In this document: piece by piece, positions 1 through 39,506 of the stretch | Numbering within the stretch: position 1 is the stretch's first letter | Layout: every line of letters begins with the position of its first letter | Origin: Candidatus Nomurabacteria bacterium RIFCSPHIGHO2_01_FULL_36_23 | GTDB taxonomy: Bacteria; Patescibacteriota; Minisyncoccia; Phycocordibacterales; UBA9973 | Reading direction: 5' to 3' | Length of the DNA: 39,506 bases | Assembly (NCBI GenBank): GCA_001786745.1 | Contig: MFTF01000012.1 | Coordinates: forward strand, 1-39,506 | Notes under the pieces: model-generated | Database searches by the model: none | What the model saw: the letters and a program-made list of their open reading frames with translations, nothing else | Told to the model about the DNA's origin: nothing | Position numbers and translations under genes: made by a program

Positions 1-278
1 GTAGAGTTTCTTTAGATAAAATAAACGGAAGCCTTGCTTCCGTTTTGCCCTCAGATGTAAAGCTTTTTTCTGAAAGCCAGGGAAGGATTTTAGTTTCTGT
101 AACTCCCAAAAACATGGTTTCGTTTGAAAAAATAATAAAAAAAATTTCTTATGTTAAAATGGGAAAAGTGGGAAAGAACGGAAAAGTTGTAATTAAAGAT
201 GGAAAAAATAAAATAGTAGAAACAGATGTTAAAAAATTGTATAAAATTTATCATAGTTTTTCAGAAAAAATGAAATGA
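1..278 (+). CDS. purL: Phosphoribosylformylglycinamidine synthase PurL, C-terminal fragment cut by window edge
   Basis: PurL makes formylglycinamidine ribonucleotide from FGAR, ATP and ammonia supplied by PurQ (fourth step of purine synthesis). Only the last ~92 residues are here. The frame is open to the left edge (codons from base 3), so the TTG start offered by the ORF track at 45 is an artefact. The stretch LFSESQGRILVSV is the conserved C-terminal PurL motif. The gene stops with TGA at 276-278, overlapping the ATG of the next gene (ATGA), which suggests translational coupling. A perfect palindrome lies in frame just before the conserved motif. PurQ is encoded separately two genes downstream, so this should be the small PurSQL-type PurL; purS is not visible. 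Confidence 0.9.
   Translation, partial: RVSLDKINGSLASVLPSDVKLFSESQGRILVSVTPKNMVSFEKIIKKISYVKMGKVGKNGKVVIKDGKNKIVETDVKKLYKIYHSFSEKMK
23..45. repeat. In-frame palindrome inside purL
   Basis: AAACGGAAGC and GCTTCCGTTT form a perfect 10-bp inverted repeat with a 3-nt loop. It is translated as part of PurL (INGSLASV), directly before the conserved LFSESQGR motif. It resembles the other in-frame palindromes of this window in size and behaviour but not in sequence. Confidence 0.7.
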
Positions 279-1936
279 AATTAGAAACAAAAAACTGCCA
301 AAACTGCAAAAATAACTTTGTCATTGAGCCGGATGATTTTGGATTTTATGAAAAAATGGATGTGCCAGTTCCAGAAAAATGCCCACAGTGTCGTCAACAA
401 TTACGTATGCTTTTTAGAAATTTTAAAACTCTCTATAAAAGGCCCTCAGATAAAAGTAAGAAAATGATTATTTCGATGTATAGTCCAGAGACAAGACTTC
501 CAGTTTATGACAGTGAAGAATGGTGGGGAGATGAATGGGACCCAATGGATTATGGAAAGGGGTTTGATTTTAAAAAACCGTTTTTTGAGCAATGGAAAGA
601 ACTTTTCAATACTGTTCCTCATCCCGCTCTTATGAACACGCGGAGTATTAGTTGTGAATATTCAAACATGACTATTGATGCAAAAAATTGTTATCTCGTT
701 TTTGGTTGTGTGGAAGATGAGGATTGTGATTATGGACACATTGTATGGAATTGTCGAGATTCCATAGACAATTTATACCTATTTAAATGTGAATCTTGTT
801 ATGAATGTATTGATTGTCTGGGGTCTGCTAAACTTTTTTATGCGCAAGAATGCGAAAGTTGTGTAGATAGTGTAGGTCTTTTTGACTGCAGAAATTGTTT
901 AAATTGTATTGGTTGTGTCGGACAGATAAATAAATCTTATTGTATTTTTAATAAACCAGTTACCAAAGAAGAATACAAGGAGTTTTTATCAAATTACCCA
1001 TTGAATGAAAAATCAAGTATTGATTATATTTTGAAAGAGAGAGATGCTTTACGTAAAAAACATCCCCAGCGCTCTTTTTTTGGCTCTCACAATAATAATG
1101 TTTCTGGCAACCATATATATAATGCACATAATATACACCATTCTTTTGATATTAAAAATGGAGAAAATTCAAAATTTTGTTTTACTATACGAAAAACTAT
1201 TGATACACAGGATGCATCTTTTTCTACTGAACTTTCAGAATGTTATCAAGCCCTAACTATGTTAGACAGTAATAAAGTAATTGGGTCTCAACAAATAGTT
1301 GATTCACATAATATTTATTATTCCGAACTTTGTTATAGCTCAAATGAATTGTTTGGATGTTGTGGCTTACGTAAAAAATCTTATTGTATTTTAAATAAGC
1401 AATACACAAAAGAAAAGTATATGGAACTTAAAGAAAAAATTGTTAATTATATGAAAAAAACTGGCGAATGGGGAAACTTTTTTCCAAGTTTTCTAAGTCC
1501 ATTTTCTTATAATGAATCTATCGCTAATGAATATATGCCACTAAATAAAGAAGAAGCTTTAGATCAAGGTTTTTTATGGAAAGATAATATTCCAAGTACT
1601 AAGGGGCAAGGAACCATTAAATATGATAATTTACCAAACACTCCTGAAGAATATAGTAGAGAACTTTTAAAAGAAGTATTAACATGTAAAAATTGTAATA
1701 AAAATTATAAATTAATTAACAGAGAAATAAACTTTTATAAGAAAAATAAGTTATTGATACCATCCCAATGCTTTAATTGCAGACATGAAACTAGAATGAA
1801 TAAGAGGAACAGACGAAAACTCTGGGATGCAAATTGTGCTAAATGTAACACAGTTATAAAAACATCCTATAAACCTGAAGATCAGAAAATTTACAAAATT
1901 TACTGCGAAAAATGTTATCAACAAGAAATTTATTAG
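275..1936 (+). CDS. Multi-zinc-ribbon cysteine-rich protein, copy 1
   Basis: Function unknown. The 553-aa protein begins with a treble-clef/zinc-ribbon-like unit (CQNC at about 8-11, CPQC at 36-39). A long middle part (about 125-395) is rich in CxxC and aromatic residues and contains two SYCI(F/L)NK...TKEEY-type modules. It ends with two more ribbons (CKNC/CFNC and CAKC/CEKC) and the terminal CYQQEIY. The second ribbon that copy 2 has at about residue 55-85 has lost all four cysteines here. The ATG overlaps the purL stop and the protein sits inside the purine operon between purL and purQ. I associate such proteins with Patescibacteria, where they are uncharacterised. Metal or nucleic-acid binding is only inferred from the ribbons. 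Confidence 0.75.
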   Translation: MKLETKNCQNCKNNFVIEPDDFGFYEKMDVPVPEKCPQCRQQLRMLFRNFKTLYKRPSDKSKKMIISMYSPETRLPVYDSEEWWGDEWDPMDYGKGFDFKKPFFEQWKELFNTVPHPALMNTRSISCEYSNMTIDAKNCYLVFGCVEDEDCDYGHIVWNCRDSIDNLYLFKCESCYECIDCLGSAKLFYAQECESCVDSVGLFDCRNCLNCIGCVGQINKSYCIFNKPVTKEEYKEFLSNYPLNEKSSIDYILKERDALRKKHPQRSFFGSHNNNVSGNHIYNAHNIHHSFDIKNGENSKFCFTIRKTIDTQDASFSTELSECYQALTMLDSNKVIGSQQIVDSHNIYYSELCYSSNELFGCCGLRKKSYCILNKQYTKEKYMELKEKIVNYMKKTGEWGNFFPSFLSPFSYNESIANEYMPLNKEEALDQGFLWKDNIPSTKGQGTIKYDNLPNTPEEYSRELLKEVLTCKNCNKNYKLINREINFYKKNKLLIPSQCFNCRHETRMNKRNRRKLWDANCAKCNTVIKTSYKPEDQKIYKIYCEKCYQQEIY

Positions 1937-1966
1937 TATTCTACAATTCGTTAGAATTATAGAATA
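1937..1966 (+). repeat. Intergenic hairpin between zinc-ribbon 1 and purQ
   Basis: TATTCTA-c-AATTC-gtta-GAATT-a-TAGAATA forms a 12-bp stem with one internal mismatch, starting right after the TAG stop of copy 1. There is no T-run, so it is a poor intrinsic terminator. The right arm holds TAGAAT 9 nt before the purQ ATG, which could be a -10 box, so the hairpin may act as a promoter-overlapping operator or an mRNA processing site. Confidence 0.5.
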
Positions 1967-1974
1967 GATAAATT

Positions 1975-2787
1975 ATGAAAAAGAAACCGAAAATAATAAT
2001 AATGTCTGGCTATGGGCTCAATTGCGAAGAAGAAACAAAATTCGCTTTTGAGACTGCTGGGGGAAGTGCGGACATTGTGCATATCAATGACCTAATAGCT
2101 AAACCGAAAATACTATTTCAATATCAGATTTTGGCTTTCCCGGGAGGATTTTCTTATGGAGATGACACTGGTAGCGGAAAAGCCTACGCCAATAAATTTA
2201 AAAATCACTTGACGAAAGAACTAGAGGAATTTTTATCTCGTAATACTTTGGTCATAGGTATTTGTAATGGTTTTCAAATTATGACTAATTTAGGAATTCT
2301 GCCCGGCGCGTTGACATACAATAAAAACGGTAAATATCTTGACCGCTGGGTTGATTTAAAAATTCTCTCTCCTGTTGGGGGAGGGAAAGGGAGGAGGTTA
2401 AGTCCATGGCTGAAGGGAATTAAAAAAATATCTCTCCCGATAGCCCATGGTGAAGGACATTATGTTATTAATTCTAAAAAATACCCCGAAGGAAAGAGTA
2501 TTTCCGACGGAGCAGGCAGAAAAATGAAAAAAAGTGGAGAGATAGCTTTCAAATATATAAAAGGGGAAATTTGTAAATTTCAGAATCTTGAAAAAAATCC
2601 AAATGGTTCGGATTATGATATTGCCGGAGTTTTAGCTTATAATAGCAGAGTGCTCGGTATGATGCCCCATCCAGAGCGCGCGATATTTTCTCATCAGAGT
2701 CCGATATGGTATCAAAATAAGAAAGTGTCTAAAGAGGGAAAAGGACTGCAAATTTTTAAAAACGCAATTAATTATTTTAGACAATGA
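1975..2787 (+). CDS. purQ: FGAM synthase glutaminase subunit PurQ
   Basis: Class I glutamine amidotransferase that hydrolyses glutamine and channels ammonia to PurL. The nucleophile motif GICNGFQ lies at about residue 95-101 and the His/Glu of the triad in MPHPERA near residue 230. SGYGLNCEEET at the N-terminus and LPIAHGEGHYV in the middle fit PurQ. At 270 aa it is longer than the ~220-230 aa PurQ of typical PurSQL systems; the extra length falls mainly around SPVGGGKGRRLSPW and the following region. It is separated from purL only by zinc-ribbon copy 1. The TGA stop is the first base triplet of a long inverted repeat. Confidence 0.93.
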   Translation: MKKKPKIIIMSGYGLNCEEETKFAFETAGGSADIVHINDLIAKPKILFQYQILAFPGGFSYGDDTGSGKAYANKFKNHLTKELEEFLSRNTLVIGICNGFQIMTNLGILPGALTYNKNGKYLDRWVDLKILSPVGGGKGRRLSPWLKGIKKISLPIAHGEGHYVINSKKYPEGKSISDGAGRKMKKSGEIAFKYIKGEICKFQNLEKNPNGSDYDIAGVLAYNSRVLGMMPHPERAIFSHQSPIWYQNKKVSKEGKGLQIFKNAINYFRQ

Positions 2788-2898
2788 GAAACGAAATTAT
2801 ATTTTTACTGCCGTCGCATAATTTTCTGCTGAAAATTTGCTCATTCTCGAACCGTCGTTCTGCGAAAGACGGCATTAAAAGCATAATTCCGTTTCTCA
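2785..2898. repeat. 114-bp imperfect inverted repeat between purQ and purF (MITE-like)
   Basis: The arms 2785-2815 and 2868-2898 are 31 nt each and match at 27 positions by my count. They begin with TGAGAAACG and end with CGTTTCTCA. The left arm starts on the purQ stop codon; the right arm ends 6 nt before purF. The loop is about 52 nt and carries no credible ORF. No flanking target-site duplication is clear. It may be a miniature inverted-repeat element or a long RNA hairpin between two operon genes. Confidence 0.7.
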
Positions 2899-2904
2899 AA
2901 ATAT

Positions 2905-4335
2905 ATGCATAATGACCTGAATGAAAAATGCGCAGTTTTTGGAATTTTCGGAAATAAATCTTCTAAAACAGAAATAGCCAGAAAAACATATTTCGGATTA
3001 TTTGCTCTGCAACATCGCGGACAAGAACATTCGGGGATTGCCACCACTGACGGTAAAAAAATTCATCTTTATAAAGATGGCGGACTTGTAAGTCAAATTT
3101 ACACCGAAGAACTTCTTGCCAAGCTTCCGGGTTTTGCGGCTATCGGACACAATCGCTATTCTACATCTTCCGGACTTGAAGTTGAATATGCGCAACCCTT
3201 TCTTTACGATAATCTTTTTGCCTTGGGGCATAATGGTAACCTTCCAAGCACAAAAGTATTAATAGATTTTTTAAAAAGCAACAATGAAATAACAGAAAAT
3301 TATTCTGATTCGCGACTAATGACGGAAACTATCGGTGTCTATATGAAAAAGGGCGACTCATTACCAGATGCTGTCGAAAAAGCTTATCCGCTTTTTACCG
3401 GCGCATTTTCTTGCGTGGCTCTTGGGCTTGACACTATGGTTGCTTTTCGCGATCCTTGCGGTATTCGACCATTGGTCTTAGGAAAAAAAGAAAATCAAAT
3501 CATAGTATCTTCTGAAACTTGCGCGCTGGAAACCATCGGGGCAAAATTTATCCGCGAAATTAAACCAGGAGAAATGATTATTGTCACAAAAAATGGTAAA
3601 AAAAATAAAGTGCAAAGCAGGCAACTGGCAAAAGCAAAACCGCGGCTTGATATTTTTGAATTTGTTTATTTTGCGCGTTATGACAGTGTTCTCGCCGGCA
3701 AATCTGTATATGAAGTAAGAAAAAATTTAGGCAAGATGCTTGCTCGCCAGAATAAAAAGGAGAATAAAGTAAATGTTGATATGATTATACCAATTCCAGA
3801 AACGGCTATTTCAGCGGCTATCGGTTACGCCGAAGAATCCGATATACCGTTTGAAATGGGAATTTCTAAGAACCGCTACATCAATCGAACATTTATCGAA
3901 CCAACCCAAGATGTGCGTGAAGAAAAAGTAAAATTAAAATTAACTCCGCTTTCCAATGTTATCCGAGGTAAAAAAATCGCAGTGATGGACGATTCAATTG
4001 TTCGCGGAACAACAAGCAAGCAAATCGTAAAAATGCTTTTTGACGCCGGAGCGAAAGAAGTGCATTTTTTGGTAAGTTCAGCTCCGATACGATTTCCAGA
4101 TTTTTATGGTATTGACACTCCCAATCAAACTGAGCTTATTGCTTCAAAAAAAACAATAAAAGAAATTTGTAAATTTTTAGGAGCAACTTCTCTTTCTTAT
4201 TTATCAATTGATAGTATGGTAGCCGCTACGGGACTGCCCAAAAAACATTTGTCGCTTTCTTCTTTTGATGGAGTTTATCCAATTGACATACACGAACGAA
4301 AAAAAGAGATAAATTATGATGTTCCCAAAGACTAA
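2905..4335 (+). CDS. purF: Amidophosphoribosyltransferase PurF
   Basis: First committed enzyme of purine synthesis (PRPP + glutamine to phosphoribosylamine). A short propeptide (MHNDLNEK) precedes the N-terminal nucleophile Cys9 in CAVFGIFG, as in Bacillus-type PurF. The glutaminase domain covers about 9-235, with QHRGQEHSGI and GHNRYST. The phosphoribosyltransferase domain carries the PRPP loop VMDDSIVRGTT. The cysteines that bind the 4Fe-4S cluster in Bacillus PurF are absent: the usual CxxC region near the C-terminus reads HLSLSSFDGVYP and the HPCFYGID cysteine is Asp (PDFYGID). It should therefore be a cluster-free enzyme that keeps a propeptide. The 3' end overlaps purN by 20 nt. Confidence 0.96.
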   Translation: MHNDLNEKCAVFGIFGNKSSKTEIARKTYFGLFALQHRGQEHSGIATTDGKKIHLYKDGGLVSQIYTEELLAKLPGFAAIGHNRYSTSSGLEVEYAQPFLYDNLFALGHNGNLPSTKVLIDFLKSNNEITENYSDSRLMTETIGVYMKKGDSLPDAVEKAYPLFTGAFSCVALGLDTMVAFRDPCGIRPLVLGKKENQIIVSSETCALETIGAKFIREIKPGEMIIVTKNGKKNKVQSRQLAKAKPRLDIFEFVYFARYDSVLAGKSVYEVRKNLGKMLARQNKKENKVNVDMIIPIPETAISAAIGYAEESDIPFEMGISKNRYINRTFIEPTQDVREEKVKLKLTPLSNVIRGKKIAVMDDSIVRGTTSKQIVKMLFDAGAKEVHFLVSSAPIRFPDFYGIDTPNQTELIASKKTIKEICKFLGATSLSYLSIDSMVAATGLPKKHLSLSSFDGVYPIDIHERKKEINYDVPKD

Positions 4336-4870
4336 AAAAAAATTAGTACTTATGGTTCATGAAGGAAGTAGCCAAACGAACCTCAAAGCAATACAAAAGG
4401 CAATTAATGATGGTAAAATAAATGCTGAAATTTCCGCAGTAATTTCTGACAGTGAAGATGCGATACCGATAATAAAAAAGATGCCACCAGACTATATATG
4501 TCTCGCTGGATGGAAGAAAATTATTTCTAATGAACTTATTCAAAAATATGAGAATAGAATCTTGAATATACATCCAGGCTTAATTCCAGATACAACAGAT
4601 GGAAATGTATTAAATCCCGACAACACAGAAACCATATGGAATAAAGGTATGTATGGAAACAAAGCCATTCAAAATTTTTTAGACCAAAAAGCAACCTTTG
4701 CCGGCTCTTCCATCCATTTTTTAACTTTAAACTTTGATTTTGGACCAGTTTTGGGTAGAACTTTTGAAAAAATTGAAACTGGTGACACTATTGAATCTCT
4801 GTACTTAAGATTAAAGAAAAAAGAAAACCAGCTATATGTGGAAGTTTTAGAAAAATTATGTCAAAAATAA
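4316..4870 (+). CDS. purN: Phosphoribosylglycinamide formyltransferase PurN (divergent)
   Basis: Transfers a formyl group from 10-formyl-tetrahydrofolate to GAR. The fold signature is visible: a glycine/serine loop (HEGSSQTNLKAI), the substrate motif LAGWKKII, the catalytic Asn-x-His in ILNIHPGLIP and the acidic residue in FDFGPVLG. Length (184 aa) is near normal, but a region after IHPGLIP (TTDGNVLNPDNTETIW...) is longer than in standard PurN, so the protein is divergent. It starts inside the end of purF (two adjacent ATGs at 4316 and 4319). Its TAA overlaps an ATG of purD. Position in the cluster supports the assignment. Confidence 0.85.
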   Translation: MMFPKTKKKLVLMVHEGSSQTNLKAIQKAINDGKINAEISAVISDSEDAIPIIKKMPPDYICLAGWKKIISNELIQKYENRILNIHPGLIPDTTDGNVLNPDNTETIWNKGMYGNKAIQNFLDQKATFAGSSIHFLTLNFDFGPVLGRTFEKIETGDTIESLYLRLKKKENQLYVEVLEKLCQK

Positions 4871-6174
4871 TGCAAGTTAACAAACAAAAAATTTTAATAA
4901 TTGGCGGAGGGGGAAGAGAACATGCGATAGGATGGAAGGTCACGCAATCGCCACGGGTTGGACAGATTTTTTTCGCGCCGGGAAATGCAGGTACAGCAGA
5001 TATTGGAACGAATGTTCCCATTTCTGCTACTGATATTTCTAAACTTGTAGAATTTGCAAAAAAAGAAAAAATCGATTTAACTTTAGCAATACCCGATGAC
5101 CCGCTTGCGCTCGGCATAGTGGATGAATTCCAAAAAGCGAAACTGCGAATTTGGGGCCCGACCAAAGTAGCCGCGCAACTTGAATGGTCAAAAGTATTTT
5201 CTAAAGATTTTATGCGCCGGCATAATTTGCCGACCGCAGAGTTTGAGATTTTTGATAATTTTAAAAAAGCAAAAGAATATGTCGCAAAACAATCTCTCCC
5301 GATTGTTATTAAAGCAAGCGGACTCGCTTTAGGTAAGGGCGTAATTATTTGCCCAACACAGGAAGAAGCAAACGAAGCGCTTGAAAATATATTGGTGAAA
5401 AAAGTTTTTGGAAATTCTGGCAACCAAGTTGTGATAGAAGAATTCATGACTGGACCAGAAATTTCCATACACGCATTTTCTGATGGCAAAAATTATAAAA
5501 TGTTTCCGCCATCGCAAGATCATAAAAAAATTGGCGAGAATGATACGGGTCTTAATACTGGCGGTATGGGCACGATTGCCCCATTGCCATTTGTGAGCGA
5601 AGTTATGATGAATAAAATAGAAAAGGAAATAGTTGCTCCAACATTAAAAACAATGAGAAATGATGGGATACCATTTGAAGGTCTTTTATATCCCGGTTTA
5701 ATGCTTACAAAAGATGGTCCTAAAATTTTAGAATACAATGCCCGTTTTGGCGATCCGGAAACACAAACTTATATGAGGTTACTAGACACCGATTTATTAG
5801 ATATTGTCGATAGCTGCATTGATGGCACATTGGAAAAATTGGAGATAAAATGGAAATCCCTTTCGGCTTGCACGATAGTATTGGCTTCCGATGGTTATCC
5901 AGAAAATTATAAAAAGGGGGAAATAATTTTGGGAATTGAAGAAGCAGAAGCACAATCTGACATTATTGTATTTCATGCTGGCACGAAATTGGATGATAAA
6001 AGCAATCTTGCGACAAATGGCGGACGAGTGTTGGGAGTTTCAGCTACAGGCAATACACTAAAAGAAGCACTCACAAAAGCTTATAAAGCCATAGAAAAAA
6101 TTTCATTTGAGGGTATGCAATTCAGGAGAGATATAGGCAAAAAAAACGCTTGCCCAGCAGTAGAGATTTTATAA
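4870..6174 (+). CDS. purD: Phosphoribosylamine-glycine ligase PurD
   Basis: ATP-grasp ligase joining phosphoribosylamine and glycine. N-terminal IIGGGGREHAIGWK, ATP-grasp elements IKASGLALGKGV and EEFMTGPEISIHAF, GGMGTIAPLP, and the metal/ATP site YNARFGDPE are all present. The ORF opens at 4858, but I prefer the ATG at 4870, which forms a TAATG stop-start overlap with purN like the one between purC and purB. The canonical PurD end (EGMQFRRDIG) is followed by about 11 extra residues, KKNACPAVEIL, encoded by the left half of a strong palindrome whose centre contains the TAA. A palindromic insertion therefore seems to have replaced the original stop. Confidence 0.94.
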   Translation: MQVNKQKILIIGGGGREHAIGWKVTQSPRVGQIFFAPGNAGTADIGTNVPISATDISKLVEFAKKEKIDLTLAIPDDPLALGIVDEFQKAKLRIWGPTKVAAQLEWSKVFSKDFMRRHNLPTAEFEIFDNFKKAKEYVAKQSLPIVIKASGLALGKGVIICPTQEEANEALENILVKKVFGNSGNQVVIEEFMTGPEISIHAFSDGKNYKMFPPSQDHKKIGENDTGLNTGGMGTIAPLPFVSEVMMNKIEKEIVAPTLKTMRNDGIPFEGLLYPGLMLTKDGPKILEYNARFGDPETQTYMRLLDTDLLDIVDSCIDGTLEKLEIKWKSLSACTIVLASDGYPENYKKGEIILGIEEAEAQSDIIVFHAGTKLDDKSNLATNGGRVLGVSATGNTLKEALTKAYKAIEKISFEGMQFRRDIGKKNACPAVEIL

Positions 6175-6191
6175 AAGTCTCACTGCTGGGC
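6152..6191. repeat. 40-bp palindrome centred on the purD stop codon
   Basis: GCCCAGCAGT and ACTGCTGGGC are perfect 10-nt arms. Allowing one bulged A the stem extends to about 18 bp, leaving a very small loop that holds the TAA at 6172-6174. It supplies the last PurD residues (CPAVEIL). No T-run follows, so it does not look like a classical terminator. Confidence 0.75.
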
Positions 6192-6221
6192 TTGCATTGT
6201 AAGCATAAATTAAAGTAATAT
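6192..6221 (+). promoter_or_regulatory. Putative purE promoter, leaderless geometry
   Basis: TTGCAT, 18-nt spacer, TAATAT at 6216-6221, then exactly 6 nt to the purE ATG. It lies immediately after the purD-end palindrome, so purE-purM-purC-purB may be transcribed separately from purL-purD. Confidence 0.45.
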
Positions 6222-6227
6222 AAATAT

Positions 6228-6746
6228 ATGAAAAAAAATGCAAAAATTGGCATAATTATGGGTTCCGATTCTGATCTTGCGGTGATGGCTGAAGCGGGAA
6301 CAATTCTCGAGGAATTTAGCGTGTCTTATGAAATTACCGTCATCTCAGCGCACAGAAGTCCTGAATTAGCGCATAAATACGTTAAAAATGCTAAAAATCT
6401 AGGACTAAAAGTTATCATCGCTGGAGCGGGCGGAGCGGCGCATTTAGCTGGAGTAGCGGCATCTTTAACCACCCTGCCCGTTATTGGTATTCCAATTAAA
6501 ACAAAAAGTTTGGATGGGCTTGATTCGCTCCTTTCTACCGCGGGAATGCCTCCGGGAGTGCCAGTAGCAACTGTTGGAATAAACGCTGGCAAAAATGCAG
6601 GATTGTTAGCTATTCAAATACTTGCAATAAACAATAAAAATTTAGAAAATAAATTAATTGTTTATAAAGAAAAAATGAGTAAAGAAATAGAAATAAAAGG
6701 TGAAAAACTTTCAAAAATTGGTTATAAAAAATACTTAGATAAATAA
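6228..6746 (+). CDS. purE: 5-(carboxyamino)imidazole ribonucleotide mutase PurE
   Basis: Carboxylation step between AIR and CAIR. Class I PurE motifs: [10 protein letters not shown] at the N-terminus, [20 protein letters not shown] and the C-terminal [13 protein letters not shown]. The SAHR form is typical of bacterial class I enzymes that rearrange N5-CAIR made by PurK. No purK is in the window, so PurK must be encoded elsewhere or the enzyme works differently. 172 aa is normal, with a Lys-rich C-terminal tail. A probable promoter precedes it. Confidence 0.95.
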
Positions 6747-6754
6747 AATAAAAT

Positions 6755-7915
6755 ATGAGTGAATTAACCAAGAAAAAGATTTATTCTCGAGATGGAGTTG
6801 ATGTAGAAGAAGAATCTTTGTTTAGTAGTTTTGCCGGATCTATCTGTAAAACCAGTTATAAAAATTCCCCATTCGTAAAAATTCACGATTTTTCTGAAGG
6901 AAATTTCCGCGGTCCACGGCCTTTTACTTTTAAAAATCTACCAAAGGGATATTTTATTGAAGCATCTACTGACGGTATTGGCACTAAGGGTATAATTATA
7001 GATGCGGCCAAAACACATCATTTAGCAGCCTATGACATTATTGCTATGACGGCGAGCGATGTCACGCGCTTTGGCGGTATTCCTTTAGTTTTTGTGAATG
7101 TTTTTGATACAACTTCAATAGGGAATAAGGGTGATAAAATCAGTAAAATTTATAAAAGTGTAATTTCCGGTTTAGGAAATGTGGTAAAAAAAGAAAAAAT
7201 TGTAATCCTAAAAGGAGAAACAGCGCAAATGGGAGACGCAATAGGGTCGGAAATAAAAGATTCTAAAACTAAATTAAATTGGTCGGGTACAATGATCGGC
7301 GCTTATCATAAAAATAAAATGATTACCGGAAAAAAATTAGCGCCGGGACAAATAATCATCGCTCTAAAAGAAAACGGATTTCGTTGTAATGGAATAAGTT
7401 CGGTACGCAAAGCTCTGAGAATAAAATTCGGTAAAAAATGGTGGAAAAATTTAAAAGCCAAAGAAAGCGTAAAACAGGCCGCTACTCCGTCTGTGCTTTA
7501 TGATAGTTTTATTAACACGATTCATGGCTGGTTTAATAAAGATTTTAAGCCAGAAATTCCTATTCACTCTATAATTCATTTGTCCGGCGGAGCTTTCAGG
7601 GAAAAATTGGCAAAAGATATTCTTTTCCCAAGAAAACTTTCAGCGGAACTTTTTGCTTTATGGGAACCACCCAAAATTATGAAAAAATGCGCCGAGTGGC
7701 GTAAAATAGAAGATGAAGAGTTTTATGAAGTTTGGCATGGAGGACAAGGTATGTTATTAATAGTAGATGAAAAAAATGCTCTCTATTGCATTAAAAGAGC
7801 GAAGGATTTTGGCATCAAAGCGAAAATTGCAGGTAAAATTATTAAAATAAAAAATCCGCAAGTTTCTATAATTTCCAAATTAACAGTCGGTAAAAAAATT
7901 ATTTATAATTATTAG
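6755..7915 (+). CDS. purM: Phosphoribosylformylglycinamidine cyclo-ligase PurM (long, divergent)
   Basis: Closes the imidazole ring to give AIR. The PurM/SelD fold is recognisable from YSRDGVDVEEE near the N-terminus, STDGIGTKGII at about 71-81, IAMTASDVTRFGGIP, KGETAQMGD and the glycine loop HLSGGAFREKL. At 386 aa it is about 40 residues longer than common bacterial PurM, and the segment after STDG departs from the usual NDLLVQGAEPLFF form (here SDVTRFGGIPLVFV). Position between purE and purC supports PurM over other members of the superfamily (PurL, ThiL, SelD). No Shine-Dalgarno is visible. Confidence 0.88.
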   Translation: MSELTKKKIYSRDGVDVEEESLFSSFAGSICKTSYKNSPFVKIHDFSEGNFRGPRPFTFKNLPKGYFIEASTDGIGTKGIIIDAAKTHHLAAYDIIAMTASDVTRFGGIPLVFVNVFDTTSIGNKGDKISKIYKSVISGLGNVVKKEKIVILKGETAQMGDAIGSEIKDSKTKLNWSGTMIGAYHKNKMITGKKLAPGQIIIALKENGFRCNGISSVRKALRIKFGKKWWKNLKAKESVKQAATPSVLYDSFINTIHGWFNKDFKPEIPIHSIIHLSGGAFREKLAKDILFPRKLSAELFALWEPPKIMKKCAEWRKIEDEEFYEVWHGGQGMLLIVDEKNALYCIKRAKDFGIKAKIAGKIIKIKNPQVSIISKLTVGKKIIYNY

Positions 7916-7921
7916 AATAAA

Positions 7922-8881
7922 ATGAATATAGAAAAAATAAAAGAACATATCGATGATGTTTTAATAGAAACAAATTTTCTGGAACTCGGCGAAAAAAGGG
8001 TCGGAAAAGTCCGGGATATTTATGTTAAACCCGACCATATTACGCTTATTTCTACCGACAGGCACTCTTCTTTTGACAGAATTATCGCCTATGTGCCTTT
8101 TAAGGGCGAAGTATTAAATCAAATTAGTTTGTTTTGGTTTGAGAAAACAAAAGACATAATCCAAAATCATGTTTTAAGCAGTCCCGACCCAAATGTGGTT
8201 AAGGTGAAAAAATGCAAACCGCTCCCGATTGAATGCGTAATGCGCGGGTATATCACTGGCGTGACTTCCACCTCCCTTTGGATGCATTACAAAAACGGCA
8301 AACGGGATTTTGGCGATTTTACTTTGCCCGAGGGACTTAAAAAAAATCAAAAATTAGCCGAATCTGTTTTCACTCCGACCACAAAATCAGATGAACATGA
8401 CAGGTCAGTAACTCTTAAAGAAATTGTATCTGAAAAATTGCTTTCGCAAGAAATGACAGAAAAAATAGAACGAACAGCCAAGGCATTATTTAAAAGGGGA
8501 CAGGAGATAGCGCTCTCTTGTGGACTTATATTGGTGGACACAAAATATGAATTCGGATTAGATAAAGATGAAAAACTTACCCTCATTGATGAAATTCATA
8601 CGCCAGATTCATCGCGTTATTGGAAAATGGCAAGCTATGATGAACGTTTCAATAAAAATGAAGAACCGGAATATTTTGATAAAGAATTCCTGCGCTTGTG
8701 GTTTAAGGATAATTGCGACCCCTATAAAGACAAAACGCTTCCAAAAGCTCCGCCGCATCTTGTGGCTGAACTTTCTCGCCGATATATTGAGATATATGAA
8801 ACAATAACAGGTAAAAAATTTGATCATGATTTTTCACAGCTAATAATAGAAAGAATTAAAAATAATTTGTCTAAAAATTAA
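7922..8881 (+). CDS. purC: SAICAR synthase PurC
   Basis: Ligates aspartate to CAIR. Motifs: GKVRDIY, STDRHSSFDRII (usual SDRISAFD site), CVMRGYITGV, FTPTTKSDEHD and LIDEIHTPDSSRYW, all in the expected order. At 319 aa it is the long ADE1-like form rather than the ~240-aa Escherichia coli form. The TAA shares its last A with the ATG of purB (TAATG at 8879-8883), implying translational coupling. Confidence 0.96.
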   Translation: MNIEKIKEHIDDVLIETNFLELGEKRVGKVRDIYVKPDHITLISTDRHSSFDRIIAYVPFKGEVLNQISLFWFEKTKDIIQNHVLSSPDPNVVKVKKCKPLPIECVMRGYITGVTSTSLWMHYKNGKRDFGDFTLPEGLKKNQKLAESVFTPTTKSDEHDRSVTLKEIVSEKLLSQEMTEKIERTAKALFKRGQEIALSCGLILVDTKYEFGLDKDEKLTLIDEIHTPDSSRYWKMASYDERFNKNEEPEYFDKEFLRLWFKDNCDPYKDKTLPKAPPHLVAELSRRYIEIYETITGKKFDHDFSQLIIERIKNNLSKN

Positions 8882-10287
8882 TGCCTAGCATGATTTTGCT
8901 AAATCAAATGACAAAAGAGACGGTGGGAGGCGCCATAAATCCGCTAGATGGAAGATATTTTAAGAAAACCCGCGCGCTGGCGCCGTATTTTTCAGAAGAA
9001 GCGTTGATGAAATACAGATTAATGATGGAAGGGGAATACTTAATTGCTTTGTCGTTTTCTCGCAGGGTGGCTTTGCGTAAATTTACCTCCAAAGAAATAA
9101 AAATAATAAGGAATATTTATGAAAAATTTGACAATATTTCTTATAAAAAAATAAAAAATATAGAAGCAGTCACAAATCATGATGTCAAGGCGGTAGAATA
9201 CTTTATAAAAGAAAAATTGTCAAAGACATCTCTGGGAGACAGTATTGAATGGGTTCATTTTGCTCTCACCTCAGAAGACACAAATAATATCGCTTATGCG
9301 TTAATGCTCTCAGATTCTCTAGAATATGTTCTTGTACCTAGAATTAAAAAAATAGTTTTAGAATTGGATGTTTTGGCAAAAAAATACAAAAATTCGCCAA
9401 TGCTGGCGCGGACTCACGGACAAAGCGCTTCACCCACTACTTTTGGCAAAGAAATGAAAGTTTTTGCCGCTCGCCTTGAAAAAAAATTAAAGGAACTGGC
9501 AAAAATAAAAATACAAGCAAAATTAAATGGGGCTACCGGTAACTATAATGCTCATGTTATAGCTTATCCACAAGTAAATTGGTTGGAATTCAGTAAAAAA
9601 TTTATAAAAAGTTTTAATAAAAACCGTTCACAAAAACTTGAAACTAATTTAATCACTACTCAAATAGAAAGCCATGACAGTTATGTGGCAGTTTTTGATG
9701 CAATCAGAAGAATCAATACTATTTTAATTGATTTTAATCAAGATATATGGAGATACATTTCTGATAATTGGGTAACTCAAAAACCGAAAGCGGGAGAGAC
9801 GGGCTCATCAACAATGCCGCATAAAATAAATCCGATTGATTTTGAAAATAGCGAAGGAAATCTGGGGCTCGCTAATGCTTTATTTGAATTTTTTGCCCGC
9901 AAACTTCCAATTTCGCGACTACAACGCGATCTTTCGGATTCTACCGTAGAACGCGCTTTCGGCACGGCGCTGGGACATTCGCTTCTAGCTTATTTAATGT
10001 TGGAAAAAGGATTGGAAAAAATTAACGTAAATGAAATCAAAATAAAAGAGGATTTATTGGCGCATCCAGAAGTTATCGCCGAAGCGATCCAAACAATCTT
10101 GCGCCGAGAAAATTATCCTGTTCCCTATGAAATGCTTAAAGATTTAACTCGCGACAAACAAGTAACGATGCAAGATTTTGCTCAATTCATAGATACACTT
10201 AAAATTTCTCCAAAAGTAAAATTAGAACTTAAAAAAATAACACCCTTAAATTACACCGGGCTAGCTTCCAAACTTGCTTTAGGGTAG
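8881..10287 (+). CDS. purB: Adenylosuccinate lyase PurB
   Basis: Releases fumarate from SAICAR and from adenylosuccinate. NPLDGRYFKKT near the N-terminus, LARTHGQSASPTTFGKE with the catalytic histidine, and the fumarase/aspartase signature GSSTMPHKINP at about 301-311 are present, followed by LQRDLSDSTVERAFG. Length (468 aa) and motifs match the E. coli-type PurB. It is the last purine gene here; zinc-ribbon copy 2 follows. A start a few codons inside (MILLNQMTKE...) cannot be excluded, but the TAATG overlap favours 8881. Confidence 0.96.
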   Translation: MPSMILLNQMTKETVGGAINPLDGRYFKKTRALAPYFSEEALMKYRLMMEGEYLIALSFSRRVALRKFTSKEIKIIRNIYEKFDNISYKKIKNIEAVTNHDVKAVEYFIKEKLSKTSLGDSIEWVHFALTSEDTNNIAYALMLSDSLEYVLVPRIKKIVLELDVLAKKYKNSPMLARTHGQSASPTTFGKEMKVFAARLEKKLKELAKIKIQAKLNGATGNYNAHVIAYPQVNWLEFSKKFIKSFNKNRSQKLETNLITTQIESHDSYVAVFDAIRRINTILIDFNQDIWRYISDNWVTQKPKAGETGSSTMPHKINPIDFENSEGNLGLANALFEFFARKLPISRLQRDLSDSTVERAFGTALGHSLLAYLMLEKGLEKINVNEIKIKEDLLAHPEVIAEAIQTILRRENYPVPYEMLKDLTRDKQVTMQDFAQFIDTLKISPKVKLELKKITPLNYTGLASKLALG

Positions 10288-10308
10288 TCTGAGATATATT
10301 ATATTGGT

Positions 10309-10350
10309 ATGGATTCTGAGACAAAAAACTGCCATCCCGAAGGAAAGTAA
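10309..10350 (+). pseudogene. Broken 5' end of a zinc-ribbon gene (MDSETKNC...)
   Basis: ATG at 10309 opens a 13-codon frame starting MDSETKNC, the N-terminus of the zinc-ribbon family (compare MKLETKNC in copy 1 and MRSETKIC in copy 3). After codon 8 the family match stops exactly where a palindrome begins, and TAA follows at 10348. The intact gene restarts at 10381 with METKTCQNC. This looks like an older start disrupted by the palindrome, or a remnant of a neighbouring copy. Confidence 0.55.
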
Positions 10351-10364
10351 AGCTTCCTGCGGGA
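10335..10364. repeat. Palindromic element before zinc-ribbon 2
   Basis: TCCCGaAGGAA and TTCCTgCGGGA are complementary over 10 of 11 positions around a short AG/TAA-containing loop. It lies between the broken and the intact start of the zinc-ribbon gene and may have inserted there. Confidence 0.6.
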
Positions 10365-10380
10365 CAGGAAATTGCAAAAA

Positions 10381-11829
10381 ATGGAAACTAAAACATGTCA
10401 AAATTGCAAAAAAAATTTTATAATAGAATCTGAAGATTTTAATTTTTATGAAAAAATAAAAGTTCCTACACCTACTTTTTGCCCAGATTGTCGTGCACAA
10501 AGAAGATTCATTTGGCGTAACGAACGAAGTTTACATAAACGACCATGTAGTTATTGTAAAAAAGATTTTATTTCTATATATAATAATGGTGTCCCATTTC
10601 CTGTCTATTGTCATACTTGTTATTACAGTGATTCTTGGGATCCGCTTTCATATGGAAAACAATATAACCAATCAAAAACTTTTTTCTCCCAAATAAAAGA
10701 AGAAGGAGAAGGAATTGTAGATAGCCATTATTTGGTCTCTAGTCGAAATGTTACCAATTTAATTGGAAGCGTAAATCTTCGTTCATTAAGTAATTATTTT
10801 TTTGGTAGAAAACTTTCCCAGGAAGAATATAAAAGAGAAATAAATGAAATAGATTTTGGTTCAAGAAAAGTGCGTGATGAATTGTTGAAAAAATTTGAGG
10901 AGATAAAACAAAATTCTATAGTAAGAAGCACGAAACAAATCAATTGCGTTAATTGTGTGGGTGATCATTTAGAAAATGCAAAAGATTGTTATTATGTTTT
11001 TGATGGTTTTGACTTGGAAAAAGCGAGATATAGTTCTTGGGTTTTTGGAAGTAAAGACATTTCAGATTGCTTTGGTATGGGTAGTAGTGAACTTATCTAT
11101 GAAGCAATAAGTCCAGAGGAAGTTAATAATTGCAAATTTTTAATGGCTATCGATTCTTCTCACGATGTTGAATACGGACTATTTTGCCAATCATCGGGTT
11201 TTTTATTTGGATGTGTGGGCTTACGTTCAAAAGAATATTGTATTTTAAATAAAAAATATTCCAAAGAAGAATATAGTGAATTGGTTTCAAAAATAAAACA
11301 AGAAATGGAAAATAATCCATATGTTGATAAGCAAGGACTTTCTTATAGTTACGGGGAATTTTTTCCAAGTGAACTTTCTTCTTTTCTTTATAATGAAAGC
11401 ACTGCTCAAGAATATTATCCGTTAAATAAAAAAGGAGCTAAAAATATTGGTTTTGAATGGAGGGATGAAGAAATTCGTTCTTATAATATAACTATTGAAA
11501 ATGATAAAATTCCTGACAACATAAATGATGTTGATGATTCAATAATCGAAGAAGTAATAGCTTGCATGCATAAGCAAAACTGTATACATCAATGCACACA
11601 GGCTTTTAAAATAATTCCTAATGAATTACAATTCTATCACAAAATGCAAATACCATTACCAAACCTTTGCCCTAATTGTAGACATTTTGAACGTTTAGCT
11701 AGACGTAATCCAATGAAACTTTGGTTAAGAAATTGTGCTAAATGTAAAAAAGAAATTATGTCTTCATATTCCCCCGACCGACCGGAAATTGTTTACTGTG
11801 AAAAATGTTATCAGCAGGAAGTATATTGA
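10381..11829 (+). CDS. Multi-zinc-ribbon cysteine-rich protein, copy 2
   Basis: Same family as copy 1; function unknown. I take the ATG at 10381 (METKTCQNC); the ORF track's start at 10372 is a TTG. Ribbon 1 is CQNC/CPDC and ribbon 2 is intact (CSYC/CHTC, residues about 55-80). The middle has one complete EYCILNKKYSKEEY module and a degraded one (NYFFGRKLSQEEY). The end has CPNC and the CAKC/CEKC ribbon with CYQQEVY. The last 30 nt including the stop are identical to the end of copy 3. It follows purB in the same direction, so the purine cluster has family members near both ends. Single-stranded nucleic-acid or metal binding is possible but unproven. Confidence 0.75.
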   Translation: METKTCQNCKKNFIIESEDFNFYEKIKVPTPTFCPDCRAQRRFIWRNERSLHKRPCSYCKKDFISIYNNGVPFPVYCHTCYYSDSWDPLSYGKQYNQSKTFFSQIKEEGEGIVDSHYLVSSRNVTNLIGSVNLRSLSNYFFGRKLSQEEYKREINEIDFGSRKVRDELLKKFEEIKQNSIVRSTKQINCVNCVGDHLENAKDCYYVFDGFDLEKARYSSWVFGSKDISDCFGMGSSELIYEAISPEEVNNCKFLMAIDSSHDVEYGLFCQSSGFLFGCVGLRSKEYCILNKKYSKEEYSELVSKIKQEMENNPYVDKQGLSYSYGEFFPSELSSFLYNESTAQEYYPLNKKGAKNIGFEWRDEEIRSYNITIENDKIPDNINDVDDSIIEEVIACMHKQNCIHQCTQAFKIIPNELQFYHKMQIPLPNLCPNCRHFERLARRNPMKLWLRNCAKCKKEIMSSYSPDRPEIVYCEKCYQQEVY

Positions 11830-11877
11830 TTATGTATAAAATTTCTGCATATGCTGAAATCTTATACACTGATACCT

Positions 11878-11942
11878 GTTGTGAATTTAAGCATATGCGT
11901 AAATTAACAACATGAATTCTACATCTACGCTATAGCGTAGAT
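11878..11942. repeat. Two intergenic palindromes after zinc-ribbon 2
   Basis: In the 241-nt gap before the wall genes, 11878-11911 pairs 11 of 12 positions (GTTGTgAATTTA with TAAATTaACAAC). 11923-11942 is a perfect 20-nt palindrome, ATCTACGCTATAGCGTAGAT, followed about a dozen bases later by a T-rich run, so it may serve as the terminator. Its core ACGCTATAGCGT recurs at 30026. I see no gene in the gap. Confidence 0.6.
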
Positions 11943-12035
11943 TGATGTTTAAGTATTTTTTTTATTTTTTATATATTTTCTACTATCTTTTACATATGTT
12001 AAACATCGTAGATAATTTATTTCTAGATTAAAGAA

Positions 12036-12064
12036 TTGGAATTTTTAAGAAAAATGTGTAATAT
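12036..12064 (+). promoter_or_regulatory. Promoter of the PBP2 transcription unit
   Basis: TTGGAA, 17-nt spacer, TAATAT, then 6 nt to the ATG at 12071. Transcription would start at or next to the start codon, giving a leaderless mRNA. Confidence 0.55.
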
Positions 12065-12070
12065 AAGGTT

Positions 12071-12352
12071 ATGATGTTACGAATTTTAGCTTCTGTCGTG
12101 CTTTTATTTTCAATTCTTTTTCTGCCTTTTTGGGTATCGATTATTTTGGCGCTGGCGGGTATGATTTATTTTCGTTTCTTTCTAGAGGCCGTTTTTATGT
12201 TTTTATTATCGGACCTGCTTTACGGAGTAAAAGAAGCCAAATTTTTTAATATAGTTTTTATTTCTTTAATTGTTTCCGCTCTGGTTTTAACTGGCGTAGA
12301 ATTTGTAAAAAGAAGACTTAAATTTTATCCTTATGATAGTAAGAATATTTAA
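12071..12352 (+). CDS. Small membrane protein upstream of PBP2
   Basis: 93 aa with about three hydrophobic segments (roughly 2-20, 22-50 and 58-80) and a basic C-terminus (KRRLKFYPY). It overlaps the start of the PBP2 gene by 20 nt, so the two are co-translated. The position directly before mrdA is where many bacteria encode MreD, but the protein is little more than half the usual MreD length and I see no diagnostic motif. I leave it as an unnamed envelope protein probably working with PBP2. Confidence 0.7.
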   Translation: MMLRILASVVLLFSILFLPFWVSIILALAGMIYFRFFLEAVFMFLLSDLLYGVKEAKFFNIVFISLIVSALVLTGVEFVKRRLKFYPYDSKNI

Positions 12353-14015
12353 AAAAAATAAACAAAAGAAAAATTTTTTTGTGGAACCGGATGAAATTTT
12401 TCTTGATTCAAAAAATCTGCAAAACTTTGATAACCAACAATTTGAAGGCCGGATAGAAAAACCGATTTCCAAAAAAAATATCTGGTTCCTTGGAATTTTA
12501 TTCTTTATCTTGATGGGATTGTTTGGAGTCCGTCTTATATATCTTCAAATACAAAAAGGGGGAGCTTATTTAGAGAGAAGTGAAAATAATGTTTTAGAAA
12601 AAATAATTATTTTCACTGAAAGAGGAATAATTTACGATAGAAATAAAAAAGAGCTGGCTTGGAACGGAGAATCCGAAAGCGCCTTCTCCGCCCGCGCTTA
12701 TTTATCGCCTGGATTTTCACACCTATTGGGATATGTAAGTTATCCCGCGCAGGATAAAACAGGTAATTATTGGCAAGGTGAATTTATAGGCAAAGATGGA
12801 CTTGAAAAACAATACAATGACAAAATTAAAGGTGAGAATGGATCAAAAATAATAGAAATAAATGCTTTAGGAGAAATTTACTCGGAAAATATTGTAAATA
12901 TTCCAATACGGGGAGTCGATTTAATAACAACAATTGATTCACGAATCCAGATGAAGTTGTTTGCTTTGATTAAAAATTTATCAGAGAGTAATTCTTTCCC
13001 GGGTGGAGCAGGCATATTAATGGATATAAATAATGGAGAAATAATCGCTTCCACCAGTTTTCCAGAATATAATTCTGAAATTCTTTCACAAGGAAAAGAC
13101 ACGGTTAAAATCAATGATTATATGATGGATAAAAGAAAATTTTTTATGGACAGGGTTGTTTCAGGACTTTATACTCCGGGTTCAATTGTAAAACCTTTTT
13201 TAGCAATAGGCGCTTTGACTGAAGGTATAATCGATCAATATAAAAAAATTCTTTCAACAGGTTCCATTTCAATCCCGAATCCTTATTTTCCGGACCAAAA
13301 GAGCGTTTTTAAGGACTGGAGAGTAAATGGCTGGACAGATATGGCGCAAGCTTTAGCTGTTTCTTCTGATATTTATTTTTATATAATTGGAGGGGGATTT
13401 GAAAATCAAAAAGGTCTTGGTATTGCTAATATTGAAAAATACACCAAACTTTTCGGCATTGGAGAAAAAACGGGGATTGACTTGCCGGATGAAAAAGCGG
13501 GCATTATTCCAAATCCAGAATGGAAAATAGAAAATTTCAAAGGCGACCCGTGGCGTATTGGGAATACTTATCACACCGCTATTGGCCAGTATGGATTTCA
13601 AGTTACTCCAATCCAAATAGCGCGGGCTGTTTCAGCTATTGGCAACTATGGCAAACTTGTAACTCCGCATTTTATATTAGATGATACTGAAAAACCTAAT
13701 ACCGTAATAAATTTAAAAAAAGATTATTTTGATGTTGTGCATGATGGAATGAGACAAGCGGTTTCTTACGGCACCGCGATAGCGTTAAATGTGCCTTATG
13801 CGCAAATTGCCGCCAAGACTGGCACCGCGCAGCTTGGTGTGAAAAAAAATAAAGTTAATTCTTGGGTAGTTGGTTTTTTCCCGTATGAAAATCCCAAATA
13901 CGCTTTTACCATAATGATGGAATCCGGCCCTTCAACAAATAGTAGCGGCGCATCTTCCGTCATGCGCCAACTTCTAGACTGGATGTCTATCAATACGCCG
14001 GAGTATTTCAAATAG
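12333..14015 (+). CDS. mrdA: Penicillin-binding protein 2 (peptidoglycan D,D-transpeptidase)
   Basis: Class B PBP that cross-links peptidoglycan during elongation. One N-terminal membrane helix (about 48-70) is followed by the dimerisation domain (VRLIYLQI, TERGIIYDRN) and the transpeptidase domain. Catalytic motifs are SIVK in YTPGSIVKPF, SSD (as the SxN-equivalent; E. coli PBP2 also has Asp there), and KTGT in AAKTGTAQLG. 560 aa is slightly short for PBP2. The gene overlaps the small membrane protein before it. Its SEDS partner could be RodA elsewhere or the FtsW at 20.8-21.9 kb; context alone does not decide. Confidence 0.92.
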   Translation: MIVRIFKKNKQKKNFFVEPDEIFLDSKNLQNFDNQQFEGRIEKPISKKNIWFLGILFFILMGLFGVRLIYLQIQKGGAYLERSENNVLEKIIIFTERGIIYDRNKKELAWNGESESAFSARAYLSPGFSHLLGYVSYPAQDKTGNYWQGEFIGKDGLEKQYNDKIKGENGSKIIEINALGEIYSENIVNIPIRGVDLITTIDSRIQMKLFALIKNLSESNSFPGGAGILMDINNGEIIASTSFPEYNSEILSQGKDTVKINDYMMDKRKFFMDRVVSGLYTPGSIVKPFLAIGALTEGIIDQYKKILSTGSISIPNPYFPDQKSVFKDWRVNGWTDMAQALAVSSDIYFYIIGGGFENQKGLGIANIEKYTKLFGIGEKTGIDLPDEKAGIIPNPEWKIENFKGDPWRIGNTYHTAIGQYGFQVTPIQIARAVSAIGNYGKLVTPHFILDDTEKPNTVINLKKDYFDVVHDGMRQAVSYGTAIALNVPYAQIAAKTGTAQLGVKKNKVNSWVVGFFPYENPKYAFTIMMESGPSTNSSGASSVMRQLLDWMSINTPEYFK

Positions 14016-14016
14016 T

Positions 14017-14045
14017 TTGTATTTTGTTTGCATTATTGATATAAT
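14017..14045 (+). promoter_or_regulatory. Promoter of the Ctp unit
   Basis: TTGTAT, 17-nt spacer, TATAAT (with an upstream TGn), then 6 nt to ATG 14052. It has near-consensus spacing and leaderless geometry. Confidence 0.6.
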
Positions 14046-14051
14046 ATATTT

Positions 14052-14315
14052 ATGCGAAAAATGCGGACACTTATGATTTTGGGCATTTGGGTGGCGGTAT
14101 TGCCATATTTGGGTTTTCCGACTTCTTGGAAAACCGTTTTTTTCACTCTTTCTGGATTCGGACTTATGTATTTCAGCTACATGATGTATAAAGAATCTAA
14201 AATGAAAGAAACTGAAGAAATAAAAACTTTTGATAATTTTTCAGAAAATCATAATTTTAGTGAAAATAAAGCAACAACAGAGGAGTGTATAAAACCAAAG
14301 GAAGAAAAAATATAA
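14052..14315 (+). CDS. Small two-helix membrane protein
   Basis: 87 aa: basic start (MRKMR), two hydrophobic stretches (about 6-22 and 28-46) and a charged, disordered-looking C-terminal half rich in Glu, Lys and Asn. No family recognised. A good promoter sits directly in front, and the Ctp protease gene begins 7 nt after its stop, so it is probably translated from the same mRNA and may act at the membrane with that protease. It could be a fast-evolving anchor or adaptor; no function is claimed. Confidence 0.7.
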   Translation: MRKMRTLMILGIWVAVLPYLGFPTSWKTVFFTLSGFGLMYFSYMMYKESKMKETEEIKTFDNFSENHNFSENKATTEECIKPKEEKI

Positions 14316-14322
14316 ATATAAA

Positions 14323-15558
14323 ATGCGAGAATTTTTAAAAACAAGATATGCTTCTGGCGTTATTTTGCTCACAGCTCTAGTTTTTGTTTTGGGTATTTAT
14401 GTAGGATACAATCAGCGTCCCGAGATAGAAAAAGTTTTTAATCTTTCTGGAAAAGAAACTACAGTTATTACCCAAACTGATTTTTCTCCTTTTTGGAAAG
14501 TCTGGAATACTATTAATGAAAAATATCCCGATGCGAATGAAATAACTGACCAAAATAAAGTTTATGGAGCAATTTCGGGCCTTGTGGATTCATTAAATGA
14601 TCCTTATAGTGTATTTTTTAGTCCGGATGAAACAAAATTATTTGAAGACGAAATAGCTGGTAGTTTCGGTGGGATTGGCATGGAAGTTGATATAAAAGAT
14701 AAAGTGCTCACAGTTGTTGCTCCGCTTAAAAATACTCCCGCTTATCGGGCTGGCATAAAACCGGGAGATAAAATTTTAAAAATTGATAAAATTACCACCC
14801 CTGATTTAAGGATTGAAGAAGCGCTTAAATTAATAAGAGGGGAGAAGGGTACAATTGTCACACTCACTATTCTCCATGATGGAGAAAAAGAATCGAGAGA
14901 AATAAAAATTATTAGAGATATTATAAATGTCCCAACTCTGGATACGGAATTGCGTCCTGATGGAATTTTCGTAATAAAATTTTATAGTTTTTCGGCCAGC
15001 TCCAACTCTTTATTCCGTGATGCCTTAAAGAAATTTGCTCTGGCAAAAACTGACAAATTTCTACTTGATTTAAGGGGTAATCCGGGAGGATATTTAGATA
15101 TAGCTGTTGATATATCAAGCTGGTTTTTACCGGGAGGAAAAATTATTGTAACTGAAGATTATGGAAATAATAAAGAACCGGAGATATTTAGAAGCAAAGA
15201 TTATAATTTATTCAATGATAAATTAAAATTTATAATTTTAATAGACGGCGGGTCCGCTTCGGCATCGGAAATTGTCGCTGGCGCAATGCAGGATTATAAA
15301 CGAGCAATTATAGTGGGTGGCAAAAGCTACGGCAAGGGTTCTGTGCAAGAAGTTGTAAATGTGACTCCAGATACTATTTTAAAAATTACAGTCGCTAAGT
15401 GGTTTACGCCTAATGGAAATTTGATTACTGAAAAAGGATTGACCCCGGATTACATAGTAGAAAATAAAAAACCTGCCCGCAATGCTTTGCCTAGCGATGC
15501 AGGCGGGGATCCACAAATGGATAAAGCCGTAGAATTATTAAATAATTGGCCTCGTTAA
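14323..15558 (+). CDS. S41 family C-terminal processing peptidase (Ctp)
   Basis: Membrane-anchored serine protease trimming envelope proteins. N-terminal signal anchor about 12-30, PDZ domain about 105-190 (GIGMEVDIKDK, AGIKPGDKILKID), and the S41 catalytic domain with nucleophile Ser in DGGSASASEIVAG and the Lys general base in GKSYGKGSVQ. LDLRGNPGG is also conserved. 411 aa is typical. Near the C-terminus, between the conserved GLTPDYIVE and DPQMDKAVELL blocks, lies an in-frame 12-residue insertion PARNALPSDAGG encoded by a palindromic repeat. Catalysis should not be affected, as the site is a peripheral linker. Confidence 0.94.
   Translation: MREFLKTRYASGVILLTALVFVLGIYVGYNQRPEIEKVFNLSGKETTVITQTDFSPFWKVWNTINEKYPDANEITDQNKVYGAISGLVDSLNDPYSVFFSPDETKLFEDEIAGSFGGIGMEVDIKDKVLTVVAPLKNTPAYRAGIKPGDKILKIDKITTPDLRIEEALKLIRGEKGTIVTLTILHDGEKESREIKIIRDIINVPTLDTELRPDGIFVIKFYSFSASSNSLFRDALKKFALAKTDKFLLDLRGNPGGYLDIAVDISSWFLPGGKIIVTEDYGNNKEPEIFRSKDYNLFNDKLKFIILIDGGSASASEIVAGAMQDYKRAIIVGGKSYGKGSVQEVVNVTPDTILKITVAKWFTPNGNLITEKGLTPDYIVENKKPARNALPSDAGGDPQMDKAVELLNNWPR
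15472..15508 (+). repeat. PARNA palindromic element, copy 1 (in ctp)
   Basis: About 37 nt, beginning CCTGCCCGCAATGCT and ending GATGCAGGCGGGG. The arms are imperfectly complementary. In frame it gives PARNALPSDAGG. See copies at 24764, 32377 and 39346. Confidence 0.8.
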
Positions 15559-15567
15559 AAAATACAT

Positions 15568-16032
15568 ATGAAAATAATATTTTTACATGATGTGCCAAGA
15601 GTAGGAAAAAAATATGACGTGAAAGAAGTAAATGGCGGTTATGCCATGAACTTTTTATTACCCAGAAAACTGGCCGAACCAGCAACAACGAAGTCCCTAG
15701 CCATGCTTGAAAGACGCAAAAAAGAAATTGCGATTGAAAGGGAAGTGCAGGAAGATCTTTTAATGAAAAATTTGGAAGAAATCAAGGATAAAGTTGTGAC
15801 AATAAAAGTAAAAGCAGATGAAAGGGGTCATTTATTCGCTCAAGTCCATAAAAAAGAAATAATCGATGGCATGAAAAATGAACATCGCGCCGATATCAGT
15901 GAAGAATTTATTATTTTAGAAAAACCAATTAAAACAATAGGGGAGTTTGAAATACCGATTAAGGTGAAAATCGCCGCCGAAGGCGGGGCAAGCAAAAAAT
16001 CTTCTTTTAAACTTGTGGTGGAAAAAATCTAA
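15568..16032 (+). CDS. rplI: Ribosomal protein bL9
   Basis: Large-subunit protein binding 23S rRNA. The N-terminal domain [32 protein letters not shown]-type sequence is diagnostic, followed by the long connecting helix and the C-terminal domain. 154 aa is normal. Near the C-terminus the small palindrome CCGCCGAAGGCGG encodes part of AAEGG and may be another short in-frame insertion. bL9 is reported missing from some CPR lineages, so its presence fits Parcubacteria-like groups better than those. The stop overlaps that of convergent rpmA by a few bases, with no terminator between. Confidence 0.96.
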
Positions 16033-16301
16033 AATACATTAACTACTTTTTTGATTACCGTCACGCCGTTGAAAGAAATTTTGCGTTTGGAGCCAAATTT
16101 GACTATACCGGGTTTAAGGGCGAAAAGAGTATGATCTCTCGCTGTAGATACGTTGTTTCCCGCCATAATGACTGTACCGCGTTGACGAACGATAATAGAG
16201 CCAGATTGGGCTTTTTGACCGTCAGCTAGCTTAATACCGAGGTATTTTGGGTTTGAATCTCTTAAGTTTCTGGCGGTTCCGCCGGCCTTTCTATGCGCCA
16301 T
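16029..16301 (-). CDS. rpmA: Ribosomal protein bL27
   Basis: Large-subunit protein near the peptidyl-transferase centre. [17 protein letters not shown] at the start and [20 protein letters not shown]-type sequence in the body identify it. 90 aa is full length. The N-terminus begins directly with MAHRKAGG, without the cleavable N-terminal extension found in Firmicutes. It is transcribed alone, whereas rplU and rpmA usually form an operon; rplU is 23 kb away here. TATAAA lies just upstream of the ATG on the minus strand. Confidence 0.96.
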
Positions 16302-16334
16302 ATTGTTTTATATTATATTTATAGGTAGAATCAG

Positions 16335-16340
16335 TATAAT
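16335..16340 (+). promoter_or_regulatory. -10 box of the anchored metal-binding-type gene
   Basis: TATAAT with 7 nt to ATG 16348. It supports that start over the upstream ATG at 16303, which would place the promoter inside the gene. No clear -35. Confidence 0.45.
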
Positions 16341-16347
16341 CAATTAT

Positions 16348-16713
16348 ATGGAAAAAATCAAGCAATTTTTGGAAAGCGAAAAGAGAAAGGATATTTTGAC
16401 CGTTTTAATCGTCATTTTAGTTGGTTTGGGTTCATTTGAGCTGGGCAGACTATCTAAGGGTAATGACGGTTCAGGTATAAAAATAGAATATTCGAATCAA
16501 AAGGCGAATACAGTTTCATCTATAGAACCCATTCAAATTAGAATTTCCAAAACCAATTCCGCAAAATCTTTTTTTGCTTCCAATAGAGGAAGTAAGTATT
16601 ATTCTCTAGGGTGTTCCGGCGGTCAAACTATCAAACAAGAAAATAGAATTTATTTTGCGACAAAGGAAGAGGCCGAAAAAGCGGGATATGCATTATCAGC
16701 ATCATGTAATTAA
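16348..16713 (+). CDS. Membrane-anchored protein with an Ada-like zinc-binding type C-terminal domain
   Basis: 121 aa from the preferred ATG at 16348 (MEKIKQFL). The ORF track start 15 codons earlier overlaps the promoter. A single helix (about 15-33) would anchor it with the C-terminus outside. The last ~45 residues (FFASNRGSKYYSLGC...ENRIYFATKEEAEKAGY...SC) resemble the small domain found next to nucleases and in Ada-type metal-binding modules. Such domains usually pair two cysteines with other ligands; here I can see only Cys in YSLGCSGG and the terminal Cys. Likely role at the cell surface, perhaps in DNA handling; low certainty. Confidence 0.6.
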   Translation: MEKIKQFLESEKRKDILTVLIVILVGLGSFELGRLSKGNDGSGIKIEYSNQKANTVSSIEPIQIRISKTNSAKSFFASNRGSKYYSLGCSGGQTIKQENRIYFATKEEAEKAGYALSASCN

Positions 16714-16868
16714 GACAGCTTATAGTGTCCCAAACATATATTGTGCGACATATTCATATCAATAAAAATAACGGAAAAAACACTTCCCTGTTCTACTGCC
16801 TAATTTAAAAATTATTACCAACTTTATCTAAATCCCACGACATATTATTTTCTTTCATGACTTAATTT

Positions 16869-17045
16869 CTAATTAAGATTTAATTTAGAAAAAATAGTGC
16901 GAAAGAGACTTACAAACCAGTAAAAAATATCAGATATGGAAATATGGAAATAGTTTATTAAAAAAAAGAGAATCACTAAAAGAATTATTAATTTTAAAAA
17001 CCCTGCCTGCGCGGGTAGACCGCCTTTTTTGTTTTTTTTACTCAT
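16869..17045 (-). CDS. 58-aa small membrane protein (below the ORF-track cut-off)
   Basis: Reading the minus strand from ATG at 17045 gives MSKKNKKGG, then LPAQAG, then a strongly hydrophobic run (FLKLIILLVILFFLINYF) and an aromatic amphipathic tail, ending TAG at 16869. It begins 35 nt after the stop of the M23 hydrolase on the same strand, so it may be the last gene of the gltX unit. The LPAQAG codons coincide with the G+C-rich patch CCCGCGCAGGCAGGG, unlike the surrounding sequence, and could be another short insertion. I see nothing in the remaining gap 16714-16868. Confidence 0.5.
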   Translation of the reverse strand: MSKKNKKGGLPAQAGFLKLIILLVILFFLINYFHISISDIFYWFVSLFRTIFSKLNLN

Positions 17046-17080
17046 GCTTATATTTTACCACAAGATATTCGTCAAACCAA

Positions 17081-18403
17081 CTATTCCGTTGTCTTGTTGT
17101 TTAATATGGACGGATTAATTGTGTAAGAAGGCAAATAATACATTACATCTAAATAAGCATTTATCGGGGCAACAGGTAATCTATAAATACGCCCACCGCA
17201 AGCTATACTCGGCTTAGAGGCCATTTTAACAGCTTCTGATGCGTATAGAGAGACATGCAAATGAGGCCCCGTAACATGCCCCGTAGCCCCGCTATAAGCT
17301 ATTACTTCTCCTCTTTTAATTCGATCTCCTTCACGTACTTTTATAAGTGAAAGATGACCAAAGGTGCTGGAAAGGCCATTACTATATTCAATAAAAACAA
17401 ATTTTCCAAAAGATGCTCCGGTGCAAGTTAAATCCGTATCGCCTATGCCTAAAACTACGCCATCCGACATAGCCATAACGGAAGTACCAATGGATGCGCG
17501 AAAATCTACTCCATTGTGAGTTCCAGAGGCATAAAGACGTTTAGAGTCAACAGTTTTACCAAAAAGTTGAGTTACATATATTTTTTCGAGCGGCCAACTC
17601 AAAACTCCAGCCTTGGGCAACTTGGACGGATCGAGAATAAATTGCAGTTGCGCTTCATAATCGCGCAATTCTTTTTCAAACGCATCTCTCTGGGCAATTC
17701 TATCTTTTAAGAGTTTTTGATAATTAGCTTCATTGTTCTTTGTTTGTTTTAAAAGTTTGTTTTTTTCATTGGTATTTTGCGCCACTATTTTTTGCTGATC
17801 GGAAAGCTTAGACTTAAGGGTATTTAGTTCGTTTTTCACACTGATAGTTTCTTTTTTAGTATCTTCTAGTTCGCCTTTTATTTGCTTTAACTCAAGTATT
17901 TTTTCTCTAATTTTATTGCGAACAGTAACTATGTTATCTATATCATTCCATATGATGGTAAAATCATTTTCTGATAATATAGTTTCCAAAATGCTATTTT
18001 GTTCAAATTCATTGGTCTTTTTAATGCCAAGAGAAATAGAATCTATGTTGTTGGAAATGGAATTTTCTTTACTGCCTATATCAGAACTTAAACTCTGTAT
18101 TTTGATATTTGTTTTATCAATTTTTTTTTGAGTTACATTTATATCAGCAATTAATTTTTTTCTAGTTAAATCAAGTTCTTTCAATGCGCCGCTTAAAGAA
18201 CTTTTTTGTTTTTCTAAATTATTAAGCTCTATTTGATAAGACGCTATTTCCTGTTCTAGTTTGACAATATCAGAATCTTTTTGATCAATTTTATTTTGAA
18301 GCTCTTGGGCCGTTTGCGCAGAAGAAAAAGCAAGTGGAATTGCCAAAACTGCCAAAATAATTAACGCGCTAAATTGCTTTTTTAAGTCTGTATATTGTTT
18401 CAT
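17081..18403 (-). CDS. M23 family peptidase with coiled coil (EnvC/murein hydrolase activator-like)
   Basis: Secreted envelope protein. N-terminal signal or anchor (about 12-30, ending AFSSAQ), a long coiled coil (about 32-245) and a C-terminal LytM/M23 domain. The zinc motif HNGVDF (HxxxD) and HLH in TGPHLHVSLY are present, so the metallopeptidase may be active against peptidoglycan, unlike degenerate EnvC forms. 440 aa matches the EnvC/CwlO-type architecture used in cell separation. The 5' end overlaps gltX by 35 nt, so it depends on the gltX transcript. Confidence 0.9.
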   Translation of the reverse strand: MKQYTDLKKQFSALIILAVLAIPLAFSSAQTAQELQNKIDQKDSDIVKLEQEIASYQIELNNLEKQKSSLSGALKELDLTRKKLIADINVTQKKIDKTNIKIQSLSSDIGSKENSISNNIDSISLGIKKTNEFEQNSILETILSENDFTIIWNDIDNIVTVRNKIREKILELKQIKGELEDTKKETISVKNELNTLKSKLSDQQKIVAQNTNEKNKLLKQTKNNEANYQKLLKDRIAQRDAFEKELRDYEAQLQFILDPSKLPKAGVLSWPLEKIYVTQLFGKTVDSKRLYASGTHNGVDFRASIGTSVMAMSDGVVLGIGDTDLTCTGASFGKFVFIEYSNGLSSTFGHLSLIKVREGDRIKRGEVIAYSGATGHVTGPHLHVSLYASEAVKMASKPSIACGGRIYRLPVAPINAYLDVMYYLPSYTINPSILNNKTTE

Positions 18404-19673
18404 CTTTTCCTAAAATTTCAGCGATTACAAAAGGGTCGGGGGATGTGTCCATGCCGGATAGCGCGTAACGGATTGGATGAAGCACTTCTCCCCTACTGCC
18501 CACGCTGTCAGCTGTTTTCACTAAGATAACGTTAATATTTTCTTTCGTAAATTTTTCTTTGGGTAAATTTTCCAAATTTCGTATTGCTAATTTTAAATTT
18601 TTCGCAATCCGTTCCGGGGAAATATTTTTATAAATAAGTTTTTCTTTTGCGTATTTTGGCTGTTTGAAAAAAAAATCTAACTCCCCTCTTGCGACCATAT
18701 CTTTAATATCGCCCCATTTTGAAATCCGCTCAAGGATAATGAAGACAAGCTTTGGATTGCGCATATTTTCTGGCAACCATTTTAAAATATTTTTTTCTAT
18801 TTCTTCTGGAGAAAGTAATTTTATATGCTCTTTATTTATCCAGTCTAGTTTTTTTATATTAAATATTCCCCCGCTTTTTTGTATTTTTTTAAAACTGAAT
18901 TCTTTCAATAATTCTTCCAGGGTAAATATTTCTTGATTATTGCCGGGATTCCAGCCAATAAGTGCTAGAAAATTCAATATAGCTTCGGGTAAATAACTCA
19001 TTTCTTTGTATTCTAAAACAGAAAGAGCTCCATGTCTTTTTGAAAGCTTAGATTTATCGGGAGAAAGTATAAGTGGAATATGAGCATATTGAGGTCTTGC
19101 GGCTCCCAGCGCTTCTAAAATTAAAATCTGCCTTGGGGTATTGGAAATATGGTCTTGTCCTCGAATGATATGAGTGACAGCCATTTCTATATCATCCACC
19201 ACCACGGCAAAATGATAAAGTGGCGTATCTAAATCTTTCGCGATAACAAAATCTTGAAGATCAGTCGTATCAAATTCTATCTCTCCTAAAACCAAGTCAT
19301 TAAATTTAATTTTTTTATTTGGGTTCTTAAATCTTATAACCTCTCCTCTATCCCCTTCTTTTTTGGGTTCTTCTTGAGAAACATAAGCTATTTTTTGGTT
19401 GATTAATTTTTTCAAATGTTTTTTATAAATCTCAGTTCTTTCAGATTGTCTATAAAATTCTTCATAGGGCATTTTTAACCACTTAAGAGATTCAATAATA
19501 TTGTCTTCAAATTCTTTTTTTGATCTTTCTTTGTCCGTATCCTCAATTCTTAATATAAATTTTCCACCATTTTGTTTAGCATATAAATAGTTAAAAAGAG
19601 CGGTTCGAGCAGACCCTATATGAAATAACCCTGTCGGAGACGGTGGCATTCTTGTAACGACTTTTTGAGACAT
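18369..19673 (-). CDS. gltX: Glutamyl-tRNA synthetase
   Basis: Charges tRNA-Glu (and possibly tRNA-Gln, if the organism uses the amidotransferase route). The HIGH motif appears as HIGSARTAL and the KMSKS motif as KLSKRHG; RIEDTD is also present. 434 aa is a little shorter than the usual ~470, with the loss in the C-terminal anticodon-binding part. A possible leaderless promoter lies upstream. The M23 hydrolase gene overlaps its 3' end. Confidence 0.96.
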   Translation of the reverse strand: MSQKVVTRMPPSPTGLFHIGSARTALFNYLYAKQNGGKFILRIEDTDKERSKKEFEDNIIESLKWLKMPYEEFYRQSERTEIYKKHLKKLINQKIAYVSQEEPKKEGDRGEVIRFKNPNKKIKFNDLVLGEIEFDTTDLQDFVIAKDLDTPLYHFAVVVDDIEMAVTHIIRGQDHISNTPRQILILEALGAARPQYAHIPLILSPDKSKLSKRHGALSVLEYKEMSYLPEAILNFLALIGWNPGNNQEIFTLEELLKEFSFKKIQKSGGIFNIKKLDWINKEHIKLLSPEEIEKNILKWLPENMRNPKLVFIILERISKWGDIKDMVARGELDFFFKQPKYAKEKLIYKNISPERIAKNLKLAIRNLENLPKEKFTKENINVILVKTADSVGSRGEVLHPIRYALSGMDTSPDPFVIAEILGKDETIYRLKKAI

Positions 19674-19679
19674 AATGCT

Positions 19680-19685
19680 ATTTTA
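19680..19685 (-). promoter_or_regulatory. -10 box of gltX inside a small palindrome
   Basis: TAAAAT on the minus strand, 6 nt before the gltX ATG. It lies within AATGCTA-ttt-TAGCATT, a perfect 7-bp inverted repeat that could be an operator. Confidence 0.45.
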
Positions 19686-19710
19686 GCATTTAATTTAATT
19701 TATTTCTATT

Positions 19711-20841
19711 TTATTTCTCGTGGCTCAAGGCGATATCCACCAGTTCGCGAGCGATTTTCATCGCGGCGCCGGGCTTATTGAAAGTCTTTGCATTTTGCGC
19801 CATAATTTCATGACTTGCCTTATCCCCTATTATTCTTTCAATCTCTGAACTTAAAATGTTCGCAGTCATATTCATTTCTTCTATCACATTACAAGCTCCG
19901 GCGCGCGCATAATTGAAAGCATTTTTCTTGGCATGATTAGCATTTGATTCGGTGAATGGAACTAAGATTGATGGCACACCCCAAGACGCTATTTCAAATA
20001 AAGTTGACCCCGCTCGAGAAATGACAATAGTGGCTACACCAGCGGCCATTTTTATTTGTAAAGAATTTAAATAAGCAATTGATAAATATCTTAATTTGTA
20101 TTGATTATCAGTCAGCACAACTTCTGCTCTGCCTGTAACCATTTTAAAATTATTGACGCCAGTCTGATGAATGATTTGATAATTTTTTATTAATCTTGGC
20201 AACGCGTCTAAGATAGTATTATTTATAAGCTCCGCGCCCTGAGAACCTCCGATAATTAAAATAACCGGTAAATTTGATTCTAGTTTAAAATATTCAAGCG
20301 CTTCTCTCCGCGGAGCAGGATGTTCTATCTCAGCCCTTATCGGTTGTCCCGTCCAGGCAACTTTTTGGGATGGAAAATAATCTGCCGCTTCTAAAAAAGA
20401 AACAGCGATTTTTTTCGCAAAATACCCAGCCCATTTATTTACTCGTCCGGGCGCAGAATCTGATTCATGAATTAAAATAGGAATACGTAAAAATCTGGCG
20501 GCAAAAATGGTTGGAAATGACGCATATCCTCCCTTGCCAAAAACAACATCCGGATAAATTGAAAACATTTTAAAAACCGCATTTATTATGCCGAAAAATA
20601 TTTTAAAAACATCAAAAAAATTTCTAAAAGAAAAATAAGTACGCATTTTTCCAGTACTTATTTCTTCATATAAAAACCCATTTTCAAACAATATTTCTTT
20701 ATCATAGGGACTATCGGAAATATAATAGAGCTTGGCTCCTATTATATTTTCATGATCTATTATTTCATTAACTTTTTGGGCAACAGCGATAATCGGATAA
20801 AAATGCCCGCCTGTCCCACCGCCTGTAAAAACTATTTTCAT
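19711..20841 (-). CDS. murG: UDP-GlcNAc:lipid I N-acetylglucosaminyltransferase MurG
   Basis: Makes lipid II at the inner face of the membrane. N-terminal glycine loop TGGGTGGHFYP, HESDSAPGRVNK, the second nucleotide loop GGSQGAELIN, and the UDP-binding region ISRAGSTLFEIASWGVPSILVP are all present. 376 aa is normal. Third gene of the mraY-ftsW-murG unit, starting 3 nt after the ftsW stop without a Shine-Dalgarno. Confidence 0.96.
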   Translation of the reverse strand: MKIVFTGGGTGGHFYPIIAVAQKVNEIIDHENIIGAKLYYISDSPYDKEILFENGFLYEEISTGKMRTYFSFRNFFDVFKIFFGIINAVFKMFSIYPDVVFGKGGYASFPTIFAARFLRIPILIHESDSAPGRVNKWAGYFAKKIAVSFLEAADYFPSQKVAWTGQPIRAEIEHPAPRREALEYFKLESNLPVILIIGGSQGAELINNTILDALPRLIKNYQIIHQTGVNNFKMVTGRAEVVLTDNQYKLRYLSIAYLNSLQIKMAAGVATIVISRAGSTLFEIASWGVPSILVPFTESNANHAKKNAFNYARAGACNVIEEMNMTANILSSEIERIIGDKASHEIMAQNAKTFNKPGAAMKIARELVDIALSHEK

Positions 20842-20844
20842 ATG

Positions 20845-21942
20845 TTAATTTTTATTATATTTTGATACCTGAAACACAATGCCCATCGTCATTAGATATA
20901 CCATCAACGCAGTACCCCCATGACTCATGAAAACCAATGGTACTCCAGTCAACGGAAAAACTCCGGCAACAGAAGCAATGTGCATAAATGATTGCGCTGT
21001 AATCATTATAACAATCCCAGAAACCAAAAGTCCACTAAATAAATCGGGGGAATTATTGGCAATACGAAACCCGCGTAAAATAAAAAGAATAAAAAGAAAT
21101 ATTACCGCAAATGCTCCAACAAAACCCAGTTCTTCACCCAAAACAGCAAAAATAGAATCTCCTTGCGGTTCTGGAAGATAACTGAATTTTTGAATGCTTT
21201 GACCAAATCCTCTGCCGAAAATCCCGCCACTGCCCAACGCAATCAATGATTGTTGAATTTGGTAAGAAGACCCTCTGGGATCAGAGGACGGATCAATAAA
21301 AGTTTTTACTCGCTCTCGTAAATAGGGAGTAAAATAAATAAAAGACCCCAGAACTAATGTTATTCCCACACCAATGCCTAAAATATATTTCACAGGAACA
21401 CCTGAAATAAAAAGCATCAATATTCCAGTCACCGTAATTAAAATAAAACTCTTAGTATCTGGCTGTTTGAGTAAAACTAAAGCGATTATTGTCAGCATTA
21501 TAAAAAGCGGCAAAATCCTAAATTTAAAATCCTTGACTCTGTTTTTAGCCCAAGATAACCAGGCCGCAAAATAAATCACGAATCCAAATTTTAAAAACTC
21601 CACTGGCTGAAAAGAAAAACCTCCAAATTGTATCCATCTTTCTGCTCCGCCATGGCTCCATCCCAAAGAAGGAATAAAAACTGAAGTCGTGAGGAGTATT
21701 GAGCCCAAAAAAATTAAAAAGGAGTATTTGCGCCAAAATTTGTAATTTATTTTTAAGCAAAAATACATACCAACTAATCCCAAACCAAGACCTAGAATTA
21801 ATTGATTAAAAAGAACTGAATAAAAAATTTTTCCATTCTTAACCAAAATTCCCAAGGATGCGGAAATAAACATGCTAACGCCAATGACAACCAGCAGAAA
21901 TACAATTATTAGAAAAAATCTGTCTATTTTTTTTTCTCGCAT
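20845..21942 (-). CDS. ftsW: SEDS peptidoglycan glycosyltransferase FtsW
   Basis: Polytopic membrane polymerase of lipid II at the division site. About ten hydrophobic segments; PVEFLKFGFV, SYQIQQSLIALGSGGIFGRGFGQS, LPEPQGDSIFAVLGEELGF and FPLTGVPLVFMSHGG are SEDS hallmarks. I place the start at MREKKIDRF (21942), 2 nt after the mraY stop. The longer ORF beginning at 22005 would add 21 non-family residues read out of frame from mraY. FtsW is preferred to RodA because of the MraY/MurG neighbours. Confidence 0.93.
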   Translation of the reverse strand: MREKKIDRFFLIIVFLLVVIGVSMFISASLGILVKNGKIFYSVLFNQLILGLGLGLVGMYFCLKINYKFWRKYSFLIFLGSILLTTSVFIPSLGWSHGGAERWIQFGGFSFQPVEFLKFGFVIYFAAWLSWAKNRVKDFKFRILPLFIMLTIIALVLLKQPDTKSFILITVTGILMLFISGVPVKYILGIGVGITLVLGSFIYFTPYLRERVKTFIDPSSDPRGSSYQIQQSLIALGSGGIFGRGFGQSIQKFSYLPEPQGDSIFAVLGEELGFVGAFAVIFLFILFILRGFRIANNSPDLFSGLLVSGIVIMITAQSFMHIASVAGVFPLTGVPLVFMSHGGTALMVYLMTMGIVFQVSKYNKN

Positions 21943-21944
21943 AT

Positions 21945-23000
21945 TTATCGGCTTATGATTGCTAAAATTATTCCAATAATGGCAAAGACAATTGAAAGAA
22001 CCCAATAACGCATTGTGATTTTATAACGTGACCAACCGATAACTTCAAAATGATGGTGTAGGGGCGCTACCCGAAAGACTCTTTTGCCATTTCTTAATTT
22101 TTTTGAAATCATTTGAATAATATCAGAGAATGAAGTGATAACAAGAGGCAAAGCCACAATAGGCAAGATTAAAACCGAATCAGTCAAGAATGCCAGTGCC
22201 GCCAAAGTTATCGTAAGTCCCATAATACCGGTTTCGCCCATATAAAATCTAGCCGGCGGAATATTAAACCAGAGAAAGGCCAAGGTAACTCCAGTGATAA
22301 CTCCCGAAAAAGTGGCAATATCTATTTGATTATTGGCAAAAGCTATCGCCGAATAGGCGGCAAAAATAGACGCAAAAACTCCGCCGGAAAGCCCGTCTAT
22401 TCCGTCAATTACTCCGCCGGAAAAAGTCGCGAGCGCAACTATTATGAAAAATGGAATTATCAAAACACCCAAATATATTTCCCCGCCAAAGGGAATATGC
22501 ATTGAAGTCATTTCTAATTTATAAAAAAACCAAAACCCGATTAAAAGAGAAATGGATGTTACTAGAAAAATTTTCCATATACGCCAAGATTTATCGTCGC
22601 GAGCAAAACGTCCGTTGCCATAAATTTGAATAAGGTCATCCCAAAGTCCGATCAGCGACCCCAAAAGAAGCGTAAAAAGAGGTATTAGAGTCTGATTGCG
22701 ACTTAAAAAATTCATTTTTTCTGTAGCGATAGAAGGAAAAAAAATTGACACCAAATAAAAAATAAGTGTCGTGAAAAGGGCGGAAATCCAGATTATTATT
22801 CCACCCACGCGCGGCGTATTAAGTTCTTCTTTGTGATTATGTATTTTAGAAAAGTCTGGGGCAATTGTATTTATGTTTCTAGAATATTTTTTCCACATTT
22901 TGTATTTATAGAAAAAATATGTGGCGACTGGCGTCAAAAAAAGTCCTAAAAAAAAGGCAAAAGCCGTTGGCAGGAAGATTTTAACTAAATTCAAATACAT
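21945..23000 (-). CDS. mraY: Phospho-MurNAc-pentapeptide transferase MraY
   Basis: Makes lipid I from UDP-MurNAc-pentapeptide and undecaprenyl phosphate. About ten transmembrane helices; GLWDDLIQI, the IDGIDGLSGG motif, ARFYMGETG and PLHHHFEVIGW are conserved catalytic or binding sites. 351 aa is typical. First gene of a three-gene wall cluster. A consensus TATAAT lies 6 nt upstream of ATG. Confidence 0.97.
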   Translation of the reverse strand: MYLNLVKIFLPTAFAFFLGLFLTPVATYFFYKYKMWKKYSRNINTIAPDFSKIHNHKEELNTPRVGGIIIWISALFTTLIFYLVSIFFPSIATEKMNFLSRNQTLIPLFTLLLGSLIGLWDDLIQIYGNGRFARDDKSWRIWKIFLVTSISLLIGFWFFYKLEMTSMHIPFGGEIYLGVLIIPFFIIVALATFSGGVIDGIDGLSGGVFASIFAAYSAIAFANNQIDIATFSGVITGVTLAFLWFNIPPARFYMGETGIMGLTITLAALAFLTDSVLILPIVALPLVITSFSDIIQMISKKLRNGKRVFRVAPLHHHFEVIGWSRYKITMRYWVLSIVFAIIGIILAIISR

Positions 23001-23006
23001 AGTTAA

Positions 23007-23048
23007 ATTATAGCATTTTTTGATTAAAATACATCAATATGTTATTGT
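23007..23048. promoter_or_regulatory. Divergent promoters of mraY (-) and the VanY-type peptidase (+)
   Basis: On the minus strand TATAAT (23007-23012) lies 6 nt from the mraY ATG. On the plus strand TTGATT (23020-23025), 17-nt spacer, TG-T-TATTGT (23043-23048), then 6 nt to GTG 23055. Both promoters are packed into 54 nt and both have leaderless geometry; the second one decides the GTG start of the peptidase. Confidence 0.55.
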
Positions 23049-23054
23049 TTTCAA

Positions 23055-23909
23055 GTGGAAAAAACGCAAAAAATCATTTGGAAATTCATATTGTCTTTAA
23101 TAATGCTTGTTTTAGTGTTTTTTGTTTTCGTACCCTATTTCACTTCAGATTTTTTAGATTTAAGGCAAAAACGAGAGAATGAAGAGAATTATCAAAAATT
23201 TCTAAAAGAAGAATTGGTAAAAAAAGAAGCGGAGATAAAAGAAGAGCAAAAAATTTTTTTAATGGGCAAGTTTGACCCGGCTATAAGAGAAAATTTTATC
23301 TTAATACCACCGGAATATACGGTAGGTGAAAACAAAATGTATTTAAGAAAAGAAACGTATGAGGCATATTTACAAATGCGGAATGCGGCGATTGTTGATG
23401 GTATAAATTTAAAAATCGCTTCAGCCACTAGAAATTTTGATTATCAAAAAAATCTTTGGAATAATAAATGGACTGGAATTACGATTGTTGATGGGCAAGA
23501 TTTGTCAAAAAGCATTCCCGGGGAGCAAGAGAGATTTAAAAAAATATTAGAATACAGCGCCGTGCCCGGAACATCCAGGCATCACTGGGGCACAGACATA
23601 GACATAAATGATGCAAATCCTTCATATTTTGACAAAGAAAAAGGTGAAAAAGAATATGATTGGTTGATAAAAAACGCTTCTTTCTTCGGATTTTGCCAAA
23701 CTTATAATTTAAAAAATACGGGAAGAGTTATAGGCTATAATGAAGAAAAATGGCATTGGTCCTATTTACCTCTCGCTAGAACTCTAACGCAAGAATATAA
23801 AAATTTAATTAAAGATGAAAATATAAATGGATTTTTAGGAGATGAATACGTAGCTGGACAAGATTTGATTAATAATTACGTACTTAGTATTAATCCGAAT
23901 TGTATTTAG
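23055..23909 (+). CDS. VanY/DacY-type D-alanyl-D-alanine carboxypeptidase
   Basis: Zinc peptidase of the M15B family acting on peptidoglycan stem peptides. Signal anchor about 10-30, a linker, then the catalytic domain with SATRNFDYQ, the zinc motif PGTSRHHWGTDIDIND and the second zinc/His site EKWHWSY. 284 aa. Start is GTG; no other start exists in this frame nearby, and the promoter spacing supports it. Context (mraY-ftsW-murG opposite) indicates wall trimming, not antibiotic resistance. An inverted repeat overlaps its TAG. Confidence 0.9.
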   Translation: MEKTQKIIWKFILSLIMLVLVFFVFVPYFTSDFLDLRQKRENEENYQKFLKEELVKKEAEIKEEQKIFLMGKFDPAIRENFILIPPEYTVGENKMYLRKETYEAYLQMRNAAIVDGINLKIASATRNFDYQKNLWNNKWTGITIVDGQDLSKSIPGEQERFKKILEYSAVPGTSRHHWGTDIDINDANPSYFDKEKGEKEYDWLIKNASFFGFCQTYNLKNTGRVIGYNEEKWHWSYLPLARTLTQEYKNLIKDENINGFLGDEYVAGQDLINNYVLSINPNCI

Positions 23910-23941
23910 CATTAGTGCGCGACCGCTTCTTATTGCTAAAT
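23904..23941. repeat. Inverted repeat over the vanY-type stop codon
   Basis: ATTTAGCA and TGCTAAAT are perfect 8-nt arms spaced by 22 nt. The left arm contains the TAG. It lies between convergent genes and could be a bidirectional terminator, though T-runs are absent. Confidence 0.45.
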
Positions 23942-23947
23942 TAGTAA

Positions 23948-24328
23948 TCAATATACTTCCTGCTGATAACATTTTTCGCAATACACTGTCTCCGGTCTCT
24001 CTGGAGAATATGAGGTTTCAAATTCCACTTTACACTTCCCTGCTCCATGAAAATGATTTATTTTGCTTTGCCCGTCGTAGCTTTGCGAAGTCGGGTCGCA
24101 CATGCACTTTCGATGCCAAAGTTTAAATGGATTTCTTCGCGCAACTCTTGCCGTATGACGACAATAGAAACAACGTTTGGGAATTGGAATCTGCATTTTT
24201 CTGTAAAAAATCAATTCATTGGGAACGATTTTGTAATTTCTTTTACATTCAATACAGGCAAAAACTTCTTTCGGCTCAATGGTAAAGTCTTGCTTGCAAT
24301 TTTGACATATTTTCGTTTCGCTTCGCAT
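23948..24328 (-). CDS. Short zinc-ribbon protein, copy 3 (internal deletion form)
   Basis: 126 aa. It starts like copies 1 and 2 (MRSETKICQNCKQDFTIEP) but then jumps straight into the C-terminal ribbons (CIECKRNYKIV...CFYC, then CMC...GKC and CEKCYQQEVY). The whole Cys-rich middle of about 350 residues is missing. Between CMC and GKC lie about 20 residues (DPTSQSYDGQSK...) whose DNA includes an imperfect palindrome. The last 30 nt are identical to those of copy 2. It follows scpA-scpB on the same strand but has its own TAAAGT 6 nt before ATG. Confidence 0.7.
   Translation of the reverse strand: MRSETKICQNCKQDFTIEPKEVFACIECKRNYKIVPNELIFYRKMQIPIPKRCFYCRHTARVARRNPFKLWHRKCMCDPTSQSYDGQSKINHFHGAGKCKVEFETSYSPERPETVYCEKCYQQEVY
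24071..24095 (-). repeat. In-frame imperfect palindrome in zinc-ribbon 3
   Basis: CCCGTCGTAGC and GCGAAGTCGGG flank TTT and are partly complementary. The site encodes PTSQSYDG between two metal-binding cysteine clusters, a place where family members usually have a short linker. Confidence 0.5.
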
Positions 24329-24339
24329 AATTTTACTTT

Positions 24340-24371
24340 ACTTATAAATCTGCGATAGCAGAGTTATAAGT
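24340..24371 (-). repeat. Hairpin between scpB and zinc-ribbon 3
   Basis: ACTTATAA and TTATAAGT arms (8 bp, perfect) with an inner CTGC/GCAG helix. It ends at the -10 box TAAAGT (24335-24340) of copy 3, so it may separate transcription of scpAB from the zinc-ribbon gene. Confidence 0.5.
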
Positions 24372-24377
24372 ATTTAG

Positions 24378-24974
24378 TTAAATACTATTTTCTTTTTTCA
24401 TTTCTTCCATCAAATTTTGGGCTACGATTTCGATCTCTTTACGAACTTTTCCATAATCGGGTAACTCTTCAATGGATTTTATACCCATATAAGACATTAA
24501 TTCAAAACTTGGTTTATAGATATAACGTCTGCTATCTTTGCTGTCGGTTTCTCTCTCTATCAATCCACGAACGGACAAAGCGCGCAGAGTAAAACTTGAA
24601 TTTACACCCCTGATATAATCAATCTCCGCTCTACTCACTCCGTTTTTATAAAGAACAATAGACAATGTTTCCAAGCTGGCTTTGGAAAGTTCTTTATTTA
24701 ATTCTTCTTTTTGCAAAGCTTCAAAAAGTTTAGAGAGTTCAGGCGGAGTTCCTAAAGTAATCTCCCCGCCTGCATCGCTATGCGAAGCATTGCGGGCAGG
24801 ATTGTTTTTCTCTAATAACACTATTCCTCTATTCTCTAAATTATTTTTTAAATTAAAAACAGCATCTTTTATTTCCTTTGTTGAAACTTTCAAAATATCT
24901 TCTAGTTTTTTAAAAGACACTGGCTCCCCTTTCCAAAATAGTATCGCCTCAATTTTTGACTCCAAATTAATCAT
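24378..24974 (-). CDS. scpB: Segregation and condensation protein ScpB
   Basis: Winged-helix partner of ScpA in the SMC condensin complex. Two winged-helix domains: KIEAILFWKGEPVSF at the N-terminus, then ETLSIVLYKNGVSRAEIDYIRGVNSSF in the second. 198 aa is normal. The wing of the first domain (RGIVLLEKN...EITLGTPPEL) is split by an in-frame palindromic element encoding PARNASHSDAGG (residues about 59-70). The start overlaps the end of scpA by 8 nt. Confidence 0.93.
   Translation of the reverse strand: MINLESKIEAILFWKGEPVSFKKLEDILKVSTKEIKDAVFNLKNNLENRGIVLLEKNNPARNASHSDAGGEITLGTPPELSKLFEALQKEELNKELSKASLETLSIVLYKNGVSRAEIDYIRGVNSSFTLRALSVRGLIERETDSKDSRRYIYKPSFELMSYMGIKSIEELPDYGKVRKEIEIVAQNLMEEMKKENSI
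24764..24800 (-). repeat. PARNA palindromic element, copy 2 (in scpB)
   Basis: 37 nt. In gene sense it starts CCTGCCCGCAATGCT and ends with GATGCAGGCGGGG, encoding PARNASHSDAGG. It differs from copy 1 only at a few central bases. Confidence 0.85.
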
Positions 24975-25719
24975 GATTTTCAGTCATTTTTTCAATAATA
25001 ATATCAGAAAAATCACTTTCTTGCATAACATGAATTATTCCCTGTCGAACAAGTTCTAATATAGCAAGAAAACCCACAATTGCAGTCACCCTTTCTTCGC
25101 GAGTTTTGATTTTGCCGCTAAAATTTTTAAAACTCGTTTGCAAAGAATTTTTTATTCTCTCGGTTAATTTTTCAATCATTTCTTCAATACTGACGACTTT
25201 TTTCACTTCCACTTCAGGTAAAAATACTTTTTTGGGCATTGAGCCCAAAACACCCCGAGCGAAACTCATCATATTTTTTTTGGTAATCTGATCATCCGGC
25301 AAAAACATCAAAGTTGTGTGGCCCCAAGCTCGTAGTTCATTTCTTCGTTCAAGTGGCGTAAAAATTATTTTCTTGCCAAAATTATTTTTAATATTAACTC
25401 CAAGTTTAGTGAAGAGCTCATACAATCTTAATCTTTCTTCCAAATTATGTATATCCCCCTCTTCTTCGTCGGTTAAATTTAAATTCGGCAGAAGTGATTT
25501 TGATTTAATTAGAATAAGAGTTGATGCCACCAAAATAAAACTGGAAATTTTGTCTGGGTGAAGACTGCCCAACTTATTCATGTAATTAAGATAATCTTCC
25601 GTTACGGCTACAAGCGAGACATCATTTATAAAAAGCTTGCGTTTTTCTATTAAACCCAAAAGCAGTCCAAACGGCCCTTCAAAACCCGTCATTTTTATTT
25701 GGTAAGTGTCTCCTTCCAC
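24967..25719 (-). CDS. scpA: Segregation and condensation protein ScpA (kleisin)
   Basis: Kleisin bridging SMC heads with ScpB. The signature YQIKMTGFEGPFGLLLGLIEKRKLFINDVSL is close to the family's FEGPLDLLLHLI pattern, and the C-terminal winged helix (FLAILELVRQGII) is present. 250 aa. Start is GTG at 25719: it retains the conserved YQIK strand and lies exactly 6 nt downstream of TAATAT. The ATG nine codons later would remove that strand. Confidence 0.93.
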   Translation of the reverse strand: MEGDTYQIKMTGFEGPFGLLLGLIEKRKLFINDVSLVAVTEDYLNYMNKLGSLHPDKISSFILVASTLILIKSKSLLPNLNLTDEEEGDIHNLEERLRLYELFTKLGVNIKNNFGKKIIFTPLERRNELRAWGHTTLMFLPDDQITKKNMMSFARGVLGSMPKKVFLPEVEVKKVVSIEEMIEKLTERIKNSLQTSFKNFSGKIKTREERVTAIVGFLAILELVRQGIIHVMQESDFSDIIIEKMTENHD

Positions 25720-25725
25720 TTTTCT

Positions 25726-25757
25726 ATATTAGCATTTTTTACAGAAAAAGATATACT
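25726..25757. promoter_or_regulatory. Divergent promoter region scpA (-) / M1 aminopeptidase (+)
   Basis: Minus-strand TAATAT (25726-25731) lies 6 nt before GTG of scpA. Plus-strand TATACT (25752-25757) lies 6 nt before ATG of the aminopeptidase. Only 44 nt separate the two genes, leaving no room for conventional leaders. Confidence 0.5.
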
Positions 25758-25763
25758 GAAAAA

Positions 25764-28250
25764 ATGAAATCTAAAAGTGTTCGCCTGTCTAAAAACGCTA
25801 TTCCAATAAAATATGACATTCAGCTTCAACCAGATTTGGAAAATTTTACTTTTGAGGGCATCGAAACAATAACGCTTTCTGTCCTTGAAAAAACAAAAAT
25901 ATTAACTCTTCACTCTAAAGAGTTAGAAATAGAAACAGCCCACATGTCTGACATGTGGGGAAAAATCTCTTACAATGAAAAGTTAGAAACTGCGAGTTTT
26001 TTATTTCCTAAAATTATCAGGGCTGGCAAAACAAAATTGACTCTTGTGTTTAAGGGAATTTTGAACGATAAAATGCGCGGATTTTATCGTAGTCGATATA
26101 CTGTTGGAGAAAAAGAGTATCATCTAGCCACAACACAGTTTGAAGCCACCGATGCGCGACGAGCCTTTCCCTGTTTTGACGAACCAGCGCAAAAAGCGAT
26201 TTTTCATGTTTCGCTCATTGTGCCGAAAGGCAAAATCGCTATTTCAAATACATTGCCAATTTCTGTTGCAGAACATAGCGCGGGCTTTGAAATTATAAAG
26301 TTTTTGCCAACGCCCAAAATGTCCACCTATCTGCTCGCGTTTATTATTGGTGATTTTGAATATATTGAATCCTATACAAAAAATAAAACAAAAAACGGCA
26401 TACGAGTCCGTGTCTTCACCACTCCCGGCAAAAAACATCAGGCAAAATTTGCCCTTAATTGCGCGGTAAAAACTTTAGAATTCTACGAAAAATATTTTGA
26501 TATTGCCTACCCATTGCCAGTATTGGATATGATAGCCATACCGGATTTCACATCCGGAGCAATGGAAAACTGGGGCGCTATCACTTATCGTGAGAGTGCG
26601 CTTTTGGTTGACAAAAATCATTCTTCCGCCTCCAATAAGCAATGGGTGACGCTGGTCGTCGCGCATGAAATAGCCCATCAGTGGTTCGGCAATTTAGTGA
26701 CGATGGAATGGTGGACACATTTATGGCTTAATGAAGGCTTTGCTTCTTATATAGAATATCTCGCTATAGATAAACTTTTTCCCAAGTGGGATATTTGGAC
26801 GCAATTCTCCATCAAAGAACTTGGGGTTGCGTTGCAACTGGACTCGCTTTTTCATACGCATCCTATTGAAATACCGGTGCATCATCCGGATGAAATCGGC
26901 GAGATATTTGACGAAGTGTCATATTCCAAGGGCGCTTCCATCATCCGCATGCTGGCAGATTATTTAGGTGAGAAAGATTTTAGAAATGGCTTGCGATATT
27001 ATTTGAAAAAACATAGTTATAAAAATACTGAGACATTGCATCTCTGGCAAGCTTTTGAAAAAGTTTCTGGAAAACCTGTCGCTAAAATAATGCATAATTG
27101 GACGAGCAAGCCCGGTTATCCGGTCGTGAAAGTTGAAATAAAAAATAATCAATTGTCATTGTCGCAGGAAAGATTTTTCACGAGCCCAATATCAGCTAAA
27201 AAAGTTAAAAATAAAACCAAATGGGAAATTCCGATAACTTTTAAGAAAAACAAGGTAAATTTTGGTGAAACTGGATTCTTTAGAACGGCTTATTCAAAAG
27301 AATTATTAGAAAAACTTCGTGAACCCATAAAGAACAAGAAATTAAGTGCCCGAGACCGACTGGGCATTATTAGAGATCTTTTTGCGCTTGCTGAATCGGG
27401 CGATATACCGACGACGGATGCTTTAGAATTTTTATCGGCTTATAAGAAAGAAGATAATTACACCGTCTGGGTTGAAATTGCTACCGGTTTGGCCCGGCTT
27501 GAACAATTGCTTATAAAAAGTAATGTTCAAAATAATCTTAATGCACTTATTGTTGATTTATTCTCCCCTACTTTTAAACGTCTCGGCTGGACGACAAAAA
27601 AGGGAGAATTGCATACGGATACCCTTTTGCGTTCGCTTACAATTTCGCGCGCCGGACATTCAGGTGATGAAAAAATAATAGATCAAGCTAGGAAAAAATT
27701 TATATTATTACAGAAAAACAAACACATAAATCCGGATATTCGCGGAGCAATATATTCTGTCGTTGCAACTTGGGGTGAGGTGGAGGAATATAAAACTTTG
27801 ATAAAAAAATATAAAAAAGAAACTTTGCATGAAGAGAAGAACAGAATTGGGAACGCCCTAGGTGACTTTTTCAATACTAAAATTCTTAAGAACACTTGTA
27901 AATTCGCAATGTCTCAAAATGTTCGCGCACAAGACGCTGTCGGCATCATTTCATCCGTAGGGGCAAATCCGTTCGGCCGAGATATTTGGTGGAATTTTGT
28001 TCAAAAAAATTGGAAAACTCTTGTCTCGCGCTATGGCGATGGTGGGCACACTTTGGCACAACTGGTCAACGCCATATCAGGTAGCGCGGAAGAAAAACAT
28101 TTAAAATCTTTCAAAAAATTCTTCGCAAACCACGACGCCCCCGGCGCCCAGCGCGCCATTGAACAAGTTCTAGAACGACTAGAGGGCAACATCGCCTGGC
28201 TTAAAAGAGATGGGAAAAAGATAGAGGGGTTTTTGAAAGATCTGGTTTAA
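25764..28250 (+). CDS. M1 family metallo-aminopeptidase
   Basis: Zinc aminopeptidase removing N-terminal residues from peptides, probably cytosolic since no signal peptide is seen. Exopeptidase motif GAMENWGAITY, zinc motif HEIAHQWFGNLVTMEWW with the third ligand Glu in LNEGFASYIEY. The β-saddle N-domain, catalytic domain and ERAP1-like helical C-domain are all in place over 828 aa. In the N-domain a perfect 21-nt palindrome encodes HMSDMW between family blocks ELEIETA and KISYNEKLETASF. Ends 2 nt before the convergent LUD gene. Confidence 0.94.
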   Translation: MKSKSVRLSKNAIPIKYDIQLQPDLENFTFEGIETITLSVLEKTKILTLHSKELEIETAHMSDMWGKISYNEKLETASFLFPKIIRAGKTKLTLVFKGILNDKMRGFYRSRYTVGEKEYHLATTQFEATDARRAFPCFDEPAQKAIFHVSLIVPKGKIAISNTLPISVAEHSAGFEIIKFLPTPKMSTYLLAFIIGDFEYIESYTKNKTKNGIRVRVFTTPGKKHQAKFALNCAVKTLEFYEKYFDIAYPLPVLDMIAIPDFTSGAMENWGAITYRESALLVDKNHSSASNKQWVTLVVAHEIAHQWFGNLVTMEWWTHLWLNEGFASYIEYLAIDKLFPKWDIWTQFSIKELGVALQLDSLFHTHPIEIPVHHPDEIGEIFDEVSYSKGASIIRMLADYLGEKDFRNGLRYYLKKHSYKNTETLHLWQAFEKVSGKPVAKIMHNWTSKPGYPVVKVEIKNNQLSLSQERFFTSPISAKKVKNKTKWEIPITFKKNKVNFGETGFFRTAYSKELLEKLREPIKNKKLSARDRLGIIRDLFALAESGDIPTTDALEFLSAYKKEDNYTVWVEIATGLARLEQLLIKSNVQNNLNALIVDLFSPTFKRLGWTTKKGELHTDTLLRSLTISRAGHSGDEKIIDQARKKFILLQKNKHINPDIRGAIYSVVATWGEVEEYKTLIKKYKKETLHEEKNRIGNALGDFFNTKILKNTCKFAMSQNVRAQDAVGIISSVGANPFGRDIWWNFVQKNWKTLVSRYGDGGHTLAQLVNAISGSAEEKHLKSFKKFFANHDAPGAQRAIEQVLERLEGNIAWLKRDGKKIEGFLKDLV
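25939..25959 (+). repeat. In-frame perfect palindrome in the M1 aminopeptidase
   Basis: CCCACATGT-ctg-ACATGTGGG: 9-bp arms, 3-nt loop, translated as part of AHMSDMWG. It sits in a loop where homologues would be expected to run directly from the ELEI strand to ISY. Confidence 0.65.
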
Positions 28251-28252
28251 AA

Positions 28253-28870
28253 TTAAAATCCAAGATCTTCATTTACCAATATCATTCTTACTTTTCTCTT
28301 CATTATCGGATTCTCGCCATTAAAGATGACAATCTTTTTTGGCTCAGTGCCAACGCCATATTTTTCTTTCATATGTTTATCTTCAAGCGGTATTACATGC
28401 TCCATTAGACGCGCCATAGCATCTGACAGAGTTGGAACAATTTTTTTTGTGCTAACTACAAAAATAAGATTGGGGGAAGTAAAGACAATGTGAGGCAATT
28501 GACTGCCAGTATTGGAGGCAACAATGAACTCACTTGTCTCCGCCAGGGCGTGCACACTACCTAAATAATAATCAGATAGTACGGCTTGTTTCCTAAGCAA
28601 CGTCTGTTTAGCAGAATCTTTTTCCGCAATTATTGCTTCGTGCAGATTGTTCCAGTCGTGCCCTCCTCCATTAAGATAATCAATGAAACCTATCTGCTCG
28701 AGCGTAACCGAGGCGCCGTTCATTATCGATGCGCCTTTGGGAATGAGCTCTTTTATCTTTATAAGCGCCTCAGAGCCATTTTCTACCATAAACGCTTCAA
28801 CACTCCTCGCGCCGAGAGTTTCAATAACTTTTTGAATAACTTCTTTTGTTGCTAATTCTTCGTACTTCAT
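28253..28870 (-). CDS. LUD-domain protein (LutC/YkgG-like)
   Basis: 205 aa, one LUD domain. Motifs include GASIMNGASVTLEQIGF (compare the nucleotide- or substrate-binding glycine region), AIIAEKDSA, SVHALAETSEFIVAS and TSPNLIFVVSTKKIVPTLSDAMARL. Related proteins belong to the lactate-utilisation LutABC complex, but lutA and lutB are absent nearby, so a lone LUD protein of unknown substrate is the safe call. A TGATATAAT box lies 9 nt before the ATG, at the edge of an inverted-repeat element. Confidence 0.8.
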   Translation of the reverse strand: MKYEELATKEVIQKVIETLGARSVEAFMVENGSEALIKIKELIPKGASIMNGASVTLEQIGFIDYLNGGGHDWNNLHEAIIAEKDSAKQTLLRKQAVLSDYYLGSVHALAETSEFIVASNTGSQLPHIVFTSPNLIFVVSTKKIVPTLSDAMARLMEHVIPLEDKHMKEKYGVGTEPKKIVIFNGENPIMKRKVRMILVNEDLGF

Positions 28871-28889
28871 AATAATTTAATTATATCAT

Positions 28890-28999
28890 GCTTTTGAAAT
28901 ACTGCTTTTTGTAGGGGTTTTGAAGCTGACGAGCTGAAAATTTCAGAATTTTTTAAGCTTCAAAAAATTCGTATCGAAGAAAAGCAGTATTTCAAAAGC
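28890..28999. repeat. 110-bp nested inverted-repeat element between the LUD gene and metK
   Basis: Outer arms 28890-28909 and 28980-28999 are a perfect 20-nt inverted repeat (GCTTTTGAAATACTGCTTTT). Inside is a second perfect pair (TTTTGAAGCT and AGCTTCAAAA) and a near-palindromic centre CTGAAAATTTCAG. The right end reaches the metK stop codon. No ORF. MITE-like or a long RNA hairpin. Confidence 0.75.
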
Positions 29000-29934
29000 T
29001 ACTTCCACTCAAATTCTCTTCCAAAATGTCCCCATAGAGAAGTATCGGCAAATTTTACTTTATCTAATTTTAAATATTCACGAATTCCTTTTGGACTCAA
29101 ATCGTAACCCGTAATTTGTTCTTCTTTGCCATCTATTATGGCCACAGCCATTACCGGATCCGACTTCCCTATGGCATAAGCGAGCTTGGTATATACTTCT
29201 TTGGCTTTTCGTTTTTCCAGTAGTTCCACAGCAATTCTACGGGCCATATAGGCCCCAGACCGATCAACTTTCGTATAATCTTTTCCAGAAAATGAACCTC
29301 CGCCGACAGGTATTTCCGGCCCATAGTTGTCTATGATTAATTTCCTGCCAGAAAGCCCAGTATCCACGTCAAATCCACCTTGATGCCACTCACCGGCCGG
29401 ATTTATTAAATATTCCTTAGCTGTAATTATGCTCTGCACAAGTTTTAAAAGTTCACCATTTTTAGTATTTTGAAAACTGGCGACAATGGTTTCTATTTTT
29501 CCATTTTTTGTTGTAACCTGCACCTTACCGTCAAACGGATACACTTTATAAATTTTTTTACAAAGATCCCGCGCTAGAATATATTCAAGCGGTAAAAATT
29601 CTTCCGTTTCGGCTGTGGCATATCCCTTCATAATTCCTTGATCTCCTGCCCCGCCAATATCCACCCCTTGAGCAATTTCTCTGCTTTGCAAAACTATATT
29701 TATAATAACTTTATAATCTTGACCTACAATACTTTTTACTAAATTTTCTACATCAGGTTTGGTCTGTGACGTTACTTCGCCATTTACAGTTATTAAATTA
29801 TGCCCGCCCATGACTTCAATCGCTACCCGGCTTTCTTTATCATCTTCCAGATAAGCGTCCAAAATACTATCCGCGATGAAGTCGCAAATTTTGTCGGGAT
29901 GTTTGGGGCTCACAAATTCGGCAGTTTTGGTCAT
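28999..29934 (-). CDS. metK: S-adenosylmethionine synthetase MetK (compact)
   Basis: Makes SAM from methionine and ATP. HPDKI near residue 13-17, GGAGDQGIMKGYA, DTGLSGRKLI and GGGSFSGKDYTKVDRSGAY are the canonical active-site loops. At 311 aa it lacks about 75 residues of the usual 380-400. The losses are spread over surface regions between the GAGDQG motif and the C-domain, and the STQH motif reads SFQN. All three repeats of the fold still seem to be represented. The stop lies in an inverted-repeat element. Confidence 0.93.
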   Translation of the reverse strand: MTKTAEFVSPKHPDKICDFIADSILDAYLEDDKESRVAIEVMGGHNLITVNGEVTSQTKPDVENLVKSIVGQDYKVIINIVLQSREIAQGVDIGGAGDQGIMKGYATAETEEFLPLEYILARDLCKKIYKVYPFDGKVQVTTKNGKIETIVASFQNTKNGELLKLVQSIITAKEYLINPAGEWHQGGFDVDTGLSGRKLIIDNYGPEIPVGGGSFSGKDYTKVDRSGAYMARRIAVELLEKRKAKEVYTKLAYAIGKSDPVMAVAIIDGKEEQITGYDLSPKGIREYLKLDKVKFADTSLWGHFGREFEWK

Positions 29935-30025
29935 ATGATTTATAATTATAGATATATCATAGCAGGTGAAATGTAAAAAACAATATAGTTTTTTGACTCG
30001 TCCCCTTTTTTAATTTACATAACTG

Positions 30026-30037
30026 ACGCTATAGCGT
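30026..30037. repeat. ACGCTATAGCGT palindrome, second occurrence
   Basis: The perfect 12-nt palindrome ACGCTATAGCGT lies between metK and the dehydratase gene. The same 12-mer forms the core of the 20-nt palindrome at 11923-11942. Weak outer pairing (TTTAC/GTAAA on the minus strand) surrounds it. Confidence 0.55.
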
Positions 30038-30060
30038 GATTGTAGTAAATAATAAAAAAT

Positions 30061-30405
30061 TTAATAAGCGCACTGCGCATCGATTTTTGCCGCAAGAATA
30101 AAATCGTTTTCGGAGAGACCGCCGATGGCGTGCGTGGAAAGTTTTAGCAAAACTTTGTTGTAGTGTATGTGAATATCCGGATGATGACCTTCTCTTTCTG
30201 CAATCTCTGCCACATTATTTACAAAATTAATCGCTCCGATAAAATCTTTGAACTTATATTCTTTGGAGATTTGTTTAACATCTTCGCTCAAAGTCCACTC
30301 GGAAACCTGTGCTATGTATTCCATGGCACTCGCACGGTCAAGTAGCTTGATTCCCCTCCCTTCGCAAGCAACACACATTTTCTTAAGTAAATTGTTTTTA
30401 CTCAT
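30061..30405 (-). CDS. 4a-hydroxytetrahydrobiopterin (pterin carbinolamine) dehydratase
   Basis: 114 aa PCD/DCoH family. The signature EGHHPDIHIHYNKV carries the catalytic histidines. W in EWTL and the C-terminal GGLSENDFILAAKIDA are conserved. An N-terminal CVACEG segment is typical of bacterial members. No aromatic amino acid hydroxylase is nearby, so a role in pterin recycling is not demonstrated; moonlighting in molybdopterin- or folate-related metabolism is possible. A TAAAAT box lies 6 nt upstream. A damaged copy of its 3' end is at 31648-31701. Confidence 0.9.
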   Translation of the reverse strand: MSKNNLLKKMCVACEGRGIKLLDRASAMEYIAQVSEWTLSEDVKQISKEYKFKDFIGAINFVNNVAEIAEREGHHPDIHIHYNKVLLKLSTHAIGGLSENDFILAAKIDAQCAY

Positions 30406-30411
30406 TTTTAT

Positions 30412-30417
30412 ATTTTA
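30412..30417 (-). promoter_or_regulatory. -10 box of the dehydratase gene
   Basis: TAAAAT on the minus strand, 6 nt before ATG. No strong -35. Confidence 0.35.
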
Positions 30418-30502
30418 ACATTAATTTTAATTAAACCCAATTATTTACTAATGTAAGAAAATTTAATTAAAAAGTTTTCCACACCCCTATTATCTACTTT
30501 AC

Positions 30503-30531
30503 TTGACTAAAGTACTTTAGTTTGCTAAAGT
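30503..30531 (+). promoter_or_regulatory. Promoter and probable self-operator of the TrpR-like gene
   Basis: TTGACT (30503-30508), 17-nt spacer, TAAAGT (30526-30531), 6 nt to ATG. A perfect 16-nt palindrome, ACTAAAGTACTTTAGT (30506-30521), overlaps the -35, and a third half-site CTAAAGTA overlaps the -10. TrpR-family proteins bind short palindromes, so autoregulation is a natural inference. Confidence 0.65.
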
Positions 30532-30537
30532 AGCAGT

Positions 30538-30933
30538 ATGAGTAAAGGAATGAATAAAAATACATCAATTAGAGTTGTTAAACTGATTGAAGGAATAGGC
30601 CCAAAAATCGACTGGAATACAAAGACAAATAAACAACTCGTGGACGCTGTGTTAGCTATTAAAAATGCTGATGAAGCAAAGCGCTTCTTGCGTGACCTGA
30701 TGACTGAAAGTGAGATTGAAGAATTCGCCAATCGTCTTGAGACTGCTCGCCTACTCGTGGGGGATGTACAATATAATACCATTATTCAAAATACTGGCCT
30801 TTCTTCCACAACTATCGCCCGAATATCAAAATGGCTTAAGGGCTCGCTCGGTGGCTATCGTCTTATCCTCGCTCGTCTTTCGAACCATCATCACAACCGT
30901 CCTAAACTTGGGAAAGGGTTGTCTTTGAGTTGA
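30538..30933 (+). CDS. TrpR-like DNA-binding protein, YerC/YecD family
   Basis: 131 aa. The core (LRDLMTESEIEEFANRLETARLL...YNTIIQNTGLSSTTIARISKWL) is the helical Trp-repressor-like fold with a helix-turn-helix at about 85-108. An extra ~35-residue N-terminal part and a basic His/Lys-rich tail are present. It precedes hisI on the same strand, with the hisI promoter overlapping its 3' end. The palindromic operator in its own promoter fits a repressor. No trp or other his genes are visible. Base composition is richer in G+C than in most neighbours. Confidence 0.88.
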   Translation: MSKGMNKNTSIRVVKLIEGIGPKIDWNTKTNKQLVDAVLAIKNADEAKRFLRDLMTESEIEEFANRLETARLLVGDVQYNTIIQNTGLSSTTIARISKWLKGSLGGYRLILARLSNHHHNRPKLGKGLSLS

Positions 30934-30942
30934 TATTTATTT

Positions 30943-31021
30943 TATAATTATTTTTCGAAACCAACCCCTTCTCAAGTTTGAGAAGGGGTTTAAATTTGTT
31001 CTTTGAAAGGAAGGAAAACCA
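30943..31021 (+). promoter_or_regulatory. hisI promoter and structured leader with Shine-Dalgarno
   Basis: TATAAT at 30943-30948 (TTGTCT 18 nt before it) is followed by a perfect 13-bp hairpin, AACCCCTTCTCAA with TTGAGAAGGGGTT (30963-30990), and then GTTCTTTGAAAGGAAGG, a clear purine-rich ribosome site ending 7-8 nt before ATG. The last 24 nt match the leader of the 113-aa gene at 35630 in 19 positions with identical spacing. The hairpin may also terminate the trpR-like transcript. Confidence 0.65.
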
Positions 31022-31399
31022 ATGATCGTCAAAGTAAATTGCATTCAACCTGACTTTACAAAACAGGGCGGGTTGATACCAGTGATCATCCAAAAACACA
31101 ACCAAGAGCAGAGAGGCGAAGTTTTGATGCTTGCCTATTCTAATAGTGAGGCCTATAATCTGACCAAAAAAACTGGATTAGTTCACTTCTGGTCACGTTC
31201 CAGAAAAAAACTCTGGAAGAAAGGAGAAACGTCTGGCAATCTATTGGTAGTAAGACAGATTTGGATGGATTGTGATCAAGACACTCTACTCTACGTAGTT
31301 ACTCCAAGGGGAACAGTATGTCATTTAGAAAAAAGTAGCTGTTTTTCCCAAGTTACTTATGTGGCGGGGGAAGAAATCGGGACAGTCTATACCACCTAA
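31022..31399 (+). CDS. hisI: Phosphoribosyl-AMP cyclohydrolase HisI
   Basis: Third step of histidine synthesis (opens the adenine ring of PR-AMP). GEVLMLAYSN, HFWSRSRKKLWKKGETSGN and the metal site MDCDQDTLLYVV with downstream CHLEKSSCF are diagnostic. 125 aa: cyclohydrolase domain only, without a HisE fusion. No other his gene is in the window, so it is either a stand-alone remnant, linked to his genes elsewhere, or used for another substrate. Unlike most genes here it has a Shine-Dalgarno leader and higher G+C. Confidence 0.95.
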   Translation: MIVKVNCIQPDFTKQGGLIPVIIQKHNQEQRGEVLMLAYSNSEAYNLTKKTGLVHFWSRSRKKLWKKGETSGNLLVVRQIWMDCDQDTLLYVVTPRGTVCHLEKSSCFSQVTYVAGEEIGTVYTT

Positions 31400-31610
31400 A
31401 CTGGAATGAGAATTGCAGACCCGTATGAGCAATCATGCGGGTGGAAGCAGATATCGGCAACAGAGAGGGTTGAAGTGAGATCAATAAGTATGGCAACCCA
31501 TGACCGTTTTATGGTGTGGTCTCAGCACCCCACCAGATAGAGGTAGTGAAAAGTTGCTCGGAGTAACAAGGGGTAGAATTGTCTGAACAACAATCTGCCC
31601 CTTCAATATT
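31400..31610 (+). ncRNA. Candidate structured RNA or 3' UTR downstream of hisI
   Basis: About 210 untranslated bases. Helices seen by eye: 31419-31427 with 31434-31442 (9 bp around a 6-nt loop, one wobble); GGGTTG 31467-31472 with CAACCC 31494-31499; TGAGATCA 31476-31483 with TGGTCTCA 31517-31524 (8 bp, one wobble), which interleaves with the previous helix as a pseudoknot; an alternative GGTGTGGT/ACCCCACC hairpin; and a final terminator stem. It matches no RNA class I can recognise (not tmRNA, SRP RNA, RNase P RNA or a tRNA). No gene follows on this strand, so a cis riboswitch is unlikely. Confidence 0.5.
31568..31603 (+). terminator. Terminator-like hairpin ending the hisI transcript
   Basis: AAGGGGTAGAATTGT pairs with AACAATCTGCCCCTT over nearly its full length with one bulge and one mismatch or wobble. 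A T-rich but interrupted tract (ATATTTCTATTCTAT) follows. Confidence 0.6.
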
Positions 31611-31647
31611 TCTATTCTATAATTCTATAGAATATTAGAATACTATT

Positions 31648-31701
31648 TTAAGTATGCGCGTCGATTTTGGCCGCAAGAATGAAATCATTTACGGCACGCA
31701 T
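31648..31701 (-). pseudogene. Remnant of a second pterin dehydratase 3' end
   Basis: The minus strand encodes NDFILAAKIDAHT followed by TAA, matching the end of the intact dehydratase (NDFILAAKIDAQCAY). Over 40 nt (31655-31694 against 30074-30113) I count 35 identical bases. The rest of the gene is missing. It lies just beyond the stop of ribH on the same strand. Confidence 0.8.
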
Positions 31702-31731
31702 CTTTTCCTCAATAAATTACTCATTAATTTT

Positions 31732-32202
31732 TTATTTAATTAAACCAAGTTCAAGCGCGGCTAAAGTCGCCTGGCCTCCGACATGAATTCTCTCTTTGGC
31801 TTGTTTTAAATTATTAACGGTCAGAATCCCAAAACCGACAGGGATATTATCTTCAATCATAACTTTTAAAACTCCCCCTTGCGCCATCTTACAGATATAA
31901 TCAAAATGCGGAGTATCTCCGCGAATAATGCATCCAAGCGCGACCAAAAAGTCATATTTTTTACTGAGCGCCATTTTGTGCAGAGCGAAAGGAATCTCAA
32001 ATGCCCCAGAGACATGGATAATTCTGATATTCTTTATCTTTACTTTACATTTTTTAAGATCAACCAGAGCATCGCTTAAAAGCTTTTCCGTGATTTCACC
32101 ATTCCACCGAGCCACGACAATGCCAGCTTTTAATTTGCTTCCGTCAAAATATTTTTTATTTTTATTTTTTGTTTGCATATGCATATTTAGCAAGTATGTC
32201 AA
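31732..32202 (-). CDS. ribH: 6,7-dimethyl-8-ribityllumazine synthase RibH
   Basis: Penultimate step of riboflavin synthesis. VARWN near the N-terminus, HVSGAFEIPFA, GCIIRGDTPHFDYI with the catalytic His, and PVGFGILTVNN are all conserved. 156 aa is normal. The ORF overlaps ribE by 41 nt; ATGs at 32184 and 32178 would shorten the overlap and are equally plausible. Last gene of an aspS-ribF-ribE-ribH run. Confidence 0.95.
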   Translation of the reverse strand: MTYLLNMHMQTKNKNKKYFDGSKLKAGIVVARWNGEITEKLLSDALVDLKKCKVKIKNIRIIHVSGAFEIPFALHKMALSKKYDFLVALGCIIRGDTPHFDYICKMAQGGVLKVMIEDNIPVGFGILTVNNLKQAKERIHVGGQATLAALELGLIK

Positions 32203-32776
32203 ATTCTAAATTTACCATATCTCCTTTTTTTTTATATTTTAAATTCGTATGTTTCAGAGTGTACGGAATAATTTTCACAATAAAAGAATTATGTAAAACT
32301 TTAACGACTGTCAGACTAATCCCCTCTACCGCAACCGACCCTTTGTAAATTAAAAATTTCTTTAAATTTTTGGCCGGCCCGCCTGCAACGCTATGCGTAG
32401 CATTGCGGGCAGGTATTTTTATTTCAAACACTTGCGAATTTTCTTCCTTTTTTATACTAATAATTTTGCCTTTTCCGTCAATATGTCCAAGCACCATGTG
32501 ACCATTTAGTCTATCGTCGAAACGTATTGAACGTTCAATATTTACTGTATCATCTTTTTTCAAAAAATTTAAATTGGAAAGTTTGAGAGTTTCCGGCATA
32601 TATTCAAAAAAGATATTTTTACCTGTTTTATTTACCGTAGAACAAATACCGTTGATACTTATGCTTTCTCCTAATTTTATTTTTCCTAAATTATTTAAAA
32701 TTGTTAAAGAAATACCGCTTTTATGAGATGTTATGTTTTTTACTTTTGCAGTTTTAGAAATTATGCCTGTGAACAT
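32162..32776 (-). CDS. ribE: Riboflavin synthase alpha chain RibE
   Basis: Dismutates two lumazines to riboflavin. The start MFTGIISKTAKV, the first repeat (GESISINGICSTVNK, LNGHMVLGHIDGKG) and the second repeat (GSVAVEGISLTVVKV, KHTNLKYKKKGDMVNLEFD) are seen. 204 aa. Between EIKI and NLKKFLIYKGS lies an in-frame palindromic insertion, PARNATHSVAGG (about residues 122-134), at the junction of the two barrels or an adjoining loop. Overlaps ribF by 16 nt. Confidence 0.94.
   Translation of the reverse strand: MFTGIISKTAKVKNITSHKSGISLTILNNLGKIKLGESISINGICSTVNKTGKNIFFEYMPETLKLSNLNFLKKDDTVNIERSIRFDDRLNGHMVLGHIDGKGKIISIKKEENSQVFEIKIPARNATHSVAGGPAKNLKKFLIYKGSVAVEGISLTVVKVLHNSFIVKIIPYTLKHTNLKYKKKGDMVNLEFDILAKYAYANKK
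32377..32413 (-). repeat. PARNA palindromic element, copy 3 (in ribE)
   Basis: 37 nt; in gene sense CCTGCCCGCAATGCT at the start and GTTGCAGGCGGGC at the end, encoding PARNATHSVAGG. The central part reads ACGCATAGCG, close to the ACGCTATAGCGT palindrome found between genes. Confidence 0.85.
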
Positions 32777-33099
32777 TTTTTTATATCTTTTTTAATCTGC
32801 GCGATAAGTTTTTTCTCTGTTTTAAATTTTTTGAATTTTCTCAAAAATTCTTTTATTTCAAGAATTACTTTTTTCCTATATGCATCTCCGTTATATCTTA
32901 TTAGGTGAGCTTCGATCTTTCTATTGGGACCAACGACAATCCCCGCCCGATATTTTATATCATCCAAAACTGCTATTCCGACATAAATTCCGTCCGGAGG
33001 AAATTCTTTCGTTTCTGCATCTAAGTTTACAGTGGGAAATCCTAATTTTTTACCATATCCATCGCCCTTTATAACCTTACCGGAAATTATGTAATGCAT
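32761..33099 (-). CDS. Stand-alone riboflavin kinase (RibF C-terminal domain)
   Basis: Phosphorylates riboflavin to FMN. GKVIKGDGYGKKLGFPTVNL, PPDGIYVGIAVL and the C-terminal EIKEFLRKFKKF match the flavokinase half of bacterial RibF. At 112 aa the N-terminal FAD synthetase half (~180 aa) is absent; nothing before the ATG encodes it, since aspS ends 7 nt upstream. FAD must be made by another enzyme or imported. Overlap with ribE indicates joint expression. Confidence 0.9.
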   Translation of the reverse strand: MHYIISGKVIKGDGYGKKLGFPTVNLDAETKEFPPDGIYVGIAVLDDIKYRAGIVVGPNRKIEAHLIRYNGDAYRKKVILEIKEFLRKFKKFKTEKKLIAQIKKDIKKCSQA

Positions 33100-33106
33100 T
33101 AAAAAA

Positions 33107-34501
33107 TTATTTTACTAATTTTATTCCCAATTCTTTCAATTGCTTTTCCTCTAAAGGTTTTGGCGCGTTCATCACAGCCGTTTTTCCACCTCTCGTCATT
33201 GGAAAAGCTACAACTTCGCGGAGATATGATTCACCTGTAAAATTCATTAGATTGCGCTCCACTCCAAGACCAATGCCCCCGTGAGGAGGCACACCATATG
33301 TAAATGCCTTAAGCATATGACCAATTCTATCTTCTATTTCTTTTTCAGAATATCCCATAACTTTATATGTAGCTTTTAAAATTTCTGGTTTGTGGGCGCG
33401 AATCGAACCCCCGCCGGATTCATAACCATTACACACTAAATCATATTGAGTGGTTAAAATATTTTTTATATTCTCACCCTTTATAAGCCACTCTACATGC
33501 TCTGGTATTGGCATAGAAAAGGGATTGTGGGTAAAAGTCCATTTTCCATTGTCTATTTTTTCAAAAAATGGAAAATTCACTACCCATGCATACGCGAGTA
33601 TATTTTTATTCTTTTTTTCTTCTTCGGTACGCATATCAAATTTATCGGCTCCGTATTTTTCTATTGATTCCTTGTGGGTAATTCTCGGGAATGGTTTTTG
33701 CTTTATGGTAAAACCCATGGATTCTACTACCGTAGTCATCATCTCTTCTATAAGATTCATAACGTCTTCCATCTCCACAAAAGACATTTCTACATCTACT
33801 TGAGTATGTTCAAATCCTCTGTCGGCTCGAAGATCTTCGTCCCTTAAAGCGCGCGCAATCTGAAAATATTTTTCAAAACCGCCTGTCATCAATAATTGTT
33901 TATACTGCTGTGGAGATTGAGGCAAGGCATAAAAATTTCCAGGATTAAGACGAGACGGCACAACAAAATCCCTTGAACCCTCCGGAGTAGATTCCGTCAA
34001 AAGCGGAGTTTCTATTTCTGTAAACATTTTAGAAAATAAAAATTCTCTAACCTTTTTTACAAACTCGCTTCTCATTCTTATGTTTTTTTGCATTCGTTCT
34101 GAACGCAAATCAAGATAACGATAAGCCAAGCGTGTTTCTTCATTTATTCCACTGGTATCATTTGTAATATCAAATGGAAGTGTTTCTGATTTATTTAAGA
34201 TTTCAATATTTGTCACTTCTAGCTCTACTTCCCCATTCAGTATCCCCGCTTTTACATTTTTATCTGGACGCTTATTCACAATGCCGATAATTTTTAAAAC
34301 CCACTCCGGCCTAATTTCTTTCGCAACCTCCATTACCTCCTTTCTGTTTGGTATGACAATAGCCTGCGCCTTGCCCGTCATATCGCGCATATCAAAAAAC
34401 ACCATTTTCCCCTGATCTCTTCTCACATCCACCCATCCGGCGATAGTCACTTCTTTCCCCACGTGATCTTTTAAATCTTTAATATAAATACGATTTTTCA
34501 T
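33107..34501 (-). CDS. aspS: Aspartyl-tRNA synthetase lacking the GAD insertion
   Basis: Class IIb synthetase. An N-terminal OB-fold (VTIAGWVDVRRDQGKMVFFDMRD) is followed by the catalytic core: motif 2 in QIARALRDEDLRADRGFEHTQ and motif 3 in GIGLGVERNLMNF. The sequence details (SPQQYKQLLM, EDLRADR) are bacterial type, yet at 464 aa the bacterial-specific GAD domain (~120 aa between motifs 2 and 3) is missing: the chain runs from FPRITHKESIEKYG to HNPFSMPIPEH with only about 60 residues between. TAAAAT lies 7 nt before ATG. Confidence 0.95.
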   Translation of the reverse strand: MKNRIYIKDLKDHVGKEVTIAGWVDVRRDQGKMVFFDMRDMTGKAQAIVIPNRKEVMEVAKEIRPEWVLKIIGIVNKRPDKNVKAGILNGEVELEVTNIEILNKSETLPFDITNDTSGINEETRLAYRYLDLRSERMQKNIRMRSEFVKKVREFLFSKMFTEIETPLLTESTPEGSRDFVVPSRLNPGNFYALPQSPQQYKQLLMTGGFEKYFQIARALRDEDLRADRGFEHTQVDVEMSFVEMEDVMNLIEEMMTTVVESMGFTIKQKPFPRITHKESIEKYGADKFDMRTEEEKKNKNILAYAWVVNFPFFEKIDNGKWTFTHNPFSMPIPEHVEWLIKGENIKNILTTQYDLVCNGYESGGGSIRAHKPEILKATYKVMGYSEKEIEDRIGHMLKAFTYGVPPHGGIGLGVERNLMNFTGESYLREVVAFPMTRGGKTAVMNAPKPLEEKQLKELGIKLVK

Positions 34502-34508
34502 CTCAAGT

Positions 34509-34514
34509 ATTTTA
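34509..34514 (-). promoter_or_regulatory. -10 box of aspS
   Basis: TAAAAT on the minus strand with 7 nt to the ATG at 34501. Leaderless geometry; -35 not clear. Confidence 0.4.
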
Positions 34515-34561
34515 TCATAAATTAAAAAAGAAAAATAGCTAACTCATCAATCCCAATTTCA

Positions 34562-34618
34562 TCAACCTAGAACGTATGCCCCAGTTTTTAAAATATTTAA
34601 CGCCTGTTCTTGAGTCAT
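34562..34618 (-). pseudogene. N-terminal remnant of a helicase-like ATPase gene
   Basis: ATG at 34618 opens MTQEQALNILKTGAYVLG and then TGA. This resembles the first residues of PIF1-like/AAA helicases, which continue into a Walker A loop; here the frame stops before it and no further homology is visible. It starts 2 nt after the toxin stop. Could be chance; moderate to low certainty. Confidence 0.35.
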
Positions 34619-34620
34619 AG

Positions 34621-34899
34621 TTAAAATATTCTTCCATTGATAATTTCGTATACTATCCGACGATGAGCAATTGCAAAAATTTTTATTTTATTGTCTTCTA
34701 TACGAAAAATTATCCTATAATCACCAACTCGCAACTTAAAATAATTCTTGAGCGATTTTCGTAGCGGTTTTCCATATAAGTCTGGTTCACTTGCCAATTT
34801 TGTCTCAAAAGCTTGTTTTATGCGAACTTTGTACGAACCTGATATCTTGGGAATATCAATTTTTACAACCTTATCTACATATATGATTTCATAGGTCAT
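34621..34899 (-). CDS. RelE/ParE-superfamily toxin
   Basis: 92 aa. The C-terminal LRVGDYRIIFRIEDNKIKIFAIAHR is the RelE/ParE β-sheet signature, with GKPLRKSLKNYFKLRVGDY before it. It may be an mRNA interferase (RelE-like) or a gyrase inhibitor (ParE-like); the basic residues seen do not decide. It starts 7 nt after the stop of an RHH-type antitoxin on the same strand. Confidence 0.88.
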   Translation of the reverse strand: MTYEIIYVDKVVKIDIPKISGSYKVRIKQAFETKLASEPDLYGKPLRKSLKNYFKLRVGDYRIIFRIEDNKIKIFAIAHRRIVYEIINGRIF

Positions 34900-34906
34900 G
34901 CAATAT

Positions 34907-35128
34907 CTATGCCCATGTTTGTTTGTGAGTTAAAAAACGAGCATTTTTTGTGTCACGCTCACTCGCCATTTTATCAAAAGCAATATCTTCTTCAATTTCA
35001 AGAGCAAGCCCCAAAAGATACACCGCTTTCGTAGCCTGTGGCATATTGTCACGCTTAGCAATACGAGAAAGCATTGTATCCAAACTCGATGATAAAGAAA
35101 TATTTATCCTTTTTTTTATTGTTGTCAT
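34907..35128 (-). CDS. Ribbon-helix-helix antitoxin
   Basis: 73 aa. The N-terminal KKRINISLSSSLDTMLSRIAKRDNMP is a ribbon-helix-helix DNA-binding segment, and the acidic region LALEIEEDIAFDKMASERD plus the C-terminal tail would wrap the toxin. Gene order antitoxin-toxin is standard for type II systems. Its promoter contains a direct repeat suited to autorepression. Confidence 0.85.
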   Translation of the reverse strand: MTTIKKRINISLSSSLDTMLSRIAKRDNMPQATKAVYLLGLALEIEEDIAFDKMASERDTKNARFLTHKQTWA

Positions 35129-35134
35129 GTAAAT

Positions 35135-35164
35135 AGTGTATCAAAAGTGTATCACCTTTGTCAA
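35135..35164 (-). promoter_or_regulatory. Toxin-antitoxin promoter with direct-repeat operator
   Basis: TTGACA (35159-35164), 18-nt spacer, TACACT (35135-35140), 6 nt to ATG. The spacer and -10 contain two tandem copies of TGATACACTTTT-like sequence (GATACACT twice, 12-nt period), a likely site for cooperative binding of the RHH antitoxin. Confidence 0.65.
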
Positions 35165-35180
35165 ATAGTTTATGTGGATA

Positions 35181-35230
35181 AATAAAAACAACGAGCAACA
35201 TTTCCTCCTTTCGGATGTTGCTCGTTGTTT
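35181..35230 (-). terminator. Intrinsic terminator of the 113-aa gene
   Basis: On the minus strand AAACAACGAGCAACAT pairs perfectly with ATGTTGCTCGTTGTTT (16 bp), followed by TTTATTTAT. The 13-nt loop contains AAAGGAGG, a full Shine-Dalgarno-like sequence with no start codon after it. A smaller hairpin (GAGAGT/ACTCTC) lies at 35231-35250. Confidence 0.8.
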
Positions 35231-35287
35231 GAGAGTTAATCAGGACTCTCATCCTGTTGCTCGGGTAGCGCCGAATCGACAATTTTC

Positions 35288-35629
35288 TTAGAAATGTGCA
35301 AAATTGTAAAAACGGCCGGCACCAAAAACCTCTTTGCAAATAACATCTACCACAACCGGCGCTTTGTCGGGGTTCTCCCTTGTCCAGTCGTTGGAAGATA
35401 GCGCTCTAGCCAATCGTTCTCCAAACTTTTCTAGAGTATCTGCTTCTCTAAAAAACATTGCGCTTGCAGAGGCAATAACAGTTGCCTCTTTTACTTCTCC
35501 CGAGGACCTGTTAGTTTCTGTGACCTCCATCCTAAATAAGAGGATACATTTCTCATCGGTATACCAATCAAGTAATCCTGATTTGTATTCTTCTGTCTGA
35601 TGCGATTCGTATTTCTCGGTTTGTCCCAT
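35288..35629 (-). CDS. Unrecognised 113-aa protein
   Basis: No family recognised. The protein is soluble, rich in Glu, Ala and Val and poor in the Lys/Asn runs typical of neighbours. It contains a TEKYESHQTEEYKSG N-terminus, a central strand-like part (CILLFRMEVTE, ATVIASASAMFF), a helix (DTLEKFGERLARAL) and a C-terminal VVDVICKEVFGAGRFYNF. Codon usage is more G+C rich than the surroundings. It has its own consensus-like promoter, a Shine-Dalgarno leader like that of hisI, and a strong terminator, so it is a self-contained unit, possibly acquired by transfer. Confidence 0.75.
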   Translation of the reverse strand: MGQTEKYESHQTEEYKSGLLDWYTDEKCILLFRMEVTETNRSSGEVKEATVIASASAMFFREADTLEKFGERLARALSSNDWTRENPDKAPVVVDVICKEVFGAGRFYNFAHF

Positions 35630-35693
35630 TTCTTTTTCTCCCTTCCAAAGAACTAAATTCTGACCTCTATAAGAGACCAGTTGGAGGAGTCAA
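35630..35693 (-). promoter_or_regulatory. Promoter and Shine-Dalgarno leader of the 113-aa gene
   Basis: TTGACT (35688-35693), 16-nt spacer, TATAGA (35666-35671), then GTTCTTTGGAAGGGAG and 8 nt to ATG. From GTTCTTTG to the ATG it aligns without gaps to the hisI leader, 19 of 24 positions identical. Confidence 0.65.
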
Positions 35694-35810
35694 AATGTTA
35701 TAAAAATTACTTCGGCACCTTGAAACAAGTCTCTTTTGAAAAGTTGCAATAGCCGTGATAATAAAAATTGATTTTTTGAAAAGTTTTGATATTCATAAAT
35801 TTAAATGAAA

Positions 35811-35836
35811 CAAAAAAACCGCTCTGTGGGCGGTCT
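35811..35836 (-). terminator. Intrinsic terminator downstream of trpS
   Basis: On the minus strand GACCGC-ccacaga-GCGGT is followed by seven T. It lies about 150 nt after the trpS stop. A second inverted segment (CGGTCTTTTGTGC against GCAAAAAGAAGACCG, 35831-35877) surrounds the upstream side. Apart from these and the 113-aa gene's promoter I see nothing in 35694-35987. Confidence 0.7.
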
Positions 35837-35987
35837 TTTGTGCTTGGTTTTAGTAAATTAATTAGCAAAAAGAAGACCGTCCTATTGGGCAGGTGTAATA
35901 GTTCACAGAAAATTTAACTAATAAATTCATGCTTTTATAATAGCATAATGCTTCCCATAGTGTCAACTTTTATGCGATGGTTCTTTT

Positions 35988-36938
35988 TCAATATACCTGT
36001 ACCCCAATTTTTTCTCGCACTTCGTTCATTTTAGCTGAAGCGACTTTTTTTGCTTTTTCACTACCGGCTTTTAGGATTGCCAACACTTTAGGAATATCTT
36101 TGGCAAATTCTTTTCTTCGCTCGCGCAACGGCGCAATGAATTTTTCTAAATCATCTATTAACATCTCTTTAAGTTCTTTATATTTACCAGCTTTCTCTTC
36201 GTAAATTTTCTTTAATTCATCTTCGCTACGAAAAAGTTTATGAATAGCATAGACATTTTTAGGAATTCCTCCACTGGAATCAGTTACAATACTCATCACA
36301 CATTTTTTAATTTCTTCATATTCGGCAAAAAGTGGAATAGTATTATTGTAACTTTTAGACATTTTTCTGCCATCAGTCCCTGGTATAATCGCCACATCTT
36401 TTATAATCATCGCCTCTGGCAGTTTGAAAGTTTCGCCAAAAGTATTATTAAATTTTTCCGCTGTATCACGCGCAATTTCAACGTGTTGTTTTTGATCAGC
36501 GCCGACTGGCACAACATCAGGACTATAAAGTAAAATGTCCGCCGCCATAAGCATCGGATAATTAAAAGTGCCAACATCAATTTCTTTATTTCTCGCTTGC
36601 GCGTCTTTAAAAGCATGCGCTCGCATCAGATACGGCATTGTGGTAATAGTTTCAAAAATCCAAGCAAGTTCAGTGTGTTCGGAAATGTCGCTTTGTTTAA
36701 AAAAAGTTACTTTTTGCGGATCAAGACCTAATGCTAAATAATCAAGTACAACATTTTTTATGTTCTCACTCATTTCTTTTGGATTTCGAAGGGAATGCAA
36801 AGCATGATAATCAGCGATAAAGACATAACCATCGTGCTCATTTTGCAAATCAACAAATTGTTTCATTGCCCCAAAATAGTTGCCAATATGCGGTTTTCCT
36901 GAGGGTTGGACACCTGATAAAAATATCTTTTTAGACAT
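35988..36938 (-). CDS. trpS: Tryptophanyl-tRNA synthetase
   Basis: Class I synthetase charging tRNA-Trp. SGVQPSGKPHIGNYFGA contains the HIGH-like motif and KMSKSYNN is the KMSKS loop. MPYLMRAHAFKDAQ and MAADILLYSPDVVPVGADQKQHVE are also conserved. 316 aa is slightly short of the usual ~330. A TAAAAT box lies 6 nt before ATG. Confidence 0.96.
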   Translation of the reverse strand: MSKKIFLSGVQPSGKPHIGNYFGAMKQFVDLQNEHDGYVFIADYHALHSLRNPKEMSENIKNVVLDYLALGLDPQKVTFFKQSDISEHTELAWIFETITTMPYLMRAHAFKDAQARNKEIDVGTFNYPMLMAADILLYSPDVVPVGADQKQHVEIARDTAEKFNNTFGETFKLPEAMIIKDVAIIPGTDGRKMSKSYNNTIPLFAEYEEIKKCVMSIVTDSSGGIPKNVYAIHKLFRSEDELKKIYEEKAGKYKELKEMLIDDLEKFIAPLRERRKEFAKDIPKVLAILKAGSEKAKKVASAKMNEVREKIGVQVY

Positions 36939-36944
36939 GTTTGC

Positions 36945-36950
36945 ATTTTA
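36945..36950 (-). promoter_or_regulatory. -10 box of trpS
   Basis: TAAAAT on the minus strand, 6 nt before the ATG. Confidence 0.4.
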
Positions 36951-37018
36951 ACATATAATCTTGAATTATGAAATTTTGTAATTAACATCTTAGTAACAGT
37001 TTTACGCACCTTGTCACT

Positions 37019-37045
37019 TTGACAATTTTTCTACTGTGTTAGAAT
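37019..37045 (+). promoter_or_regulatory. Promoter of dnaB-recR
   Basis: TTGACA, 15-nt spacer, extended -10 TG-T-TAGAAT (37040-37045). The ATG at 37053 is 7 nt downstream, whereas the ATG at 37044 overlaps the -10 itself. Confidence 0.6.
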
Positions 37046-37052
37046 GGCTTTA

Positions 37053-38453
37053 ATGGCAAAGATAACAAAAAGCAATAAAACTAATCTCCGCATTCCCCCT
37101 CAAAGCATTGAATCCGAACAAGCAGTATTGGGTTCCATAATGCTCCGCAAAGATGCAATGCACGAAGTAGAGGACATGGTTAGTCCGGAATCTTTTTACG
37201 TTGAAAAACACAAAAAGATTTTTCAAGCGATGCTTGATTTATCTCTTAAGAATGAACCGATAGACATGCTTTCACTCTCAACAAAACTAGGTGAAAAAAA
37301 ATTGCTGGATCAAGTGGGGGGCAATAAGTATCTCGCAGAAATAGTAAATGTTGTGCCTTCTTCCACGAACATTAAACACTACGCTGATATTGTTCAAAAA
37401 AAATATGTTTTAAGAAGTTTAATAGAAGCGGCCGACTACGTGTCTGAACTTGCCTTTGAAGAAGGCGATGACCATATGGATGATATATTAGACATGGCGG
37501 AAAAGAAAATTTTCGGCGTAGTTTCATCTCCGAAAAATCAAAAATTCATAAATTTAAAAGACGCGTTGCCCGAAGCTTATGAACGTTTGGAAAGATTGCA
37601 CGAAAATAAGGGAATGTTGCGTGGACTTCCGACTGGCTTCAAAGATTTGGATTTGATACTTTCGGGCTTGCAAAAATCTGATTTGGTAATTCTCGCAGCC
37701 CGACCCTCAATGGGTAAAACTACTCTTGCGCTTGATATTGCTCGCATGTCTTCTGTCGTTCACGAGAAATCAGTATTGGTATTTTCTCTCGAAATGTCTT
37801 CTCAGCAATTAGTAGATAGGATGCTCTCGGCGCAATCTAGGGTCAACGCTTGGAATTTGCGTACTGGTCGTCTTTCTTCTGATCGTGAATTCTCTCAGCT
37901 TCGAGATTCGTTGGATAAGTTAGCTAAAGCAAAAATTTATATTGATGATCAGCCGGGAAACTCTATAGTTAGAATGAAAGCTCTATCGCGAAGATTAAAA
38001 GCAGAAAAAGGGCTTGACCTTATAGTGGTTGATTACCTGCAACTTATGACCACTTCAAAAAATTACGATTCAATGGTCAATCAAGTAACAGAAATTTCCA
38101 GATCATTGAAAAGCTTGGCCAAGGAGTTAAATGTGCCAGTGCTAGCGCTTTCTCAGCTTTCCCGCGCGGTAGAATCAAGGGGTGGCAAGCCAAGATTATC
38201 CGACCTCCGCGATTCCGGCTCTATTGAACAAGACGCGGATGTTGTAATGTTTATTCATAGAGAGGACAAAGGAAAAGACGAATCGGAAAAAACAAACATC
38301 GCCGAAATTTTAATTGAGAAACATCGCAATGGCCCGACTGGAAAAATTGAACTTTATTTTGATGAAAAAACAACAACATTCTTGAACCTTGAAAAAAGCA
38401 ATATTAGCGAATTCGCGACCAAAAAAGTAAATGAGGATTTAGATGAATTTTAA
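37053..38453 (+). CDS. dnaB: Replicative DNA helicase DnaB
   Basis: Hexameric 5'-3' helicase at the replication fork. The N-terminal domain (PQSIESEQAVLGSIML) is followed by the RecA-like domain with Walker A ARPSMGKTTLAL, Walker B LIVVDYLQLM, SQLSRAVESR and the C-terminal DLRDSGSIEQDADVVMFIHR. 466 aa from the preferred ATG at 37053 (MAKITKSNK); the track's ATG at 37044 lies inside the -10 box. recR follows 9 nt after the stop. Confidence 0.96.
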   Translation: MAKITKSNKTNLRIPPQSIESEQAVLGSIMLRKDAMHEVEDMVSPESFYVEKHKKIFQAMLDLSLKNEPIDMLSLSTKLGEKKLLDQVGGNKYLAEIVNVVPSSTNIKHYADIVQKKYVLRSLIEAADYVSELAFEEGDDHMDDILDMAEKKIFGVVSSPKNQKFINLKDALPEAYERLERLHENKGMLRGLPTGFKDLDLILSGLQKSDLVILAARPSMGKTTLALDIARMSSVVHEKSVLVFSLEMSSQQLVDRMLSAQSRVNAWNLRTGRLSSDREFSQLRDSLDKLAKAKIYIDDQPGNSIVRMKALSRRLKAEKGLDLIVVDYLQLMTTSKNYDSMVNQVTEISRSLKSLAKELNVPVLALSQLSRAVESRGGKPRLSDLRDSGSIEQDADVVMFIHREDKGKDESEKTNIAEILIEKHRNGPTGKIELYFDEKTTTFLNLEKSNISEFATKKVNEDLDEF

Positions 38454-38462
38454 TACAGACAG

Positions 38463-39089
38463 ATGGATATTATCGATAAATTAACTGAAATTTTTAAAGA
38501 ATTTCCCGGAATTGGAGAACGACAAGCAAGACGTTTTGTCTATTTTTTAATGTCTAGAACTCCTGCCTATAATGAAAATTTAACGGGACTTGTTTCAGAA
38601 TTGAAAAAAGAAATAGCGCAGTGCGGAGAATGTTTTAGATTTTTTATTGTTGGAAAAAACCCCACCAAAGACAGGGCAAGTAAAATCTGTGATATCTGCT
38701 CTAATATCCATACTGATTCTTCTATTTTAATGATCGTTGAAAAAGATTCTGATTTAGAAAGTGTAAAGAAAAGCCGAGTTTATAATGGCAAATATTTTAT
38801 TTTAGGCGGACTCGTGCCGATTGTTGAAAAAAATACTAAAAAAAGAATTCGCATTGAAGAATTAAAAGGAAAAATTAAAAATGATAAGAAGTTAAAAGAA
38901 ATAATTCTAGCTTTTTCCATCAGCCCTCAGGGTGATCATACTGATTCTTATGTTCGAGAACAGATTAAGGACATTGTAGAAAAATTAAAAATAAAAATAT
39001 CTTCTCTTGGTAAAGGTCTCTCCACCGGCACGGAGCTAGAATACTCTGACAACGACACTCTCAAAAATGCGTTAAAAAACAGGCAATAA
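38463..39089 (+). CDS. recR: Recombination mediator RecR
   Basis: RecFOR-pathway protein that helps load RecA at gaps. An N-terminal helix-hairpin-helix (FPGIGERQARRFVYF) is followed by a zinc finger (CGEC...ICDIC), a Toprim domain (LMIVEKDSDLESVKKS, YFILGGLVPIVEK) and the C-terminal GLSTGTELEYSDNDTL. 208 aa is normal. Co-transcribed with dnaB. Its TAA lies in the loop of a bidirectional terminator. Confidence 0.95.
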   Translation: MDIIDKLTEIFKEFPGIGERQARRFVYFLMSRTPAYNENLTGLVSELKKEIAQCGECFRFFIVGKNPTKDRASKICDICSNIHTDSSILMIVEKDSDLESVKKSRVYNGKYFILGGLVPIVEKNTKKRIRIEELKGKIKNDKKLKEIILAFSISPQGDHTDSYVREQIKDIVEKLKIKISSLGKGLSTGTELEYSDNDTLKNALKNRQ

Positions 39090-39097
39090 GAACCTGT
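39079..39097. terminator. Bidirectional terminator between recR and rplU
   Basis: ACAGG and CCTGT arms with a 9-nt loop containing the recR stop. CTTTT follows on the plus strand and six T follow on the minus strand, so it can serve both convergent genes. Confidence 0.6.
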
Positions 39098-39109
39098 CTT
39101 TTCGGTAGA

Positions 39110-39466
39110 TTATTTTATCGCAGTAATTTTTACCTTGAAAAATGGCTGACGGTGACCGTTGCGACGGAGGTAGCGGGATTTTTGTTTATATTTCACAACT
39201 AAAATTTTTCTAGCACGACCGATTTCCATAATTTCAGCAACAACTTTTGCGCCGGTAATGTAGGGTGTGCCAATAGTGGTATTTTTGCCATTATCAATAA
39301 GCAGAACTTGGTCAAAAGAAAGTTTGTCTCCCTTTTTATACTCCCCCCCGCCTGCACCAGCTGTACTGGAAGCATTGCGGACAGGCTTTATTTTTTCAAT
39401 AGAAAGAAAGCCTCCTTCGGAGACCTTGTATTGTTTTCCACCTGTCTGGATAACTGCAAATTCCAT
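39110..39466 (-). CDS. rplU: Ribosomal protein bL21 with an inserted loop
   Basis: Large-subunit protein binding 23S rRNA. Start taken as MEFAVIQTGGKQYKV (39466), the conserved N-terminus; the ORF track adds 12 non-family residues. The C-terminal YLRRNGHRQPFFKVKI block is diagnostic. Between IEKI and EYKKGDKLSF an in-frame palindromic element adds KPVRNASSTAGAGGG (about residues 27-41), in a loop where bL21 normally has a few residues. TAGTAT lies 7 nt upstream of 39466. Usually rplU precedes rpmA; here rpmA is 23 kb away. Confidence 0.93.
   Translation of the reverse strand: MEFAVIQTGGKQYKVSEGGFLSIEKIKPVRNASSTAGAGGGEYKKGDKLSFDQVLLIDNGKNTTIGTPYITGAKVVAEIMEIGRARKILVVKYKQKSRYLRRNGHRQPFFKVKITAIK
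39346..39385 (-). repeat. PARNA palindromic element, copy 4 (in rplU)
   Basis: About 40 nt. In gene sense it starts CCTGTCCGCAATGCT and ends GGTGCAGGCGGGG. The centre is diverged and 3 nt longer than in the other copies (AGTACAGCTG), keeping the frame and encoding PVRNASSTAGAGG. Confidence 0.8.
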
Positions 39467-39473
39467 AAAATTC

Positions 39474-39479
39474 ATACTA
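39474..39479 (-). promoter_or_regulatory. Possible -10 box of rplU
   Basis: TAGTAT on the minus strand, 7 nt before ATG 39466. A competing TAAAAT lies farther upstream, so the choice is uncertain. Confidence 0.3.
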
Positions 39480-39506
39480 TCTGAAATTTTACAAAAAAGC
39501 AAGTAT

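Follow-up and report, generated by a model that had tools for sequence, protein, structure and literature searches.

Judged from its sequence, the segment between the two copies of a pterin-4a-carbinolamine dehydratase (PCD) gene in the window (the whole 39.5-kb stretch of DNA analysed here) is quite probably a resident histidine operon with the order operator-hisR-attenuator-hisI, a grading that covers the history of the PCD copies and the attenuator mechanism proposed below as well. We infer that the 3' end of hisR would supply a histidine attenuator with its leader peptide. The genes and sites concerned are:

30061..30405, minus strand: intact PCD, 114 aa (Pfam PF01329, E 4e-31), displaced across the hisR unit
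30494..30533, no strand: two overlapping HisR-type operators, CTTTA-N6-TAAAG
30538..30933, plus strand: hisR, 131 aa with a 17-residue His-rich tail, TrpR family, YerC/YecD type (PF01371, 66.7 bits)
31022..31399, plus strand: hisI-like phosphoribosyl-AMP cyclohydrolase gene, 125 aa (PF01502, E 4e-32)
31648..31724, minus strand: PCD pseudogene, both halves aligning to the PCD ends of relatives, with a premature TAA
31732..32202, minus strand: ribH, upstream neighbour of the PCD pseudogene

The hisR product passes the YerC/YecD model TIGR02531 with 63.3 bits (cut-off 42.2) and fails the TrpR equivalog model (25 vs 67.25 needed). In the HisR regulon study, YerC is the HisR repressor of Firmicutes and its operator motif is given as cacTTTAnnnnnnTAAAgtg (PMC9413887). 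Sites of the form CTTTA-N6-TAAAG, which match this motif, occur exactly twice in the window, both just before hisR. A close variant was found upstream of hisR in all of the 21 hisR loci scanned (two of these with three mismatches), and no operator was seen in the 20 loci that lack hisR, except for two weak three-mismatch matches. Six loci (L083, L085, L090, L093, L094, L097) carry a second operator copy at the distal end of the hisR unit, by the 3' end of PCD. Beside the operator, a DnaA-box-like stretch, TGTGGATAA, is kept in most loci and lies at 30455-30490 in the window.

Histidine genes accompany hisR elsewhere too. The hisI product scores just below the NCBIfam hisI cut-off (124.4 vs 126). 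Within the genus, hisG was found in 3 of 80 genomes and a confident hisI in 2 of 80 (that of the window and G008), and all five stand beside hisR; a third hisI match, in G016, has an E-value of 6e-4 with two internal stops and is probably spurious. Beyond the genus, hisR is followed by hisG-hisD-hisC (L223), hisG-hisI (L215, L241), the histidine ammonia-lyase gene hutH (L232) or a histidine-racemase-like gene (L233). For many other genes that follow hisR, a connection with histidine is not obvious (LOG/SLOG proteins, radical SAM, GNAT, unknowns).

The frame of HisR closes with SNHHHNRPKLGKGLSLS and the stop codon, and the elements of the putative attenuator are arranged around this end:

30886..30894, plus strand: control codons CAT CAT CAC (His-His-His) in the hisR tail
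30905..30929, plus strand: antiterminator strand A, within the hisR reading frame
30954..30978 (about), plus strand: strand B, pairing with A (antiterminator) or with C (terminator)
30963..30991, plus strand: terminator hairpin B:C between hisR and hisI, with B as its 5' arm

The tandem His codons thus stand just before the antiterminator strand (HHH at 30886-30894, A from 30905). The helices A:B and B:C are mutually exclusive as both use strand B, and both covary. The layout fits the classical scheme, in which a ribosome stalled at the His codons would leave most of A free and a ribosome at the stop codon would cover it. No short dedicated leader peptide gene is present at the locus; since the 3' part of the full 131-codon hisR would itself serve as leader, the element would be a variant of the translation-coupled histidine attenuator.

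This anatomy, the covariation and the codon bias are direct results of the computation. In the alignment A1 of 24 loci the A:B helix was 94% paired with nine pairs changed on both sides (24 cells vs a shuffled mean of 5.2, 0/500), and the B:C helix was likewise 94% paired with six such pairs (13 cells vs 2.8 shuffled, 0/500); these shuffles ignore relatedness, which is accounted for by the slid-structure control. When the partner was slid by one column, A:B pairing fell to 63-65%, and the control was a clear pass for A:B and less sharp for B:C (+1 slide). Redrawing synonymous codons with the protein kept made A:B much weaker, with z = -3.7 in the window and, over 51 loci, a median z of -2.4 with 61% of loci below -2. 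The bias was absent in several distant loci (L215, L232, L237, L245, L248), where attenuation may be different or lost.

The tails themselves are strongly enriched in histidine, which makes up 96 of 640 residues (15%) compared with 15 of 4451 (0.34%) in the HisR cores, and a few tails have one His only (L043, L045, L048). His-rich tail and terminator co-occur (28/3/5/12, Fisher p = 2.6e-5) in a survey that, like the synonymous-codon test per locus, shares loci with the alignment and is therefore not fully independent of it. HisR proteins that lack the tail also lack the terminator, both within the genus (L049, L057) and outside it (L138, L140-L143; L139 is His-tailed), with L144 and L150 as exceptions by the simple hairpin criterion.

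The regulatory response to histidine that we infer from these features would proceed as follows. When histidine is plentiful, HisR would repress its own promoter. On transcripts that had nevertheless started, the ribosome would pass the three His codons and reach the hisR stop codon, thereby covering strand A, so that the B:C terminator would form and transcription would stop before hisI. When charged tRNA-His is short, HisR would leave the operator and ribosomes would stall at the His codons of the hisR tail; A would then pair with B, the terminator could not form and hisI would be transcribed. The repressor gene would in this way double as an attenuator leader peptide.

Directly after hisI the transcript would continue into a G+C-rich, strongly folded stretch, followed by a repeat:

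31400..31612, plus strand: structured transcript tail (z = -4.85), ending in its own terminator-like hairpin
31605..31645, no strand: dispersed palindrome, TATTCTATAATTCTATAGAATATTAGAATA, roughly 35 bp long, which L082 and L093 also carry immediately 3' of PCD

A search of 31398-31645 against 296 genomes of relatives at the DNA level matched the terminal palindrome only, so no relative of the structured RNA was found among them. Rfam gave no match for the window or for 31380-31760, an exact 25-mer of the structured tail had none in viral contigs, and the window contains no tRNA or tmRNA. The palindrome TATTCTATAATTCTATAGAATATTAGAATA is dispersed through the family and the order with up to 100% identity and is often paired about 250-290 bp apart. 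The structured stretch also bears on the claim that the whole segment is richer in G+C, which holds only weakly for the genes (hisR 41.4% and hisI 40.7% vs 40.3% for the intact PCD and 39.5% for metK); only the stretch after hisI stands out, with 46.5%.

The original prediction started from a repeat of the 3' end of the dehydratase gene beyond the hisR unit, and this repeat is real: 30074-30113 and 31655-31694 are identical in 35 of 40 bases (88%), while the next-best same-strand match within the window reaches 24/40 and the best match in 200 shuffled windows 26/40. The peptide NDFILAAKIDA is indeed retained in the remnant, and there are, as had been proposed, two PCD copies of which one is broken; the dead copy adjoins ribH. 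The remnant had been taken for a 3' end only, and here its extent has to be corrected: the part noted previously matches the 3' ends of the PCD genes of relatives, but 31691-31724 matches their 5' ends, so that both ends survive and the correct span is 31648-31724. What is left are 77 bp of a gene of about 333-345 bp, starting 7 bp after ribH, in which an internal deletion of about 255-268 bp joins both gene ends out of frame. On the minus strand from 31724 the remnant begins ATG AGT AAT TTA TTG AGG AAA AGA TGC GTG CCG/TAA ATGATTTCATT; it encodes MSNLLRKRCVP and a stop, and then, out of frame, VNDFILAAKIDAHT and a stop (out of frame after TAA, AATGATTTCATTCTTGCGGCCAAAATCGACGCGCATACTTAA). With the catalytic core deleted and the frame broken after 11 codons, it is a pseudogene, and a functional short open reading frame, which the original prediction had named as evidence against itself, was rejected. 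The triplet CCG stands at both deletion edges in relatives, which would fit joining at a 3-base microhomology, although this is weak evidence. Four of the five differences between the remnant and the intact PCD are synonymous third-position changes and the fifth lies at the deletion junction; that only synonymous differences occur outside the junction suggests that both genes were under selection until recently.

By sequence and position, the remnant is a dead pterin-4a-carbinolamine dehydratase gene in its usual slot. We mapped the PCD/hisR locus in 40 same-genus stretches, where the usual order is aspS-ribF-(ribE-ribH)-(RibBA-like or transporter)-PCD> <genes <trpR-like, then pepN, scpA. In all 13 same-genus loci holding both genes (L081-L090, L093, L097, L099) PCD occupies the rib side, with the trpR-like gene just beyond and pointing at PCD, and the hisI/trpR-like pair of the window points at the PCD remnant in the same way. 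In G008 (L081) the order is PCD> <hisI <trpR-like with an intact PCD. The adjacency of ribH and the dehydratase gene, which had been suggested as a check, is found intact in two relatives (L115, L117), while others have ribH, a RibBA-like gene and then PCD. A RibBA-like protein from L110 found no match in the genome of the window (G000; 0.56 Mb, 94% complete) in a search that had no positive control; ribF, ribE and ribH are present there. In L085 a biopterin-dependent aromatic amino acid hydroxylase gene (8365-9159, PF00351) stands behind hisR and adjoins PCD, which is the enzyme recycling the cofactor of that hydroxylase.

The odd gene out is therefore the intact PCD of the window, which lies beyond the trpR-like gene, with metK and lutC as neighbours. 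Because the remnant occupies the usual rib-side slot and the intact copy is displaced, we read the remnant as the old PCD, which died after a second one had been gained: an internal deletion would have inactivated the original dehydratase gene of the riboflavin cluster once a second, functional PCD was in place across the hisR unit. This order of events is read from synteny only, since a tree cannot place a fragment of 77 bp. The region upstream of the intact PCD gives no clue to its origin, as only the operator and the TGTGGATAA stretch are conserved upstream of hisR. Since the unit keeps its position and orientation with respect to PCD in 13 of 13 relatives that have both genes, the proposal that the trpR-like/hisI segment is an inserted island finds no support. 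An island flanked by att sites was likewise rejected, since the repeated sequence belongs to the ends of coding regions, relatives show the unit in synteny and the surroundings revealed no integrase.

A different history, which is a modified form of the original insertion idea, would have the hisR unit imported together with a flanking PCD copy, by recombination with a relative, beside a resident PCD-metK-lutC, after which the imported PCD decayed. One locus without a hisR unit (L101) has PCD directly before lutC, so that PCD-metK-lutC could be the resident order, and the congruence of gene distances within the genus is weak (Mantel r 0.2-0.4), too weak to separate a resident from an imported origin. 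We nevertheless regard import as rather unlikely, as the unit is in the same place in 13/13 relatives with both genes, the adjacency of remnant and ribH mirrors ribH-PCD in L115 and L117, and the window differs from L082 (PCD> <x <hisR ... lutC> <pepN) only by PCD and metK between hisR and lutC. That the remnant arose as an error in assembling a genome from a metagenome seems very improbable. The relatives are metagenome-assembled genomes, and one of them (L094:10110-10265, G052) has a 156-N gap in the middle of PCD, which nearly coincides with the portion missing from the remnant in the window; the window, however, contains no N run, normal sequence flanks the remnant on both sides (ribH and the hisR unit), and the codons of the remnant differ from those of the intact copy, so that it is not a misplaced piece of that gene.

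As to the attenuator, the His-rich tail might simply belong to the protein, for instance as a metal site of HisR, followed by an ordinary terminator without attenuation. His clusters do bind metals and the tail is translated within HisR, yet the terminator is missing behind tail-less HisR proteins (L049, L057 and L138-L143 except for the His-tailed L139), and a terminator inside an operon needs a bypass. Moreover, the tail codons are tuned to pair and covary with the terminator even where the sequence has changed (L050, L139), so that we consider a purely protein-level role of the tail improbable.

Our searches covered the family, the order and 84,980 GTDB species genomes. An operator followed by hisR with two to five His residues in its tail and a terminator recurs in Nomura-, Doudna-, Falkow-, Gribaldo-, Staskawicz-, Magasanik-, Moran-, Uhr-, Roizman- and Berkelbacteria and others. 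From these sequence patterns we think it likely that across Patescibacteria hisR doubles as the leader peptide of its own operon, one frame providing operator repression and codon sensing, and that in reduced genomes the device stayed in place while the downstream genes were either reduced to a single hisI or hisG or replaced by other genes. There is less certainty about the mechanism where the A:B codon bias is missing, as in the five distant loci named above. If true, this would give the tiny-genome CPR bacteria a clear regulatory logic, with repressor and leader peptide in one compact gene, and a handle on genes under histidine control, including the otherwise solitary hisI and hisG; the PCD remnant by itself is ordinary gene decay.

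HisR itself, histidine attenuators and operons that begin with hisR are already known (PMC9413887). As far as consulted, that paper does not describe a leader peptide encoded by the last codons of hisR, nor does it contain the word Patescibacteria, and our literature search, which covered open-licence papers only, found no report of attenuation in these bacteria. The HisR (YerC) regulon of Firmicutes and others is alike in its TrpR-family repressor, its CTTTA-N6-TAAAG operators and in that hisR can lead a his operon, but His attenuators are reported there in groups without HisR (PMC9413887). The hisL attenuators of Proteobacteria share the run of His codons followed by alternative antiterminator and terminator structures. 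There, hisL is a short stand-alone peptide, unlike the leader proposed here, which would be the C-terminus of a repressor. The trp operon of E. coli, with TrpR and trpL, likewise combines TrpR-family repression with codon-based attenuation; trpR and trpL are separate genes, whereas here one reading frame would serve both roles. In E. coli, the rph-pyrE attenuator has for its leader the 3' end of a complete gene lying upstream, as proposed for hisR, but that system senses UTP via polymerase speed and rph is not a regulator, while hisR is a regulator gene whose 3' end would sense charged tRNA.
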